Positions 1 to 64,000 of a stretch of 64,000 bases of DNA are shown in pieces. The notes beneath the pieces were generated by a model. The model searched no databases. It was not told the origin of the DNA and saw nothing but the letters and a program-made list of their open reading frames with translations. The stretch comes from Kaistia hirudinis (GTDB taxonomy: Bacteria > Pseudomonadota > Alphaproteobacteria > Rhizobiales > Kaistiaceae), in the NCBI RefSeq assembly GCF_014196455.1, contig NZ_JACIDS010000005.1, forward strand, positions 124,001 to 188,000, read 5' to 3'. Position 1 is the stretch's first letter. The number at the start of each line of letters is the position of its first letter. The position numbers and the translations under genes were made by a program.

Positions 1-43
1 CGGAACGAATCCGGCCGGCACAGTGCCGAAGAGGAAAGACGTT

Positions 44-565
44 ATGAGAAAGAGCTTGATGGGGATCGGGGTTGCGATCGCCGCCCTCGCCGGCACGGCG
101 GGAAGCGCAGCGGCGCAGCAGCAATATTGCGACAGCGTCGCGCGTGACTATGCGAACCAGAATGCCGGCGGCAATGCGCTCGGCGGCGCGGCGGTCGGCG
201 GCGTGCTCGGCGCGGCCGGCGGCGCGCTGCTCGGCGGCATCATCAATGGCAACAAGGGTGCCGGCACGGGCGCGCTGATCGGCGGCGCCGGCGGCGCCAT
301 CGTCGGCGGCACGCAGGGCGGTCGCCAGTGGCAGTCGCTCTACGACCAGGTCTTCAACGACTGCATGGCCCGCAGCGCGCGCCCTGTGCCCCCGCCCCCG
401 CCGGGACGCGTGCCGCCGCCGCCGCCCGGCCGCGTACCGCCGCCCGGCGCACCCCCTGCCTGGACGCAGGAGTGGTACCAGTACTGCTCGGCGCGCTATC
501 GCAGCTTCAATCCCAATACGGGCTACTTCATCGCCAAGGGCGGCCAGCAGGTCTTCTGCCGCTAA
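44..565 (+). CDS. BA14K-like small secreted protein
   Basis: The protein is about 173 residues with an N-terminal signal peptide ending near SAAA. A Gly/Ala-rich stretch follows that resembles glycine-zipper segments, then a proline-rich linker with a repeated PPPPPGRVP unit. The C-terminal segment (WYQYCSARYRSFNPNTGYF, then a final Cys) resembles the BA14K tail, a small envelope-protein family common in Hyphomicrobiales. A GTG at 23 is in frame, but GAGGAAAG at 31-38 lies at proper distance from ATG 44, so 44 is chosen. A second protein with a similar tail is encoded at 46416. The role in the cell is unknown; the family name comes from Brucella immunoreactive and lectin-like proteins, and lectin activity is not implied here. 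Confidence 0.75.
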   Translation: MRKSLMGIGVAIAALAGTAGSAAAQQQYCDSVARDYANQNAGGNALGGAAVGGVLGAAGGALLGGIINGNKGAGTGALIGGAGGAIVGGTQGGRQWQSLYDQVFNDCMARSARPVPPPPPGRVPPPPPGRVPPPGAPPAWTQEWYQYCSARYRSFNPNTGYFIAKGGQQVFCR

Positions 566-586
566 GGCCACTCGGACCGATCCGGA

Positions 587-617
587 CGGCCCGCGGGTTC
601 GACCGCGGGCCGTTTTC
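587..617 (+). terminator. Rho-independent terminator
   Basis: A perfect 10-bp GC-rich stem (587-596 with 603-612) and a 6-nt loop are followed by TTTT. It lies 22 bp after the BA14K-like gene and ends its transcript. Confidence 0.85.
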
Positions 618-722
618 GTGCTAGGAGCGCGTCTTCGCAGATGCGTCCAATTCCTTTGCGGATCGGGCGGCATCGCGGCAAGAATGATGCCGCAAGACCA
701 CCCATCGATGCCCTGACGGGAG

Positions 723-1283
723 ATGACCTCGACGATGATGCGCCTCCTGTTGCTGCGCCACGCCAAATCGTCCTGGGATGTCTCCGGACAGCCCGATTTC
801 GAGCGGACGCTGGCGCCGCGTGGCCGGCGCGCGGCGCAGATGATCGGCGAGCATCTGGCGACGCATCGCCTGATGCCGGACCGCATCCTCTGCTCGTCGG
901 CACGGCGCACGCGCGAGACGCTAATCGGCATCCTGCCGCTGATCACCAGCGACGTGGACATCCGCGTCACGCGCGATCTCTACGAGGTCGGTCACGACGC
1001 CTACATCGACAGCATCTCGGCGCTCGGCGGCGGCGCGCGGACGCTGCTGCTCATCGGCCATAATCCGACGGTGCAGGAGACGGCGCTCGAGCTGATCGGC
1101 AATGGCAATCCGGCGCTGCGCGACGAGATCGCCGGCAAGTTCCCGACCGCCGGCCTCGCCGTGATCGATTTCGACATCCACAAATGGTCGGAGCTGCACC
1201 CGCGCACGGGCCGCATCGTGGCCTTCTTCCGCCCGCGCGAGCTGGAAGTGGTCGGCGGCGAGCCGCCCTCCGACGACGAATAG
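723..1283 (+). CDS. SixA-like histidine phosphatase family protein
   Basis: This 186-residue protein begins with LLLRHAKSSWD, the RH(G/A) phosphohistidine motif of the histidine phosphatase (phosphoglycerate mutase-like) superfamily. A second histidine motif, LLLIGHNPT, lies in the middle. The short single-domain form and the RHAKS variant match the SixA-type phosphohistidine phosphatases. The substrate cannot be told from sequence; Escherichia coli SixA acts on phosphotransfer proteins. In-frame ATGs at 735 and 738 are alternative starts, and the GGGAG at 718-722 does not discriminate clearly between them. The next gene follows 39 bp downstream on the same strand. Confidence 0.8.
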   Translation: MTSTMMRLLLLRHAKSSWDVSGQPDFERTLAPRGRRAAQMIGEHLATHRLMPDRILCSSARRTRETLIGILPLITSDVDIRVTRDLYEVGHDAYIDSISALGGGARTLLLIGHNPTVQETALELIGNGNPALRDEIAGKFPTAGLAVIDFDIHKWSELHPRTGRIVAFFRPRELEVVGGEPPSDDE

Positions 1284-1322
1284 GACGCCAGGCATCTACC
1301 GCCGCCCGCCCGGCATGCCTAC

Positions 1323-2801
1323 ATGCCCGCGGACCGGCAGGGATGGACGCGATTGAATTTCTCCTCGCTTACCGATGAAGCCCGCATCGCGCTCTCGACG
1401 CTCGGCGAGCGCGCCGGCGATATCCTCTCGCCTACGGTGCGGCTCGGCGTCACCGGCCTCGCGCGGGCCGGCAAGACGGTCTTCATCACCGCGCTCGTGC
1501 ACAACCTCGTCCATGGCGGGCGGCTGCCGCTCTTCCGTGCCTATTCGACGGGCCGCATCTCCGACGCCCGCCTCGAGCCCCAGCCGGACGACGACGTGCC
1601 GCGATTCGACTATGAGGACCATGTCCGCGCGCTGGTCGAGGAGCGGATCTGGCCGGATTCGACGCGCCGCATCAGCGAGCTGCGCCTCACCATCGCCTAT
1701 GATTCCGCTTCGTTCCTGCGCCAGCGCTTCGGCTCGGGCACGCTCAATCTCGATATCGTCGATTATCCCGGCGAGTGGCTGCTCGACCTGCCGCTGCTCG
1801 GCAAGGATTTCGAGAGCTGGTCGCGCGAGGCACTCGCGCTCGCCCATGATCCGTCCCGCGCCAGCGCGGCGGAACGCTGGCTGGCGCGCCTCGCCACGAT
1901 CGATCCGGCGGCGCCGGAGGACGATGTCGTCGCCAAGGAGCTCGCCGCGCTCTTCACCGATTATCTGCGCGCCTGCCGCGCCGACGAGAACGCGCTGTCG
2001 ACGCTGCCGCCCGGCCGCTTCCTCATGCCGGGCGACCTCGACGGCTCGCCGGCGCTGACCTTCTGCCCCCTGCCCGGCGCGCCGGATGCGACGCCGGCCG
2101 GCTCGCTCGCGCGCATGATGGGCCGCCGTTTCGAGGCCTATAAGAACGTCGTCGTGAAGCCGTTCTTCCGCGATCATTTCGCCCGGCTCGACCGGCAGAT
2201 CGTGCTGGTCGACGCGTTGCAGGCGCTGAATGCCGGGCCGGCCGCGGTCGCCGATCTCGGCGCGGCGCTGACCGAGATCCTCTCCTGCTACCGCCCCGGC
2301 ACGACCTCCTGGCTCGGCAGCCTGCTGACGCGGCGGATCGACCGGATCCTGATCGGCGCGACCAAGGCCGATCATCTCCACCATGCCGACCACGACCGGC
2401 TGGAGCGAATCCTCGCCAGCCTGCTCGCCCCCGCGATCGACCGCGCGGCCTCGGCGGGCGCGCGCGTCGAGATCGCGGCGCTCGCCTCGGTGCGCGCCAC
2501 CAAGGAAGGCATCGTCTCGCATGGCGGCGAGAAGCTGCCCTCGATCATCGGAACGCCGCTCCCCGGCGAGCGCTTCGCCGGCGAAACCTATGATGGCCGC
2601 ACGGAAATCGCGTTCTTTCCCGGCGACTTGCCGCGCGATCCGGAATCGGTTCGTGAGGTCGGACGCGCCGCGGCGCCGCTCCGCTTCGTCCGCTTCCGCC
2701 CACCCGCGCTGGAGCGCACCGCCGAGGGCGTGACGCTGTCGCTGCCGCATATCCGCCTCGACCGGGCGCTCGAATTCCTGATCGGAGATCGCCTGGCATG
2801 A
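1323..2801 (+). CDS. YcjX family P-loop NTPase
   Basis: This 492-residue protein has a Walker A-like P-loop GLARAGKT at residues 45-52 and a DYPGEW segment in the position of a Walker B/G3 motif, as in the YcjX family of GTPase-like stress proteins. It overlaps the following YcjF-like gene by 4 nt (ATGA). YcjX-YcjF pairs are widely conserved in proteobacteria and linked to the phage-shock response in E. coli. No psp genes are visible here. It is likely membrane associated through its partner. Confidence 0.9.
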   Translation: MPADRQGWTRLNFSSLTDEARIALSTLGERAGDILSPTVRLGVTGLARAGKTVFITALVHNLVHGGRLPLFRAYSTGRISDARLEPQPDDDVPRFDYEDHVRALVEERIWPDSTRRISELRLTIAYDSASFLRQRFGSGTLNLDIVDYPGEWLLDLPLLGKDFESWSREALALAHDPSRASAAERWLARLATIDPAAPEDDVVAKELAALFTDYLRACRADENALSTLPPGRFLMPGDLDGSPALTFCPLPGAPDATPAGSLARMMGRRFEAYKNVVVKPFFRDHFARLDRQIVLVDALQALNAGPAAVADLGAALTEILSCYRPGTTSWLGSLLTRRIDRILIGATKADHLHHADHDRLERILASLLAPAIDRAASAGARVEIAALASVRATKEGIVSHGGEKLPSIIGTPLPGERFAGETYDGRTEIAFFPGDLPRDPESVREVGRAAAPLRFVRFRPPALERTAEGVTLSLPHIRLDRALEFLIGDRLA

Positions 2802-3826
2802 GCGCCGACAATCCGCGCCGCCCGGCGGCCTTCCGCCTCGACGATATCCGCGTGACCGACGATCCGGATGCGGCCGACCGCGCCGACGACCGGCCGATCG
2901 TGCTGCGCGAGCCGGACGAGGCCGCCATCGAAGCGCAGCTGCCGCAGCCGCGCCGGCCGGCGCGCTGGGCGGACCTCTTCTTCGGCGCCGTCGGAATTCT
3001 GGTCTCGCTCGCCATCGGTCTGTGGGTCGACCAGCTGGTGCGCGACCTCTTCGACCGCGCGGAATGGCTCGGCTGGTTCGCGCTGGCGGCTGCGGGCGTC
3101 GCTCTCCTCGCCGTGCTCGCCATCGCCATACGCGAAATCGCCGGCCTGGTGCGGCTGCGCCATATCGAGCGGCTGCGGGCGCAAGCCGTGGATGCCGCGG
3201 CCCGCGACGACGGCAAGGCGGCGCGTACTGTGGTGCGCGATCTCGTATCGCTCTATGCCGCCCGGCCCGACACGGCGCATGGCCGCGCCGCGCTTGAACG
3301 CCACTCCGCCGAGATCATCGACGGGCGCGACCTGATCGCGCTCGGCGAGCATGAACTGATGCGCAATCTCGACGCGGCCGCGCGCACGCTCGTTCTGGCC
3401 TCGGCCAAACGGGTGACGGTCGTCACGGCCATCTCGCCGCGCGCCGCCGTCGACGTGATCTTCGTGCTGGTTTCGGCTTTGCGGCTGATCCGCCAGCTCG
3501 GCCAACTCTATGGCGGCCGGCCGGGAACGCTCGGCTTCCTCCGCCTCGCGCGCACCGTCATCGCCCATCTCGCAGTGACCGGCGGCATGGCGGCGGGCGA
3601 TTCCCTCGTGCAGCAGGTGCTCGGCCACGGCATCGCGGCCCGCCTCTCGGCCCGGCTCGGCGAGGGCGTCATCAACGGGATTCTCACGGCCCGCGTCGGC
3701 ATCGCCGCCATCGATGTCTGCCGCCCGCTCCCCTTCCGGGCCGAGCCGGCGCCTTCGATGACGGATTTCATGGCCGAACTGACGCGGCTCAACGCCGCGA
3801 CGAAGGGCCGTCCGGTCGGCGATTGA
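2798..3826 (+). CDS. YcjF-like (TIGR01620 / DUF697) membrane protein
   Basis: This 342-residue protein has a charged cytoplasmic N-terminus and two hydrophobic segments near residues 60-115 (FFGAVGILVSLAIGLWV and WLGWFALAAAGVALLAVLA). A DUF697-like C-terminal region follows (SPRAAVDVIFVLVSALRLI, GGMAAGDSLVQQVLG). It starts inside the end of the YcjX gene, which implies translational coupling and a YcjX-YcjF complex at the inner membrane. The molecular activity is unknown. Confidence 0.88.
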   Translation: MSADNPRRPAAFRLDDIRVTDDPDAADRADDRPIVLREPDEAAIEAQLPQPRRPARWADLFFGAVGILVSLAIGLWVDQLVRDLFDRAEWLGWFALAAAGVALLAVLAIAIREIAGLVRLRHIERLRAQAVDAAARDDGKAARTVVRDLVSLYAARPDTAHGRAALERHSAEIIDGRDLIALGEHELMRNLDAAARTLVLASAKRVTVVTAISPRAAVDVIFVLVSALRLIRQLGQLYGGRPGTLGFLRLARTVIAHLAVTGGMAAGDSLVQQVLGHGIAARLSARLGEGVINGILTARVGIAAIDVCRPLPFRAEPAPSMTDFMAELTRLNAATKGRPVGD

Positions 3827-3869
3827 GCCCAAGGCGGGACGGATCGCCATTCGGCCCGGGCCGCGGCGA

Positions 3870-3946
3870 AAATGGCGGGTTTCCGAGAACCGGAGCGGAG
3901 CCTACGTCCCGTAGGTGAGCACCGGAAGCGCAGGGAAGCCCCATTT
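3870..3946. repeat. REP-like imperfect intergenic palindrome
   Basis: About 77 bp read as an imperfect inverted repeat centred on 3908. The core is CCTACG-TCC-CGTAGG (3901-3915) and the outer arms are AAATGG (3870-3875) and CCATTT (3941-3946), with partial pairing between. It lies between the 3' ends of two convergent genes, a usual place for REP-type elements. No second copy was seen in this window, so its identity as a dispersed repeat is inferred. Confidence 0.45.
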
Positions 3947-3978
3947 GCAGCCCGGCATCGGCTGAATGCCGATCTGTC

Positions 3979-4152
3979 CTAGCGGGGCTTGTTGTCCTGC
4001 GAGAGGTGCCGCGCATATTCGCGCTCGCGCTCGTCCCGCTTCTGGATCAGCTCCTCATAGGCGCGCTTCGCGTCCTCGGAGAGCCTCACGGTCTTGGCCG
4101 GCGCAGAGCGGCGCGGCTTTTGTTTCTGGTAGCGTTCCTTGTCGTCGGCCAT
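3979..4152 (-). CDS. Small charged conserved-looking protein, 57 aa
   Basis: The minus strand carries an ATG at 4152 and a TAG at 3979-3981. The 57-residue product begins MADDKERYQKQKPRR and ends in NKPR. It is very rich in Lys, Arg, Glu and Asp, with a probable single long helix (EDAKRAYEELIQKRDERERE), and is basic and soluble. It fills a stretch that otherwise has no gene. It resembles many short hypothetical proteins of Hyphomicrobiales, but I cannot name a family. The ribosome-binding site is weak. Convergent with the YcjF-like gene; divergent from the MarR-GNAT gene. Confidence 0.6.
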   Translation of the reverse strand: MADDKERYQKQKPRRSAPAKTVRLSEDAKRAYEELIQKRDEREREYARHLSQDNKPR

Positions 4153-4272
4153 CAATCCATCCCGCTCGCGTTGAGCGGCCAGTCTAGCCGGATCGGTGTA
4201 CGCGAACGACTCGGCATGCGGGAGTCGCGTCGGTTTGGCGCGGGGGCGTGGCCTGGCCGCAACGCATGCTAA

Positions 4273-4291
4273 TAGTTGACAAAAGCAAGTA
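4273..4291. promoter_or_regulatory. Possible MarR operator upstream of the MarR-GNAT gene
   Basis: TAGTTGAC (4273-4280) and AGCAAGTA (4284-4291) form an imperfect dyad of the TA-TTG / CAA-TA type seen at MarR-family operators. It sits 20 bp before the chosen start of a MarR-domain gene. It includes TTGACA, which could also be a -35 element. Autoregulation is inferred. Confidence 0.4.
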
Positions 4292-4311
4292 GTTCGGCGA
4301 GCGTCCGGATC

Positions 4312-5244
4312 ATGCTGGATGTCACGCTGCCCGACGACGCGGTCGACCGCGTCCGCGCCTTCAACCGCCTCTATACAAAGCGGATCGGCGTGCTCGCCGA
4401 AACGCTGCTAGGGAGCCCGTTCTCGCTCACCGAGGCACGCATTCTCTATGAGATTGCCGCAGCGCCGGGAACGACGGCGAAGGCGATCGGCACCGCGCTC
4501 GGCCTCGATGCGGGGTATCTGAGCCGTCTGCTCGCGCGCTTCGTGCGCGACGGGCTGGTCGAGGCGGTGCGCTCGGATGCCGACGGCCGCAGCCGCGAAC
4601 TGCGCCTCACCGCCGCCGGCCAGGACGCCTACAGCCGGCTGGAGAACGATTCCCGCCGCTCGGTGGCCGGACTGCTGGATGGCTTGCAGGACGAGGATCG
4701 CGCGGCCTTCCTGGCTGCGACGGAGGACATGGCGCGCAGTCTCGGCGCGCCGCTCTCCCCGCCCATGCCGATCGCGATCCGCAGGCATCGCCCCGGCGAT
4801 CTCGGCTGGATCGTCGAGCGCCACGGCACGGTCTATGCGCGCGAATATGGCTTCGACGGCCGCTTCGAGGCGCTCGTCGCGGACATCGTCGCCGCCTTCC
4901 TGAGAGAGAACGATCCCGCGCGCGAGACCTGCCTGATCGCCGAGCGCGATGGCCGCCGGCTCGGCTCGGTCATGGTGGTGCGCGCCGATGACGAGACGGC
5001 CAAGCTGCGCCTGCTGCTCGTCGAGCCGGAAGCGCGCGGCGAAGGGCTCGGCCGCCGCCTGCTCGGAGAAAGCATGGCCTTCGCGCGCGAGGCCGGCTAC
5101 CGCAAGATGGTGCTATGGACCAATGACGTGCTGGTCACGGCACGACGGCTCTACGAGGCGGCGGGCTTTCGCTGCGTCGAGGCCGCCGAGCATACCGATT
5201 TCGGGCCACGCCTCATCGGCGAGACCTGGACCCGCACGCTCTGA
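4312..5244 (+). CDS. MarR-type HTH regulator fused to GNAT acetyltransferase
   Basis: About 310 residues from ATG 4312. The N-terminal half is a MarR winged helix (FSLTEARILYEIA; AKAIGTALGLDAGYLSRLL; beta-wing DADGRSRELRLT). The C-terminal half, from about residue 155, is a GNAT domain with the acetyl-CoA loop VEPEARGEGLGRRLL. This two-domain fusion is a known architecture in alphaproteobacteria and actinobacteria. The acetylation target is unknown. The TTG at 4276 lies inside the likely operator, so the ATG start is preferred. The next gene is a lipoprotein on the same strand. Confidence 0.85.
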   Translation: MLDVTLPDDAVDRVRAFNRLYTKRIGVLAETLLGSPFSLTEARILYEIAAAPGTTAKAIGTALGLDAGYLSRLLARFVRDGLVEAVRSDADGRSRELRLTAAGQDAYSRLENDSRRSVAGLLDGLQDEDRAAFLAATEDMARSLGAPLSPPMPIAIRRHRPGDLGWIVERHGTVYAREYGFDGRFEALVADIVAAFLRENDPARETCLIAERDGRRLGSVMVVRADDETAKLRLLLVEPEARGEGLGRRLLGESMAFAREAGYRKMVLWTNDVLVTARRLYEAAGFRCVEAAEHTDFGPRLIGETWTRTL

Positions 5245-5316
5245 GATCGCCCCTTCCCGCTCGACAAGCGCCCGGATTCCGTGGAACAGAGGGCGCGCGC
5301 ATTCACGGGGAGACGC

Positions 5317-5625
5317 ATGATGAAGAACTGCTTCCGGGCCGGTGCTGGCCTCCTTCTCGTCCTCGGCCTCGCGGCCTGCCAGTCGAGCAGCGACATGGTC
5401 CCGGCCTCGCAGGCGACGGCCGGTGGCGACCAGACGGGCGAGGCCGCGGCCTGCACGGCACGCATGGCGCAGGCGCTCGGCATCAAGGCGGAGGACGTCA
5501 CGGTCGGCAATTCGCAACTCAATGCGGATGGATCGCAGACCATGCAGCTGATCGCCGTCCGCGGCGACCGCGCCACCTGCACCGCCGATGCGGCCGGCAA
5601 GGTCATCTCGTTCAAGGCCGGCTGA
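5317..5625 (+). CDS. Small lipoprotein of unknown function
   Basis: A 102-residue protein from ATG 5317, with a GGGGAG-type Shine-Dalgarno just upstream. It has a signal peptide and the lipobox L-A-A-C (LGLAACQSSS), so it should be lipidated at that Cys. The mature part is short and has two further Cys residues (AACTARMAQ and RATCTADAAG) that could form a disulfide. I recognise no enzymatic motif. Confidence 0.7.
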   Translation: MMKNCFRAGAGLLLVLGLAACQSSSDMVPASQATAGGDQTGEAAACTARMAQALGIKAEDVTVGNSQLNADGSQTMQLIAVRGDRATCTADAAGKVISFKAG

Positions 5626-5660
5626 GCGGGCCTGAACGAGCGGGTAGCGCGGGAGATAAC

Positions 5661-6732
<1,072 letters not shown>

Positions 6733-6811
6733 TTAGCCGCTCACCCCGCCCCTGCAAAGCATCTTTGTTCCACGAGAGCGCATTCCGCCGGCAAAATATT
6801 GCCGGCGAGGC

Positions 6812-7174
<363 letters not shown>

Positions 7175-7233
7175 TCATAGGCGATTTGCCGCAGCGCCCA
7201 CAAGAGGAAGGCTTTGAACGGCGGTGCGACCGA

Positions 7234-7566
7234 TTATGCCTCGCCCGGAACGAGGCGACCTGCGGCGAGCATGGCGTCGATCGCCGCGCAGGTCTCGGCG
7301 AAGGCCGTTTGATAGCCTCCGCCCGCCGCGCCCTGCCCGGCCTCTTCGGCGGCAAGGGCGAGGCCGCGAGCGCCGATCACCAGCGCGGCACCCTTCACCT
7401 TGTGCGCGAGCGCAACGCGGACCGCTGTTGCCTCCATATCGTCGAGGCCGGCCGCCTCGGCAGCGAGCGCGTCCCGGAAGGTGCGCAGCAGGTCGAGCGC
7501 CAGCGCCACGTCTCCGCCGGCGTTTGCAAGCAGAAGAGCCGTATCAATCGGCGGATCAGACGGCAT
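7234..7566 (-). CDS. Hpt-domain phosphotransfer protein
   Basis: About 110 residues from ATG 7566, which overlaps the preceding gene by 11 nt. It contains the Hpt signature ALAHKVKGAALVIGA, with His55 as the expected phosphorylation site, in an all-helical Ala-rich protein. Stand-alone Hpt proteins relay phosphate between hybrid kinases and response regulators. No partner is identified, although kinase and receiver genes lie 9 kb away. A longer frame reaches 7602 but adds an unlikely basic N-terminus. Confidence 0.75.
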   Translation of the reverse strand: MPSDPPIDTALLLANAGGDVALALDLLRTFRDALAAEAAGLDDMEATAVRVALAHKVKGAALVIGARGLALAAEEAGQGAAGGGYQTAFAETCAAIDAMLAAGRLVPGEA

Positions 7567-7837
7567 CGGATTCGTCGAGGGCGCCCGGCGCGAGCGCGGC
7601 AAGACCGGCCGGCGTGAGCTTGCAGATCAGCCAGTCGGGCTTGAGCGGATTGTCGAACCAGGGCGCCGCCCAGGCTCGCTCGATGCAGGAGCGCACGGTG
7701 CGTGGATCGATCTCGCGGCCATTGCGATCGAACAGCGGCAGCTTGCCGCCGGGCTCGCGGAGCCCGCGTTCGAGATAGCGACGCTGTGCTGCGGAAGGGC
7801 CGCTGCCACGCGGAGATGCACTGCGCTTGACGCCCAA
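7556..7837 (-). CDS. Unknown protein, possible winged-helix fold
   Basis: I do not recognise this family. From TTG 7837 (residue 38 of a frame open to 7948), the product is 93 residues, basic at the start, with AQRRYLERGLREPGGKLPLF and a conserved-looking tail WFDNPLKPDWLICKLTPAGLAAL. The LTPAG ending resembles the terminal wing of small winged-helix proteins, but this is only a resemblance. A GGAG precedes the TTG. It overlaps the Hpt gene by 11 nt, so the two are likely co-transcribed and functionally linked. Confidence 0.55.
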   Translation of the reverse strand: MGVKRSASPRGSGPSAAQRRYLERGLREPGGKLPLFDRNGREIDPRTVRSCIERAWAAPWFDNPLKPDWLICKLTPAGLAALAPGALDESDAV

Positions 7838-8155
7838 GGAGCTCGCTCCCGATCCGTTCCCGCGACGCTTTCGTCGCCCCGTCCAAGCTGTTGACAGGGA
7901 AGGCTTGCAGAGCCGGACTTCCTTGTGCCCTCGCCGTGAATGTGCCAAAACGTGGGGCTGTGGGCAAGGGTGTGGAGGCCAATCTGCCTCGTCCGGGGGA
8001 CGTTGCGGATAACGGCGGATCTACGGGGCCAGGCAGAATGTGCCGCGCTTTTGGCGCGGGACTGTCGTGTTCCGCAGGCATCCTCGTGCTTTCGACGAAT
8101 CGTATCTCGTCGAAGCGGCCGGTGAAGTATCGAGTACGGACGCGAGGCTTAAAGA
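7838..8155. other. 318-bp intergenic region upstream of the GPR-like gene
   Basis: No convincing gene was found. A TTGACA (7891-7896) is the best -35 candidate for the plus strand, but no good -10 follows at 16-18 bp. Near the start codon, TTAA-N7-CTAA (8149-8163) is one base from the CtrA consensus TTAA-N7-TTAA and overlaps the ATG at 8156. This region must hold the promoters of both the GPR-like gene and the divergent unknown/Hpt pair. Confidence 0.4.
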
Positions 8156-11100
8156 ATGGCTAACACTCCGAAGTCCAAGGACCCGGCGGACGCAGCGCTC
8201 TCCGCCGTGGAGCAGGCTCTCCGGAATGATTTCAGCTCGCCCTCCGTTGATCCTTCGGATCGCCCCGTGCCGTCCGGCGGCCCGCGCGATCGCCGCCTCG
8301 AGCAGCCGCGGATGAACGAGCGGCCGAATGAATCGCCGCGCGGCAATGCCGGCCCGCGCCGCGCCGATGCGCCCCGCAAGTCCGAAGTTGCTCCGCAGGC
8401 CGCAGCCGCTGCCTCGCCCCGCCCGCAGGCGCCGCGCCCCGATGCGCCGCGCGCCGCCGGCAATGACGACGCCTCGCCCCGCCAGCGCCGCGGTGAGCGA
8501 CGGAACCGCGTCGCGGCCAATGACGACCGCCGCGTCACCGGCGCCGGCCTGCCGGTCCGCCGGCCCTCGCGCCTGATCTATCCCGCCGCCCTCCTCCTCA
8601 CGGTCGTGTGGGTCGGTGCGGTGCTGTTCTATCTCTCGCAGGCCGGCATCAATCCGTTCGCCGGCCAGGGCGAGCTCGGCGTGGCCCAGTTCGCCAACAT
8701 CGCTCTCGCGCTCGCGCTGCCCGTCGGCATCGTCTGGGGCATCGCCATCATGGTGGCGCGTGCCCAGGAGATGCGCATCGCCGCCCGCTCGATCTCGGAA
8801 GTGGCAGCCCGCCTCGCCGAGCCGGAGCAGGCCGCGACCGAGGCCGTCGTGACCGTCAGCCAGGCGATCCGCCGCGAAGTCGCCGCCATGGGCGACGGCA
8901 TCGAGCGTGCGCTCGCCCGCGCCAGCGAACTCGAACTGCTGGTGCATAACGAGGTCGCCGCCCTCGAGCGGTCCTATTCCGACAATGAAGTCCGCATGCG
9001 CGGGCTGATCGACGACCTCGCCAATCAGCGCGAGGCGATCGTCATCAATTCCGAGCGCGTCCGCACGTCGATCGTGTCGGCCCAGGAGTCGCTCTCCAAG
9101 GACCTCCGCGAGGCGAGCGAGCAGATCGCCGAGAACGTCATCGAATCCGGCAGCCGCATCACGCTGGCGCTCTCCGACCGCGGCGAGCAGATCACCGTGG
9201 CGCTCGGCGCCGCCGGCGATTCCATGATCGACAAGCTGTCGGTGCGCGGCGAGGACCTCGTCAACCGCATGTCGTCGGCCGTCGGCGACGTGACGGAATC
9301 GCTGACGCGGACCGGCATGGACGTGACGGACCAGCTGCTCGCGCGCAGCGCCGAGATCAACGAGACGCTCGACACCACCGGCCGCGCCATGGCCGATACG
9401 GTCGCCGAGCGCGGCCGCGAAGTCAGCGACACGCTGGCCCGCATTGCCGACGAGCTCAATGAGGGCCTCGACCGCCGCACGGTCGAGATGACCCGGTCGA
9501 TCTCGATCACCGGAAATCAGGTTGCCGAGACGATCTCGCACCACACCCGCGAGGTGAATGCCGCGCTCAAGGCCAATGCCGACAGCCTCGTCGTCGATCT
9601 CGCGATCCGCGGCCAGGAGATCAGCGAGCGCCTGGACGAGACCGGCATGCGCGTCGCCGACACGATCTCGGCCCGCGGCGATGAGCTGGCCGAGCGCCTT
9701 GCCATCACCGGCGAGCGCATCAACGACGCCATTTCGATCGACGGCGGCAGCCTGGCCGAGCGCCTGACGGCCGCCGGCGACCTGATGGCCAATCTCGTCG
9801 AGGCGCGCACCCAGGCGCTGCGCGAGACGATCGACAGCGCCTCGGGCGCCGTGAACGAGGCCTTCGACGCCCGCGCCGCGGAGCTTACCGAGCGGCTCGC
9901 CAGCGTCGGCGGCGAGGTGGCCAAGGCCATCGCCGTGCGCGGCCTCAAGGTCAACGAGACCATCATCGCCTCCGGCAACGAGATCGCCGAGACGATGACC
10001 GCCCGCGCCAGCATGCTGCATGACCGCTTCATCAATTCGAGCCGCGACGCGATCGAGACGATGGAGAGCCGCGGCACGGCCGTCTACGACCTCATTATCG
10101 AGACCAGCCAGCAGCTGGCCGACGCGATCGAGACCCGCGGCACGACGATCCACGAGAAGATCCTCGCCTCCGGCGGCGATCTGGCCGCGACGATCGAGCA
10201 GCAGGGCGCCGAGGCGCATGAGCGCATCGTCGCATCCGGCTCGCGCCTCTCGTCCGAGATCGTGGAACGCGCGGATTCGGCCCATCGCCGCATCGTCGAC
10301 TCGGGTTCCGGCCTTGCCCGCGAGATCGAGCAGCGCGCCGACATCGCCCATGAGCGGATCGTCACCTCGGGCACCAATCTCGTCAACGAGATCGAGCACC
10401 GCGCCGGCGCCGTGCATGAGCGCATCGTCGCCTCCGGCTCGGGTATCGTCAGCGAGATCGCCGGCCAGGCGAGCGCCGTCCATCACCAGCTGATCACCGC
10501 CGGCACCTCGCTGGCCGACGAGATCGAGAACCGCGCGACGGCGGTCCATGAGCGCATCATCGCCACGGGCTCGGAGCTGATCGGCGATATCGCCAACCAG
10601 ATCGGCGCCGCGCACGAGCAGATCGTTACCTCGGGCTATGGTGTCGCGGACGAGATCGAGAGCCGCGCCAACAACGTCCATCAGCGCATCGTCTCCTCCG
10701 GCAGCGAGCTGTCCGAGGAGATCGCCAACCGGGCGAGTGCCGCGCATGAGCAGATCAACGAGACGGGGTCCAGCCTCGCCCGTGCGATCGAGGAACGCGC
10801 CACGGCGGTGCATCAGCGCATCATCGCGTCGGGTTCGGGCCTCGTCGACGAGATCGCCAACCGCGCCGACGCCGCCTTCCAGCAGCTGACGCAGTCCGGC
10901 TCGGGCCTCGCACGCGAGATCGAAGAGCGCGCCAACACCGTCCATCGCCAGATCATCGCCTCAGGCTCGACCCTGTCGGCCGAGATCGCCGGCCAGGCGA
11001 GCGCCGCCTTCCAGCAGATCGCGACCTCGGGCTCCGATCTTGCTGGAGAGATCGAGAACCGCGCCCTCGCCGTGCACGAGCGGATCGTCACCTCCGGCAC

Positions 11101-14100
11101 GTCGCTGGCCGAGGAGATCGAGAACCGCGCCGGCGCCGTGCATGAGCGCCTCGTCACCTCCGGTTCCTCGCTGATCGAGGAAATCGAAAGCCGCGCCGGC
11201 GTCGCCCATGAGCGCCTCGTCACCTCCGGTTCATCGTTGATCGAAGAGATCGAGAGCCGCACCGGCGTCGCCCATGAGCGGCTCGTCACTTCCGGCTCCT
11301 CCCTGATCGAGGAAATCGAGACCCGCACGGGCACCGCCCATGAGCGTCTTGTCGCCTCCGGCTCTTCGCTGATCGAGGAGATCGAAAGCCGCACCGGCGC
11401 CGCCCACCAGCGCATCGTCGCCTCGGGCACCGACATTGCGAGCGAGATCGAGAACCGCGCCGGCGCCGTGCACCAGCGGATCCTCGCGACCGGCTCGACG
11501 CTGGTCGAGGACATCGTCGGCCAGGCCAATGCGGCGCATGAGCGCGTCGTGGCCTCGGGCAACGACCTCGCCAACGAGATCGAGAACCGCGCCATCATCG
11601 TTCACGACCGCATCGTCGACACCTCGACGCGCTTCGGCGAACTGATCGCCGATCGCGGCCAGGCCATCGCGACCGGCCTCGACGAGCGCTTCGCGGCGCT
11701 GCGCGACATCATCGAAGTGCGCGGCCCCGAGCTGATCACCCGCTTCTCGGAGCGGGCCAATGTGCTCGACACCAGCCTTTCCGACCGGATCGGCGTGTTC
11801 GGCGACACGATGGAGCAGAAGCTCAACGCCGCCTCCGAACTGCTCGACGGCAATACCCGCCGCATCGACGAGGCGCTCGACGCCCGCTCGCGCCAGATCA
11901 GCCAGACGCTGGTCGAGCGCACGCGCCAGATCGCCGACGCTTTCGCCACCGGCCATGCCGAGATCAACTCGATCATCGACGTGCGCCTCTCCGACATCTC
12001 GGATCGCCTGACCGATCGCACCCAGGCACTGTCCGACATGCTCTCGGAGCGGACCACGTCGATCAATGACACGCTCGGCCAGCGCGCCATCGAGGCAGCC
12101 GACAGCTTCGACGCCCGCGCCGCGCAGATGGACAGCATCCTCTCGACGCGCCTCGGCGACATCACCTCGACGCTCGGCCGCGAATCCGTGCGCGTTGCGG
12201 AGCAGATCGTGAATTCGCTGTCGGAGGCCACGGAGCGGCTCGTCTCGGCCTCGGCCACGACCACCGATTCGCTGCGCCAGAACACCGAGGAATCGATCCA
12301 GTTCCTGGCGCGCTCCGGCGAGGAAGCGACCCAGTCGCTCGCCCGCTCGGCGGAAAGCGCCGCGGACGTCGTCACGCGGACCACGACGGAAGCCTCGCAG
12401 GCGATCAGCCAGGTCGCGTCCTCGACCATCGACCTGCTCGCCACGTCGGCGGCGGAAGCGACTGCGAGCCTCAGCCGTTCGGCGGCGGAAGTCAGCGACC
12501 AGCTCAACCGCAGCACCGAGGAAGCGGGCGACCGCTTCACCCGCCTCTCGGGCGACATTGCCGGCCGCCTCATCAGCATGGCGGGCGAGGTCGGCGACCA
12601 GATGGCGCGAGTCACGACCGAGGCCGGCGATCATCTCGCCCGCGTCTCGGGCGAGGCCACCCGCCGCTTTGCCGGCGTCTCCGTCGAGGTCAGCGGCCAG
12701 ATCGCCGAAGCCACCAACGAGGCGGGCAGCCAGTTCGCGCGCCTTTCGGAAGACGCGACCAGCCGGATCACCGGTCTCGCCGACAGCGTCACGGAGCAGA
12801 TCACGCGCGTCTCGACCGAGACCAGCGAACGCTTCGCCAGCCTCTCGGACGATGTCACCGGCCGCCTCACGGGCATTGCCAGCGAGGTCGAGCAGAACCT
12901 GTCCGGCCGTGCGCTTGCGGTTGCGACGGCGCTCGAGCAGCGCACGCAGACGCTGAACGAGGTGCTCGGCCACCGCTCGTCCGAGCTTGCCCGTCTCCTC
13001 GACGGCGAGGGCAACCGTCTCGTCAGCGCGCTCGACCAGCGCGGCGACGAGCTGACGCGCCGCGTTGCCACGGTCGGCGACTCGGTGGTCGACCTGCTGG
13101 CCTCGAAGGGCAGCGAGGTCGTCTCGATGGTGCTTTCGAGCACCGACCAGGCGGCGCGCACCCTGCTCGACAGCAGCGAGACCGTGTCGCGCAGCTTCGG
13201 CCTCGCCAATGAGCGTCTCAACTCCGACGTCGCCGGCATCGTCGAGCGGCTGGCGCAGTCGAACGACATGCTGAGCTCGCTGCTCGACAAGACGAGCGAC
13301 AATCTCAACCAGATCGAGACCGGCCTCGCCTCGCGCACCAGCGAATTCGCCGTCTCGATCGAGCAGGCGATCGGCAACACGCAGAGCTCCTCGTCCATGC
13401 TCGCCTCGCATGTCGCCATGCTGCGCGACGTGTCGAAGGAAGTGCTCGACAATGTCGGCGTCGTCGCCGGCCGGTTCGAGGAACAGGGCCGTTCGCTCCA
13501 GGAAGCCGCGCAGAACCTCTCCAAGGCCAACACGGACATGGAGACGGGCCTCGACGAGCGCCGCCTGACGCTGGAGCATCTCGCGGGCAGCCTGGCCGGC
13601 CGTTCGCAGGAACTGGACCTCCGCATGAAGTCCTTCACCGACACGGTGAGCGCTTCGCTGCGCGAGGCCGAGGAGCGCGCTGCCGAGGTCGCCCGCAATC
13701 TCGCCCAGTCGAGCGCCGAAGCGACCAAGTCGGTCGTGGCCAGCATCGAGGGTCTCGGCGAGACGGCCGGCGCTGCCGGAACGCGGACGGTGGAAGCCGT
13801 GCGCGCCGCCAATCGCGCGCTCATCGACGAGATGTCGGCCGTCATGGAGCAGGCCGCCAAGGACTTTGCCTCGGCGACCGACGGCATGCGCACCGCCACC
13901 AAGGAGATGCAGCAGGATCTCGAGACGACGCGCACCGAGATCAAGCGCGGCATTCTCGAGCTGCCGAACGAGACTCGCGAGAGCGCGGATGCCATGCGCC
14001 GCGTGGTGACCGATCAGCTCAAGGCTCTGTCCGAGTTGTCGGAGATCATCTCCAAGCACGGCAAGGCGCTCGACGTGGCGCTGCCCGCCTCGTCCACGCA

Positions 14101-14872
14101 GCCGAGCCGCAGCCGCATGTTCGAGCCGCCGGCTGCCGCGCTTCGCCAGCCCGCCGCCCCGGCACCCGCGCCGAAGGCCGCCGCTGCGCCCCAAAGCGCC
14201 GCGGGGATCTTCAGCCAGCCGGCATCGGCTCCGGTTGCGGTCGCGCCGGCCCCGGCGCCCGCTCCGGCCAAGCCCGCCCGGTCCGCTGCTGCACGCAGCG
14301 AGCCGGCTCCTGCGCCGAGCGCGCCGGCCGCCCGTCCCGCCCCCGCGCCGCAGCGCGAGGCCCGGGCAGCGGCCAAGGCCGCCCCGCAGCCCGAGCCGGT
14401 CGCCGAGGCGGCGCCTGCCGCTGCCGATGGCGAGCAGCGCGGTTGGGTGTCGGATCTGCTCCGCCGCGCCTCGCGCGACGAGGACGCCGTTCCGGCGCCG
14501 AAGGAGGCCCGCTCGGCCAATGGCCGCGGCAATGGCACGGCGGAATCGCTCGGCAATCTCTCGGCGGACATCGCCCGCGCCATCGATCCGCGCGCGGCGG
14601 CCGAACTGTGGGAGCGTCATCGCCGCGGCGAGAAGAACGTCTTCACGCGCCGGCTCTACACGCTGCAGGGCCAGCAGACTTTCGACGAGATCCGTCGCAA
14701 GTATCAGCAGGAGAACGAGTTCCGCGCCGCGGTCGACCGCTATGTCGGCGATTTCGAGCGCCTGCTCGCCGAGGCGACCCGCCAGGACCCGACGACGAGC
14801 AATGCCTATCTCGTCTCCGATACCGGCAAGGTCTACACGATGCTCGCCCATGCGAGCGGCCGCTTCGACTGA
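8156..14872 (+). CDS. Giant repeat coiled-coil protein, growth pole ring (GPR/RgsE) type
   Basis: 2238 residues. Residues 1-140 are disordered, basic and Pro/Ala rich. Two transmembrane segments follow (about 141-160 and 179-199). A very long helical region to about residue 1970 contains 22-residue repeats resembling apolipoprotein A1/A4/E domains. An Ala/Pro linker (about 1978-2095) leads to a compact C-terminal domain (IDPRAAAELWERHRRG onward). Size, membrane anchor and apolipoprotein-like repeats match the GPR protein of Agrobacterium and RgsE of Sinorhizobium, which form a ring at the growing pole and are needed for polar growth and rod shape. Identity is inferred from architecture. GAGG lies upstream of ATG 8156. 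Confidence 0.85.
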   Translation: MANTPKSKDPADAALSAVEQALRNDFSSPSVDPSDRPVPSGGPRDRRLEQPRMNERPNESPRGNAGPRRADAPRKSEVAPQAAAAASPRPQAPRPDAPRAAGNDDASPRQRRGERRNRVAANDDRRVTGAGLPVRRPSRLIYPAALLLTVVWVGAVLFYLSQAGINPFAGQGELGVAQFANIALALALPVGIVWGIAIMVARAQEMRIAARSISEVAARLAEPEQAATEAVVTVSQAIRREVAAMGDGIERALARASELELLVHNEVAALERSYSDNEVRMRGLIDDLANQREAIVINSERVRTSIVSAQESLSKDLREASEQIAENVIESGSRITLALSDRGEQITVALGAAGDSMIDKLSVRGEDLVNRMSSAVGDVTESLTRTGMDVTDQLLARSAEINETLDTTGRAMADTVAERGREVSDTLARIADELNEGLDRRTVEMTRSISITGNQVAETISHHTREVNAALKANADSLVVDLAIRGQEISERLDETGMRVADTISARGDELAERLAITGERINDAISIDGGSLAERLTAAGDLMANLVEARTQALRETIDSASGAVNEAFDARAAELTERLASVGGEVAKAIAVRGLKVNETIIASGNEIAETMTARASMLHDRFINSSRDAIETMESRGTAVYDLIIETSQQLADAIETRGTTIHEKILASGGDLAATIEQQGAEAHERIVASGSRLSSEIVERADSAHRRIVDSGSGLAREIEQRADIAHERIVTSGTNLVNEIEHRAGAVHERIVASGSGIVSEIAGQASAVHHQLITAGTSLADEIENRATAVHERIIATGSELIGDIANQIGAAHEQIVTSGYGVADEIESRANNVHQRIVSSGSELSEEIANRASAAHEQINETGSSLARAIEERATAVHQRIIASGSGLVDEIANRADAAFQQLTQSGSGLAREIEERANTVHRQIIASGSTLSAEIAGQASAAFQQIATSGSDLAGEIENRALAVHERIVTSGTSLAEEIENRAGAVHERLVTSGSSLIEEIESRAGVAHERLVTSGSSLIEEIESRTGVAHERLVTSGSSLIEEIETRTGTAHERLVASGSSLIEEIESRTGAAHQRIVASGTDIASEIENRAGAVHQRILATGSTLVEDIVGQANAAHERVVASGNDLANEIENRAIIVHDRIVDTSTRFGELIADRGQAIATGLDERFAALRDIIEVRGPELITRFSERANVLDTSLSDRIGVFGDTMEQKLNAASELLDGNTRRIDEALDARSRQISQTLVERTRQIADAFATGHAEINSIIDVRLSDISDRLTDRTQALSDMLSERTTSINDTLGQRAIEAADSFDARAAQMDSILSTRLGDITSTLGRESVRVAEQIVNSLSEATERLVSASATTTDSLRQNTEESIQFLARSGEEATQSLARSAESAADVVTRTTTEASQAISQVASSTIDLLATSAAEATASLSRSAAEVSDQLNRSTEEAGDRFTRLSGDIAGRLISMAGEVGDQMARVTTEAGDHLARVSGEATRRFAGVSVEVSGQIAEATNEAGSQFARLSEDATSRITGLADSVTEQITRVSTETSERFASLSDDVTGRLTGIASEVEQNLSGRALAVATALEQRTQTLNEVLGHRSSELARLLDGEGNRLVSALDQRGDELTRRVATVGDSVVDLLASKGSEVVSMVLSSTDQAARTLLDSSETVSRSFGLANERLNSDVAGIVERLAQSNDMLSSLLDKTSDNLNQIETGLASRTSEFAVSIEQAIGNTQSSSSMLASHVAMLRDVSKEVLDNVGVVAGRFEEQGRSLQEAAQNLSKANTDMETGLDERRLTLEHLAGSLAGRSQELDLRMKSFTDTVSASLREAEERAAEVARNLAQSSAEATKSVVASIEGLGETAGAAGTRTVEAVRAANRALIDEMSAVMEQAAKDFASATDGMRTATKEMQQDLETTRTEIKRGILELPNETRESADAMRRVVTDQLKALSELSEIISKHGKALDVALPASSTQPSRSRMFEPPAAALRQPAAPAPAPKAAAAPQSAAGIFSQPASAPVAVAPAPAPAPAKPARSAAARSEPAPAPSAPAARPAPAPQREARAAAKAAPQPEPVAEAAPAAADGEQRGWVSDLLRRASRDEDAVPAPKEARSANGRGNGTAESLGNLSADIARAIDPRAAAELWERHRRGEKNVFTRRLYTLQGQQTFDEIRRKYQQENEFRAAVDRYVGDFERLLAEATRQDPTTSNAYLVSDTGKVYTMLAHASGRFD
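10073..11656 (+). repeat. 24 tandem 22-residue (66-bp) coding repeats
   Basis: Residues 640-1167 of the GPR-like protein divide exactly into 24 units of 22 residues, with consensus A-x-A-V-H-E-R-I-V-A-S-G-S-x-L-x-x-E-I-E-x-R. Units 17-20 (11129-11392) are nearly identical in protein (HERLV-TSGSSLIEEIE core) yet differ at many third codon positions. Looser 22-residue units continue upstream from about 9300. The 22-residue period is the classical amphipathic apolipoprotein-type period (two 11-mers). Confidence 0.95.
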
Positions 14873-14895
14873 GGCGCTCCATCCTGGATTCCCTG

Positions 14896-14925
14896 AAAAG
14901 GGCGCGGCTTGCCGCGCCCTTTTCG
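14896..14925 (+). terminator. Rho-independent terminator
   Basis: AAAAGGGCGCGG and CCGCGCCCTTTT (14896-14907, 14912-14923) form a perfect 12-bp stem with a 4-nt loop and a T-run, 24 bp after the GPR-like gene. Confidence 0.88.
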
Positions 14926-15085
14926 TTTGCGCGGAAGGCTGCGTCGCCGCTTTTGCCGTTGCCGCGGCCCGCGCGGACGGCTAGAGCCAATCGGCCTGCC
15001 CTCCCATTCCCCGGAGCGGAGCCGATCGCCGCGTCCGTCGGCGCGCTCGCGCACCGCATCGATCCGTCCACGCAAGAGCCACCAC

Positions 15086-16315
15086 ATGTCCGCGACGCCG
15101 CGCAGCCACTGGGGAGCGTTTCGCCACAGGAGCTTCACGCTCTATTGGCTGGCCCGCCTCGCCGCCAATTTCTCGGTCAACATGGTCTCCGTCGCCGTGG
15201 GCTGGCAGGTCTACGACCTGACCAAGGATCCGCTCGATCTCGGCATCATCGGCCTCGTCCAGTTCATTCCCGCGCTCGCGCTCGTCCTCGTCACGGGCGC
15301 CGTGGCCGATCGCTATGACCGCCGCACGATCATGGCGCTGTGCATTGCCGGCGAGGCGGCCTGCATTCTCGGATTGATCGCCTTCACCCTGTCCGGCAGC
15401 ACGGATGTGCGCATCGTCTTCGCGATCCTGCTCGGCTTCGGCATTGCCCGCGCCTTCATCGGCCCGGCCTCCGGCGCGCTGGCGCCGAACCTGGTGCCGC
15501 CGGAAGATCTCGGCAGCGCGATCGCCTGGAATTCGAGCGCCTGGCAGATCGCCACGATCGTCGGACCGGTTGCCGGCGGGCTGCTCTATGGGCTGGCGCC
15601 CGAAGCGCCCTATGCGGCTGCGGCGGGACTGATCGCGCTCGGCCTCGTCGCCCTGCTCTCGATCGCCCGACCGAAGCAGATGCGGCTGGCGGAATCCGCC
15701 GGCTGGGACACCGTCATCGCCGGCTTCCGCTATGTCTGGAAGGAGAAGATCGTGCTCGGCGCGATCTCGCTCGATCTCTTCGCCGTGCTGCTCGGCGGCG
15801 CGACCGCCCTCCTCCCCGTCTATGCCCGCGACATTCTCGAGGTCGGCCCCTGGGGGCTCGGCATGCTGCGGGCGGCGCCGGCCGTCGGGGCCCTCGCCGT
15901 CGTCGCCTGGCTCGCCTTCCGGCCGGTGCGCGATCATGCCGGCCTGCTGCTCTTCGTCTTCGTGACGATCTTCGGCCTCGGCACGATCCTGTTCGGCCTG
16001 TCCACCCTCCCCTGGCTATCCGTGGTCGCCCTCGCCATCATGGGCGCGAGCGACATGGTGAGCGTCTATATCCGCGAGACGCTGATCCAGCTGTGGACGC
16101 CGGACGCGGTGCGCGGCCGGGTCAACGCCGTCAACATGGTCTTCATCGGCGCGTCGAACGAGCTCGGCGAGTTCCGCGCCGGCGTCTCGGCGGCGCTGTT
16201 CGGTGCCGTCGCGGCCGTGGTCGTCGGCGGCGCCGGCACGGTGGCCGTCGCCGCTATCTGGGCGAACATCTTCCCCTCACTCAGGCGGGCCCGCCACCTC
16301 GACGGCCGCCCCTGA
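15086..16315 (+). CDS. MFS transporter (EntS-like / DHA3 type)
   Basis: About 409 residues with roughly 12 hydrophobic segments, starting at ATG 15086 (MSATPRSHWGAFRHRSF). The loop between helices 2 and 3 reads GAVADRYDRRT, the conserved major facilitator motif. The N-terminus FTLYWLARLAANFSV and the overall pattern resemble the EntS/DHA3 group of exporters. The longer frame from 14909 would add about 60 basic residues and run through the terminator, so it is rejected. Substrate unknown. Confidence 0.85.
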   Translation: MSATPRSHWGAFRHRSFTLYWLARLAANFSVNMVSVAVGWQVYDLTKDPLDLGIIGLVQFIPALALVLVTGAVADRYDRRTIMALCIAGEAACILGLIAFTLSGSTDVRIVFAILLGFGIARAFIGPASGALAPNLVPPEDLGSAIAWNSSAWQIATIVGPVAGGLLYGLAPEAPYAAAAGLIALGLVALLSIARPKQMRLAESAGWDTVIAGFRYVWKEKIVLGAISLDLFAVLLGGATALLPVYARDILEVGPWGLGMLRAAPAVGALAVVAWLAFRPVRDHAGLLLFVFVTIFGLGTILFGLSTLPWLSVVALAIMGASDMVSVYIRETLIQLWTPDAVRGRVNAVNMVFIGASNELGEFRAGVSAALFGAVAAVVVGGAGTVAVAAIWANIFPSLRRARHLDGRP

Positions 16316-16388
16316 AATTTTTCGCGAGGCGAAGGGAACCATCATTGTCGCGGGATGTTGAACGTCCGAACTGGACGAGGTGCGCCCG

Positions 16389-16541
16389 ATGGTCACGATC
16401 ATTCTCATCATTCTGATTATTCTGCTCATCGGAGCGCTGCCGAGTTGGCGTTACAGCTCAGGTTGGGGCTACGGGCCGAGCGGACTGCTCGGCGTCATCG
16501 TCGTCATTCTTCTGATCCTGCTTCTGCTCGGCCGGATCTGA
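16389..16541 (+). CDS. DUF3309 family small membrane protein
   Basis: A 50-residue protein: a hydrophobic N-terminal segment (IILIILIILLIGALP), a short polar turn with SGWGYGPSG, and a second hydrophobic segment ending LLLLGRI. The W-G-Y-G-P-S-G turn between two membrane helices is characteristic of DUF3309, a short family widespread in Proteobacteria with unknown function. It lies 82 bp before the kinase gene on the same strand. Confidence 0.88.
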   Translation: MVTIILIILIILLIGALPSWRYSSGWGYGPSGLLGVIVVILLILLLLGRI

Positions 16542-16623
16542 TCCGGTCCTTCGAGCACGACGCGCAACGACCAGAAGGATCAGAAGAATCCGCCTGATAG
16601 CCGGCCCCCGACATCGCTTTTCC

Positions 16624-18045
16624 GTGCAGACCGCCTTGCTCGCGGTAGGTTTCGTCGTGCTCGCCGCGATGTCCGGCACCACGCTCTGGCTCGTGCGCCA
16701 GACGGAAACGAACTTCCGCTGGACGGCCCATTCCCAGGACGTCCAATCGGCCCTGCTGCAGCTCCAGCTCGCGATCCGCCGCGCCGAAAGCGGCGAGCGC
16801 GGCTACATGCTGACGGCCGACACCGACTATCTGGATATCCTCCGGACCAGCGTCGATGTGGTTCCGGGCTATGTGGACAAGCTGCAGACGCTGGTGGCGG
16901 ATAATCCCGAGCAGGCGGCGCGCGCCGCGCTCATTGGCGAACTGGTATCCGCCAAGCTCGCGGAACTGAAACGGATCGCCGACCTGCAGATCGCCGGCAA
17001 CCCCTCCGAGGCGCTGGATATCATCCGCGATCCGACGGGCCAGTCGTTGATGACGCGCTTCATCGACGCCACGCGTGCCCTGCGCGACGCCGAGATCCAG
17101 CTTCAGGAGGAGCGCAAGGAACGTTCGCGGTCGACCGCGTCGCTTCTGCTCGCCGTTTCCCTGTTCGGTGCCGGCCTCATCGTCGCGCTGGCCATCATTA
17201 CGATCCTGCTGATCCGGCGCTTCATCGCCGGCCTGGTCGCCGCGCAGACGGCGCTTGCGGACGCCAATGCGAACCTCGAGGCGAAGGTCGAGGAACGCAC
17301 GACCGATCTCAAAGAGGCGAACGAGGAGCTGCAGCGTTTCGCCTATATCGTCAGTCACGATCTGCGCTCGCCGCTCGTCAACATCATGGGCTTCACGGGC
17401 GAGCTCGATGCCATCCGCCGCGACCTGGCGGATGAGCAGCCTCGCGACGGCACGGCGGATCCCGCACGCCAGCAGATCCTCGCCGATTTCGACGAGGCGC
17501 TCGGCTTCATCACCTCGTCGATCAGCAAGATGGACCGGCTGATCAAGGCGATCCTCGACCTGTCACGGGCCGGGCGGCGGGACTTCATGCCCGAGATGCT
17601 CGACCTCGACACGATGTTCGGCGCCATGCGCGATGCGCTGTCGCATCAGGCGCAGGAGGTCGGCGCCGAGATCCGGATCGAGCCGCTGCCGCAGATCGAG
17701 AGCGACCGTCTGGCCGTCGAACAGATCTTCTCCAACCTACTGGACAATGCGGTCAAATATCTGAAGCCCGGCCATATCGGCCGCGTCGTCGTCAGCGGCG
17801 AGGAGAAGATCGGTTTCGCGATCATTCGCGTTTCCGACAATGGCCGCGGCATCGCGCCCGAGGATCGGGAACGCGTGTTCGAGCTGTTCCGCCGTGCGGG
17901 CGCCCAGGATCGCCCGGGCGAAGGAATCGGCCTTGCCCATGTCCGTGCGCTGGTGCGCCGCCTCGGCGGATCGATCCGCCTGGAGAGCGAGCCCGGCGAA
18001 GGCAGCACCTTCACCGTGATCCTGCCGAAACGCTGGCGGGGGTAA
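16624..18045 (+). CDS. CHASE3-domain sensor histidine kinase
   Basis: 473 residues: a transmembrane helix at the N-terminus, a periplasmic CHASE3 sensor with the typical ESGERGYMLT motif, a second transmembrane helix near residue 180, a coiled linker, the H-box FAYIVSHDLRSPL (His245) and an HATPase domain (N-box NLLDNAVKY, G-box DNGRGIAPED, then EGIGLAHVRALVRRLGG). Architecture resembles cyanobacterial phytochrome-type kinases that pair with Rcp1-like regulators, as found directly downstream. GTG 16624 has no clear ribosome-binding site; the frame stays open upstream with a basic stretch (RRIRRIRLIAGPRHRF) that looks like a cytoplasmic tail but contains no ATG, GTG or TTG. Confidence 0.88.
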   Translation: MQTALLAVGFVVLAAMSGTTLWLVRQTETNFRWTAHSQDVQSALLQLQLAIRRAESGERGYMLTADTDYLDILRTSVDVVPGYVDKLQTLVADNPEQAARAALIGELVSAKLAELKRIADLQIAGNPSEALDIIRDPTGQSLMTRFIDATRALRDAEIQLQEERKERSRSTASLLLAVSLFGAGLIVALAIITILLIRRFIAGLVAAQTALADANANLEAKVEERTTDLKEANEELQRFAYIVSHDLRSPLVNIMGFTGELDAIRRDLADEQPRDGTADPARQQILADFDEALGFITSSISKMDRLIKAILDLSRAGRRDFMPEMLDLDTMFGAMRDALSHQAQEVGAEIRIEPLPQIESDRLAVEQIFSNLLDNAVKYLKPGHIGRVVVSGEEKIGFAIIRVSDNGRGIAPEDRERVFELFRRAGAQDRPGEGIGLAHVRALVRRLGGSIRLESEPGEGSTFTVILPKRWRG

Positions 18046-18120
18046 GCGCGTTATGAAGACAAGCGACAACTGGCCCGTGCACTGCGGACCGACACGAAAT
18101 GCCGAAGAGAGTGATGTGTG

Positions 18121-18564
18121 ATGAGCGATGCCGACCATGTGACGATCGTGATGATCGAAGATGACGAGGGCCATGCGCGCCTGATCGAAAAGAATATCCG
18201 CCGCGCCGGCGTCAGCAACGAGATCAAGGCGTTCGCGGACGGGACGAGCGCGCTCGACTATCTGCTTGGCCCGGATCGGACAGGCGTGGTGCGGCGCGGC
18301 CAGGCGCTGATGATCCTGCTCGATCTCAACCTGCCGGATATGACCGGCATCGACATCCTGCAGGCGGTGAAGCGCAGCCCGCATCTGAAGGCGACGCCGA
18401 TCGTCGTGCTGACCACCACCGACGACCAGCGCGAGATCGAGCGCTGCTACGAGCTCGGCGCCAATGTCTACATCGTGAAGCCGGTGAATTACGACAATTT
18501 CGCCCACGCGATCCGGCAGCTCGGCCTGTTCTTCTCCGTGATCAAGGTTCCCGAGGCTCACTGA
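18121..18564 (+). CDS. Rcp1-like single-domain response regulator
   Basis: 147 residues, receiver domain only: acidic pair VMIEDDEGHARLI, phospho-acceptor Asp68 in LLDLNLPDMTG, Thr in VVLTTTDD and Lys in YIVKPVNY. The long insert before the phosphorylation site and the VKPVNYDNF end match the Rcp1 group, which pair with phytochrome or CHASE3-type kinases such as the gene upstream. Its stop codon overlaps the next start by 1 nt (TGATG). With no output domain, it probably passes phosphate on or acts by protein binding. Confidence 0.9.
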   Translation: MSDADHVTIVMIEDDEGHARLIEKNIRRAGVSNEIKAFADGTSALDYLLGPDRTGVVRRGQALMILLDLNLPDMTGIDILQAVKRSPHLKATPIVVLTTTDDQREIERCYELGANVYIVKPVNYDNFAHAIRQLGLFFSVIKVPEAH

Positions 18565-19637
18565 TGACGCGCAATCCGGTCGTCCTCTATGTCGACGACG
18601 ATCCCGGCATCTGCCGTCTGGCCGAGAAGGATCTCGCCCGGCACGGCTTCGACGTCGAAACCGCCACCGACGGACTGGCGGGCCTCGCGCGCGCGGCCGA
18701 GGGCGGGATCGACATCATCGCGCTCGATCATCACATGCCGGGCCATACCGGTCTCGAGATCATCCCGAAGATCCGCGCCCTGCCCGACCCGCCGCCCATC
18801 GTCTATGTGACCGGCGAAGCGGAAGGTCGCATCGCCGTCGCCGCGCTGAAGGCGGGCGCCGACGACTACGTGATCAAGGAACTCACCGGCGAGTTCTTCC
18901 CGCTGCTCCGCGCCGCGCTCATTTCCGCGCTCAATGCGCGCGCTCTGCAGCGGGCCCGTGACGAGGCGGAAGCCGAGATCCACGCCGCGCGCGATCGGTT
19001 CGAGGCGCTGGCGGAGGAGCGCGCGCTGCTCATTCGCGAGATGAACCACCGCGTCGGCAACAGCCTCCAGCTCGTCGCCTCGCTGCTCAACATGCAGGCC
19101 TCCGCACACCCTGACCCGGCGGTGAAGAGCGTGCTCGCGACCGCGATCGGCCGCGTCATGGCGGTGTCGCAGGTGCACCGGCGCCTCTACACCTCCGACG
19201 ACGTCCACACGGTCGAACTCGACCTCTATCTGGGCGGCCTGATCGAGGATCTCTCCCGCGCGGTCGACGGCGAGGCGCAGGACGAGCGCATCGTCTTCTC
19301 CATCGACCGCGCGCCGACGCGGCCCGACCGCGCCATCGCCATCGGCGTCATCATGACGGAACTCGTCCTGAACGCGCTCAAATATGCCTATCCCGAGGGC
19401 GGCGGCGCCGTGCGCGTGCAGGGCCGCGTGGCGGATGGCCAGTTCGCCCTGACCGTGGAGGATGACGGCGTCGGTTCGGCGGTCGGCGTCAAGGCGGTCG
19501 GGACGGGGCTCGGCCGTCGCATCATCCAGGCCCTCGCGACCAAGCTCGACGCCGAAATCGAGCACGACGCGCGGCATCGCGGCACGCGCGTCACCATCCG
19601 CTTCGCCACCGACGAAGACGTCGCCAATAGCCATTGA
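18564..19637 (+). CDS. Receiver-HisKA_2 hybrid histidine kinase
   Basis: 357 residues in the order receiver, coiled linker, HisKA_2 dimerisation/phosphoacceptor domain, HATPase. The receiver has Asp55 (ALDHHMPGH) and Lys105. The H-box REMNHRVGNSLQL carries His162, the ATPase N-box TELVLNALKYA has Asn270, and the G-box is VEDDGVGS. An N-terminal receiver means the kinase is probably controlled by phosphorylation from another kinase, here likely the CHASE3 kinase two genes upstream. HWE/HisKA_2 kinases are enriched in alphaproteobacteria. The output partner is not visible. Confidence 0.9.
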   Translation: MTRNPVVLYVDDDPGICRLAEKDLARHGFDVETATDGLAGLARAAEGGIDIIALDHHMPGHTGLEIIPKIRALPDPPPIVYVTGEAEGRIAVAALKAGADDYVIKELTGEFFPLLRAALISALNARALQRARDEAEAEIHAARDRFEALAEERALLIREMNHRVGNSLQLVASLLNMQASAHPDPAVKSVLATAIGRVMAVSQVHRRLYTSDDVHTVELDLYLGGLIEDLSRAVDGEAQDERIVFSIDRAPTRPDRAIAIGVIMTELVLNALKYAYPEGGGAVRVQGRVADGQFALTVEDDGVGSAVGVKAVGTGLGRRIIQALATKLDAEIEHDARHRGTRVTIRFATDEDVANSH

Positions 19638-19685
19638 ACAGAGCGTCCCGGCCGGCGATCCGGCGGGTCCCATGGAGAATGACGA

Positions 19686-20771
19686 ATGCGGCTGTTCGAA
19701 TGCCATGCGTGCGGACACTGGCTCTCGTTCGAGGACGAGACATGCGCCGGTTGCAGCCGCGAACTCGGCTATCTGGCGATCGAAGCGCGATTGCGCTCGC
19801 TCAACCCCATCATCCTCGATCCGACTGGCCGCCAGCTCTATGCCGCCCATCCGGATCAGGAGCCGCTCTATCGCTTCTGCCATAACCACGGCCATGGCGC
19901 CTGCAACTGGCTCGTGCCGGCCGACGCCATCGAGGATCTTTGCCTCAGCTGCCGCACCAACCAGATGATCCCGGACATCTCGATCGATGTCTTCGCGACG
20001 CGCTGGCGGGAGATCGAGCAGGCGAAGCATCGCCTGATGTACAGCCTGCTGCGGCTCGGCCTGCGCATTCCGAACAAGATCGACGAGCCGGTCACGGGGC
20101 TTTCGTTCCAGTTCCTCGCCGACATGAACGACCTCCGCGTCATGACGGGGCACGAGGACGGGCTGATCACCATCAACATCGTGGAGGCGGATTCCGTCGA
20201 GCGCGAGCGGGCGCGCAGCGACATGCACGAGCCCTATCGCACGCTGCTCGGCCATTTCCGGCACGAGATCGGCCATTATTACTGGGACCGCCTGGTCAAG
20301 GATGGCGGCCAGGTGGATGCGTTCCGCGCGCTTTTCGGCGATGAGAGCGTCGACTATCAGACCGCGCTGCAGAACTACTATGCCAGCGCGCCGCCCGACG
20401 ATTGGCGCGAGCGCTATGTCAGCCAGTATGCGACGGCGCATCCCTGGGAGGACTTCGCCGAGACCTTCGCCCACTTCCTGCATATCGTGGATACGCTGGA
20501 AACGGCCTATGCCTTCGGGCTGCGCATCCGCCCGAAATCGGCCGGACGGGAGGATCTCTCGGCGACGATCGACTTCAATCCCTATCGCGAGGTCGCCTTC
20601 GACGCGATCATAGACGCGTGGACCCCGCTGACCGTTGCGGTGAATTCCATCAATCGCAGCATGGGGCAGCCGGAGCTCTACCCGTTCACGCCGGGACCCG
20701 GCGCGATCGAGAAGCTCGCCTTCATCGACGCCCTGATCCATGGGCGCCAGGCGCGCGTGGACAATAGCTGA
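19686..20771 (+). CDS. Putative zinc-binding metallopeptidase
   Basis: 361 residues. The N-terminus has a zinc-ribbon-like set of cysteines (C6, C9, C20, C23) and a second set (C65, C73, C86, C89). A HEIGH motif at 193-197 (gluzincin HExxH) and a downstream WEDFAETFAHFLHI supply likely zinc ligands and catalytic Glu. This is the putative zinc-binding peptidase family (PF15887-like), whose substrates are unknown. There is no signal peptide, so it is cytoplasmic. It follows the kinase by 48 bp, and its stop codon abuts that of the convergent trypsin-like gene. Confidence 0.82.
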   Translation: MRLFECHACGHWLSFEDETCAGCSRELGYLAIEARLRSLNPIILDPTGRQLYAAHPDQEPLYRFCHNHGHGACNWLVPADAIEDLCLSCRTNQMIPDISIDVFATRWREIEQAKHRLMYSLLRLGLRIPNKIDEPVTGLSFQFLADMNDLRVMTGHEDGLITINIVEADSVERERARSDMHEPYRTLLGHFRHEIGHYYWDRLVKDGGQVDAFRALFGDESVDYQTALQNYYASAPPDDWRERYVSQYATAHPWEDFAETFAHFLHIVDTLETAYAFGLRIRPKSAGREDLSATIDFNPYREVAFDAIIDAWTPLTVAVNSINRSMGQPELYPFTPGPGAIEKLAFIDALIHGRQARVDNS

Positions 20772-21677
20772 TCAGGGCGTGGCCCCCGAGGCCGCCGGCG
20801 CCGGCGGCCATGGCGCCGCCTGCAATGCACGACCGGCGGCGAGGATGGCCGCATCGGTTCCGAGCGCCGTGGTGACGCTGCCGCCCTTCTCGTCATAGGG
20901 CGCACCCTTGTACTTCGGATCCTGCCACGGGCCTGTGGTGATGTTGATGCCGCGGAAGACAAGTTCGCCGCCGACACGTGACAGGTTCATGCCGCCCGAC
21001 GAGGCGCCGGTCGCGTCGCAGTCCGAGCGATAGAACGACGTCTTCTCGCTCGAGCGCGGCACGCGCATGATCTCGCAGCTCTGCACGACTGGAATGCCGC
21101 GATCGACAGTCTTGGCCATGGCGGCCGGATGCGCCGTCACCACGATCAGCGCGTCGCCCTTCTGGACCGGAACGTCGGACACGGGGAACGGGCGCGCGCC
21201 CTTGATCGGCTCGACGAGACGCACCACGGCATAGTCATTGTTGGAGCCCGGCTTCGGCTTCTTGGAGCCGAAGCGCGCATTGGCGTCGTCGACCATCAGG
21301 TCGATCATCACCGGATCGGCCGACTGGTTCTTGAAGAAGCACTTCCAGCGACGCTTGCCCGACGGCTCGAAGAACACGTGGGCGGCCGTCAGGATCTGCG
21401 AATTGTCGAGGAAGAGCGCAGCCGACCCGACGGACGGCGACGGCGAGAGGCAGCCGACATATCCGGAAACGGTGCGGATGCGCGCGATTTCTTCGGCGGA
21501 GAGCCCCAGAGACGGCCCTAGCAAAAGCAGCGAATCACGGTCATCATTTCCATTGATGATATTGACGGGTTGAACCAGCGGCCGCGATTCGGTCGGCGTC
21601 TCGACCGGGATCGGCGAGGCGGCGACGGCAGGGCCGGCAAGGGCGAGAAGGACCGGAATCAGAAGAAGGGTGCGCAT
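20772..21677 (-). CDS. Secreted trypsin-like serine protease
   Basis: 301 residues from ATG 21677, where a clear signal peptide begins (MRTLLLIPVLLALAGPAVA). The triad is visible: His100 in ILTAAHVF, Asp148 in NNDYAVVRL and Ser227 in GASSGGMNL. The usual GDSGG is replaced by ASSGG, which keeps Ser and the oxyanion glycines but changes the preceding Asp. It is expected to be periplasmic or secreted. An in-frame extension to 21881 precedes the signal peptide and is not likely to be used. Confidence 0.8.
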   Translation of the reverse strand: MRTLLLIPVLLALAGPAVAASPIPVETPTESRPLVQPVNIINGNDDRDSLLLLGPSLGLSAEEIARIRTVSGYVGCLSPSPSVGSAALFLDNSQILTAAHVFFEPSGKRRWKCFFKNQSADPVMIDLMVDDANARFGSKKPKPGSNNDYAVVRLVEPIKGARPFPVSDVPVQKGDALIVVTAHPAAMAKTVDRGIPVVQSCEIMRVPRSSEKTSFYRSDCDATGASSGGMNLSRVGGELVFRGINITTGPWQDPKYKGAPYDEKGGSVTTALGTDAAILAAGRALQAAPWPPAPAASGATP

Positions 21678-21883
21678 GCGCTCACGATGCCATACGGTTC
21701 GCGCGGCGTCACTTTTCGCCGCGGGCGGTGGCGGGTTTTGGCGGGAATGCCGGATTCTGGCGTGTGCGGCGCAACGATTTCGCGCAAATTCGTAACGGAT
21801 TGCGTGATACTGCCTTGCGGACTGAAGTTGAGCCGGCTCATCTGGCGTGGCGGGGTGAAGGGCAAAGGTCGAGTATTTCAAAC

Positions 21884-22450
21884 ATGTCGACGTTCGAATT
21901 GAAGGCCGTCGGCTATTACGCCGATTTCATCGTCTACCCGGTCATCATCGTGGGGCTGGGCGTGACGTCGTTCATGACCGGCGAGCCGGTCGACCTCCTG
22001 AAATGGGTCGGTGCGATCGCGGCCGGCATAGCGGTCTGGACGTTCGCCGAATATCTCATTCACCGTTTCGTCCTGCATCACCTGGTCTATTTCCGCGACC
22101 TGCACGGCATGCACCACAACACGCCGACGGCGCTGATCGGCACGCCGGTCTGGATGAGCATGGCGCTGCTGCTGGTCGCCGTCGTCCTCCCGTCCTGGTG
22201 GTTCTTCGGCATCGCCATCGGCAGCGGCTTCAGCGCTGGCATGGTCGTCGGCTATCTCGCCTACACCTCGGCGCACCATATCCTGCATCACTGGAAGATG
22301 ACGCCGGGCACCTATCTCTACCGGCTCAAGCACCAGCACGCGCTGCACCATTTCCGTCATGAGGACGGCAATTTCGGCGTAACCTCGCTGTTCTGGGACT
22401 ATGTCTTCGGCACGGCCATCGCCAGCGCACGCCGCCGCAAGAGCGACTAA
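21884..22450 (+). CDS. Fatty acid hydroxylase / sterol desaturase family protein
   Basis: 188 residues from ATG 21884 with four to five hydrophobic segments and the di-iron histidine boxes of the fatty-acid hydroxylase superfamily: HRFVLHH, LHGMHHN, SAHHILHHW and HQHALHHFRHE. It is an inner-membrane enzyme expected to hydroxylate or desaturate a lipid; carotenoid, sphingolipid-like or fatty acyl substrates are all possible. An in-frame start at 21728 would add 52 residues of non-membrane sequence lying in the divergent promoter region, so the shorter form is chosen. Confidence 0.85.
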   Translation: MSTFELKAVGYYADFIVYPVIIVGLGVTSFMTGEPVDLLKWVGAIAAGIAVWTFAEYLIHRFVLHHLVYFRDLHGMHHNTPTALIGTPVWMSMALLLVAVVLPSWWFFGIAIGSGFSAGMVVGYLAYTSAHHILHHWKMTPGTYLYRLKHQHALHHFRHEDGNFGVTSLFWDYVFGTAIASARRRKSD

Positions 22451-22502
22451 CAGTCAATCGACGTTCAGGCCCCTATTGGGATTCGTCCGGGCCCCGGCAG
22501 GG

Positions 22503-22600
22503 TGTCATTGCCGGTCTTGGCGCGGCGATCCCGGCTTGTCCGCTCTGAAGCCCTCGCCTCGGGAGGGGTTGAGTGGCCGGGTCGAGCCCGGCCACGATAC
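22503..22600. repeat. Intergenic palindromic repeat
   Basis: The segment begins GTCATTGCCGGTCTTGG and ends with a perfect 9-bp hairpin, GTGGCCGGG / CCCGGCCAC (22573-22581 with 22587-22595). It has the form of the dispersed GTCATTGCCGG...CCGGCCA elements common between genes in Hyphomicrobiales. It lies between convergent genes and could help stop both transcripts. It accounts for most of the 200-bp gap 22451-22650. Confidence 0.55.
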
Positions 22601-22650
22601 GGATCCCCCTGTGTGCGGTCGGCGCGACCGGCCCACGCCCCCACGCCGCG

Positions 22651-23673
22651 TCAGACCTTGCGTCGTCGCGACTTGGCGAAGGTGTCGAACGCCACGGCCA
22701 GCACCACGATCACGCCGATGATGATCTGCTGGATGTAGGACGAGACGTTCATCATCACGAGGCCGTTCAGCAGCACGCCGATCAGGAACGAGCCGATCAC
22801 GGTTCCGAAGATCGAGCCGATGCCGCCGAAGAGCGACGTCCCGCCGATGACGACGGATGCGATGACCGTCAGCTCATAGCCCGTTCCCGCCACCGCCTCG
22901 GCCGAATTGAGCCGCGCCGACAGGACGAATGCGCCGAGGCCGGCGAAGAACCCCATGATGACATAGACGCTGCAGATCACGCGGCCGACATTGAGGCCCG
23001 AGAGGCGCGCCGCCTCGGGATTCCCGCCCACCGCATAGACCTGCCGGCCATAGCGCGTGTAGCGCAGCACGATATGGGCGATGACGGCGGCGACGAGAAA
23101 GATGATGACCGGGATCGGCACCGGCCCGAACTTGCCCTGCCCCCACCAGGTGAAGGCGCGGTCGAAGCCGGAGATCGGCCCGCCGCCGGCGAAGAGCAGC
23201 GCCGCACCGCGGAACACTGACATGCCGCCGAGCGTGACGACGAAAGGCGGCACCTTGAGGCGGGTGATGGCGAGCCCCTGGATATAGCCGCCCGCAAGGC
23301 CGACCGCGATCGCGGCCAGAGCCGCGAGCTGCCAGCCATAGCCGACCGCCCCATCGCCCACCGTGAAGCGATCCTGCATGCCGCCCTTGGCGACGGCAGC
23401 GCCGACGAGTCCGGCGAAGGCGAGCAGCGAGCCGATCGAGAGATCGATGCCGGCGGTCAGGATGACGAAGGTCATGCCGATCGCCAGCAGGCCTGTGATC
23501 GACACCTGCCGCATGACGTTGAACAGGTTGATCGACGACAGGAAGCGCGGTTCGAGGATCGCGAACACCGCCATCAGGACGATCAGGAAAAGGAGCGGCG
23601 CGAATTTGGCGAGCAGACCGAAAAGGTCGACTCCGCCTCCGTTTCGTGCCGCGGCCTGCTGGGCCTCGCTCAT
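22651..23673 (-). CDS. CUT2 (ribose-type) ABC transporter permease, system A
   Basis: 340 residues with eight to ten hydrophobic segments. It contains the RbsC family signatures LLAIGMTFVILTAGIDLSIGS and SVVIGGTSLFGGIGSIFGTV. It is the last gene of system A (binding protein, ATPase, permease; 26312 down to 22651). One gene suffices because CUT2 permeases form homodimers. The substrate is a sugar or sugar-like compound and cannot be specified. Confidence 0.92.
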   Translation of the reverse strand: MSEAQQAAARNGGGVDLFGLLAKFAPLLFLIVLMAVFAILEPRFLSSINLFNVMRQVSITGLLAIGMTFVILTAGIDLSIGSLLAFAGLVGAAVAKGGMQDRFTVGDGAVGYGWQLAALAAIAVGLAGGYIQGLAITRLKVPPFVVTLGGMSVFRGAALLFAGGGPISGFDRAFTWWGQGKFGPVPIPVIIFLVAAVIAHIVLRYTRYGRQVYAVGGNPEAARLSGLNVGRVICSVYVIMGFFAGLGAFVLSARLNSAEAVAGTGYELTVIASVVIGGTSLFGGIGSIFGTVIGSFLIGVLLNGLVMMNVSSYIQQIIIGVIVVLAVAFDTFAKSRRRKV

Positions 23674-23721
23674 GACGTCACCTATCCTCCCTCAAAACTC
23701 TCGTTCGGCGCGATGATCGCC

Positions 23722-25263
23722 TCAGGCGGCCGCGGCCGTACTGGTCAGCGTCATCATGGCCATCAGCTTTTCCTGCGTGGCGTCGGCGCGCATCACCTCG
23801 CCCGTCACGCGGCCCTCCCGCATGGTGACGATCCGGTCCGACACGGCGAGCACCTCGGGCAATTCGGAGGAGATCGCGATGACGGCGATGCCGCTCTTGG
23901 CCATCTCGAAGAGCAGATTGTGCACCTCGACCTTGGCGCCGACATCGATACCGCGCGTCGGCTCGTCCACGATCAGCACTTTCGGGCGCAGCGCCAGCCA
24001 GCGCGCCAGCACCACCTTCTGCTGGTTGCCGCCGGAGAGATTGCCGACCGCCTGCTCGGGTCCCGCCATGCGGATATTGAGCAGCTTCTTGAACTCGTCG
24101 ACCAGCCCGCGTTCCTTGCGCTCGTCAACGAAGATGCCGAAGAGGTCGAGCCGATCCAGCGCCGCGATCGACATGTTCGTGCGGATGGCCTGCGTCAGGA
24201 ACAGCGCCTGGAGCTTGCGATCCTCGGGCACCAGCCCGATGCCGCGCTCGATCGCGTCGCGCGGCGAGCGGATATCGACGGGCTGGCCGTCGATCAGCAC
24301 GCGGCCGGTATCGAAGGGATCGGCGCCGAAGATGGCGCGCGCCGTCTCCGTGCGGCCGGCGCCGACGAGGCCGGCAATGCCGAGGATCTCGCCGCGCCGT
24401 ACCGAGAGCGAGACGTCCCGGAGCTCCGTCGCATGCGGGTCCTGCGCCGTGCGACGCCGCGTCAGGCCTTCGACGGCCAGCGCGACCTCGCCCGGCTCGC
24501 CCGCCTCGCGATGGGCGAAAAGCGTGGTGATCTCGCGGCCGACCATGAGGCGGATGATGTCGTCGATCGTGACATCGGCGACCGCACCCGCGCCGACATT
24601 GCGGCCGTCGCGCAGCACCGTGTAGCGGTCGCAGATCTCGATCACTTCCTCCAGCCGATGCGTCACAAAGATGACCGAGATGCCGTCGGCCTTGAGCTTG
24701 CGGACAATGGCGAAGAGCTTGTCGACCTCGGCCAGACTGAGGGCGGAGGTGGGCTCATCCATGACGATGAGCCGCGAATTCATCGAGAGAGCGCGCGCGA
24801 TCTCGACCAGCTGCTGCTCGGCGACCGAGAGGTCGCGCACCAGGGTCATCGGATTGCGCTCGAGGCCGATGCCGCGCGTGATCGCGGCGGTATCGGCGGC
24901 GAGCTTAGACCAGTTCACGAACGGGCCCGGCCCGGGCTCGCGTCCGATGAACACGTTCTCCGCGATGCTCATGTCCGGAGCGAGCGTGAATTCCTGATAG
25001 ATGGTGACGATGCCCGCCCGCTGAGCCGCATGGGGATTGGCGAAGCTCATCGTCTTGCCGTCGAAGGTGATCGAGCCGCTGTCGGGCGACTGGGCGCCCG
25101 CGAGGATCTTCAGCAGCGTCGACTTGCCGGCGCCGTTCTCGCCGAGCAGCGCATGGATCTCGCCGCCCGCCACCTCGAGATCCACGCCGTCGAGCGCGCG
25201 GACACCGGGGAAGCTCTTGGCGATGCCAGCCATGCGGAGAAGCGGGCGCACTTCGCCGTCCAT
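23722..25263 (-). CDS. CUT2 ABC transporter ATP-binding protein, system A
   Basis: 513 residues, two fused nucleotide-binding domains as in RbsA. Domain 1 has Walker A GENGAGKST, signature LSVAEQQLVEIA and Walker B LIVMDEPTSAL. Domain 2 has GLVGAGRTE, LSGGNQQKVVLARWLA and VLIVDEPTRGIDVG. All key motifs are intact, in contrast to the system B ATPase at 29626. Located 48 bp upstream of the permease and 86 bp downstream of the binding protein, separated from the latter by a hairpin. Confidence 0.95.
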   Translation of the reverse strand: MDGEVRPLLRMAGIAKSFPGVRALDGVDLEVAGGEIHALLGENGAGKSTLLKILAGAQSPDSGSITFDGKTMSFANPHAAQRAGIVTIYQEFTLAPDMSIAENVFIGREPGPGPFVNWSKLAADTAAITRGIGLERNPMTLVRDLSVAEQQLVEIARALSMNSRLIVMDEPTSALSLAEVDKLFAIVRKLKADGISVIFVTHRLEEVIEICDRYTVLRDGRNVGAGAVADVTIDDIIRLMVGREITTLFAHREAGEPGEVALAVEGLTRRRTAQDPHATELRDVSLSVRRGEILGIAGLVGAGRTETARAIFGADPFDTGRVLIDGQPVDIRSPRDAIERGIGLVPEDRKLQALFLTQAIRTNMSIAALDRLDLFGIFVDERKERGLVDEFKKLLNIRMAGPEQAVGNLSGGNQQKVVLARWLALRPKVLIVDEPTRGIDVGAKVEVHNLLFEMAKSGIAVIAISSELPEVLAVSDRIVTMREGRVTGEVMRADATQEKLMAMMTLTSTAAAA

Positions 25264-25313
25264 TGCAGGACCTCCGTCCGTCGATCGAATGCGGGGTATG
25301 GATCACAAGAGAC

Positions 25314-25337
25314 GGGGCGCCGGCGGACCGGCGCCCC
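25314..25337 (-). promoter_or_regulatory. Intercistronic hairpin after the system A binding-protein gene
   Basis: GGGGCGCCGG and CCGGCGCCCC (25314-25323, 25328-25337) form a perfect 10-bp stem with a 4-nt loop, 12 bp past the binding-protein stop codon, with no T-run on the minus strand. Such hairpins usually protect the upstream mRNA from 3' decay, so that the binding protein is made in excess over the transporter. Confidence 0.6.
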
Positions 25338-25349
25338 GGATCTTCGGAC

Positions 25350-26312
25350 TTACTTGACCTCGCCGAGACGCTCGGCGGTGTTCAGATTGTCCTTGGTGAT
25401 CGCGACCGGGGTCAGCAGGTGAACCTGCTCGGCAGGCTTCGTGCCGTCCTTGATGAAGGCGACGAGCGTGTCGACGCCGATGGCCGACTGCTTGCCCGGG
25501 AACTGCTCGATCGTGGCGGTCAGGCCGCCGTCGCGAACCTGGGCCAGAGCCTCGGGCAGCGCGTCGAAGCCGATGATGGCGATACCGGAGAGATTGCGGC
25601 CCTTGACCGCTTCCAGGGCGCCGAGCGCCATGTCGTCATTGGCGGCGACGATGACCTTGGGCGGCTCGGGAAGCGCGGCGAGAGCGGCCTCGGTGACCGA
25701 GAGGCCCTTGGCGCGATCGAAGCCGGCCGTCTGCTCGAAGACGATCTTGTACTTGTCGGCGGCCTTGTCGAGGACGTTGTGCAGGCCCTTGTTGCGGTCG
25801 ATCGCCGGCGAGGCGCCCGACTGGCCCTGCAGGTTGATGATCGTCGCGCCATCGGGATAGAGCTTCATGATCAGCTCGCCCTGGGCCTCGCCGCCCTTGA
25901 CGTTGTCGGCGCCGATATGGGCCAGGATGCCCTCGACCTGCGCGACGCGACGGTCGACGGTCACGACCGGGATACCGGCCTCGACGGCCTGCTGCAGAGC
26001 GGGCGCCATGGCGTCGACTTCATTCGGGCTGATCACGATGCCCTTGACGCCCTGGGCGATCGCCGCCTCGACGTCGGCCGTCTGCTTGGGCGAGGAGACC
26101 TGGCCGTCGCTCTCGATGACCGCGACGCCCTGCTTCTCGGCTTCGGCCTTGAACGCGTTCATCATGTGGACGAAGAACGGGAAGGTCAGTCCCGGCACGG
26201 AGGCGAGGATCGTGATCTTCTCATCGGCCGCGGCAGCCGGTGCCGGGACGGACGACATGGCCGCAAACGCAAGCGCGCTCGCGGCAAGGACGGACCTTGC
26301 GACTTTCGACAT
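25350..26312 (-). CDS. CUT2 periplasmic sugar-binding protein, system A
   Basis: 320 residues from ATG 26312, chosen because GGGAGGAATT lies 7 nt upstream; the frame extends 5 codons further. A signal peptide (MSKVARSVLAASALAFAAM...) is followed by a type 1 periplasmic-binding fold typical of RbsB (ILASVPGLTFPFFVHMMNAF; GVKGIVISPNEVDAM; VTVDRRVAQVEG; IVAANDDMALGALEA). It delivers its ligand to the system A permease. The ligand is unknown. Confidence 0.92.
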   Translation of the reverse strand: MSKVARSVLAASALAFAAMSSVPAPAAAADEKITILASVPGLTFPFFVHMMNAFKAEAEKQGVAVIESDGQVSSPKQTADVEAAIAQGVKGIVISPNEVDAMAPALQQAVEAGIPVVTVDRRVAQVEGILAHIGADNVKGGEAQGELIMKLYPDGATIINLQGQSGASPAIDRNKGLHNVLDKAADKYKIVFEQTAGFDRAKGLSVTEAALAALPEPPKVIVAANDDMALGALEAVKGRNLSGIAIIGFDALPEALAQVRDGGLTATIEQFPGKQSAIGVDTLVAFIKDGTKPAEQVHLLTPVAITKDNLNTAERLGEVK

Positions 26313-26391
26313 CTGAATTCCTCCCATGGTGCCCTTCTACGTGGGCTGATGCGGAGGATGACGCAGGCTCGCGCCGTGCGCAATCGTCATT

Positions 26392-26401
26392 TAATCGATT
26401 A
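26392..26401. promoter_or_regulatory. Possible LacI-type operator upstream of system A
   Basis: TAATCGATTA is a perfect 10-bp palindrome with a central CG, the usual core of LacI-family operators. It lies 79 bp before the start of the binding-protein gene, in the 170-bp space that must hold the promoter. No LacI-family gene is present in the window, so the regulator would be encoded elsewhere. Confidence 0.4.
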
Positions 26402-26434
26402 GCTGAAATCTCGATGATGCGCCGCAGCAAGAAG

Positions 26435-26468
26435 AACCCGCCCGCCAGTCGCCCGGCGGGCGGGTTTT
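26435..26468 (-). terminator. Terminator after the alcohol dehydrogenase gene
   Basis: AACCCGCCCGCC (26435-26446) pairs with GGCGGGCGGGTT (26455-26466) around an 8-nt loop, and the minus-strand transcript continues into TTCTTCTTG. It separates the dehydrogenase gene from the system A promoter. Confidence 0.78.
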
Positions 26469-26483
26469 GAGCTCAGATCGGCG

Positions 26484-27557
26484 TCAGGGCGTGATCGCGA
26501 CCTTCAACACGCCGTCGCGCTGGTGCGAGAAGAGATCATAGGCCGCCTCGATATCGTCGAGCTTGAAGCGGTGCGTGACGAGCGGCTTCAGATCGACGCG
26601 ACCTGATGCGACGACATCGATCAGCCGGCGCATCCGTTCCTTGCCGCCCGGGCAGAGCGTGGTGACGATCTTGTTGTCGCCGAGGCCGGCGGAAAAGGCG
26701 CCGAGCGGGATCCTCAAATCGGTCGAATAGACGCCGAGGCTCGACAGCGTGCCGCCCGGGCGCAACACCTTGAGGGCGGATTCGAACGTGTTCTGCGTGC
26801 CGAGCGCTTCGATCGCCACATCGACGCCGCGCCCGTCGGTGATTGCCATGATCTGCTCGACGGGATCGCCGGCCTTGAAATCCACGACATGGCTGGCGCC
26901 GAGCTTCTTGGCGATCGCCAGTCGCTCCGGCACGGTATCGACGCCGATGATCTTGGTCGCACCCTTCAGTTTGGCACCGGCCACGGCGCAAAGGCCGATC
27001 GGGCCGAGGGCGAAGACCACGACCCAGTCGCCGATCTTCACGCCGCCGCTCTCGGCGCCCGAGAAGCCCGTCGACATGATGTCGGGGCACATCAGGACCT
27101 CTTCGTCCGTCAGCTCATCCGGCACGGGCGCGAGGTTCGCGAGCGCGTCGGGCACGCGGACATATTCTGCCTGCGCGCCGTCGATCGTGTTGCCGAACTT
27201 CCAGCCGCCCATGGCCTTGAAGCCATGCTTGGTGCCAGGCCCGTCCTGCGAGCCGCAACCGCACAGGCACGCATAGGAATGACCGCTCGGCGTGATCGCC
27301 CCGGCGATGACGCGCTGGCCTTCCCGGAAGCCCGTGACCTCCGAGCCCAGCTTCTCGATGATGCCGACCGGCTCGTGGCCGATCGTCAGGCCCTTCGCGA
27401 CCGGATATTCGCCCTTGAGGATATGGACATCCGTTCCGCAGATCGTCGTCGTGGTGATGCGGATCAGCGCATCGAGCGGGCCGACCTCGGGGATGGGCTT
27501 CTCGTCGAGGACGATCCGTCCGGGTTCGACGAAGATCGCGGCTTTCATCTTGGGCAT
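26484..27557 (-). CDS. Zinc-dependent alcohol dehydrogenase
   Basis: 357 residues from ATG 27557 (MPKMKAAIF). Catalytic zinc ligands appear as Cys40 in TICGTDVH with His61-Glu62 in TIGHEPVG. A Cys-rich loop follows (SYACLCGCGSQDGPG). A Rossmann fold uses VVVFALGPIGLCAVAGAK. This group of medium-chain dehydrogenases oxidises secondary alcohols and polyols with NAD(P)+. It follows the system B permeases by about 100 bp on the same strand, so it may oxidise the imported polyol. The in-frame extension to 27671 is not used, as it would overlap the permease gene. Confidence 0.85.
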   Translation of the reverse strand: MPKMKAAIFVEPGRIVLDEKPIPEVGPLDALIRITTTTICGTDVHILKGEYPVAKGLTIGHEPVGIIEKLGSEVTGFREGQRVIAGAITPSGHSYACLCGCGSQDGPGTKHGFKAMGGWKFGNTIDGAQAEYVRVPDALANLAPVPDELTDEEVLMCPDIMSTGFSGAESGGVKIGDWVVVFALGPIGLCAVAGAKLKGATKIIGVDTVPERLAIAKKLGASHVVDFKAGDPVEQIMAITDGRGVDVAIEALGTQNTFESALKVLRPGGTLSSLGVYSTDLRIPLGAFSAGLGDNKIVTTLCPGGKERMRRLIDVVASGRVDLKPLVTHRFKLDDIEAAYDLFSHQRDGVLKVAITP

Positions 27558-27654
27558 GGCGTTCGCTCCCTGATTGCATAGACCGATCCGGCGACCAGCA
27601 AGGGAACCATGCGTTTTCGGGAGCAATGCGCCTTGATGAGGATCAAGCCCCCGC

Positions 27655-28641
27655 TCAGCGATCCTCCACAATGCGCAGATAGGCCGCCGTGACGAGCAGG
27701 ACGATCAGGCCGAACAGGATGCGGCGGGCGCCCTCGGGCATCTGCAGGATCGTGAGCAAGGTCGTCAGCACGGTCAGGATCAGCGCGCCGAGGATCGTCC
27801 CCGTATAGCCGCCCCGCCCGCCGAAGATCGACGTCCCGCCGACCACGGCCGCAGCGACCGAGGGCAGCAGCAGCGGATCGGCGAGCGACAGCGACGGCGC
27901 CTTGATCAGGCCGACATAGAGCAGCCCGGCGACGCCGGCGAGCAGCGACGAGCCGACATAGAGCGCGAGGATCACCTTCCAGTAGACCACGCCCGAAAGA
28001 CGGGCGGCGCGTTCATTGTCGCCGACGGCATAGAGCAGCCGGCCAAACCCGGTCCGGTTCAGCACGAACAGGATCAGCGACGCGACCGGAATGAACAGCA
28101 GCAGCGCATTGGGGAAGCCGCCGGTCACGCCTGTCCCGAGCCAGGAGAGGAACGCGGGCACCTTCGTCCCCGTCGCGATCACCGTGCGCTGATAGACCTG
28201 GAGGCAGCCTATGCCGACGAGGCTGGTGCCGAGCGTCATGATCAGCGGATGGACGCGGAAGATGCCGACGCCGATGCCGTTCGCGAGACCGATCAGCACG
28301 GCGGGGAGAAGCGCGAGCGCGACGCCGATGACGGGGCCATGCTCGACCGCCTGCGTCGAGACGATGAAGGCGGCCATGGTCGCGACAGTGCTCACCGAGA
28401 GATCGATGCCGCCGGTCAGCATGGTCATGGTCTGGCAGCCGGCGAGGATCGCGAGCGGGATCGCGAACTTCACCGTATTGGCGATCCAGCGCTCGTTCAC
28501 GATGCCGGGGCGGAGGATCTGCAGCGCCACCACCAGGAGGACGAGCAGGATCACGAGCGGCACCAGCGGGCGGTCGCTCATGAAGCGGCGGATGCGCTTG
28601 CCGAGCGGGACGGCCTCGGCGCCGGCGGCGGTCACGCTCAT
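27655..28641 (-). CDS. CUT2 ABC transporter permease 2, system B
   Basis: 328 residues, RbsC-type membrane protein (LAGCQTMTMLTGGIDLSVSTVA; AAVVGGTSIFGGRGGYTGTI). It is the second of two different permease genes in system B, so the translocation pore is presumably a heterodimer. It begins 13 bp after the end of permease 1. Confidence 0.92.
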   Translation of the reverse strand: MSVTAAGAEAVPLGKRIRRFMSDRPLVPLVILLVLLVVALQILRPGIVNERWIANTVKFAIPLAILAGCQTMTMLTGGIDLSVSTVATMAAFIVSTQAVEHGPVIGVALALLPAVLIGLANGIGVGIFRVHPLIMTLGTSLVGIGCLQVYQRTVIATGTKVPAFLSWLGTGVTGGFPNALLLFIPVASLILFVLNRTGFGRLLYAVGDNERAARLSGVVYWKVILALYVGSSLLAGVAGLLYVGLIKAPSLSLADPLLLPSVAAAVVGGTSIFGGRGGYTGTILGALILTVLTTLLTILQMPEGARRILFGLIVLLVTAAYLRIVEDR

Positions 28642-28654
28642 GTCGAACCTCCCC

Positions 28655-29629
28655 TCATCTGGTTCTTCCCCGCATGGCGAGGAACGCGCCGAGCATCACG
28701 ACGATCACCATGATCAACCCCTCGATGATCGTCGTCGCGTTCGGATCGACGGCGAGCAGCGTCAGGTCGGTGCGCACGAGACGCAGCACGATCACCGCGA
28801 TGATCGGCCCGAGCAGGCCGCCCTTGCCGCCGCCAAGCGCCACGCCGCCGAGCACGACGGCCGCGACCGAGGCGAGGAGATAGGGGCCGGGAATGGGCGC
28901 GCCGATTCCCGTGCTCAGCGTCAGCGAGAGCCCGCCCATGGCGGCGAACAGTCCGCCGATCGCATAGGCAGCGATCTTGGTTCGCGCGACCGAGACGCCG
29001 CTGCGGAACGCCGCGAGTTCGCTCGATCCGATCGCGTAGATCGAGAGGCCGAGCTGCGAGCGGCGGAGCGGAATCCACACCACAGCGAGGCAGATCACCA
29101 GCACGATCAGCGCCTTGGGGATCCACGCCGTGACGCTTTCCGGCAGGAACGGGATCGGCACGGTGCCGACCACGAGCCCCTTCAGCCATTCGGCTGCGCC
29201 GCCGCCGGGCGCATCGAGGATCAGGAGCGCGACGCCCTGGAACACGAACAGCGTCGAGAGCGTCACTACGATATCGGGAACGCGGGTCCAGACGATCAGG
29301 AATCCGTTCAGCGCGCCGAGGCAAAGGCCGAGGGCCAGCACGAAGGGGACGACGAAGAGCGCATGGGATTCGCTCGCCCCGTTCATCATCGCCGCAGCAG
29401 TCACAGAGGTGACGGCCATCATCGCGGCGACGGAAAGATCGATGCCGCCGGCGATCACCACCACGGTCTGCGCGGCAACGGCGAAGGCATAGGGCAGCAC
29501 GGCGCGCATCAGCGAGCCGAAATCGCCGGCGCCATAATCCGGCTGGATCAGCTTGGTCGTGACGGCGAGCAGGATGAACAGCACGCAGAGGCCGGCGACC
29601 CAGGCATTGCGGCGGATGAGGCGGATCAT
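28655..29629 (-). CDS. CUT2 ABC transporter permease 1, system B
   Basis: 324 residues from ATG 29629 (MIRLIRRNAWVAG), overlapping the ATPase gene by 4 nt (ATGA). It is RbsC type, with QTVVVIAGGIDLSVAAMM and VVLGGVALGGGKGGLLGPI. A larger overlapping frame runs into the ATPase gene and is a shadow. Confidence 0.92.
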   Translation of the reverse strand: MIRLIRRNAWVAGLCVLFILLAVTTKLIQPDYGAGDFGSLMRAVLPYAFAVAAQTVVVIAGGIDLSVAAMMAVTSVTAAAMMNGASESHALFVVPFVLALGLCLGALNGFLIVWTRVPDIVVTLSTLFVFQGVALLILDAPGGGAAEWLKGLVVGTVPIPFLPESVTAWIPKALIVLVICLAVVWIPLRRSQLGLSIYAIGSSELAAFRSGVSVARTKIAAYAIGGLFAAMGGLSLTLSTGIGAPIPGPYLLASVAAVVLGGVALGGGKGGLLGPIIAVIVLRLVRTDLTLLAVDPNATTIIEGLIMVIVVMLGAFLAMRGRTR

Positions 29630-31170
29630 GGCGCCACCTCGCTCTGGCGGGGAAGGCCATAGGCGGCGCGGGTCAGCGCCGCCTCGTCGGCGATCTCGAC
29701 CGGCAGAACATCGACGACGCGCCCGCCGAAGATGACGATGGCGCGGTCGCAAACATGCTGCACCTCCTCGAGCTCGGAGGTGTAATAGAGCACCGAGAAC
29801 CCCTGCCCGGCGAGTTCGCGCAGCAGGCGGTAGATCTCGCGCTTGGTGCGCACATCGATGCCGCGCGTCGGATCGAAGCACAGGATCGTGCGCGTCTCGG
29901 CCGCGATCCAGCGCGCGATCGTCACCTTCTGCTGGTTGCCGCCGGAGAGGCGCTGGACCTCGCGCTGTGCGCGCGTGTCGATCTGCAGCCGCTCGATCGC
30001 CGCCGTCACCGTCGCCCGTTCCTTGCGCAGCGCGATCGGTCCCCAGCGGCGGAATGGGGCGCTGAAGGGCAGCGCGATGTTCTCGCGGACGGAGCGATGC
30101 ATGAGCAGCGCCTCGGAACGGTCGCCCGGCACCAGAGCGAGGCCGGCGCGGATCGCATCCGCCGGATGAGCGAAGCGGACAGCCGCGCCATCGACCTCGA
30201 TCGTGCCGGCCGAGGGCTTCCGCGCCCCGGCCAGCGCCTCGAACAATTCGTCCTGCCCCTGCCCTTCCAGAGCAACGACGCCCGCGACCTCGCCATTGGC
30301 GAGTTCGAACGAGACGTCCTGCAGCTTGCCGACGGCGAGGTTCCGGACGGCGACGCGCGGCGGACCGGCGACCGTCGCCGTGCTGCGCGCGCCGTGCGTG
30401 ACGCCGCGCGCCTTCTCGATCTTCGCGCCCAGCATCAGCTCGACGATGCGCTCCTCGACGCCCGTCTCGATCTTGAGCACGCCGACCGTCTCGCCGTCCC
30501 GCAGCACCGTGGCGCGGTCGCACATCGCGGCGATCTCGACGAAGCGGTGCGAGATGAAGATCACCGATCGCCCGGCGGCGCTCTGGCGGCGCACGACGTC
30601 GACGACGCGTTCGGCGAGATCGGCCGGCAGTGCGGCCGTCATCTCGTCGAGGAGCAGCACATGCGGCTCGGCGGCGAGCGCGCGGGCGAGATCCAGCACG
30701 CGCTGGATGGCGAGCGGCACATCGCGCGCCGTCGCGCCGAGGGACAGATCATTCACGCCGAGTTCGCGCACCCATTCGGCGAAGGGCTCGACGGGCGTCC
30801 GCGTCAGGCGAAGATTGGAGGCGATATCGAGATCCGGGATCAGGGAGGGTTCCTGATAGACCGGCACCAGGCCGGCGCGGCGGGCGGCGCCAGGGGACGA
30901 GAATTCGCGCGTCTCGCCGCGGATCTGGATACGGCCGCCGCTCGGACGAACCGCCCCGGTCAGGATCTTGACCAGCGTCGACTTGCCGGCGCCGTTCGCG
31001 CCCATCAGCGCATGCACCTCGCCCGGCAGGACCGAGAGGGACGCGTTCCGGAGCGCTGCCACGGCGCCATAGTTCTTTGCGACGCCGGTGGCGTCCAGGA
31101 TCGGATTGGTCGTCACGGGCTTCTTCGCGCCGGTCGTTTCAAGCATACCGGGAGCGGATGGACACGCCAT
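29626..31170 (-). CDS. CUT2 ABC transporter ATP-binding protein with decayed motifs, system B
   Basis: 514 residues with two RbsA-type domains. Domain 1 Walker A is intact (GANGAGKST), but its signature is unrecognisable (GATARDVPLAIQRVLDLARAL in place of LSVGEQQ) and Walker B reads LLLDEMTAAL. In domain 2 the signature LSGGNQQKVTIARWIA is intact, while Walker B reads ILCFDPTRGIDV, lacking the catalytic Glu found in the system A protein. This may be a specialised subfamily with one working ATP site formed between domains. The ATG at 31170 has GGGAG 3 nt upstream, but both lie in a hairpin; ATG 31146 is the alternative. Confidence 0.88.
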   Translation of the reverse strand: MACPSAPGMLETTGAKKPVTTNPILDATGVAKNYGAVAALRNASLSVLPGEVHALMGANGAGKSTLVKILTGAVRPSGGRIQIRGETREFSSPGAARRAGLVPVYQEPSLIPDLDIASNLRLTRTPVEPFAEWVRELGVNDLSLGATARDVPLAIQRVLDLARALAAEPHVLLLDEMTAALPADLAERVVDVVRRQSAAGRSVIFISHRFVEIAAMCDRATVLRDGETVGVLKIETGVEERIVELMLGAKIEKARGVTHGARSTATVAGPPRVAVRNLAVGKLQDVSFELANGEVAGVVALEGQGQDELFEALAGARKPSAGTIEVDGAAVRFAHPADAIRAGLALVPGDRSEALLMHRSVRENIALPFSAPFRRWGPIALRKERATVTAAIERLQIDTRAQREVQRLSGGNQQKVTIARWIAAETRTILCFDPTRGIDVRTKREIYRLLRELAGQGFSVLYYTSELEEVQHVCDRAIVIFGGRVVDVLPVEIADEAALTRAAYGLPRQSEVAP

Positions 31171-31178
31171 CCGCTCCC
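31150..31178 (-). promoter_or_regulatory. Hairpin enclosing the ATPase ribosome-binding site, system B
   Basis: GGGAGCGGATGG and CCATCCGCTCCC form a perfect 12-bp stem (31150-31161 with 31167-31178) and a 5-nt loop. On the minus-strand transcript the first arm carries both the Shine-Dalgarno (GGGAG) and the ATG of the ATPase gene. It starts 22 nt past the binding-protein stop codon. It may both protect the upstream message and hold down ATPase translation. Confidence 0.6.
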
Positions 31179-31200
31179 GAAGCGGCCAGGATCGGGCGGA

Positions 31201-32229
31201 TTATTCGCCCGGGCCCTTGCAGGCCACGATCTGGTCCTTGGTGTAGGTCGTCCAGCCGGGAATGGAGATCGAGACCGGCCATTCGGGGCTCAGCGAAGGA
31301 TCGGCAGCGGCCTTGAGCTTCGCCTTGCCTTCGTCGGTCGCGTTTTCCCAGAGCTCGGGATTGACCAGCACGAGCTTGCTGTCAGGCTTCTTGCCATCGA
31401 GGATCTGCAGCGCGAGCGCCACGCCGGCGCCGCCGATCGAGCCCGGATTGGTCACTGCGGCGCCCTTGAGGCCCTCGACCGAGGTGAGCTGGCCGACAAA
31501 GCCGGCATTGTCCGCGCCGACGACCGGAACGAGCGGCGCCTGGGACTCGACGAGCGCATCGACGATCACATTGTCGATGCCCGAGGTCCAGATGCCCTGA
31601 TACGGCGTGCCGGTGGCGGAGAAGTCGAGGATCTGCTGCTTGCCCTGGTCCTGCTGCCAGCCGGTGAAGACCTCGTGCACGACCTTGACGTCCGGGAACT
31701 CGGCGAGCGCGCGCTTGAAGCCCTTGTCGCGATCACTGTCGGCCGAGGCGCCGGCCGCGCCGCGCATATAGACCACGCCGCCCTTGCCGCCCATCTGCTG
31801 GAACAGCCATTTGGCGCCGAGATAGGCGTATTCTTCCTGGTTGTTCGAGATGACATAGGCGGACGGCTCGGTCACCGCCTGGTCGACGGCCACCACGACG
31901 ATGCCCTTGTCGGTCGCTTCCTTGAGCGCCGCATTGATGCCGGCCGGATCGGCCGGGTTGACGACGATCGCGTCGACGCCCGCGCTGATCAGGTTGCGGA
32001 CGTCTTCGAGCTGGCCGGCCGCATCGGTGTTGCGATGGGCGATGTTCAGCTTGGAGACTTCGCCCGAGGCGAGCGCCTGCGCCTTCATCGCGCAGATCAT
32101 TTCCTCGCGCCAGCCATTGCCCTGAACGGTGTTGGAAATGCCGATCGTGTATTCCTTCGCGGCAGCGACGCCGGCCGACGCCATCAGCGCGGCCGCGACG
32201 AGCGGCAGCAAGAGTTTCGACTTCGTCAT
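31201..32229 (-). CDS. CUT2 periplasmic substrate-binding protein, system B
   Basis: 342 residues from ATG 32229, with GAGGAGG 6-12 nt upstream and a signal peptide (MTKSKLLLPLVAAALMASAGVAAA). The mature protein begins KEYTIGISNTVQGNGWREE and has the type 1 binding-protein fold (GVDAIVVNPADPAGINAAL; VVVAVDQAV; PVVGADNAGFVG). It is the first transporter gene of system B. The ligand is probably a polyol or sugar, judging from the enzymes encoded upstream. Confidence 0.92.
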   Translation of the reverse strand: MTKSKLLLPLVAAALMASAGVAAAKEYTIGISNTVQGNGWREEMICAMKAQALASGEVSKLNIAHRNTDAAGQLEDVRNLISAGVDAIVVNPADPAGINAALKEATDKGIVVVAVDQAVTEPSAYVISNNQEEYAYLGAKWLFQQMGGKGGVVYMRGAAGASADSDRDKGFKRALAEFPDVKVVHEVFTGWQQDQGKQQILDFSATGTPYQGIWTSGIDNVIVDALVESQAPLVPVVGADNAGFVGQLTSVEGLKGAAVTNPGSIGGAGVALALQILDGKKPDSKLVLVNPELWENATDEGKAKLKAAADPSLSPEWPVSISIPGWTTYTKDQIVACKGPGE

Positions 32230-32294
32230 CCCGTTTCCTCCTCTTTGGGATCGATTTTCTCCGCCGGGCCGCCTCCTCGCGACGCCGGCAGGCC

Positions 32295-33209
32295 TCACTT
32301 CACATAAGGACGTAGCACGTCTCGCGCGAGCAGGAAGCCGCGCTTCACCTTTTCCTCGCTTCCCTCGAACCGGCGATCCTCGTGTTCGATGATCACCGGG
32401 CCGTCATAGCCGGCCCGATAAAGCGCCGAGAAGAACTGGCTCCAATCGACTTCGCCGAGGCCCGGCATGCGCGGCACCTGCCAGCCGATGCCGGCGGACA
32501 GGATGCCGTTTTCATAGAGCCCCTCGCGGTCGATCATCAGGTCCTTGGCATGGACATGCAGCATCGCCGGCCCGAACTCGCCGATGAAGCGCGCAATGTC
32601 GATCATCTGCCAGACGAGATGCGACGGGTCGAAGTTCATGCCGACATCGCCGCCCCAAGCCTCGAGGATCCGGCGCCAGATCCGCGGCGAATAGGCGATA
32701 TTGTGCCCGCCCGGCCATTCGTCATGGCTGAAGATCATCGGGCAATTCTCGAAGGCGAGCCGGACACCATTGTCGCGCGCATGGGCGACGATATCGGGCC
32801 ACACCTTCAGCGCCTCGTCCCAGTTCGCATCGACCGTCTTCGAGGCATCGCTGCCGATGAAGGTGTTGACGAGACCGACGCCCATGCGTCCGGCCGCGAC
32901 GATCACCTGCTTCAGATGGGCGATGACCGCCTCGCGGTGCGCTGCATCGGGATGAAGCGGGTTCGGATAATAGCCGAGGCCCGAAACCGTAATGTCCTTC
33001 TCGCCGAGCGCGGCCACGATCTCGCGGCCTTCGCTCGCCGACAGCGACGCCACGTCGATATGGCTCGTCCCGGCATAGCGTCGGCTCGATCCGGCGCTCT
33101 TCGGCCAGCAGGCGATCTCGACGGCCTCGAAGCCGACGGAACTCGCCCATGTCGCGACATTCTCCAGCGACACGTCCGGAAACGGTGCGGTCAAAAGGCC
33201 CAGCTTCAT
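32295..33209 (-). CDS. Sugar phosphate isomerase/epimerase family (TIM barrel)
   Basis: 304 residues, xylose-isomerase-like TIM barrel. Likely metal ligands are in RLAFENCPM, MNFDPSHLVWQ, LHVHAKD and VIIEHEDRR. The family includes hydroxypyruvate isomerases, inosose dehydratases and ketose epimerases; which one applies here cannot be decided. It lies between the binding-protein gene and the mannitol dehydrogenase-like gene on the same strand. Confidence 0.88.
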   Translation of the reverse strand: MKLGLLTAPFPDVSLENVATWASSVGFEAVEIACWPKSAGSSRRYAGTSHIDVASLSASEGREIVAALGEKDITVSGLGYYPNPLHPDAAHREAVIAHLKQVIVAAGRMGVGLVNTFIGSDASKTVDANWDEALKVWPDIVAHARDNGVRLAFENCPMIFSHDEWPGGHNIAYSPRIWRRILEAWGGDVGMNFDPSHLVWQMIDIARFIGEFGPAMLHVHAKDLMIDREGLYENGILSAGIGWQVPRMPGLGEVDWSQFFSALYRAGYDGPVIIEHEDRRFEGSEEKVKRGFLLARDVLRPYVK

Positions 33210-33251
33210 GTCATCCTCCCCGTTTCTATGGTGCCGTGCGGTCCGAGGCCC

Positions 33252-34769
33252 TCAACCCTCGATCCCGCGCGCCGCGCAGACGGCGCGCAGATAGCCGACC
33301 GGATCGCCTGAAAGCAGACCCGACAGCCGCTCCGTCACCATCGTGCGAAATACTGCGCTTCCCGCCAACTCGGCGGTGAAGATCGTATCGATCGCGATGA
33401 TCGCCCCGGCGAGCGCCTTCGGATCATGGCCGATCCGGTCGGCGAGGCCTGCGACCCGCGCGGCATAGGGGTCCTCCACCCGCCACGCGCTGCCGAACCG
33501 CGCGGAGGCGCGGATGAGATAGGCCATCCAGGCTGCAACCGGCACCGACAGCAGCTCGATCCCCTCCCCGCGCCGAAGCCGGTCGCGGATCGGATTGAGG
33601 ATGCGCTGGACGATCTTCTGCGAGCCGTCGGTCGCGATCTGGTGGTTACGATGCCGGATCGCGGTATTACGGAGCCGCGCGAGGCTCTGCTCGACATAGG
33701 CCAGCGGATCGACGCCGGGCACCGGCTGCAGCGTCGGCAGGCTCTCCTCGACCAGCATGCGGCGGATGAAACCCGCGAGCAGCGGATCGGCCATGTCATC
33801 GCAGGTATATTCGAGCCCGGCGAAGACGCCGAGATAGCAGAGCGTCGACTGCGCGCCATTGAGGATGCGCATCTTCAGATGCTCGAACGCCTCGACATCG
33901 TCGACGAAGCCGGCGCCGACTCGATTCCAGCCCGGAAAGCGCCCGGCAAAACGCTGCTCGATCACCCATTGGCGGAACGGCTCACCAACGACCACGGCCC
34001 GATCGGCATAGCCGAGATGGCTCTCGACAAAAGCGAGATCGGCCTCGGACGTCGCCGGCGCGATCCGGTCGACCATGGTGGACGGGAACGCGACATTCGC
34101 CCCGATCCAATTGGCGAGCTGGCCGCCCCTCCGCTCCGCGAGCGTGGCAACCACCGTCTTGAGGACAGCGCCGTTCGACGGGATGTTGTCGCAGCTCATG
34201 ACGGTGACCGGGCGCCCATGCGTCGCCATCCGCTGCTCCAGCGCCCGTAGGAGGATGCCAGGAACGCTCCGCGGCGCCTCGGGATGCGCGAGATCATGCA
34301 TGATGTCGGGCGCCGTCTCGTCGAGAACGCCGCTCGCCGGCCGATGGCAATAGCCCTTCTCGGTGATGGTCAGCGAGATCACGTCGATCTCCCCCGACGC
34401 GAGAACGCCGAGCGCCGGCGCGGGATCGTCCTGGCTGTCGACGACGCGGACGATCGATCCGATCACCCGCGGCTCGACGCGCTCATTCTCGCGCAGTAGC
34501 CGCGTATAGAGCCCGTCCTGCCGCCCGAGCGTATCGGCCAGCACCGGCGGGCGCACATTGATGCCGATTATGCCCCAGCGGCCGAACTCCACGCCCAGCA
34601 GATCGTCCGTGAATTCCGCCTGATGCGCGCGATGGAAGGCGCCGACGCCGATATGCGCGATCCCCGGAGCGAGTGCCGCGCGATCATAGGCCGGAGCCGC
34701 CACACCGGCCGGCAATTGGCCGAGCAATCCATTCCCGAGGGTGGGGACCGGCCGAGGCGCCGCACTCAC
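33252..34769 (-). CDS. Mannitol dehydrogenase family oxidoreductase
   Basis: 505 residues, long-chain polyol dehydrogenase family (mannitol 2-dehydrogenase, fructuronate/tagaturonate reductase, D-arabinitol dehydrogenase). The N-terminus IAHIGVGAFHRAHQAEF is the NAD-binding signature, followed by VMSCDNIPSNGAVLK and MKIRILNGAQS-like LKMRILNGAQSTLCYLG. Likely NAD-dependent interconversion of a hexitol or pentitol with its ketose. Together with the RpiR gene upstream and transporter downstream, it suggests polyol use. Confidence 0.9.
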   Translation of the reverse strand: MSAAPRPVPTLGNGLLGQLPAGVAAPAYDRAALAPGIAHIGVGAFHRAHQAEFTDDLLGVEFGRWGIIGINVRPPVLADTLGRQDGLYTRLLRENERVEPRVIGSIVRVVDSQDDPAPALGVLASGEIDVISLTITEKGYCHRPASGVLDETAPDIMHDLAHPEAPRSVPGILLRALEQRMATHGRPVTVMSCDNIPSNGAVLKTVVATLAERRGGQLANWIGANVAFPSTMVDRIAPATSEADLAFVESHLGYADRAVVVGEPFRQWVIEQRFAGRFPGWNRVGAGFVDDVEAFEHLKMRILNGAQSTLCYLGVFAGLEYTCDDMADPLLAGFIRRMLVEESLPTLQPVPGVDPLAYVEQSLARLRNTAIRHRNHQIATDGSQKIVQRILNPIRDRLRRGEGIELLSVPVAAWMAYLIRASARFGSAWRVEDPYAARVAGLADRIGHDPKALAGAIIAIDTIFTAELAGSAVFRTMVTERLSGLLSGDPVGYLRAVCAARGIEG

Positions 34770-34835
34770 GAGGCCACTCCCCCGGCCTTGGCCGGCCGGC
34801 CGACACGCGTTTCCATCTTCCCGTCCAGAATTATG

Positions 34836-34847
34836 TTTCTATTTTTT
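34836..34847 (-). promoter_or_regulatory. Possible RpiR-family operator motif, copy 1
   Basis: On the minus strand this reads AAAAAATAGAAA, upstream of the polyol dehydrogenase gene. The same 12 bases occur at 35847-35858 in front of the RpiR gene and the divergent oxidoreductase gene. A TTCCA-N3-TGGAA dyad (34846-34858) overlaps it here. Confidence 0.45.
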
Positions 34848-34874
34848 CCATCATGGAATGCCGATTTCCGCCTG

Positions 34875-35816
34875 TCAACGGCTCGCCTGCGCCAGTGCAC
34901 GCCGCGCGACGATGCCATGCACCAGCGCCATGCCGACGGCGAGCGACGCCGCCAGCGACCGGAAGCCGCCGAATTCGGATTCGACGACCTCGATCCATGT
35001 GTCGGACAGTTCCACCAGAGGGCTGAAGGTCGAATCCGTGATCGTGACGATCGCAGCGTTGCGCTCATGGGCGACGGCGACGAGATCCGGCGTGATCGAA
35101 TTATACGGGCTGAAGCTCACCGCCAGCACCGCGTCGCCGCGGCCGATGCAGCCCATCTGGTCGAGGGCGGTCGAACCGACATTGTCGACCAGCACATTGC
35201 GCACGCCCTGCTGGGCGAGTGTCAGCGAAAGATAGGTCGTGACCGGAAAGGCCCGCTTGCTGCCGACGAGATAGATGAGGTCGGCCGCCGCCAGCACCTC
35301 GACCATGCGGGCGAAATTCGCCGCTTCGAGCCCCTCGCCGATCCGGGCGAGCGAAGCCTGCGACGCGGCGACGAGGCCGTTCAGGAAATGGAGGTCGGGA
35401 TCGGTCTCGTCTTGTTCCCGACGGTCGCCACCCTCCCCGCCGCGCGCCTCCGGCCAGGAGGCCTTGACGTGTTCCTTGAACAGCGCCTGGAAATCCGAAA
35501 ATCCCGCATAGCCGAAGATTTGCGCGAAGCGGACCAGGGTCGAGGGCTGGACGCCGGCCTTCTCGGCCACCTGCACGATGGTGCCGAGCGCGACCTCGCC
35601 GGGATATTGCCACAGGAAGATCGCGACCTGACGCAGCCGCTTCGGAAAATGAATGGTGCCCGAGGAGAGGACCGCGCGCAGCTCCTCATAGGTGCGGGGC
35701 TTGGCATAGCCGAGCGCGGCGCGCGCGGCCTCCTTCTTGCCTGTCTTCGGACCGTCCTCGGTCATGGCGCGCTCCGGTCCCGTTCCCGCACCGGCCTCGT
35801 CCGCCGGCGCGCGCAT
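34875..35816 (-). CDS. RpiR/MurR family transcriptional regulator
   Basis: 313 residues: an N-terminal HTH_6 domain (LRQVAIFLWQYPGEVALGTIVQVAEKAGVQPSTLVRFAQ region) and a C-terminal SIS sugar-phosphate-sensing domain (DLIYLVGSKRAFPVTTYL; GDAVLAVSFSPYNSITPDL). Such regulators sense a phosphosugar or related intermediate. Its position between the divergent Gfo/Idh gene and the polyol locus makes it the likely local regulator, acting through the motif noted in both intergenic regions. Confidence 0.92.
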   Translation of the reverse strand: MRAPADEAGAGTGPERAMTEDGPKTGKKEAARAALGYAKPRTYEELRAVLSSGTIHFPKRLRQVAIFLWQYPGEVALGTIVQVAEKAGVQPSTLVRFAQIFGYAGFSDFQALFKEHVKASWPEARGGEGGDRREQDETDPDLHFLNGLVAASQASLARIGEGLEAANFARMVEVLAAADLIYLVGSKRAFPVTTYLSLTLAQQGVRNVLVDNVGSTALDQMGCIGRGDAVLAVSFSPYNSITPDLVAVAHERNAAIVTITDSTFSPLVELSDTWIEVVESEFGGFRSLAASLAVGMALVHGIVARRALAQASR

Positions 35817-35846
35817 TGTTCTCTCGGCACTTCCATTTCACAATCC

Positions 35847-35858
35847 AAAAAATAGAAA
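35847..35858 (+). promoter_or_regulatory. Possible RpiR-family operator motif, copy 2
   Basis: AAAAAATAGAAA lies in the 105-bp divergent region between the RpiR gene and the Gfo/Idh gene, an AT-rich island in GC-rich DNA. It matches copy 1 exactly over 12 bases, in the opposite orientation. Confidence 0.45.
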
Positions 35859-35921
35859 TCCTCTTCGATATCGGAGAGGCGCGCGTTATGGTCGGCGCCT
35901 TCGGAGGAGGAGATCGAGAAA

Positions 35922-37106
35922 ATGGTCTATGCAACGGCCGATGGATCCGCGCTCGCGCGTCTGCGGATCGGCATGGTGGGCGGCGGGCGGAACGCCTTCA
36001 TCGGCGCCGTCCATCGTTTCGCGATGCGCCTTGACGACAAGATCGCTTTGGTCGCCGGCGCGCTCTCGTCCGACCCGGAAAATGCCGCGGCCTCGGCCGC
36101 CGATCTCGGCCTCGCGCCCGAGCGCAGCTATGCCGATTATCGCGCAATGGCCCGCGCCGAGGCGGCGCGGCCGGACGGCATCGAGGCCGTCGTCATCGTC
36201 ACGCCGAACCATCTGCATGCGCCGATCGCCACCGCCTTCCTCGAGGCCGGCATCGACGTCATCTGCGACAAGCCGCTCTCGACGACGCTCGACGAAGCGC
36301 GGGCGCTGGTCGAATTGACGGCGGCCCGTCGCCGCAAGCTGCTGGTGACGCTCAACAACACCGGCTATGCCATGGTCCGCCAGGCGCGCGAAATGGTCGC
36401 CTCCGGCGAACTCGGCCGGATCGTCGCGGTCCATGCGGCCTATGTTCAGGATTGGCTGACCCAGCCCATCGACGCCGACGGCCAGAAGCAGGCCGAATGG
36501 CGCACCGATCCGGCCCGCGCCGGCCAATCTGCCGTGCTGGCCGATATCGGCGTGCATGCCTTTAACCTCGCCTGCTTCGTTTCCGGACAACAGGCGGAGA
36601 CGGTCGCGGCCGATCTGTTCACGGCCGTGCCAGGCCGGCGGCTCGACGACAACGCCAATGTGCTGGTGCGCTGGACGGGCGGCGCGCGCGGAACGATCCT
36701 CGCCAGCCAGACCTCGCCCGGCCACTACAATGATCTCTCCGTGCGGATCTATGGCGAGAAGGCCGGCCTCGAATGGCGCGGCACCGAGCCCGAGGCGCTG
36801 CGCTTCTCGCCCTTCGGCGAGGACAGCCGCACCATCATCCGCGGCGGTCATGGCTCTGGCGCCGCGGCGCGCCGCGTGTCGCGCATGCCGGCGGCCCATC
36901 CCGAGGGCTATATCGAGGCCTTCGCCAATCTCTATCGCGACGCAGCCGAAATCATCCAGGCGCATCGCGCTGGCGCCGCCATCGACCCGGCCCTCTCGGC
37001 GCTGGTGCCCGACGTCACCGACGGCGCGCGGGGCGTCCAGTTCGTGGCGGCGGCGGTCGAATCGAACGCGGCCGGCGGCGCCTGGACGAGCGCGCGCTTC
37101 GGCTGA
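35922..37106 (+). CDS. Gfo/Idh/MocA family oxidoreductase
   Basis: 394 residues with an N-terminal NAD(P)-binding fold (LRIGMVGGGRNAFIGAVH), EAVVIVTPNHLHAP, and the family motif DVICDKPLSTTLDEA. The C-terminal domain contains GQSAVLADIGVHAFNLACF, with the Asp/His pair seen in catalysis. Members oxidise sugars, inositols and related compounds. A strong Shine-Dalgarno (GGAGGAGGAG near 35905) precedes ATG 35922. Transcribed divergently from the RpiR gene. Confidence 0.93.
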   Translation: MVYATADGSALARLRIGMVGGGRNAFIGAVHRFAMRLDDKIALVAGALSSDPENAAASAADLGLAPERSYADYRAMARAEAARPDGIEAVVIVTPNHLHAPIATAFLEAGIDVICDKPLSTTLDEARALVELTAARRRKLLVTLNNTGYAMVRQAREMVASGELGRIVAVHAAYVQDWLTQPIDADGQKQAEWRTDPARAGQSAVLADIGVHAFNLACFVSGQQAETVAADLFTAVPGRRLDDNANVLVRWTGGARGTILASQTSPGHYNDLSVRIYGEKAGLEWRGTEPEALRFSPFGEDSRTIIRGGHGSGAAARRVSRMPAAHPEGYIEAFANLYRDAAEIIQAHRAGAAIDPALSALVPDVTDGARGVQFVAAAVESNAAGGAWTSARFG

Positions 37107-37116
37107 CGCGGCTTAC

Positions 37117-37144
37117 GGGCGGCGGCATTCCCGCCGCCCTCTTT
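37117..37144. terminator. Terminator between convergent genes
   Basis: GGGCGGCGG and CCGCCGCCC (37117-37125, 37131-37139) form a perfect 9-bp stem with a 5-nt loop and TCTTT after it on the plus strand. It ends the Gfo/Idh transcript. Confidence 0.72.
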
Positions 37145-37172
37145 GTCGATCGACGATCCCGGCGATCCGTTC

Positions 37173-38201
37173 TCAGCGGCGGCGGAATGCGGCGTAGCCG
37201 CCATCGGCGTCGTAGAGATAGTCAAAGCCGTAGAGGAAGTGGAAGCCGGTGTTGACGAAGGTGCGCTCGTCTGACGTGTGCAGGAAGATGCGATCCGGCG
37301 CCATCCGCGCCGCCACATCGCCCACCTTGAAGTCGTAGAGCGGCGTGCTCGCCGTCTCGTCGCCAACTGCGATCGAGACCGCCGTGCCATCCGGCAAGGG
37401 AACCGCCGGAGCCTGCGCGGGCGGCGCGGTCATGTACATGTCGCCGACGCCGGTATCGACCAGCATCGAGCCGCAGGCCGCCGGCATCTGGCCGCCGATC
37501 GAGATGCAGGCCGGAATGCCAGCCCAATCGTCGACCTTGTTCATCTTCTTGAGCTTGATGAAGCGGAAATCGCCTTCGGCCGCCGCCGAGGTCAGGCCGA
37601 TATGGATGCCCTCGGCCGTGACGACATAGCCTCTGCGCTGGTTCGCGGTCGACGTGATCTGGAGCAGCGGATTCTTGTCACGCGTGCTTTGCGCCTGCGC
37701 GTCGCGTTCCCGGCCGAAGCCGATACCGACCATGGCCGTATGACGCGGATCATCGCTCGGCTCGCAGCGCCGCGCCGTTTCCGTGCAGGCGATCCGCGTG
37801 ATCGCGAGCACGGGCATGGGCGCTGTCGTCACCGAGGCGCCATCGGCGCCGACGAGGGTCAGCGGCGTCGTGACCCACTGCCCCAGCATGATCCGGCCGG
37901 AGCTCGTATAGGTCAGCTTGCCATCGCCGATGACCGGCAGCTGGTCGAAGTTCGGAAGCAGCGCCGCCGCCACGACGACACCGGTCGAGCCGGTATCGAG
38001 CGTCGCCGAGATCGTGCGCCCGCCGAAGGAAAGCCCGACATGCGGGCTGCGGCGGATCTCGCCGTCGCGGGCATTCAGGAAGCGCAGGAACGTCGTGGCG
38101 CTGAACGCGGAATAATCGGGCCGCGACACCTCCTGCGCCGAAGCAGGCGCGGCGATGAGCAGCGGGAGAAGTGCAAGCGCGAGGCGACGAAACGACATCA
38201 T
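37173..38201 (-). CDS. Secreted pepsin-like aspartic protease candidate
   Basis: 342 residues with a signal peptide ending near Ala22 (AAPASAQ). It has two Asp-Thr-Gly motifs: LDTGSTG with Asp69 and VDTGVGD with Asp249, 180 residues apart. In pepsin the two catalytic Asp residues (32 and 215) are 183 apart, each in a D-T/S-G motif within one bilobed chain. Hydrophobic-hydrophobic-Gly patterns follow (PMVGIGFG-like AMVGIGFG). I infer a bacterial A1-like fold; a non-catalytic beta-sandwich relative is also possible. Two Cys pairs may form disulfides. Expected in the periplasm. Confidence 0.6.
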   Translation of the reverse strand: MMSFRRLALALLPLLIAAPASAQEVSRPDYSAFSATTFLRFLNARDGEIRRSPHVGLSFGGRTISATLDTGSTGVVVAAALLPNFDQLPVIGDGKLTYTSSGRIMLGQWVTTPLTLVGADGASVTTAPMPVLAITRIACTETARRCEPSDDPRHTAMVGIGFGRERDAQAQSTRDKNPLLQITSTANQRRGYVVTAEGIHIGLTSAAAEGDFRFIKLKKMNKVDDWAGIPACISIGGQMPAACGSMLVDTGVGDMYMTAPPAQAPAVPLPDGTAVSIAVGDETASTPLYDFKVGDVAARMAPDRIFLHTSDERTFVNTGFHFLYGFDYLYDADGGYAAFRRR

Positions 38202-38207
38202 CGCGAC

Positions 38208-38897
38208 TCAGCCCTGCTTCGGCAGATAGTGGCTGATCGCGTGGGCTAGGCCCGGCACGGTCATCGTCTGCAGCCAGACCCGGCCGGGACCGGTCAGCTT
38301 GGCCATGAAGAGATCGCCCGTGGCGAAGAAGGTGCTGCGGATGCCGCGCATCGTCGTCATCTCGAAGCCGACGCCCTCGTCGAACAGGCCGACATGACCC
38401 GGATGGACATGGATCGATTGCCCGGCCGCGAGGTCATACTTCACGATCTCGCCGCCGAGCTCGACGAACGCCTTGCCCTCGCCGGCAATCTTCTGCAGCA
38501 CGAAACCCTCGCCGCCGAAAAGGCCCGCGCCGAGATTCTGCTGCAGCGCTCCCGAAAGCTGGATGCCGGGCGAGCCGCAGAGAAAGCCGTGCCGGTGCAC
38601 GATATAGGCGCTGCGCCCGACATCGAGCTCAACGATTTCGCCGGGAAGATGCGCGGCGAAACCGAGCGAGCCGGGACCGTTCTCGGCCCGCATCTCGGTC
38701 ATCACGATGCCGCCTCCGGAAACCGCCCGGCTCACCATGCCGAACAAGCCGCCGCTGCCGCCCGCGCTCCCCGACGTATGCAGCGCCACGCCGCCCGCGA
38801 TCCACGAAAGCTGCTCCGGCGCGCCAATGACCGACTCGCCGGCGGCGAGCTCGACCTCGAGCACGGGAAGAACGGTACCAACGATTTTCGTTTGCAT
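38208..38897 (-). CDS. AIM24 / TIGR00266 family protein
   Basis: 229 residues from ATG 38897, with GGAG 9 nt upstream. A beta-rich, Gly-rich protein with AGGVALHTSGSAGG, GGEGFVLQKIAGEGKAFVE and LFMAKLTGPGRVWLQTM, the hallmarks of the AIM24 (TIGR00266) family, named after a yeast mitochondrial protein. The molecular role in bacteria is unknown. Ends 6 bp before the DTG protein gene on the same strand, so they may be co-transcribed. Confidence 0.88.
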   Translation of the reverse strand: MQTKIVGTVLPVLEVELAAGESVIGAPEQLSWIAGGVALHTSGSAGGSGGLFGMVSRAVSGGGIVMTEMRAENGPGSLGFAAHLPGEIVELDVGRSAYIVHRHGFLCGSPGIQLSGALQQNLGAGLFGGEGFVLQKIAGEGKAFVELGGEIVKYDLAAGQSIHVHPGHVGLFDEGVGFEMTTMRGIRSTFFATGDLFMAKLTGPGRVWLQTMTVPGLAHAISHYLPKQG

Positions 38898-39033
38898 GGT
38901 CGAACTCCAGCCAATTCCACAAGCCGGCGCCCATGCTATCGGGCGCGGCTTAACACCGGCTTGGACAGTTCGATACAAATGCAACGAGAGCGCGAAAAGC
39001 GCTCGACAAGTTCATATGCAGCCAAGGGAAATT

Positions 39034-39109
39034 TGGTGGGTGCACTAGGGATCGAACCTAGGACAAGCTGATTAAGAGTCAGCTGCTCTACCAACTGAGC
39101 TATGCACCC
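39034..39109 (-). tRNA. tRNA-Lys (anticodon CTT)
   Basis: A 76-nt cloverleaf on the minus strand: acceptor GGGTGCA / TGCACCC, D-loop AGCTCAGTTGGTAGAGC, anticodon loop CTCTTAA with anticodon CTT (reads AAG), T-loop GGTTCGATCC, and an encoded CCA end (39034-39036). No integrase or duplicated tRNA end lies nearby, so it is not acting as a visible insertion site. Confidence 0.97.
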
Positions 39110-39317
39110 GCCGCGCAGCGGCGCTTGGCCGTGCGGAACGAGGCGGTGTGTAGCAAAGCCGATCGGGCCTGTCCAGCGTCGATTGATCTGGCCTGTGCAT
39201 ATCTTTTGATGCGCTGGCCTCCTGCCGGTCCCGTCGTCATCCCGACGTCATCGGCGACGTCTAGTGCCTTCACGGCACTGCCAAATCCCCGACGGACAGA
39301 CGAAGATTGGACGCCCC

Positions 39318-41528
39318 ATGCTGAAGCCCTTGCTCCGCGGTACGCTCGCCGCGACATTGCTCGCCGGAACCAGCCTCGCCGCGCTCGCCGCAGAGAATTT
39401 CAACCGCATCGCGACATTCCACGTCGTCGACAATCTCCCGTCCGGCGCCGACGCCGCCAAGGCGACGGTCGCCGAGATCATCACCGCGACCGCCGATGGC
39501 AAGACGCTCGTCTATACGGACAGCCCCGGCAACCGCATCGGCCTCATCGACATCACCGACCCGAAGGCCCCGAAGGGCGCCGGCACGGTCGCGCTGGGCG
39601 GCGAGCCGACCTCGACCGTCGTCGCAGGTGGCCTCGCGCTGGTCGGCGTCGTGACGTCGAAATCCAAGGCCGAGCCGTCGGGCCATCTCGCCATGGTCGA
39701 CCTCGCGACCAAGGCCGTGACGGCCACCTGCGATCTCGGCGGCCAGCCCGATTCGCTGGCAAAGAGCCCGGACGGCAAGTTCCTCGCCATAGCGATCGAG
39801 AATGAGCGCGACGAGGACGTGAATGACGGCGCCCTGCCCCAGCTTCCGGCCGGCAATCTGACGCTGTTCTCGATCGGCGCCGACGGCTCGGTCGATTGCG
39901 CGACGAAGAAGATCGTCGACGTCACCGGCCTTTCCGGTGTTTCGCCGGAGGATCCGGAACCGGAATTCGTCGACTTCAACGATGCGGGCCAGGTCGTGCT
40001 GACGCTGCAGGAGAACAACGCGATCGCCATCGTCGATGCGGCGAGCGGCAAGATCGTGAAGGACTTCTCCGCCAACACCGTCGATCTCGACGGCATCGAC
40101 ACCAAGAAGGACGGCGTCATCGACCTTTCCGGCAAGATGGAAGGCGTCGCGCGCGAGCCGGACGGCGTGCAGTGGATCGATGCGGAGCACTTCGTCACGG
40201 CGAACGAGGGCGACTGGAAGGGCGGCAGCCGCGGCTTCACCATCTTCAAGACGGATGGCACGGTCGACTATGACAGCGGCACCGCCTTCGAATACGAAAC
40301 CGTCCGCCTCGGCCACTATCCCGAGAAGCGCAACAAGAAGGGCAACGAGCCGGAAGGCGCCGAGGTCGCGACCTTCGGCGCTGACCGGCTGATCTTCATC
40401 GGCTCCGAGCGCGCCTCGCTCGTCGGCGTCTTCAAGGATGAGGGCGCCGGCAAGGCCCCGACCTTCCTGCAGGCGCTACCGGGCGGCATCGGCCCGGAAG
40501 GCCTGCTCGCGATCCCCGACCGCAATCTCTTCGTGACCGCCGCGGAAAACGATCTGCGCGAGGACGGCCTGATCGGCTCCGTCGTGACGATCTATGAGCG
40601 CTCCGACGCCCCGGCCGCCTACCCCACGATCGTCTCCGCCGACAAGGACGGCAAGCCGATCGGCTGGGCCGCGCTCTCCGGCACGGTCGGCGATGCCAAG
40701 ACGCCGGGCAAGCTCTACGCCGTCATCGACAGCGCGCAGTCGATCGGCCGCATCCTGACCATCGATGCGACGCAGACGCCCGCCCTGATCGCGGACGAGC
40801 TCGTCGTGACCAAGGGCGGCAAGCCGGCCGAGAATCTCGACCTCGAGGGCATCGCGCTCGCCTCCGATGGCGGCTTCTGGCTGGCATCCGAGGGCAACCC
40901 GGAACGCGAGAAGAACAAGACGCAGTCGACGCTCGTCCGCGTCGACGCCAAGGGCGAGGTGGTCGAGGAGATCGCGCTGCCCGAGTCGCTCGCCGCCAAT
41001 GCGACGCGCTTCGGCTTCGAGGGCGTCACCGTGACCGGCTCGGGCGCCGACGAGACGGTCTGGCTCGCCGTCCAGCGCGAATGGAAGGACGACCCGAAGG
41101 GCTTCACCAAGCTGCTGGCCTATAAGCCGGCGACCAAGGAATGGGGCGCGGTCCACTATCCGCTCGACAAGGCGCCGAAGGGCTGGGTCGGCCTCTCCGA
41201 GCTGACGGCCGTGCCGGGCGGCTTCGTCGTCATCGAGCGCGACAATCAGGTCGGGCGCGACGCGGCGATCAAGAAGCTCGTCTTCGTGCCGATGGCCGGC
41301 GTGACCCCTGCCCCGCTCGGCGGCGAACTGCCGAAGGTCGAGAAGAAGGACCTCGTCGACCTGCTTCCGGCGCTCGCGGCGCCCAAGGGCTATGTGCTCG
41401 ACAAGGTCGAGAGCTTCGCGATCGACGCGGACGGCAATGCCTTCGTGATCACCGACAATGACGGCGTCGACGACCATTCCGGCGAGACGCAGTTCATCCG
41501 CCTCGGCAAGGTCGCGCTGCCGATGTAG
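39318..41528 (+). CDS. Esterase-like activity of phytase family protein
   Basis: 736 residues from ATG 39318, where the signal peptide starts (MLKPLLRGTLAATLLAGTSLAALAA). The N-terminal half looks like a beta-propeller (repeats such as SLAKSPDGKFLAIAIENE). The C-terminal half carries the phytase-like esterase pattern (NLDLEGIALASDGGFWLASEGNP; RFGFEGVTVTGSG; ESFAIDADGNAFVITDNDGVDD). Expected in the periplasm. Substrate unproved; organic phosphate esters are the family expectation. A terminator follows. Confidence 0.85.
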   Translation: MLKPLLRGTLAATLLAGTSLAALAAENFNRIATFHVVDNLPSGADAAKATVAEIITATADGKTLVYTDSPGNRIGLIDITDPKAPKGAGTVALGGEPTSTVVAGGLALVGVVTSKSKAEPSGHLAMVDLATKAVTATCDLGGQPDSLAKSPDGKFLAIAIENERDEDVNDGALPQLPAGNLTLFSIGADGSVDCATKKIVDVTGLSGVSPEDPEPEFVDFNDAGQVVLTLQENNAIAIVDAASGKIVKDFSANTVDLDGIDTKKDGVIDLSGKMEGVAREPDGVQWIDAEHFVTANEGDWKGGSRGFTIFKTDGTVDYDSGTAFEYETVRLGHYPEKRNKKGNEPEGAEVATFGADRLIFIGSERASLVGVFKDEGAGKAPTFLQALPGGIGPEGLLAIPDRNLFVTAAENDLREDGLIGSVVTIYERSDAPAAYPTIVSADKDGKPIGWAALSGTVGDAKTPGKLYAVIDSAQSIGRILTIDATQTPALIADELVVTKGGKPAENLDLEGIALASDGGFWLASEGNPEREKNKTQSTLVRVDAKGEVVEEIALPESLAANATRFGFEGVTVTGSGADETVWLAVQREWKDDPKGFTKLLAYKPATKEWGAVHYPLDKAPKGWVGLSELTAVPGGFVVIERDNQVGRDAAIKKLVFVPMAGVTPAPLGGELPKVEKKDLVDLLPALAAPKGYVLDKVESFAIDADGNAFVITDNDGVDDHSGETQFIRLGKVALPM

Positions 41529-41553
41529 TCGCAGCGCTCCCGACCGGAACGAG

Positions 41554-41585
41554 AAAGGGCGGCGTCATCGACGCGGCCCTTTTTC
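41554..41585 (+). terminator. Rho-independent terminator
   Basis: AAAGGGCGGCGTC pairs with GACGCGGCCCTTT (one mismatch) around ATC, followed by further T residues. It ends the phytase-like gene. Confidence 0.8.
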
Positions 41586-41610
41586 ATGGTCCGGACTGAA
41601 GCCGGCGGTC

Positions 41611-43188
41611 TCAGGCGGTCGCGGCCTGCGCGTGCTGGCGCTGGCGCTTCACGGCGATCTTGTTGACGGCCGAGACATAGGCCTTGGCCGAGGCGACCAT
41701 CGTGTCGGGATCGGCGCCGCGGCCGGTGACCGACTTGCCGTCCTCCTCGAGCCGCACCGAGACCTCGGCCTGCGCATCCGTGCCCTCGGTGACGGCATGC
41801 ACCTGATAGAGCGACATCTTCGCCTCATGCGGGACGATCGCACGGATGGCGTTGAAGGTCGCGTCGACCGGGCCGTTGCCGCTCATCTCCTTGGTGATGT
41901 GCGTGCCTTCGACATCGAGCGTGATGATCGCCTTGGCCGGGCCGCCGGTGCCGGCGATCACGGTCAGCGCCAGGACGCGGATCGTCTCGCTCGCGACAGC
42001 GACTTCGTCACCGACCAGCGCCTCGATATCCTCGTCATAGACATGCTTCTTGCGGTCGGCGAGATCCTTGAAGCGCTTGAAGGCGTCTTCCAGCGCGTTC
42101 TCGCCCAACTCATAGCCGAGCTCGCGCAGCTTCTCGCGGAAGGCATGGCGGCCCGAATGCTTGCCCATGACCAGCGAGGTCGCCTTCACGCCCACGCTCT
42201 CCGGCGTCATGATCTCGTAGGTCTCGGCATTCTTCAGCATGCCGTCCTGGTGGATACCGCTCTCGTGGCTGAAGGCGTTCCGGCCGACGATCGCCTTGTT
42301 GTACTGCACCGGGAAGGCCGAGACGGCCGAGACCAGCTTCGAGGCGCGGGTCAGCATCGTCGTCTCGACATCGGTGCGATAGGCGTAATAGTCGCCGCGG
42401 GTGCGGATCGCCATCACGACCTCTTCCAGCGCCGCATTGCCGGCGCGCTCGCCGAGGCCGTTGATCGTGCACTCGATCTGCCGCGCGCCGCCCGCGACGC
42501 CGGCCAGCGAATTGGCGACGGCGAGGCCCAAATCGTCGTGGCAATGGGTCGAGAAGATCGCCTTGTCGGAGCCGGGGACGCGCTCGATGACCGTGCGGAA
42601 CATCGCGGCATATTCCTCGGGCACCGCATAGCCGACCGTATCGGGCAGGTTGATCGTGGTCGCGCCGGCCTTGATCGCCGCATCGACGCAGCGGATCAGA
42701 TATTCGATCGGCGTGCGGGTCGCATCCATCGCCGACCACTCGACGTCGTCGACTAGGTTGCGTGCCTGCGCGACCGTCGCCGAGATGATGTCGAGCACCT
42801 GCTCCTCGCTCTTCTTCATCTGGTGCGCCAGATGGATCGGCGAGGTCGAGACGAAGGTGTGGATGCGCGGGCGCTTGGCGACGCGCACGGCCTCACCAGC
42901 ACGGGCGATGTCGCCGGAAATGGCGCGGGCGAGGCCGGCAATAGTGACATCCGGCCCGGCGCGGCGGGCAATCTCCTGCACGGCCTCGAAATCGCCCTGG
43001 CTGGCGATCGGGAAACCGGCCTCGATCACGTCGACGCCCATCGCTTCGAGCAGTTCGGCGACCTCCAGCTTTTCCTCGAAGGTCATCGAGGCGCCGGGGC
43101 ACTGTTCGCCGTCGCGCAGCGTGGTGTCGAAAACGACGATCTTGTCCTTGGATGCAGTCTGCCCGGCGTTTTGCTGGGTGGCGGTCAT
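41611..43188 (-). CDS. leuA: 2-isopropylmalate synthase
   Basis: 525 residues from ATG 43188 ([10 protein letters not shown]). It catalyses the first committed step of leucine synthesis, acetyl-CoA plus 2-oxoisovalerate to 2-isopropylmalate. The active-site motif [16 protein letters not shown], the metal-binding [18 protein letters not shown] and the C-terminal leucine-sensing regulatory domain (from about residue 395) are all present. Length is normal for the family. Preceded by a leader peptide rich in Leu codons (see 43301-43414). Confidence 0.97.
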
Positions 43189-43264
43189 GGTCTTCGTCTT
43201 TCTTCTGGCAGCGGGCACATCGGGCCGTGCGCTGCGAGCCTTTGTCGATCTGTGGTCGGCTCAT

Positions 43265-43307
43265 CCCCTGAGTGCCCGGCCGCGTGCGGCCAGCCAGCGC
43301 TCAGGGG
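43265..43307 (-). promoter_or_regulatory. leuA leader hairpin
   Basis: CCCCTGAG (43265-43272) pairs with CTCAGGGG (43300-43307), enclosing a second perfect stem GGCCGC / GCGGCC (43278-43283, 43286-43291). It overlaps the end of the leader peptide gene, so ribosome position would decide whether it folds. No U-run follows directly; further weak stems lie between here and leuA, so the exact mechanism is unclear. Confidence 0.6.
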
Positions 43308-43414
43308 CTGCTAAGAAGAAGGAGGGCGTTGAAGAGACCGGGCGCCGGCACGATGGCGCGATCGCAGGACAGAGGTCCCGCGCCATGCGCCATATCGTGG
43401 TTCCAAACGCTCAT
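43301..43414 (-). CDS. leuA leader peptide
   Basis: A 37-residue ORF from ATG 43414 (GGAG 5 nt upstream); an internal ATG at 43393 gives 30 residues. Its end reads G-L-F-N-A-L-L-L-L-S-S-P, with four consecutive leucine codons (CTC CTT CTT CTT) just before a stem-loop and 113 nt before leuA. This is the pattern of an attenuation leader whose ribosome stalls when charged tRNA-Leu is scarce. Leader control of leuA is known in alphaproteobacteria. Confidence 0.75.
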   Translation of the reverse strand: MSVWNHDMAHGAGPLSCDRAIVPAPGLFNALLLLSSP

Positions 43415-43478
43415 ATCGGCTCCGCTGGACGGGGCACGGCCCGCAATCCTGGTTGCCCGATCCTCCCGGGCAGCAGCA

Positions 43479-43508
43479 CTCATATCAATCGTTGATACAA
43501 AAACGCAA
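43479..43508 (-). promoter_or_regulatory. Possible leuA promoter
   Basis: On the minus strand TTGCGT (43503-43508) and TATGAG (43479-43484) are 18 bp apart, placing the transcript start about 55 nt before the leader ATG. Confidence 0.4.
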
Positions 43509-43533
43509 GAGCCGGCAGGCGCGCCGATGCGTC

Positions 43534-43956
43534 TCAGTTGAACGTGAACACGGCGACAGCCATCGCCAGCAGCGCCGAAAGCCCGCTTGCGGGACCGAGA
43601 ACCTTCAGCCTCGCGCCGAGCGCCGCATTCCCCGTCCGGCGGATCTTCGCATAGGTCGCGTGCTGCAGGCCGGCCAAAACCGTCAGCAGCAGCACGAAGA
43701 CGATCTTGAGCCAAAAAAGGTTCGGCAGGTTCTGCGGCCCGCCATAGACGCTCCAGATGAGGATCAGTCCGGTCGCCCAGAGGATGAGCAGACCATAGGC
43801 CGAGATGTTGGCGAAGACGGGCGGCAGGCGCTTCAGCGCCGCGGCGCCCTCCGCGCTGGCCCCACCGGCGAAGCGCATCGTCACGGCCGAGCCGATCCCT
43901 CCGGCGAAGCCCATGGCCAGCCCGACGAAATGCAGAAACAGCAGAATGTTGTTCAC
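43534..43956 (-). CDS. Small integral membrane protein
   Basis: 140 residues from GTG 43956, with GGGGGAGGG upstream supporting this start over the frame to 43998. Four transmembrane segments are predicted by eye (NNILLFLHFVGLAMGFAGGIG; ISAYGLLILWATGLILIW; LFWLKIVFVLLLTVLAGL; GLSALLAMAVAVF). The pattern resembles small CopD- or DUF2269-like membrane proteins, but I cannot assign a family. It lies between leuA and hisC on the same strand. Confidence 0.72.
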   Translation of the reverse strand: MNNILLFLHFVGLAMGFAGGIGSAVTMRFAGGASAEGAAALKRLPPVFANISAYGLLILWATGLILIWSVYGGPQNLPNLFWLKIVFVLLLTVLAGLQHATYAKIRRTGNAALGARLKVLGPASGLSALLAMAVAVFTFN

Positions 43957-44046
43957 GGCACCCTCCCCCGAAAGGCTGGAATTGCTCCAGCCTATCACGG
44001 ATGAAGGCCCGGCGCAGGGTTCGCGCGCCGGGAATGCGTCGGCTTC

Positions 44047-45120
44047 CTAGTGTGAAGACGACTCGTCGAGAATCTCCCGCAGCGCGCCGATCAGCCGCTC
44101 GCATTGCGCGTCGGTGCCGACCGTGATGCGCAGGAAATCGGCGATACGCGGCGCTCCGAAACGGCGCACCAGCACGCCGCGACTGCGCAGCGCCGCGGCC
44201 AGCGCCTCGCCCTTTGCGGAAGCGTGGCGCGCGAACACGAAATTGGCCGCCGACGGCAGCACAGAGAAGCCGAGCCCGGCGAGCGCGTCGACAAGGGCCG
44301 TCCGCGAGGCGACGATCCGCGCCGTCGTCGTCTCGAACCACGCCTGGTCCTCGAAGGCGGCGGTCGCCCCGACCAGCGCGAGACGATCGAGCGGATAGGA
44401 GTTGAAGCTGTCCTTGACCCGCTCGAGCGCCTCGATCAAAGGCCGCTGGCCGATCGCGAAGCCGACGCGAAGGCCCGCGAGCGAGCGCGACTTCGAGAAG
44501 GTCTGGATCACCAAGAGGTTCTCGTAGCGCGGCACCAGCGCGATCGCGCTCTCAGCGCCGAAATCGACATAGGCCTCGTCGATCACGACGACCCGATCCG
44601 GGTCCTGCGCCAGAAGCGTTTCGATTTCGGCAAGCGGCAGCGCAATGCCGGTCGGCGCATTCGGGTTCGGGATGATGACGGCGCCCGCGGGGCGGTCATA
44701 GTCGCCGATGGCAATGCGGAAATCGTCCCGTAGCGGCACTTCGACCGGCGCTATGCCGTAGAGCCGGCAATAGGTCGGATAGAAGCTGTAGCTGATGTCG
44801 GGGAAGAGCAGCGGCCGCTCGTGCTTGAGCAACGCCTGGAAGGTGTGCGCGAGCACCTCGTCCGAGCCATTGCCGACGAACACCTGATCCACGCCAAGCC
44901 CATGATGCGCGGCGACGGCCGCGCGCAGCGCGAGGCCGGTCGGCTCGGGATAGAGCCGCAGATCGTCGCCCGCCGCAGCGGCGATCGCCGCCAGCGCCTT
45001 CGGCGAAGGACCGTAGGGGTTCTCATTGGTGTTGAGCTTGACGAGATCGGCGATCTTCGGCTGCTCGCCGGGGACATAGGGCTTGAGCTCATGGACGAGC
45101 GAGCTCCAGAAGCGGCTCAC
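44047..45120 (-). CDS. hisC: Histidinol-phosphate aminotransferase
   Basis: 357 residues, PLP-dependent class I/II aminotransferase: substrate-binding [12 protein letters not shown], pyridine-contact [20 protein letters not shown], and the PLP-lysine in [19 protein letters not shown]. It converts histidinol phosphate and 2-oxoglutarate in histidine synthesis, or acts as an aromatic aminotransferase, as some paralogs do. No other his genes are nearby, so the exact substrate is less certain than the fold. Confidence 0.9.
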
Positions 45121-45163
45121 GGAAGTCTCCTGCGGTTCGACAATTCTGTTTGGGGCGACGGCG

Positions 45164-46069
45164 TCAGATGTCGAGCGTTCCGCGCGCGACCACTACCGCG
45201 TCGCCGCCGATGCGCGCCGAACGGAGGTGTCCGCCCTCGGTGTCGCATTCGAGCTCGATCAGGCTCGGCCGGCCCATCTCGAAGCCCTGCTCGATCACAT
45301 GACGATGCGTGCCCGCGGTCGGCGTGTCGAAATGCTGGATCACGCCGGCGAAGGCCGCCGCGGCCGATCCCGTCGCCGGATCCTCGACGAGGCTCTGCGT
45401 GCGCCAGAACATGCGGCCATGGAAGGAGCGCGCCAGCCCCTCGGTCTCGCGCGTATAGAGGAAGGCCGAGATCCCGCCCGGGAACGCGTCGGTCCAATAG
45501 GCGTCCATGGGCCGCACGCGCGCCATGGCGTCCAGATTGCGCAGCGGCACGAAGAGATAGGGCACGCCGGCGGAGAAGGCGGAGGGCTCGTGATTCTCGA
45601 AGCCGACCTCCGAGGAGGCGAGCCCGAGCGCGGCCGAGATCCGCTCCTTGTCGAGCTTGACGTCAACGGGCTTCGGCAGCATCGGCAGGTCGAAGATCGC
45701 GTGGCCCGCCCGCTCGCCCTTCAGCGCGACGGCGGTGCGGACGGGGCCGATCTTCTCTTCGAGCAGCAGGACGGCATCCAGACCCACGCCGGCACCGCCC
45801 ATATCCTCGAGCGCCAGCAGCACGGCCGTGCCGACCGTGGGATGGCCCGCGAACGGAAGCTCCTTGGTGGGTGCGAAGATGCGGATCCGCGCGCGGTGCG
45901 CCGGGCGTTCCGGCGGCAGCACGAACACGGTCTCGGCGAGATTGAACTCGGCCGTGATGGCGAGCATCTGCGCGTCGTCCAGCCCCTTCGCGTCGAAGAC
46001 GACGGCGAGTTGGTTACCCGTGAGCGGGGTGTCGGTGAAGACGTCGAGGATGGCATAGGGTCGTGACAT
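45164..46069 (-). CDS. PhzF family isomerase/epimerase
   Basis: 301 residues from ATG 46069 (GAGG upstream; the frame to 46204 is not used). PhzF-like diaminopimelate-epimerase fold: catalytic Glu in EFNLAETVF, plus [16 protein letters not shown] and [11 protein letters not shown]. Despite the family name there is no phenazine cluster here. Most such orthologs are of unknown substrate. It lies 43 bp upstream of hisC on the same strand. Confidence 0.88.
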
Positions 46070-46415
46070 CGGGACCTCGATCGGAAGCAAGGCCTGCGTG
46101 ATAGCACGAACGCAGCCAAAAGGGCGCCGCCTGTGATCGGCATCACACTGTCCCGGCGTCCGGCACCTTATCTGAAGATCGTTCAGCCGCCGTTCAGGCG
46201 ACATCTGTCAAACAGACAGGCAAGGATCGATAGGAGGTCTCGCCGCCCCATGAGCATGACACCCTATATTCGTCATGCCGACCGCAAGAGGTCGATGAAG
46301 CAGGGCGAGAAATCGGATCATCCGCTTGAATCATAGTTTCGCCCATCTGCCGGATGATACTTGGACCGATCTGATTTCGTCCAAGGCTGACGGATGGAAT
46401 TAAGGAGAGAAACCC
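46070..46415. other. Intergenic region with inverted repeat
   Basis: This 346-bp divergent region separates the PhzF gene from the BA14K-like gene. It holds CTTGGAC / GTCCAAG (46360-46366, 46379-46385), a 7-bp inverted repeat 17 bp before the Shine-Dalgarno of the BA14K-like gene, that could be an operator or a 5' leader hairpin. A possible 28-codon ORF at 46250 (MSMTPYIRHADRKRS...) is not convincing. Otherwise nothing was recognised. Confidence 0.4.
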
Positions 46416-46880
46416 ATGAAGCGCATTGTTTCCCTTGTGCTGGCGGCGGCATTGGGATTGACCGCCGTCGCCGCGACAAGCGGCAGCGCCTCGGCCCAGT
46501 GGCGTGGCCCCTATGGCGGCTGGCATGGCGGCCCGCCTCCGGGCGGCGGCTGGGGACGTCCCGGCTGGGGCTATGGCCCGCGTCCGGGCTGGGGTGGCTA
46601 TTACGGTCCGCGTCCCGGCTATTACTATGGCGGCCCGCGCTATTATGGCGGCTATGGTGGCTGGGGTCCCGGCGCTGCGGCAGCGGGCGCGATCATCGGC
46701 CTCGGCGTCGGTGTGGCGATCGCCAATTCCAACAATGGCTACGAAGTGCCCCCGCCCTATGGCGCGACGGGCTGGCGCGAGCACGTCGCGTGGTGCGAGG
46801 GCCGGTACCGCAGCTACAATCCGTCAACGGATACCTTCACCGGCTATGACGGCCGCGCCTATCGCTGCGTCGGCCCGTAA
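46416..46880 (+). CDS. BA14K-like Gly/Tyr-rich envelope protein
   Basis: 154 residues with a signal peptide (MKRIVSLVLAAALGLTAVAAT), a Gly/Pro/Trp/Tyr-rich middle, a hydrophobic glycine-rich segment (AAAAGAIIGLGVGVAIA), and a C-terminal BA14K motif (WCEGRYRSYNPSTDTFTGYDG). AAGGAGAG precedes ATG 46416. It shares the ending pattern of the protein at 44-565, but the middle is different. Likely outer-envelope associated, role unknown. Confidence 0.82.
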   Translation: MKRIVSLVLAAALGLTAVAATSGSASAQWRGPYGGWHGGPPPGGGWGRPGWGYGPRPGWGGYYGPRPGYYYGGPRYYGGYGGWGPGAAAAGAIIGLGVGVAIANSNNGYEVPPPYGATGWREHVAWCEGRYRSYNPSTDTFTGYDGRAYRCVGP

Positions 46881-46905
46881 GCTCGGCGTAAGGCGCAGAT
46901 GAAAA

Positions 46906-46936
46906 AGCCCCGCGGGATCGCTCCCGCGGGGCTCTT
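46906..46936. terminator. Bidirectional terminator
   Basis: AGCCCCGCGGGA and TCCCGCGGGGCT form a perfect 12-bp stem (46906-46917, 46922-46933) with A-run before it (46902-46906) and CTTC after. It serves the BA14K-like gene on the plus strand and ilvC on the minus strand. Confidence 0.88.
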
Positions 46937-46957
46937 CGTTTCCAGAGGCCGTGAGGC

Positions 46958-47992
<1,035 letters not shown>

Positions 47993-48706
47993 CTAACCCG
48001 TCCGTTCGTTTCCCGCCCCTGGCCTCTGTCGTCCCGGTTCGGAGGCTTCTTCGCTCACGCCGAAAAGGCGGAGGAACTGGTCGATCGCCCGCCCGGCGTC
48101 GGCGGCGAGGTCATCGCCTCCCGCCTCCCCGAGCAAGAGGCGAACATGCATGTCGCGCACCATGAGGCCGTAGAGCGTGCGATAGGTCTCGCGCGTATCG
48201 TCGAAAGCGATGAAGCCGAGCGTCCGCCCACCCTCCAGCAGCGCCGAAAGCCGCGCCTCGATCGGGCGGCGGCCATGCTCGCGCACGAGACGGCCGAGCG
48301 GCGCCGCATCGCGCCGCGCCTCGCCAATCGCAAGGCGGTTGAGAGCCAGCGAGACATCGCCCGACAGGACCTTGAGCAGGTCTTCGGCAAAGCCGACCAG
48401 GCTCGCGCGGAAGGCCGGGCGCGTCGCAGGAGAATCCGCGCCGGATGCGCCGCGCACCTTGCTCGACTGGAAGGTGATCATCGCCGCGAGCAGACCGTCG
48501 CGGTCACCGAACCATTTGTAGAGGCTTTCCTTGGAGCAGTTCGCCGCCCGCGCCACACCGGCCGTCGTCAGCGCCCTCTCCCCGCCCTCGACGAGCAGCG
48601 CCAGCGCCGTTTCGAGCACGTCGTTCTGGCGAGCCGAATAGCCAGCCGCCGCCGGGCCCGTCAGGTCAGCCGCATCGTTCCGGATCGCTGTCACGGCGCT
48701 GTTCAT
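47993..48706 (-). CDS. TetR family transcriptional regulator
   Basis: 237 residues from ATG 48706. HTH: ALALLVEGGERALTTAGVARAANCSKESLYKWFGDRDGLL region, typical TetR, with a C-terminal ligand domain (FAEDLLKVLSG; ALNRLAIGEA; FLRLFGV). A perfect palindrome lies 46 bp upstream of the start. Ends 15 bp before ilvC, so it could share its transcript. The ligand is unknown. Confidence 0.9.
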   Translation of the reverse strand: MNSAVTAIRNDAADLTGPAAAGYSARQNDVLETALALLVEGGERALTTAGVARAANCSKESLYKWFGDRDGLLAAMITFQSSKVRGASGADSPATRPAFRASLVGFAEDLLKVLSGDVSLALNRLAIGEARRDAAPLGRLVREHGRRPIEARLSALLEGGRTLGFIAFDDTRETYRTLYGLMVRDMHVRLLLGEAGGDDLAADAGRAIDQFLRLFGVSEEASEPGRQRPGAGNERTG

Positions 48707-48752
48707 ATCCGCCCGAGGCCTGGCCAAATCATGCTGCACTGCAGCGTACCGT

Positions 48753-48762
48753 ACCGTACGGT
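48753..48762. promoter_or_regulatory. TetR-type operator candidate
   Basis: ACCGTACGGT is a perfect 10-bp palindrome, preceded by a partial repeat ACCGT at 48748. Located in the 133-bp gap between mazF and the TetR gene, and thus a natural autoregulatory site. Confidence 0.55.
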
Positions 48763-48839
48763 TCGGATGTCTAGGAGATGCAGCACGAGCCGTCAAGCCG
48801 GTATCGCGGATGTGATACAGGATGGAACGGACGCTCGGG

Positions 48840-49172
48840 TCAGTTCATGCCGAGCAGCGGCGCGAGTCGCGCTCGCACTTCGGCCAGAAAGACGTCGGGA
48901 ACTCGCTCTATCAGTCGAAACAGCCGCGTTTCGTTATGCACGGCGCGAACCTGATCGACGAGCACCACGCCCTTCGTTCCGAGGCCTTCGGGAAGCGACA
49001 GATTCCAGGCCCAGTCGCCGGTTGTCGAACTCACCGGACAAGCGATCGATCGGCCGGAGGCGATGTTGTAGGCGCGCGGCGACAGGATGAGGGCCGGCCT
49101 GCGGCCGGACTGCTCGGTGCCCAGTGTGGGCGTGAAATCGCACCAGACGAGATCGCCGGCGTCAGCGATCAT
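48840..49172 (-). CDS. MazF/PemK family toxin
   Basis: 110 residues: GDLVWCDFTPTLGTEQSGRRP and ALILSPRAYN, then CPVSSTTGD and VLVDQVRAVH, all conserved in MazF/ChpB endoribonucleases. It cleaves mRNA when the antitoxin is lost. Overlaps its antitoxin gene by 11 nt, as usual for toxin-antitoxin operons. The C-terminus PDVFLAEVRARLAPLLG is a normal MazF end. Confidence 0.92.
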   Translation of the reverse strand: MIADAGDLVWCDFTPTLGTEQSGRRPALILSPRAYNIASGRSIACPVSSTTGDWAWNLSLPEGLGTKGVVLVDQVRAVHNETRLFRLIERVPDVFLAEVRARLAPLLGMN

Positions 49173-49470
49173 CCCGCCGGCCGGGGAAATCCCGCTCCGT
49201 GATCAGGCCGCGTGCATAGTCGTCGTCAGGCAACGCCTCCGAGCCCCGATCAGGACCCCAGTCGAGCAACTCCGGGGGCTTCGCATCCAGCGGCATGCTG
49301 GCGAGCAACTCATCGAGCGTATAGCGCTTCTGGAGTCCGCGCAGCGCGACGCCGCCGTCTCGCGCCTCAGCTTCCAGTTCCTGTCCTTCGACAAGCCCGG
49401 CCGACTCGACGACATCCTTCGGAATTCTGACGGCGAGGCTGTTGCCCCACCTTGCAAGCCGAACGCGCAT
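49162..49470 (-). CDS. MazE-type AbrB-fold antitoxin
   Basis: 102 residues from ATG 49470 with AAGGAG upstream. The N-terminal swapped-hairpin AbrB domain reads VRLARWGNSLAVRIPKDVV, and the C-terminal acidic tail (WGPDRGSEALPDDDYARG) is the expected toxin-binding part. It neutralises the adjacent MazF and represses the operon through the dyad at 49482-49506. It lies 58 bp downstream of ilvH on the same strand. Confidence 0.92.
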   Translation of the reverse strand: MRVRLARWGNSLAVRIPKDVVESAGLVEGQELEAEARDGGVALRGLQKRYTLDELLASMPLDAKPPELLDWGPDRGSEALPDDDYARGLITERDFPGRRDDR

Positions 49471-49481
49471 GACGGTTCTCC

Positions 49482-49506
49482 TTGGGATATCCAATGTATA
49501 TCCCAA
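49482..49506 (-). promoter_or_regulatory. mazEF operator dyad
   Basis: TTGGGATAT (49482-49490) and ATATCCCAA (49498-49506) are perfect inverted 9-mers separated by 7 bp. The dyad lies 11 bp before the mazE start and overlaps its Shine-Dalgarno region, as expected of an autoregulated MazE site. Confidence 0.7.
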
Positions 49507-49528
49507 GGAGACTGCCTTCAAGCAGCCC

Positions 49529-50068
49529 TCAGGTCGCGTCCGGACCCCGTGCGATCGCCGCGATGCCGGTGCGCGAGACCTCGACCAGGCCCAGCGGCTG
49601 CATCAGCACGATGAACTGGTCCAGCTTGTCGGTCTTGCCGGTGAGCTCGAACACGAAGCTCTCCGTCGTCGCGTCGATGACGCGGGCGCGGAAGGCGTCG
49701 GCGAGGCGCAGCGCCTCGCTGCGATGATCGCCCGAACCGCGCACCTTGATGAGCAGCAACTCGCGCTCGATCGCCTTGCCGGTGACCGTCAGGTCGATCA
49801 CGCGATGCACCGGCACCATGCGCTCGAGCTGCGCCTTGATCTGCTCGATGACCTGGGGCGAACCGGTCGTCACCACCGTGATGCGCGAGCGATGACGCTC
49901 ATGCTCGGTCTCCGAGACGGTGAGGCTCTCGATATTGTAGCCCCGCCCCGAAAAGAGGCCGATGACGCGGGCTAGGACGCCCGGTTCGTTGTCGACCAGA
50001 ACCGAGAGCGTGTGCACCTCGGTCCTGTCCTTGCCTTCCTTGATCGCATAGACCGATCCGGGCTGCAT
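49529..50068 (-). CDS. ilvH: Acetolactate synthase small (regulatory) subunit
   Basis: 179 residues. An N-terminal ACT domain (TLSVLVDNEPGVLARVIGLFSGRGYNIESL) binds valine for feedback inhibition; the C-terminal domain (LLLIKVRG; FRARVIDATTESFVFELTG) is of normal length. Forms a complex with the large subunit encoded 24 bp upstream. Confidence 0.97.
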   Translation of the reverse strand: MQPGSVYAIKEGKDRTEVHTLSVLVDNEPGVLARVIGLFSGRGYNIESLTVSETEHERHRSRITVVTTGSPQVIEQIKAQLERMVPVHRVIDLTVTGKAIERELLLIKVRGSGDHRSEALRLADAFRARVIDATTESFVFELTGKTDKLDQFIVLMQPLGLVEVSRTGIAAIARGPDAT

Positions 50069-50092
50069 GGCGTTTCTCCGCTTCTTCTCGTT

Positions 50093-51859
50093 TCAGACCA
50101 GGGCCTTGCCTTCTTCGTCGATCGCGGTGGCGATCGCTTCGTCCGTCGCGTCTTCCGGCAACAGCATCTCGTTATGCGCCTTGCCCGAGGGGATCATCGG
50201 GAAGCAATTGGCGAGATTGGCCACGCGGACATCGAAGAGCACCGGACGCTTGACCGCGATCATCTCGTCGATGCCGCCTTCGAGATCCGATGCCTTCTCG
50301 ACCCGCAGCCCGACCGCGCCATAGGCCTCGGCCAGCTTCACGAAATCGGGCAGCGCATCCGTATAGGAGTGCGACAGGCGGTTGCCATGCAGCAATTGCT
50401 GCCACTGGCGCACCATACCCATGTACTGGTTGTTCAGGATGAAGACCTTGACCGGCAGCTCATGCTGGATCGCCGTCGACAGCTCCTGGATGTTCATCAG
50501 GATGGAGGCGTCGCCGGCAATATCGATGACCAGCGCGTCGCGATGCGCCGTCTGGACGCCGATCGCCGCCGGCAGGCCGTAGCCCATCGTCCCGAGGCCG
50601 CCGGACGTCATCCAGCGGTTCGGCTCCTCGAAGCCGAAATACTGCGCCGCCCACATCTGGTGCTGGCCGACTTCCGTCGTGATGTAGGTGTCGTGGCCGC
50701 GGGTCTTCTTGTAGAGCGACTCGATCGCGTATTGCGGCATGATCGTTTCGCTGGTCTGGCGATAGGAGAGGCTCTTGCGCGCCCGCCAGCGATCGATCTC
50801 CGACCACCAGCGTTTCAGCGCCGGCGCGTCGGCCGCATGACGACCCTCCTTCCAGATCCGCAACATGTCCGCCAGCACATGCCCGACGTCGCCGACAATG
50901 CCGAGGTCGACGCGGACATTCTTGTTGATCGAGGACGGATCGATATCGATCTGGATCTTCTTCGAGCCGGGCGAGAAGGCGTCGAGGCGACCGGTGATGC
51001 GATCGTCGAAGCGCGCGCCGACTGCGATCATGACGTCGCAGTCATGCATCGCATTGTTCGCCTCGAAGGTGCCGTGCATGCCCAGCATGCCGAGCCACTG
51101 CTTGTCGGACGCCGGATAGGCGCCGAGTCCCATCAGCGTGGAGGTGATCGGAAAGCCGGTGGCGTGGACGAGCTCGCGCAGCAGCCGCGAGGCTTCCGGC
51201 CCCGAATTGATGACGCCGCCGCCCGTATAGAAGATCGGCTTCTTCGCCTTGGCGATCAGTTCGACCGCCGCGCGGATCGAGCGCTCGTCGCCATTGATCT
51301 GCGGACGGTACGTCTTGTGCTCGACATGGGCCGGCCCCTGATAGGTGCCGGTCGCGAACTGGACGTCCTTCGGAATGTCGACGACGACCGGACCCGGACG
51401 GCCGGAGCGAGCGACGTAGAAGGCTTCGTGCAGGACGCGAGCGAGATCATTGACGTCCTTGACCAGCCAGTTGTGCTTGGTGCAGGGCCGCGTGATGCCG
51501 ACCGTATCGGCCTCCTGGAATGCGTCCGAGCCGATCAGATGCGTCGCGACCTGGCCGGTGATGCAGACCATCGGGATCGAGTCCATCAGCGCATCGGTCA
51601 GCGGCGTGACCATGTTGGTGGCGCCGGGACCGGACGTGACCAGCGCGACACCGACATTGCCGGTCGAGCGGGCATAGCCCTCGGCTGCATGCCCTGCCCC
51701 GCCCTCCTGGCGGACCAGGATGTGCTGAACCTTATCCTGCTGGAAGATCTCGTCATAAATCGGCAGTACGGCGCCGCCCGGATAACCGAAGAGGTATTCG
51801 ACCCCCTGATCGATCAATGCCTGGACGACCATCTCCGCGCCCGTCATCTGCCGTGTCAT
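50093..51859 (-). CDS. ilvB: Acetolactate synthase large subunit
   Basis: 588 residues, ThDP-dependent enzyme of valine/isoleucine/leucine synthesis. ThDP-activating Glu in YPGGAVLPIYDE with the N-terminal FGYPGG motif, GPGATNMVTPLTDAL, FAD region, and ThDP/Mg motif GDASILMNIQELSTA...NNQYMGM. Starts about 125 nt after the leader peptide gene; transcription is governed by the attenuator upstream. The symbol ilvI would be equally valid. Confidence 0.97.
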   Translation of the reverse strand: MTRQMTGAEMVVQALIDQGVEYLFGYPGGAVLPIYDEIFQQDKVQHILVRQEGGAGHAAEGYARSTGNVGVALVTSGPGATNMVTPLTDALMDSIPMVCITGQVATHLIGSDAFQEADTVGITRPCTKHNWLVKDVNDLARVLHEAFYVARSGRPGPVVVDIPKDVQFATGTYQGPAHVEHKTYRPQINGDERSIRAAVELIAKAKKPIFYTGGGVINSGPEASRLLRELVHATGFPITSTLMGLGAYPASDKQWLGMLGMHGTFEANNAMHDCDVMIAVGARFDDRITGRLDAFSPGSKKIQIDIDPSSINKNVRVDLGIVGDVGHVLADMLRIWKEGRHAADAPALKRWWSEIDRWRARKSLSYRQTSETIMPQYAIESLYKKTRGHDTYITTEVGQHQMWAAQYFGFEEPNRWMTSGGLGTMGYGLPAAIGVQTAHRDALVIDIAGDASILMNIQELSTAIQHELPVKVFILNNQYMGMVRQWQQLLHGNRLSHSYTDALPDFVKLAEAYGAVGLRVEKASDLEGGIDEMIAVKRPVLFDVRVANLANCFPMIPSGKAHNEMLLPEDATDEAIATAIDEEGKALV

Positions 51860-51923
51860 CGCTTCACTCCACTGCGAATCTTGCGCGAACCGTTTCCGTT
51901 CGCTTCTTCGTTGCTTCGGCCAA

Positions 51924-51946
51924 TAAAAAAGGCCCTCTGGGGGCCT
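51924..51946 (-). terminator. ilvB attenuator terminator
   Basis: On the minus strand AGGCCC / GGGCCT (stem 51930-51935 with 51941-51946) is followed by TTTTTTATT. Its 5' arm (GGCCTG as read on the plus strand at 51942-51947) can instead pair with CAGGCC at 51978-51983, giving the antiterminator. Confidence 0.88.
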
Positions 51947-51953
51947 GTCGATT

Positions 51954-51998
51954 GCGCACTACCTATCGGGACGGCTTCAGGCCATCACGGTAGTGCGC
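51954..51998 (-). promoter_or_regulatory. ilvB attenuator leader stem
   Basis: GCGCACTACC (51954-51963) and GGTAGTGCGC (51989-51998) form a perfect 10-bp stem that overlaps the end of the leader peptide. Its loop contains CAGGCC (51978-51983), complementary to the 5' side of the terminator. A ribosome stalled in the Val/Ile/Leu run would block this stem and free the antiterminator. Confidence 0.8.
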
Positions 51999-52032
51999 TC
52001 CATACTACAAGAAGAATAACGCCGCGGCTCAT
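51985..52032 (-). CDS. ilvB leader peptide
   Basis: 15 residues, MSRGVILLVVWSALP, with consecutive Val-Ile-Leu-Leu-Val-Val codons, ATG at 52032 with GAGGAG upstream, stop at 51985. This is a textbook branched-chain attenuator leader, controlling ilvB-ilvH by the supply of charged Val, Ile and Leu tRNAs. Confidence 0.9.
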   Translation of the reverse strand: MSRGVILLVVWSALP

Positions 52033-52062
52033 GCCGGACTCCTCGGAAGAGATTTCGGCGGA

Positions 52063-52091
52063 CCATAAGCGCACCGCCGGAGCGCGGTCAA
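52063..52091 (-). promoter_or_regulatory. ilvB promoter
   Basis: On the minus strand TTGACC (52086-52091), a 17-bp spacer, and TTATGG (52063-52068). This predicts a start about 7 bp further on, roughly 23 nt before the leader ATG. Good match to the alphaproteobacterial housekeeping promoter. Confidence 0.75.
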
Positions 52092-52299
52092 GCCCCGCGG
52101 AAGAATATTGCGCAAAAATCGCGCGGCGTTTGCACATATTAGGGCGAGCCGACTCGACCGCCGCGGCTCCCCTTGTGGCGTTGCGGTGCCGTGACGAGAG
52201 GACGCGCAGTCGGCCGGCGATGCGTAGATCAGGCGATTTGCGTTCACAGAATTGTTCGAGTAGCTCTGACGGGAATTGCCAATTCGCGACAAGGTCACT

Positions 52300-53325
52300 A
52301 TGCCGGAAAAGGCCCTACAACGGATCGGCCCCCTGCAGCATATCCCCGCTGTCCTGGAAAGCCTTGGCATTCCGCGCAGTCGGCAGGACGAAATACTTGG
52401 TTCTGCGGCCGAGCCGCTCAAGAACCCCGACGCCTTCATTCCGTTCGTGGAGGCCGGCGCGCTGCTCGAGCGCTGTGCCGCAGCATCGGGGTGCGCGCAT
52501 TTCGGGCTGCTGGTCGGCGAGCGGGCCGACCACCGCGATCTCGGTCTTCCCGGCCAGTTGATGGCGAGTGCGGCGACGGTCGGTGAGGCCCTGCTGGATT
52601 TTGCCAGCTGCCAGTTGCGCAATTCGAACGGCGCCGTCGTCTTCATCGCGCGGGCGGAGGAAAACGTCTTCCTCGGCTATGGCGTCTACGACCGGGCGGT
52701 GGCGAGCAGCGGCCACATCTATGATCTCGCATCAGCGGTCGGGATCAACCTGTTGAAACGATTGGGCGGAGCGCGTGCGCGGCCGACCGAGGTGATGCTC
52801 TCGCGCCGCACGCCGCGCGATCGCCAGCCCTATTATCGCATCCTGGGTGCGGCGACCCATTTCGACCAGCCCCAGACGACGATCGTTATCCCCGATGTCG
52901 TCGCGGCGCTCCCCGTAGCGACCCGCGACGATGCCGAGCATGCCCGGCTGATGACGCAGATCCGCCTGCTGCTCGACCGGCACTATCCGGAATTCGGCGC
53001 CAGGGTTCAGCACACGATCCGCCCGAACCTGCTGATGGGTTCGGTTTCCGCCCGGGAGGTTGCGCGCCAACTCGGCGTTCACGTACGCACCCTCAACAGG
53101 CGCCTCCGCGAGGAGAACACGACGTTTCGGGAGCTCAGCCAGCAGGTGCGCTATTCGGTTGCCTGCGAATTGCTGACGATCACCGACCTGCCGATCTCCG
53201 ATGTTGCCAGCGCCCTCGCCTATGCGACGCCGGCCGCCTTCGTCCATGCATTCCAGCGCTGGAGCGGCATGGCGCCTTCGGAATGGCGGGCGCGTGGCAA
53301 GGAATCCGAACTGCCTTTCGCCTGA
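52300..53325 (+). CDS. AraC family transcriptional regulator
   Basis: 341 residues from ATG 52300 (AAGG upstream; TTG 52276 is less likely). An N-terminal AraC-binding domain-like region (AAEPLKNPDAFIPFVEAGALLERCA) and a C-terminal double HTH (SAREVARQLGVHVRTLNRRLREENTTFRELSQQV; TDLPISDVASALAYATPAAFVHAFQRWSG). The OruR/ArgR-type members regulate catabolism. Divergent from ilvB; the 267-bp gap holds the ilvB promoter. Its last codons lie in an inverted repeat shared with miaA. Confidence 0.9.
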   Translation: MPEKALQRIGPLQHIPAVLESLGIPRSRQDEILGSAAEPLKNPDAFIPFVEAGALLERCAAASGCAHFGLLVGERADHRDLGLPGQLMASAATVGEALLDFASCQLRNSNGAVVFIARAEENVFLGYGVYDRAVASSGHIYDLASAVGINLLKRLGGARARPTEVMLSRRTPRDRQPYYRILGAATHFDQPQTTIVIPDVVAALPVATRDDAEHARLMTQIRLLLDRHYPEFGARVQHTIRPNLLMGSVSAREVARQLGVHVRTLNRRLREENTTFRELSQQVRYSVACELLTITDLPISDVASALAYATPAAFVHAFQRWSGMAPSEWRARGKESELPFA

Positions 53326-53345
53326 TCCGACGATCAGGCGAAAGG
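53314..53345. terminator. Inverted repeat spanning the ends of two convergent genes
   Basis: CCTTTCGCCTGATC (53314-53327), CGAC loop, GATCAGGCGAAAGG (53332-53345): a perfect 14-bp stem that contains the last codons and both stop codons of the AraC gene (plus) and miaA (minus). Both proteins end in Pro-Phe-Ala. No T-run follows, so termination is inferred. Confidence 0.7.
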
Positions 53346-54263
53346 GTCCGACGGAACATCCGCCGGCGATTCGACATGCCGCCAACCCGCCATCTGGTGG
53401 CGGAACCAGGTCGACTGGCGCTTCGCGTAGCGGCGGGTCTCCATCTTGGCGCGCTCGATCGCGTCGGGAAGATCGATTTCCCCGGCGAGATAGGAGCGAA
53501 ATTCCCGCACGCCGATCGCCTTCATCGCGGGAAGCTCCGGATCGAGCCCGAGCGCCAGCAACGCGGACGCCTCGTCGAGCCCGCCCTCGGCCACCATGGC
53601 GTCGAATCGGCGGCCGATCCGCCCATAGAGCGCGACGCGATCCGGCGCGAGCACATAGGCGGCCGCGTCAGTGAGATCGACCAGAGGCGGCGCCGAAGTC
53701 TTTTCCTGCCAATGGCTTAGCGGCATGCCCGTCGCCTCGACGACCTCAAGCGCGCGCAGAACGCGCGTGCGATCCCCCGGTTCGAGACGCGCAGCACCGG
53801 CCGGATCGAGCAGCGCCAGCGTGGCATGAAGCGCGGGCACACCTTTGGCCGCGGCACGATCGGCGATCGCCTGGCGAATAGCCGGATCGATCGGCGGCAG
53901 ATCGGCGAGGCCTTCAGTCAGCGCCTTGAAATAGAGCCCGGTCCCACCGACGAAGATCGGCAACCGCCCGCTCTCCCTCACATCGCGCAGGACACGCTCC
54001 GCCTCGGCGCGCCAGGCCGCGACAGAAAAGCGTGTGGATGCAGTGACTTGACCATAGAGCCGATGCGGCGCGCGGGCTTCTTCGCTGGCGTCAGGCCGCG
54101 CCGTCAGGATGCGCAGCTCGCGATAGACCTGCATGGAATCGGCATTGATCACCACGCCGCCGAGCCGTTCCGCGAGGTCGAGCGCCAGCGCCGACTTGCC
54201 GCTCGCCGTCGGCCCCGCTATCAGGACGGCGCGCCGATCCGCCGAAAATCCAAGGTTCTCCAT
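53334..54263 (-). CDS. miaA: tRNA dimethylallyltransferase
   Basis: 309 residues from ATG 54263. P-loop GPTASGKSALALDLA, then NADSMQVYRELRILT, GGTGLYFKALTEGLADLP and ALEVVEATGMPLS, and the tail Q-K/R-x-x-TWFRHQ (KRQSTWFRHQ). It adds an isopentenyl group to A37 of tRNAs reading codons beginning with U. Its start codon overlaps that of serB by 2 nt. Confidence 0.96.
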   Translation of the reverse strand: MENLGFSADRRAVLIAGPTASGKSALALDLAERLGGVVINADSMQVYRELRILTARPDASEEARAPHRLYGQVTASTRFSVAAWRAEAERVLRDVRESGRLPIFVGGTGLYFKALTEGLADLPPIDPAIRQAIADRAAAKGVPALHATLALLDPAGAARLEPGDRTRVLRALEVVEATGMPLSHWQEKTSAPPLVDLTDAAAYVLAPDRVALYGRIGRRFDAMVAEGGLDEASALLALGLDPELPAMKAIGVREFRSYLAGEIDLPDAIERAKMETRRYAKRQSTWFRHQMAGWRHVESPADVPSDPFA

Positions 54264-55158
54264 GCCCCTCGCCGCACCGAACGATTTTGTCGCGACGTTC
54301 ATAGCACGCCCCGAGAATGCAGACGCGCTCGGCCAGGCCGTCGCGACGTCGCTTGCGGCGCTGGAAGGCGCGCGCGGCGACTGGCTCAGCGAGGGCGAAG
54401 CCTTCGACGTCGTCTTCCCCGAGACGGCGCGCGCCGGCTTTCGCCCGGAAGCCGCCATTGGCGACAAGCCGGTCGACGTCGTCGTGCAGCGCGCGTCGGA
54501 ACGGCGCAAGCGGCTCCTCGTCGCCGATATGGACTCGACCATGATCGGCCAGGAATGCATCGACGAGCTCGCCGACATGGCCGGGCTGAAGACGCATGTC
54601 GCCGCGATCACCGAGCGGGCGATGCGGGGCGAGATCGCCTTCGAGCCGGCGCTGCGCGAGCGGGTCGGCCTGCTCAAGGGCCTGCCGGTCGGCGTGATCG
54701 ACGAGGTGCTCGCCGAGCGCATCCGCCTGACGCCGGGCGGGCCCGAGCTGATCCGCACCATGCGCGCCAACGGCGCCTATACGGCGCTCGTCTCGGGCGG
54801 CTTCACGCTGTTCACTGGGCCGGTCGCCGAGCGGATCGGCTTTCACGAGAACCGCGCCAATATTCTTGAGGTCGAGGGCGGGGTCCTCGCCGGCACGGTC
54901 ACCGAGCCGATCCTCGGCAAGGAGGCGAAGCTGACCGCGCTGATGGAACTGGCGCGGCGCTTCTCGCTGTCGCGGCACGAGACGCTGGCGATCGGCGACG
55001 GCGCCAACGACCTCGCCATGATCCACGCCGCAGGACTCGGCGTCGCCTATCACGCCAAGCCCAAGGTCGCGGCAGAGGCCGACGCGCGGATCGATCACAA
55101 TGACCTGACGGCCCTCCTGTTCGCGCAGGGCTATCGCCGGTCGGAGTTCGTGGCATGA
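54262..55158 (+). CDS. serB: Phosphoserine phosphatase
   Basis: 298 residues from ATG 54262. HAD family: LLVADMDSTMIGQECIDELAD (DxDST), TALVSGGFTLF, and AIGDGANDLAMI with the Lys in KEAKLTALMEL. Final step of serine synthesis. Start codon overlaps that of miaA within CATG; each gene's Shine-Dalgarno lies inside the other's coding sequence. Ends overlapping the next gene by 4 nt (ATGA). Confidence 0.95.
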   Translation: MPLAAPNDFVATFIARPENADALGQAVATSLAALEGARGDWLSEGEAFDVVFPETARAGFRPEAAIGDKPVDVVVQRASERRKRLLVADMDSTMIGQECIDELADMAGLKTHVAAITERAMRGEIAFEPALRERVGLLKGLPVGVIDEVLAERIRLTPGGPELIRTMRANGAYTALVSGGFTLFTGPVAERIGFHENRANILEVEGGVLAGTVTEPILGKEAKLTALMELARRFSLSRHETLAIGDGANDLAMIHAAGLGVAYHAKPKVAAEADARIDHNDLTALLFAQGYRRSEFVA

Positions 55159-55697
55159 GGGCCGAGACGGAACGGCTGATCCTGCGGCCCTGGGAGGCAC
55201 GCGACCTCGAGCCCTTCGCCGCGATCAACGCCGACGCCGAGGTGATGCGCTTCTTTCCGGCGCGTTTCACCCGCGAGGAGACGGTCGCCTATATCGAGCG
55301 CATCGCGGCGCTCGAAAGCGAGGATCTCGGCTTCCAGGCCGTCGAGGAGAAGGCGACCGGCGACCTGGTCGGCGTCGTCGGCATGGCGCCGGTGAAGCCC
55401 GAATATCCCGCGGCTCCCGGCGTCGAGATCGGCTGGCGCCTGGCCCGGCACCATTGGGGCAAAGGCTATGCGAGCGAGGCCGCGCGCGCCTGGCTCGCCC
55501 ATGGCTTCGACAATCTCGGCCTCCCCGAAATCGTGGCCTTCACCTATGTCGGCAACACGCCCTCCCGCCGCGTGATGGAACGCATCGGGATGCGCTATGA
55601 CCCGGCGTCGGATTTCGAACACCCCGCGCTGGCCGAAGGCCATATGCTCCGCCCGCATGTGCTCTATCGGCTGAAGGCCGAGGACTTCCAGCGATAG
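55155..55697 (+). CDS. GNAT N-acetyltransferase (RimJ/RimL type)
   Basis: 180 residues, RimJ/RimL-like GNAT: MRAETERLILRPWEARDLEPF at the N-terminus, GVEIGWRLARHHWGKGYASEA with the acetyl-CoA loop, and FTYVGNTPSRRVMERIGMRY. May modify a ribosomal protein, an antibiotic or another amine; not predictable. Translationally coupled to serB. Confidence 0.9.
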   Translation: MRAETERLILRPWEARDLEPFAAINADAEVMRFFPARFTREETVAYIERIAALESEDLGFQAVEEKATGDLVGVVGMAPVKPEYPAAPGVEIGWRLARHHWGKGYASEAARAWLAHGFDNLGLPEIVAFTYVGNTPSRRVMERIGMRYDPASDFEHPALAEGHMLRPHVLYRLKAEDFQR

Positions 55698-55715
55698 GAC
55701 AATCGCCGCCGCTCA

Positions 55716-55731
55716 CCCCCGCATGCGGGGG
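55716..55731. repeat. Perfect 16-bp palindrome between convergent genes
   Basis: CCCCCGCATGCGGGGG, flanked by TCA and TAGGCG. Very similar to the CCCCCGCATGCGGGGG dispersed hairpins of alphaproteobacterial intergenic DNA. May stop transcription between the GNAT gene and degP. Confidence 0.5.
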
Positions 55732-55743
55732 TAGGCGCCCGGC

Positions 55744-57333
55744 CTATTGGTCGAGCGCCAGCGACACGAAGCGCAGCTCGCCGGCCGGGTTGGCGATCAG
55801 GAGCTGGGCCAGCTTGCGGCCGTCCTTCTTGAGCTGCGCGATGCGGGCGAGCACGTCCTCGGGCTTGGCGACCGCCTCCTGCGCGACTTCGACGATGACC
55901 TCGCCGGCGCGGATGCCCTTCTCCTCGGCGCTGCTGCCGGCGGCGACATCCGTCACCACGACGCCCTCCAGCTCCGCCTTGATCGCGTAGCGATCGCGCA
56001 GCTCGGATGTGAGCTCGGAAAGCGTCAGCCCGAGCGCCTCGGTAGGCTCGACCGCCTGATCGGGCGCGCCCGGCATGGCCGGCGCCTTGCCGCTCTCGTC
56101 GCCCGGCGTCACGCTGTCCTTGTCGCCACCTTCGCTGTCGGCCGGCGCCGCCTGCTCGGTCTCGGTCAGGCGACCGACCTTGATCTTGAGCGACAGCTCG
56201 GCGCCCTTGCGGATGACGACGACATCGACGGTCTGGTCGATCGGCGAATCCGCGACGAGACGCGGCAGATCGCGCATCTCGGTCACGGGCTTGCCGTCGA
56301 AGGAGATGATCACGTCGCCGGGCTCGATCTTGGCGTCGGCGGCCGGGCCCTTGTCAGTGACGCCGGCGACCAGCGCGCCGCGCGGCGAGCCCATGGAGAG
56401 CGAATCCGCGATCTCGTCGGTGACCTGCTGGATCCGCACGCCGATCCAGCCGCGCCGCGTCTCGCCATATTGCCGGAGCTGGTCGACGACGTGGATCGCG
56501 GCATCGGAGGGAATCGCGAAGCCGATGCCGATCGAACCGCCGGAGGGGGAGATGATCGCCGTGTTGATGCCGATGACCTCGCCGTTCATGTTGAACAGCG
56601 GGCCGCCGGAATTGCCGCGATTGATGGCGGCATCGGTCTGGATGAAATTGTCGTAGGGGCCGGAATTGATGTCGCGGTTGCGCGCCGAGACGATGCCGAT
56701 CGTCACCGTGCCGCCGAGCCCGAACGGATTGCCGATCGCCATCACCCAGTCGCCGACGCGCATCTTGTCGGAATCGCCGAAGCGCAGCGCCTTGAGCGGC
56801 TTGTTGGCCTTCGGCTTGACCTGCAGCACGGCGATATCGGTCTTCTCGTCCTTGCCGATCAGCGTGGCCGTCAGCTTGGTGCCATCGGAGAAATTGGCGA
56901 CGATCTCGTCCGCATCCTCGATGACGTGATTATTGGTGATGATGATACCGGAGGCATCGACGACAAAGCCGGAGCCGAGCGACTGGACACGGCGCGTCGG
57001 CGCATCCTGCTCGCCATCCTTGCCCTTCGGCTTCTTGAAGAACTCGTTGAAGAATTCCTGGAACGGCAGCCCGTCGGGCGATTGCGGCACAGGGCCGCCG
57101 CGCGTTCCCTCGACCGTCTGCGAGGTCGAGATGTTGACGACCGAATCGAGGAGCCCGGCGGCCAGATCCGCGACGGATTCGGGGCCCTGTGCATGGGCCG
57201 CCACGGGCGCGAGGACCAGGGGCGATACGGCGGCGAGGCCGACCGCCACGACCGCGCGACGGAGCGCCGCCGCGAAGGGCGACCGCGCGCGGGGCCAGCC
57301 GGGGCAAAGGGCGCGATCCGCCAACGCTCGCAT
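55744..57333 (-). CDS. degP: Do/DegP-type periplasmic serine protease
   Basis: 529 residues from ATG 57333, chosen because AAGGAGAG lies 3-10 nt upstream. A long signal peptide (RRAVVAVGLAAVSPLVLAPVAAHAQ), the triad His136 (NNHVIEDADE), Asp167 (TDIAVLQVK) and Ser242 (INRGNSGGPLF), then two PDZ domains (RRGWIGVRIQQV; IKAELEGVVVTDV). Degrades or refolds misfolded envelope proteins. Gene order degP-DUF2065-hflC-hflK is common in Hyphomicrobiales, linking membrane and periplasmic protein quality control. Confidence 0.95.
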   Translation of the reverse strand: MRALADRALCPGWPRARSPFAAALRRAVVAVGLAAVSPLVLAPVAAHAQGPESVADLAAGLLDSVVNISTSQTVEGTRGGPVPQSPDGLPFQEFFNEFFKKPKGKDGEQDAPTRRVQSLGSGFVVDASGIIITNNHVIEDADEIVANFSDGTKLTATLIGKDEKTDIAVLQVKPKANKPLKALRFGDSDKMRVGDWVMAIGNPFGLGGTVTIGIVSARNRDINSGPYDNFIQTDAAINRGNSGGPLFNMNGEVIGINTAIISPSGGSIGIGFAIPSDAAIHVVDQLRQYGETRRGWIGVRIQQVTDEIADSLSMGSPRGALVAGVTDKGPAADAKIEPGDVIISFDGKPVTEMRDLPRLVADSPIDQTVDVVVIRKGAELSLKIKVGRLTETEQAAPADSEGGDKDSVTPGDESGKAPAMPGAPDQAVEPTEALGLTLSELTSELRDRYAIKAELEGVVVTDVAAGSSAEEKGIRAGEVIVEVAQEAVAKPEDVLARIAQLKKDGRKLAQLLIANPAGELRFVSLALDQ

Positions 57334-57435
57334 CGATCTCTCCTTAACGCCGGCCATGCCGGCCAACAGCCCCGCCCCGACAAACTAGGTCGGGGCGCGA
57401 CTCGATTCAATCGATGTCGGGATGCGCCTCCGCCC

Positions 57436-57633
57436 TCACTGGCCGAAGGCGCTTCTCACGGCCCAGACGAGGCCGACGCCGAAGGCGAGCGCGGCGAGGC
57501 CGCAGATGCGCAGGATATGATCCGGCGCATCGAGGCCCCGACGCATCATCGCCTTGGCGGCCGCGGGGGCGCCCGCATAGAACGCCCCCTCGATCACCAG
57601 GACGAGACCGAACGCCGCAAGGAAGTCGGTCAT
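57436..57633 (-). CDS. DUF2065 family small membrane protein
   Basis: 65 residues, two hydrophobic segments (FLAAFGLVLVIEGAFYAGAP; CGLAALAFGVGLVWAV). DUF2065 proteins (YjeT type) regularly accompany hflC and hflK. Overlaps hflC by 4 nt (ATGA). Function unknown, probably assisting the FtsH-HflKC complex. Confidence 0.93.
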   Translation of the reverse strand: MTDFLAAFGLVLVIEGAFYAGAPAAAKAMMRRGLDAPDHILRICGLAALAFGVGLVWAVRSAFGQ

Positions 57634-58577
57634 GGGGCCGCGGGTGCCGGCGCGGCAGGTGCCGCTGCCGGCGCCGTCGGCGCCTCCGCGACGGGCCGGT
57701 TCACGCCGGCGCCGTTCGGATCCTTGAAGAAGCGGAAGAAGGGCGAATCCGGCGAGATGACGATCCGCGTCGTCTCCCCCTTCAGCGCATCCGCATAGGC
57801 CTGCATCGAGCGGAAGAAGGCGAAGAAATCCGGATCCTGGCCATAGGCCTGGGCGAAGATCTTGTTGACCTCGGCATCGCCGTCGCCGCGCAGCTCTTCC
57901 GCCTGCTGGTTCGCTTCGGCGACGATGACCGTCGCCTGGCGATCAGCCTGCGCGCGGATCGTGCGCGCCTCCTGCTCGCCGCGCGAACGGATGTCGGTCG
58001 CCTCGCGCTGCCGCTCGGTCTGCATGCGCTGGAACACCGCCTGGCTGTTCGCAGCCGGCAGATCGGCCCGGCGGATGCGCACGTCGACGACGTCAATGCC
58101 CAGGCGCTGGCCCTCGGCATTGACCTGCCGCGTGATGCTGTCCATCAGCCCCGCACGGCCGTCACGGACGATGTTGGAGAAGTCCATCTGTCCGACCGCG
58201 CCGCGGATGGCCGAGTTGAGGATCACGGCGAGGCGCTGCTCGGCCGCGTCGATCGAGCCCGCCGCCTGGTAGAACAGCAGCGGATCGGTGATGCGATAGC
58301 GGCCGAAGGCGTCGACGACGAGGCGCTTGCGGTCACGCGCGATGACCTCGATCGGCTGCGAGTCGATATCGAGCAGGCGATTGTCGATCAGCACGACATT
58401 GTCGACCAGCGGGACCTTGAAATAGAGCCCCGGCTCCTCGACGACGCGCACCGGACGGCCGAAGCGCAGCACGAGACCCTGCTGCGTCTGATCGACGACG
58501 AAGAGGCTCGTATAGCCGAGGATGGCGAGCACGATCAGGATGACGACGCCGAGGCCGCCGAAAATACCGCCCTTCAT
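57630..58577 (-). CDS. hflC: HflC, FtsH-modulating membrane protein
   Basis: 315 residues: one N-terminal transmembrane helix (GLGVVILIVLAILGYTSLFVV), a band-7/SPFH domain (GLVLRFGRPVRVVEEPGLYFKVPLVDNVVLID), a helical region with REATDIRSRGEQEA, and a proline/alanine-rich tail. With HflK it forms a cage around FtsH in the inner membrane. Overlaps hflK by 4 nt. Confidence 0.96.
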   Translation of the reverse strand: MKGGIFGGLGVVILIVLAILGYTSLFVVDQTQQGLVLRFGRPVRVVEEPGLYFKVPLVDNVVLIDNRLLDIDSQPIEVIARDRKRLVVDAFGRYRITDPLLFYQAAGSIDAAEQRLAVILNSAIRGAVGQMDFSNIVRDGRAGLMDSITRQVNAEGQRLGIDVVDVRIRRADLPAANSQAVFQRMQTERQREATDIRSRGEQEARTIRAQADRQATVIVAEANQQAEELRGDGDAEVNKIFAQAYGQDPDFFAFFRSMQAYADALKGETTRIVISPDSPFFRFFKDPNGAGVNRPVAEAPTAPAAAPAAPAPAAP

Positions 58578-59707
58578 GGCTTGGCTCCCGCATTGCCGGC
58601 CGCAGCAGGCTGGGCGCCCGAAAGCGCGGGAAGCGGCAGGTAGGGAACGACGCCCGTGCCCGCCTTCTCGTCGACGATCACCTTGTCGGTGTTGGCGAGA
58701 ATATTGGCCATTGTCTCCAGATACATGCGTTGACGCGTCAGGTCGGGCGCGGCCTTGTAGGATTCATAGACCTTGACGAAGCGATCGCCCTGACCGCGGG
58801 CGATGGCGATCGACTGGTCGCGATAGGCGTTGGCCGCCTCGACGATCTGCGAGGCCTGGCCGCGGGCGTTGGGCAGCACGCGGTTGGAATAGGTCTGCGC
58901 CTCGTTGCGCAGCCGGTCCTGGTCCTGCTCGGCGGCCTGCACGTCGCGGAACGCGTCGACGACTTCCGGCGGCGGGCTGGCGTTCAGCAGCTGCACCTGC
59001 GTGATCTGCACGCCGGCGCCATACTGGTTGAGCCGCTGCTGGATCAGGTCCTGCACCTGGGTCTGGATGCCGAGGCGCTCCTCGGTGAGCACGCGCTCGA
59101 CATCGGAACGTCCGATGACCTCGCGCATGGCGCTCTCCGCGGTCGCCTTGACCGTGCCTTCGACGTTCTGGACGTTGAACTGGTAATCGCGGGCGTTGTT
59201 GATCACCCACTGCACCGAGAAGTCGATGTCGACGATGTTCTCGTCGCCGGTAAGCATGAGGCTCTCGGCGGAGGCATCGCGGCCGCCCGAGGCGCCGGGA
59301 ATGGAGCCGACCGTGGTCTGGCGCACTTCCGTGACGGACGGCGTATAGACCGTCTCGATCGGATAGGGCAGCCGGAAGGAGAGGCCGGGGCCGACCTGCC
59401 GGTCGAATTCCCCGAAGCGCAGCACGAGGCCGACCTGGTTCGCTTCGACGCGGAACGTGAAGAAATTATAGCCGATCAGCGCCACGGCTGCGACGACGAT
59501 GATGAGCGCCACGACGGGATTGACGCCCCCGCGCGAACCGCCACCGCCACCCGGCAGGACGCGCTTCAGCTTGTCCTGGCTGCGGCGCAGCAGCTCCTCG
59601 AGATCCGGCGGATTGGGGCCACTGTTGCGCGGGCCTTGACCCCAGGGGCCATTATTATTGCCCCCGTTGTTCCACCCGCCCCCGCCCGTCTGGTTGCTCC
59701 AGGGCAT
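58574..59707 (-). CDS. hflK: HflK, FtsH-modulating membrane protein
   Basis: 377 residues: Asn/Gly-rich cytoplasmic N-terminus (MPWSNQTGGGGWNNGG...), one transmembrane helix near residue 68 (VVALIIVVAAVALIGYNFF), SPFH domain (VGLVLRFGEFDRQVGPGLSFRLPYPIETV) and helical tail. Partner of HflC. Gene order hflK-hflC-DUF2065 has 4-nt overlaps throughout, giving matched translation. Confidence 0.96.
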   Translation of the reverse strand: MPWSNQTGGGGWNNGGNNNGPWGQGPRNSGPNPPDLEELLRRSQDKLKRVLPGGGGGSRGGVNPVVALIIVVAAVALIGYNFFTFRVEANQVGLVLRFGEFDRQVGPGLSFRLPYPIETVYTPSVTEVRQTTVGSIPGASGGRDASAESLMLTGDENIVDIDFSVQWVINNARDYQFNVQNVEGTVKATAESAMREVIGRSDVERVLTEERLGIQTQVQDLIQQRLNQYGAGVQITQVQLLNASPPPEVVDAFRDVQAAEQDQDRLRNEAQTYSNRVLPNARGQASQIVEAANAYRDQSIAIARGQGDRFVKVYESYKAAPDLTRQRMYLETMANILANTDKVIVDEKAGTGVVPYLPLPALSGAQPAAAGNAGAKP

Positions 59708-59850
59708 CTCTTCTCCTTCAATCCCAATCCTCGGTCAGGGCGGCAGCGCCTTTCGGCGCGCCAACCTTCGGCCGTACACGGTACGGGCGCACGCATGCGC
59801 GCAGCGTCGTCAGAAGTGGGGTGAAGCAGCGCCCGTGTCAACGCGCGCGG

Positions 59851-60396
59851 TCAGTCCGCGATGCGCTCATAGACGACGAAACGGCTCGGCGCGCTGTCAT
59901 TGGCTCCCGCGGGCACATCCTCGGACGAAACCACCCGCCAGAGCGCCGGATCGATCGGCGGGAAATGCGCGTCGCCTTCCGGCGAGAGGGCGACATGGGT
60001 GATGTAGAGCCGGGCGGCGCGCGGCAGCAGCGCGCGATAGATTTCGCCGCCGCCGATCACCATGGCCTCGACCACGTCCGACGCGGCCGCCGCCGCGATC
60101 GCCGCCGTCTCGGCGGAGCCGAGCGTCGGCACGAACACCACGTCGCCGACCGGCGCCCTGCCCCGCCGCGTGACGACGATGTTGATGCGGCCCGGCAGCG
60201 CGCGGCCGATCGAATCGAAGGTCTTCCGCCCCATGATCACCGGCTTGCCCATCGTGATCGACTTGAAGCGACGCAGATCCGTCGAGAGCTTCCACGGCAT
60301 GACGCCGTCCCGCCCGATCACGCCGTTCTCCGCGACCGCCGCGATCAGCGACAGGCGCAGCGGCTCGCGGCCGGGTGCGGTGTCAGGGCTTGCCAT
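59851..60396 (-). CDS. folA: Dihydrofolate reductase
   Basis: 181 residues: LSLIAAVAENGVIGRDGVMPW with the catalytic acidic residue in the following helix (LSTDLRRFKSITMGKPVIMGRKTFDSIGRALPGR), VIGGGEIYRALLPRA. Reduces dihydrofolate with NADPH, supporting thymidylate synthesis; thyA lies 2.3 kb upstream on the same strand. Overlaps the YqhA-like gene by 14 nt. Confidence 0.96.
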   Translation of the reverse strand: MASPDTAPGREPLRLSLIAAVAENGVIGRDGVMPWKLSTDLRRFKSITMGKPVIMGRKTFDSIGRALPGRINIVVTRRGRAPVGDVVFVPTLGSAETAAIAAAAASDVVEAMVIGGGEIYRALLPRAARLYITHVALSPEGDAHFPPIDPALWRVVSSEDVPAGANDSAPSRFVVYERIAD

Positions 60397-60895
60397 GCGC
60401 GTCGCCTTTCGAGGTGATGCGGTCGAGCACGCCGAGCAGCAGCGCCGAGACCACGAAGGTGAGATGCAGGATGACCGACCACATGATCTTGGTGTTGTCG
60501 TAGCTGTTGGCGTTCAGAAAGACCTGCAGCAGGTGGATCGAGGAGATCGCGACGATCGACGAGGCCACCTTGATCTTCAGGCTGCCGGCATCGAGCTTGC
60601 CGAGCCAGGAGAGCTGCACGCCGGCATTGTCGAGCCGGCTGACATAGTTCTCGTAGCTCGAGATCATCACCATCAGGATGAGGCTCGCGACGAGCGCGGC
60701 GTCGATGAGACTCAGCATGGCGAGGATCATCTCGCTCTCGTCGAGAACGAAGACGTCCTTCACCACCTTGATGAACTTGAAGACGAAGGAGAGGGCATAG
60801 ACGGCCAGCGCCGCGGCGAGGCCGAAATTGAACACCACCAGAATCCAGCGGCTGGCCAGCAGCACGCTCTCGATCCAGTTTTCGATTGTCTTCAC
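60383..60895 (-). CDS. YqhA family (TIGR00645) membrane protein
   Basis: 170 residues from GTG 60895 with GGAG upstream. Starts VKTIENWIESVLLASRWILVV and has three to four transmembrane segments (FGLAAALAVYALSFVFKFI; ILAMLSLIDAALVASLILMVMISSYENYVS; IMWSVILHLTFVVSALLLGVLDRI), a clear match to the YqhA/TIGR00645 family of unknown function. The long frame to 61021 would add basic residues overlapping the acetyltransferase gene. Confidence 0.88.
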   Translation of the reverse strand: MKTIENWIESVLLASRWILVVFNFGLAAALAVYALSFVFKFIKVVKDVFVLDESEMILAMLSLIDAALVASLILMVMISSYENYVSRLDNAGVQLSWLGKLDAGSLKIKVASSIVAISSIHLLQVFLNANSYDNTKIMWSVILHLTFVVSALLLGVLDRITSKGDAHGKP

Positions 60896-60951
60896 GGCAA
60901 GGCTCCGGAAATGGGGTCCGTCGTCGGAGGCAGGATATGGCGGCTTTCGCT

Positions 60952-61455
60952 TCAGTCCGCCAGTACCTCGCCCCCGGCGAAGGCGAAAAGCGCGTCGCCG
61001 TCGAGACGGCAGCGATGCCATTCGGGATAGCGCCGCGCGCCCTGCCCCTCATAAAAGGCGATCGACGGCGCGTTCCAGTCGAGCACCTGCCATTCGAAGC
61101 GGGGCAGGCCCTCGGCGATGCAGCGCTGCGCCAGATGCCGCAGCAGCGCCTTGCCGATGCCAGCGCCGCGAAATTCCGGCCTCACGAACAAGTCCTCGAG
61201 ATAGATCCCGTGCGCGCCACGGAAGGTCGAGAAGGAATAGAACCAGAGCGCGAAGCCGGCGGCCGTTCCGCCGATTTCGGCAATGTCGCAGAAGACGCGC
61301 GGCGTGGCACCGAACAGCGCCGCGTCGATCGCCGCCTCGTCCGCCTCGACCTCATGCGCGAGCTTCTCATAGTCCGCGAGCGCCTTGACGAAATCGAGCA
61401 CGAGGCCCGCCTCGCCCGGCTGTGCCGGCCGGATCACGAGATCGCGGTCGCTCAC
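60952..61455 (-). CDS. GNAT N-acetyltransferase
   Basis: 167 residues from GTG 61455, which overlaps the stop of the DUF4424 gene (GTGA). GNAT fold: IRPAQPGEAGLVLDFVKALADYEKL, HGIYLEDLFVRPEFRGAGIGKALLRHLAQ, and VLDWNAPSIAFYEGQGA, which resembles diamine acetyltransferase (SSAT-like) sequences. Substrate possibly a polyamine or a free amine. Confidence 0.88.
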   Translation of the reverse strand: MSDRDLVIRPAQPGEAGLVLDFVKALADYEKLAHEVEADEAAIDAALFGATPRVFCDIAEIGGTAAGFALWFYSFSTFRGAHGIYLEDLFVRPEFRGAGIGKALLRHLAQRCIAEGLPRFEWQVLDWNAPSIAFYEGQGARRYPEWHRCRLDGDALFAFAGGEVLAD

Positions 61456-62453
61456 TGCGCCGCCTCGGGCCGGGCAAGGATCAGGATGTGCATGTCGTCC
61501 ATGGGATAGAAATCGCTCGCGCTCATTTCGAATGTCGTCGGTCCGGTCTTCTTCACGCCCTCGCCGCAGAACGAGACGAGATTCTCGGGCTTGCCCTTGT
61601 CGATCGTGACGTGGAACTTCTCGATCGACCCGGCCCAGTTCTCCGCAGTCTTGAGGATATAGTCGAGGCGGTGTTCCAACAGATAATCGCTGTTGGCGCC
61701 AGATCCTGTCGCCTTGTCGGTCGCCGCCAGGAACGCCTTGTCGATGCAGTATTTGCGCTGGTAGTCCTGAAAATAGGGCTCCTCGCGGCTGTCCTGCGAG
61801 GCGAACGACACGCCGGCCGTCATGCCGACGCTCGGCGTGTAGCGGTGCTCGACGATGATCGTCTTCTTCGCCGGGAAGGTCTGCTGCCAATAGTAGGCCG
61901 TCGAGAGCTGCCACATCGGCGCGAGGTGCTTTTCCCAGCCTTTGCCGGCATCGAACTCGTCGGGCGCGGCGAGACCGCGATTGATCAGTTCGTCCCATTT
62001 GTCCGCCGGCAGCTTGTCGAGCGCGGCGCGCGTCGCATCGAGCTGGGGGGCGAGCGGGATGCCAAGCGCGGTCAGCAGCGCCGTCTGGTCGACGCCGAGC
62101 GCCGAAACGCGCTGCTGCACCTCCGCCTTCACCGGCACGCCGTCGACCGTCGTCGAGAAGCCGAGGAAGTTCACGGGATCCTCGACCGGCACCGCCTCCA
62201 TGAAGTCGACGCTGCCGGTGATATCGGGCATCGGGAAGGCGACAAGCGACGTCACGTCCTTGTCCGAGACATTCTCGAATTCGTATCGCACGCGCACTTC
62301 GTTCATCGAGAGGAACAGGTCCTCCGACTTCATGCGCACGGCATCGGTGGTGATGTAGACGAGCCCACCGGCGCCGAGCTCGGCCGTGGAATCATTGGCA
62401 AAGGCCGGCCCGGCGAGAAGGCCTGCGAGAAGAACGAGCGGAACGGCGCGCAT
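61452..62453 (-). CDS. DUF4424 domain periplasmic protein
   Basis: 333 residues with a signal peptide (MRAVPLVLLAGLLAGPAFA) and a mature start NDSTAELGAGGLVYITTDAVRMKSEDL, as in the DUF4424 family of Hyphomicrobiales. Two Cys residues (KYCIDKAF and VSFCGEGVKK) may pair. Function unknown. It begins a short set of coupled genes running to folA. Confidence 0.85.
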   Translation of the reverse strand: MRAVPLVLLAGLLAGPAFANDSTAELGAGGLVYITTDAVRMKSEDLFLSMNEVRVRYEFENVSDKDVTSLVAFPMPDITGSVDFMEAVPVEDPVNFLGFSTTVDGVPVKAEVQQRVSALGVDQTALLTALGIPLAPQLDATRAALDKLPADKWDELINRGLAAPDEFDAGKGWEKHLAPMWQLSTAYYWQQTFPAKKTIIVEHRYTPSVGMTAGVSFASQDSREEPYFQDYQRKYCIDKAFLAATDKATGSGANSDYLLEHRLDYILKTAENWAGSIEKFHVTIDKGKPENLVSFCGEGVKKTGPTTFEMSASDFYPMDDMHILILARPEAAQ

Positions 62454-62571
62454 GGCGAACCTCGATCGAGGATGGATCCACCCGATCTATAGCGCAGACG
62501 GCAACGGCGCTGTGAAGGGCGGCACGTCAGGCTTTTTCCGTCGCGCGTCGGCGATAGCCCCACCCTCTGGC

Positions 62572-62682
62572 GTCACCCCGGCGAAAGCCGGGGTCCATTC
62601 AGCCTGAGGCGAAGACGAACTGTTATCGGCGATCCAGGCCGCGGCTGCATGGATGCCGGCTTCCGCCGGCATGACGCCGTCA
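62572..62682. repeat. Pair of dispersed intergenic hairpins
   Basis: CCCCGGC / GCCGGGG (62576-62582, 62587-62593) and ATGCCGGC / GCCGGCAT (62653-62660, 62665-62672), bracketed by GTCACCCCGG and GCATGACG. This back-to-back arrangement matches a dispersed alphaproteobacterial element. Occupies most of the 277-bp gap 62454-62730 between thyA and the DUF4424 gene. Confidence 0.65.
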
Positions 62683-62730
62683 CGCGGGCAGTCCGTCTCA
62701 CAGGCGGGCCGCCGGGAGGTCGACCCGTCC

Positions 62731-63525
62731 CTACACCGCCACCGGCGCCCGGATGGCCGCATGCGGTTCGTAGCCGATCAGCTCGAAATCCTCGTAGCGG
62801 AAATCCTCGATCCGCGTGACGAAGGGGTTGAGCTTCATGATCGGCAGGGCGCGGGGCTCGCGGGCGAGTTGCAGGCGGGTCTGCTCGAGATGGTTCGAAT
62901 AGAGATGCGCGTCGCCGAGCGTGTGCACGAAATCGCCCGCCTCGAGCCCGGTCACCTGCGCCACCATCATCGTCAGCAGCGCATAGGAAGCGATGTTGAA
63001 CGGCACGCCGAGGAAGATGTCGGCCGAGCGCTGGTAGAGCTGGCAGGACAGCCGTCCGTCCGCGACATAGAACTGGAACATCATGTGGCAGGGCGGAAGC
63101 GCCATCGCCTCGACCTCGGCCGGGTTCCAGGCCGAGACGATCAGGCGGCGCGAATCCGGCCGCTTGCGGATCATCTCGATCACCTGACCGAGCTGATCGA
63201 TCGAGCGCCCGTCGCCCGCGGGCCAGGAGCGCCACTGCGCGCCATAGACCGGCCCCAGATCGCCGTTCTCGTCGGCCCACTCATCCCAGATCGTGACGCC
63301 GTGGTCGTGCAGATATTTGATGTTGGTGTCGCCGCGGATGAACCACAGCAACTCGTGGATGATCGATTTCAGATGCACCTTCTTCGTCGTCACGAGGGGA
63401 AAGCCCTCGGCGAGATCGAAGCGCATCTGGTGGCCGAAGATCGAGCGCGTGCCGGTACCGGTGCGGTCGGTCTTGACCGCGCCCTTGTCGAGCACGAGGC
63501 GCATCAGGTCGAGATATTGGCGCAT
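62731..63525 (-). CDS. thyA: Thymidylate synthase
   Basis: 264 residues, E. coli-type length. Catalytic Cys in [22 protein letters not shown] and [21 protein letters not shown], with the C-terminal IRAPVAV. Makes dTMP from dUMP with methylenetetrahydrofolate; folA downstream on the same strand regenerates the folate. Confidence 0.98.
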
Positions 63526-63597
63526 GGCGATCGGGCCCGCTGGCGGATTCGGTACCGCATCATAATACGCGACGCGGCGGCGCGCGCCCTCGATGTC

Positions 63598-63625
63598 ATG
63601 CCGTCCCCAGATCCGGGGACGGCAT
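63598..63625. repeat. Intergenic hairpin
   Basis: ATGCCGTCCCC / GGGGACGGCAT, perfect 11-bp stem with a 6-nt loop, between thyA and the upstream MFS gene. May end the MFS transcript, though no U-run follows on the minus strand; it may also be a dispersed element. Confidence 0.5.
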
Positions 63626-63639
63626 CTTGGGTGTGGCCC

Positions 63640-64000
63640 CTACTCGGCGGCCGCCGTCTTGCTGGCGCCGCGGGGCGCACGACCGCCGAGCGTCAGCTGC
63701 GTCAGGATCAGCGCGACGAGCGCGGAGCCCGCGATTCCCGTCACCATCGGCAGCGCGGTGCCGTCGAGGAACAGGCCGACCACGGCCATGACCAGGGCGC
63801 CGGCGGCGAATTGCAGCGTGCCCATCAAGGCCGACGCGGTACCGGCGATCGGACCATGCGCATCGAGGGCGAGCACGGCCGAGCTCGGGATGACGAGGCC
63901 GAGGAAGCCGAAGCCGATGAACAGCAGCACCATCAGCACCGGCAGGCTGTTGAAGCCGAGCAGGAACAGCGCGAACAACAGCGCCATGGTCAGCGTATAA
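63640..64000 (-). CDS. MFS transporter, Bcr/CflA-like, 3' part only
   Basis: The gene runs off the right edge; at least 120 C-terminal residues are visible. Four hydrophobic segments (TMALLFALFLLGFNSLPVLMVLLFIGFGFLGLVIPSSAV region) and AHGPIAGTASALMGTLQFAAG, the helix 11 signature of Bcr/CflA multidrug exporters. The start and N-terminus lie outside the window. Confidence 0.75.
   Translation of the reverse strand, partial: YTLTMALLFALFLLGFNSLPVLMVLLFIGFGFLGLVIPSSAVLALDAHGPIAGTASALMGTLQFAAGALVMAVVGLFLDGTALPMVTGIAGSALVALILTQLTLGGRAPRGASKTAAAE

Follow-up and report, generated by a model that had tools for sequence, protein, structure and literature searches.

The gene at 8156–14872 on the forward strand of the window (the whole 64,000-nucleotide stretch of Kaistia hirudinis DNA analysed here) is, as judged by homology, an ortholog of the growth-pole scaffold GPR/RgsE, a known family. 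Its central region appears to be a membrane-anchored, hendecad-based and probably coiled-coil rod that is under selection for helical phase and under looser selection for length, a reading to which we give a probability of roughly 0.7. We propose that the centre of this Rhizobiales scaffold would form one long alpha-helical rod of ~128 hendecads, in which 24 tandem 22-residue units would be hendecad pairs in mid-rod. Two transmembrane helices would anchor the N-terminus in the inner membrane, and the far end of the rod would carry the conserved C-terminal domain. The rod is predicted very likely to self-associate through one continuous hydrophobic stripe made up of the core positions of the hendecads, of which one is almost invariably G, A, S or T. 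Tandem duplication and deletion would lengthen and shorten the array, and the changes that persist would mostly restore the stripe to roughly its former face, by steps of 11n residues with or without one or two added heptads; selection would thus keep helical phase under tight control and total length under loose control. The sequence itself gave the homology, the register, the composition, and the lengths of units and the differences between arrays; helicity, coiled-coil packing, orientation and selection, rather than mutation, as the source of the pattern are what we infer. The features of the locus are as follows.

8156–14872, forward strand: gpr/rgsE ortholog, 2,238 aa (ORF; PF01442 match; N-cap and C-domain homology)
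8156–8566, forward strand: cytoplasmic N-tail, residues 1–137 (conserved columns 1–25 and 121–138)
8567–8767, forward strand: two predicted transmembrane helices (hydropathy peaks; homolog topology as published)
8768–9085, forward strand: conserved N-cap, residues 205–310, running into the rod (many conserved columns)
9005–13231, forward strand: hendecad rod, residues 284–1692, without register slip (129 consecutive V/I/L/M/F at spacing 11; phase; HMM)
10073–11656, forward strand: reported block, 24 x 22 residues, read as hendecad pairs (Tandem Repeats Finder; unit division)
11129–11392, forward strand: units 17–20, near-identical in protein, likely a lineage-specific expansion (unit comparisons; relatives)
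13250–14050, forward strand: conserved helical C-module, residues 1699–1965, mixed heptad/hendecad (conserved columns; HMM jumps past residue 1695)
14081–14437, forward strand: Pro/Ala-rich linker, residues 1976–2094 (sequence; length differences without an 11-residue pattern)
14438–14869, forward strand: conserved C-terminal domain, residues 2095–2238 (present in 380 of 397 genomes of the order)
7234–7602, reverse strand: small Hpt-like protein, a divergent neighbour outside the repeat feature (divergent homolog beside gpr)

The homology to GPR/RgsE proposed in a preliminary description of this DNA was supported by shared architecture and by the conserved ends of the protein. The PF01442 profile matched with E 9.3e-62 (208.5 bits against a curated cut-off of 90), in 13 overlapping stretches, compared with 10 and 11 in the loci L149 and L148. 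Against these two and L139, which together represent Agrobacterium and Sinorhizobium, identity is 61–62% in the N-cap, 62–63% in the C-terminal domain and 35–39% in the C-module; over the full-length protein it is 31% against L139. GPR (Atu1348, Agrobacterium tumefaciens; 2,115 aa) and RgsE (SMc00190, Sinorhizobium meliloti; 2,089 aa) are, at these published lengths, similar in size to the window protein and share with it two N-terminal transmembrane helices, PF01442 matches, a long helical centre and a conserved C-terminal region. Hydropathy of the window protein peaks inside residues 138–165 and 174–204, so placed that two predicted N-terminal transmembrane helices precede the long region whose periodicity suggests helicity, and within the N-tail short motifs are conserved at the beginning and just ahead of the first helix. 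Of 127 proteins, 126 keep a spacing of 81 between the landmarks at residues 189 and 270, and both end domains lie within one ORF in 76 of 80 fetched loci. A Pfam search with the C-terminal domain returned no family at E 0.01. According to the published work, from which growth-pole location and scaffold role are taken, GPR and RgsE assemble at the growing pole as a ring or focus and are required for rod shape. The Hpt-like neighbour, whose Pfam Hpt match falls below cut-off in the window copy, is a possible partner; in 115 of 129 regions a homolog of it lies upstream of gpr in divergent orientation.

The hendecad register of the rod is uninterrupted. Between residues 284 and 1692, V, I, L, M or F occupies 129 consecutive positions spaced exactly 11 apart. 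When residues 293–1694 were scored, the best register held these residues at 128/128 positions, compared with an occupancy of at most 0.41 in 500 shuffled rods, and the register is therefore far beyond chance. Strong hydrophobic residues cluster at two of the eleven positions, accompanied by one small-residue position; the three core positions follow a 3+4+4 spacing and are filled at 128/128, 123/127 (with Ala) and 116/127 (G/A/S/T). Old, diverged regions of the rod in which no DNA repeat remains stay in register. An HMM trained on the same 54 proteins that it scored agrees with this register and jumps past residue 1695. In the HMM slip counts over the 127 proteins of the length comparison below, the window rod has one slip in 1,447 residues and the Agrobacterium locus L139 nine, so that the window rod is the purer.

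The repeats that had drawn attention to this gene are one slice of that array. As previously described, 10073–11656 divides without gaps into exactly 24 in-frame units of 66 bp, and Tandem Repeats Finder reported 66- and 132-bp arrays across it. The boundaries of the block are nonetheless arbitrary, because the 11-residue register spans approximately residues 284 to 1692 without a slip. Nor are the repeats exact: 0/276 unit pairs are identical in protein, and mean amino-acid identity among the 24 units is 46%. Units 17–20 are the closest, with pairwise identities of 82–91% in protein and 82–88% in DNA. Each pair has 6–8 silent differences on ~17–18 silent sites and 2–4 replacement differences on ~48 replacement sites, giving pS 0.33–0.46 and pN 0.04–0.08. 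Across all 276 pairs, pN is 0.35 and pS 0.45, with pN the lower in 209/276. The suggestion that selection holds the repeat protein thus stands for units 17–20, where protein constraint is strong, and much less for the block as a whole, in which pN is not far below pS.

Silent divergence between units had also been taken to argue against very recent copying. Units 17–20 match one another in DNA at 0.83–0.88, but in the nearest relative, L034, no match to them exceeds 0.71, and in L035 and L036 none exceeds 0.73; since they resemble each other and not relatives' DNA, a lineage-specific expansion is the likely origin. Elsewhere in the gene, single-copy parts differ between the window and L034 by pS 0.38–0.49, the same level as units 17–20, and silent divergence between units is, on these comparisons, ordinary. 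Protein constraint on units 17–20 was retained and the argument against copying dropped. A further proposal, that selection favoured silent differences as a brake on recombination between the repeats, we consider highly improbable. Rare codons are somewhat commoner in units 17–20 (8/88 codons, against 108/2200 in the whole gene), and of 34 near-identical pairs of scan windows none lacks silent differences. However, silent difference does not exceed the level expected from random codon choice, either pooled (0.451 against 0.484, sd 0.016) or in units 17–20 (0.404 against 0.479, sd 0.067), and those 34 pairs, from a scan of 54 genes, have a median of 0.25 against 0.48. The equal divergence of single-copy parts between species also argues against it, and we rejected the proposal.

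We compared rod lengths across relatives, retaining 127 of 129 proteins. L054 and L093 were dropped for a missing landmark; L040, cut at a contig end, was left out of the length work, and L097, L102, L110 and L144, in which the end-domain match sits near the locus start, were dropped with one or both end domains outside a single ORF. The set is rich in Rhizobiaceae, and at least one genome seems to be present twice, as L059 and L161 (both contigs are 357,912 bases), a duplication that inflates protein totals, adds only zero differences and leaves nonzero counts unaffected. Array length ranges 3.7-fold, from 574 to 2111 aa (CV about 0.19). Among 52 matched pairs, in which each protein was used once and pairing was by 6-mer similarity (>=0.10) and not by tree, 35 rod-length differences were nonzero; 20 of these fall on multiples of 11 (P 1.2e-12 for an expected share of 1/11), and 31 belong to the classes 0 or ±4 modulo 11 (P 4.9e-14 for an expected share of 3/11), leaving 4 outside these classes. 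No excess of multiples of 11 was found in the control regions, namely the N-tail (0/37, with script-chosen start codons), the Pro/Ala linker (2/47), the C-linker (0/29) and the periplasmic loop (0/6).

Other measures gave the same picture. A scan for tandem units over 126 lags yielded 451 matches at 16 of them, 393 at 11n, 50 at 11n+7 and 8 at 11n+14, and none at any other lag. Alignment gaps, counted in overlapping and hence non-independent species pairs, were multiples of 11 in 194/230 cases (64 pairs), and within Rhizobiaceae 168/171 were 0, 4 or 7 modulo 11 (120 of 125 close pairs). HMM slips were of two coiled-coil-compatible kinds in 802/836 cases and of other kinds in 34. The unit lengths amplified in particular clades (22, 29, 40 and others) come close to whole turns of the helix. 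In purity most rods fall short of the window's: only 24/127 show a single slip or none, and the longest stretch free of slips has a median of 700 residues. A literature search, whose scope did not extend to the key hendecad survey, found no published report of this phase rule.

Because tandem arrays in any case gain and lose whole units, mutation alone can account for part of the pattern. That it explains all of it, with slippage or recombination between 33- or 66-bp repeats moving whole units and phase selection unneeded, seems to us quite unlikely. The commonest unit is indeed 22 residues (181/451 matches), and near-identical neighbouring units that could recombine are present. Yet 29- and 40-residue units are not multiples of 11 and still lie near whole turns, the 29-residue copies of one clade have identities of at most 0.24 at other lags, register persists in diverged regions without a DNA repeat, and the lags found are confined to the three classes above. 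Repeat number had also been suggested to act as a molecular ruler. Rod length is tight within the genus (13 species, 1311–1502 residues, CV 0.039), close to the 0.03–0.04 given for whole synaptonemal-complex proteins in PMC8598163, and the median straight rod length, ~202 nm, is near the published 200-nm ring. The tightness within the genus stands, but one functionally required length is improbable given the span among the 127 proteins, and a single fixed length across the set was rejected. A more speculative version, which we hold to be unlikely, is that GPR works as an extensible strut. It would be a coiled-coil rod locked in phase, ~86–317 nm long across species, whose length would set the size of the growth-pole ring or its distance from the tip; lineages would tune pole geometry by whole-turn units with the stripe fixed, and the agreement of ~202 nm with the 200-nm ring would be no coincidence.

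GPR has been framed in the literature as an apolipoprotein-like protein that has to fold up, its repeats being amphipathic helices that pack into bundles and, at the growth pole, bind lipid or sort it. Besides the PF01442 match, phmmer against PDB recovered apolipoprotein A-IV (9hx4, E 9.1e-6; 3s84, E 9.2e-4); these matches count against the coiled-coil rod. Human apolipoprotein A-IV has a 22-residue helical periodicity and weak sequence similarity to the window rod. In apolipoproteins the 22-mers are set off by Pro and contain much Lys, a pattern absent from the window rod, whose 1,402 residues include one Pro, no Trp and 0.6% Lys. Unlike apolipoprotein A-IV, the rod is strongly negative (net charge -93) and keeps its phase unbroken through 129 repeats; its strong hydrophobics lie at two of eleven positions beside a small-residue position. 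Deleting apolipoprotein-like domains disturbs GPR function, according to PMC8262873. Both readings need phase, and the phase rule alone does not decide between them; on rod composition we rejected the apolipoprotein reading as first choice and keep it as a rival that is rather unlikely.

The rod reading has parallels elsewhere. Scy and FilP of Streptomyces are likewise hendecad-rich rods of tip-growing bacteria. In the portion of PMC9858780 available, Scy has >1000 residues, nearly all in hendecads, with an Ala-rich core, where GPR has G/S/T besides A, and transmembrane helices and GPR end domains go unmentioned for Scy/FilP; the likeness is one of description. Synaptonemal-complex coiled-coil proteins, as described in PMC8598163, also keep a structural feature more than sequence; there length is conserved and coiled-coil indels are depleted, whereas in the window family indels are common but quantised.

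For bacterial polar growth, the sequence favours a picture of GPR as one long, unbroken rod whose helical phase would be what evolution protects, and the phase rule predicts that removing 22 or 44 rod residues would do far less harm than removing 20, 21 or 24. Published work on GPR gives domain coordinates of 232–494 and 1,036–1,381, that is 263 and 346 residues (domain coordinates, not construct end points), neither a multiple of 11, and small deletions of 20 residues or ranges of 21 or 22; at these sizes, the deletions do not distinguish losing a segment from losing phase. An alpha-helix rises 0.15 nm per residue, so that an extended 1,700-residue helix should measure about 255 nm, against a published figure of 600 nm. 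Should the rods prove to be coiled coils, long hendecad rods would serve tip growth in Rhizobiales and Streptomyces alike.

The repeat block at 10073–11656 lies in one open reading frame.

8156–14872, + strand: open reading frame of 2,238 aa holding the repeat block

We confirmed the gapless 66-bp division of the block reported in the preliminary description: it consists of 24 units of exactly 66 bp, all in frame. The word "exact" applies to unit length and not to sequence, as none of the 276 unit pairs is identical in protein, and mean identities over these pairs are 46% for amino acids and 62% for DNA. Near-identity in protein, also noted originally, is found in units 17–20 (11129–11392; 82–91%) but not in the remaining block.

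Hydropathy places two transmembrane segments within residues 138–165 and 174–204 of the encoded protein, followed in order by a conserved N-cap, a rod of 11-residue (hendecad) repeats, a conserved helical module, a Pro/Ala-rich linker and a conserved C-terminal domain (C-domain). The protein matches PF01442 (E = 9.3e-62), and no NCBIfam model scored above its cut-off. In a scan of named genomes from Rhizobium, Agrobacterium, Sinorhizobium, Neorhizobium and others, N-cap and C-domain fell within one ORF in 76 of the best 80 loci. Homologs from an A. tumefaciens MAG (L139), A. pusense (L149) and S. terangae (L148) are 2,136, 2,133 and 2,094 aa long when counted from the first start codon, in agreement with the published sizes of GPR (2,115 aa; PMC8262873) and RgsE (2,089 aa; PMC7327166), and the window protein is 31% identical to L139 over its full length. 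The proposed GPR/RgsE homology is borne out by the PF01442 match, the domain order and the presence of N-cap and C-domain in Agrobacterium and Sinorhizobium loci, and on sequence grounds we assign the window protein as a GPR/RgsE ortholog. The family is already known, GPR reportedly having been first described in a 2019 paper. Both GPR (PMC8262873) and RgsE (PMC7327166) are membrane-anchored proteins of the growth pole that give the cell its shape, and GPR is arranged as six foci in a ring of 200 nm (PMC8262873). RgsE, already termed repeat-containing with coiled-coil regions noted, has RgsA, RgsS and TolQ as partners (PMC7327166). The C-domain is found in 14/14 genomes of the genus and 380/397 sampled genomes of the order. 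Ten of the 17 genomes lacking a C-domain match have the N-cap, and the seven lacking both are at most 90% complete. In G049, G091 and G125 (family f36) and G081, G146, G219 and G315 (family f22), which have the N-cap without a C-domain match at the threshold used, the N-cap lies within open frames of 1,521–1,732 aa; in these genomes the C-terminal domain of gpr is predicted to have diverged or been lost.

The centre of the protein is predicted to be a rod bearing one continuous hydrophobic stripe. By direct, model-free count, V, I, L, M or F occupies residues 284, 295, 306 and onward to 1692, 129 consecutive positions in all; best-register occupancy in shuffled rods (n = 500) was at most 0.41. 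The other core positions hold A/V/I/L/M/F in 123/127 and G/A/S/T in 116/127 cases. Such 3+4+4 spacing is the hendecad a/d/h pattern, whose cores require small side chains or higher oligomers (PMC9858780). A cyclic 11-state HMM trained on 54 proteins found no slip (register change) from residue 293 to 1694, and the phase of the 11/3 component stayed between −31 and −85 degrees in windows of 88 residues whose starts run from residue 333 to residue 1609. Autocorrelation over residues 206–1975 peaked at 22, 44, 66, 88 and 110, and next at 11 and its odd multiples. Within the block it was strong at multiples of 22 only; it was about equal at 22, 44, 11 and 33 on the N-terminal side and at 33, 11 and 22 on the C-terminal side. 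The reported block is a slice of a longer array. Within it, His occupies unit position 5 in 21/24 units (10073–11656), so that His recurs along the rod at 22-residue intervals, possibly conferring pH or metal sensitivity. Very long antisense ORFs lie opposite gpr, most likely as a side effect of its GC-rich codons and the periodicity of the sequence.

8021–10945, − strand: antisense ORF, 974 aa
11231–14851, − strand: antisense ORF, 1,206 aa

Rod length across the family mostly follows a phase rule. Measured in 127/129 proteins between two non-repeat landmarks, at residues 270 and 1717 of the window protein, it ranges from 574 to 2111 residues (mean 1350, sd 254). In the first 52/53 species measured, 24 shared the window's length class modulo 11 and 11 were one heptad off. 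Proteins were paired by 6-mer similarity, each in one pair only to limit relatedness; rod length was unequal in 35 of the 52 pairs. The difference was a multiple of 11 in 20/35 (P = 1.2e-12 under 1/11) and 0 or ±4 modulo 11 in 31/35 (P = 4.9e-14 under 3/11). Among these pairs, the corresponding control counts were 0/37 and 8/37 for the N-tail, 2/47 and 9/47 for the Pro/Ala linker, 0/29 and 1/29 for the C-linker, and 0/6 and 0/6 for the periplasmic loop. Because only distances between landmarks enter, the test is independent of repeat alignment. Pairwise gaps, taken from overlapping, non-independent pairs, agree with it: 194/230 were multiples of 11 (64 pairs), and the 171 gaps from 120 Rhizobiaceae pairs were 0 (121), 7 (35), 4 (12), 3 (2) or 6 (1) modulo 11.

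A tandem scan of the 127 proteins (126 lags, landmarks 270 to 1904, identity ≥0.62) gave 451 matches at 16 lengths: 11, 22, 29, 33, 40, 44, 55, 58, 62, 66, 69, 77, 80, 88, 99 and 110. Every rod tandem length is 11n, 11n+7 or 11n+14; tails and linkers gave 13 matches, at lags 5–10 and 21. The amplified unit differs between clades. At 3.63 residues per turn, units of 29 and 40 residues make 7.99 and 11.02 turns. Copies of 29 residues in one clade show identity of at most 0.24 at other lags, and therefore no evident DNA repeat of 33 or 66 bp dictated the length of this unit. Slips within rods were of two kinds in 802/836 cases by the HMM, which found a single slip, at its end, in the window rod. 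The L139 rod, with nine slips, runs clean for at most 590 residues; at most one slip occurs in only 24/127 rods, and the longest slip-free run per rod has a median of 700 residues and a maximum of 1,787 (L077). We found no published phase rule in the literature on GPR, RgsE, hendecads and coiled-coil length or indels, few subscription journals being covered. Martinez-Goikoetxea and Lupas reportedly surveyed hendecad families in 2023, and GPR-like proteins may already be in that survey.

Silent change does exceed replacement change in units 17–20, as originally observed (pS 0.33–0.46, pN 0.04–0.08 per site); over all 276 unit pairs the contrast is weak (0.45 vs 0.35). Observed pS in units 17–20 was 0.404, against 0.479 (sd 0.067) for random synonymous codons of the same gene, and the single-copy N-cap, C-module and C-domain gave pS of 0.38–0.49 between the window and L034, the nearest relative compared. 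Silent sites are therefore near their ceiling throughout, and the meaning of the contrast is limited. Units 17–20 match one another at 0.83–0.88 and their best match in L034 at no more than 0.71; 12/24 units are nearer to an L034 unit than to others of their own gene. These units are best read as a lineage-specific expansion, probably old enough for silent-site saturation, with loss in L034 as the alternative.

The suggestion that repeat number sets a ruler fits the tight rod length within the genus (CV 0.039, 13 species), but not the spread across the 127 proteins (CV about 0.19, as computed from the mean and sd above), which excludes a single universal length. The genus value is similar to that for whole-protein length in Caenorhabditis synaptonemal-complex proteins (median CV 0.04 in the legend, 0.03 in the text; PMC8598163). 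Resetting of rod length lineage by lineage is compatible with the length data.

The genes upstream of gpr are as follows.

7234–7602, − strand: gene for a small Hpt-like (phosphotransfer) protein, divergent from gpr
6812–7132, − strand: 2Fe-2S ferredoxin (PF00111), beyond the Hpt-like gene

Divergent homologs of the Hpt-like gene lie upstream of gpr (up to 1.6 kb) in 115/129 regions, including L034, L148 and L149; of the 14 regions lacking a match, six come from the window's genus. The L148 and L149 copies score above the Pfam Hpt cut-off and the window copy below it. The position of this neighbour beside gpr suggests a connection between polar growth and a phosphorelay; the gene is unmentioned in the passages covered of a paper that names both Hpt and the growth pole ring. 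A ferredoxin homolog was found by tblastn in 112/133 gpr loci examined.

Profile matches to apolipoproteins would fit a helix lying on lipid, but the composition of the window rod (net charge −93, 0.6% Lys, one Pro and no Trp in 1,402 residues) speaks against this, and we infer that the rod packs as a homotypic coiled coil. Helices rise 0.15 nm per residue. At 0.15 nm an extended 1,700-residue helix is 255 nm long, versus the 600 nm published for the extended helical domain of that size (conclusions of PMC8262873). In the same paper, the coordinates of domains A-IV-1 and A-IV-4 are swapped between Results and Methods, and the small GPR deletion is variously 20 residues, 413–433 or 413–434, i.e. 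20, 21 or 22 residues; if 22, it would be in phase, and stagger would be expected in any case. This 20-residue deletion interfered most severely, to the authors' surprise, and by their own account their structural idea does not explain the foci of deletion proteins when alone (PMC8262873). Deletion subunits would be mismatched in phase or stagger with wild-type partners, and the mismatch would be absent where every subunit has the same deletion. We suggest such mismatch as a possible cause of the GPR deletion results, since it would account for both the severity of the 20-residue deletion and the foci that deletion proteins form alone.
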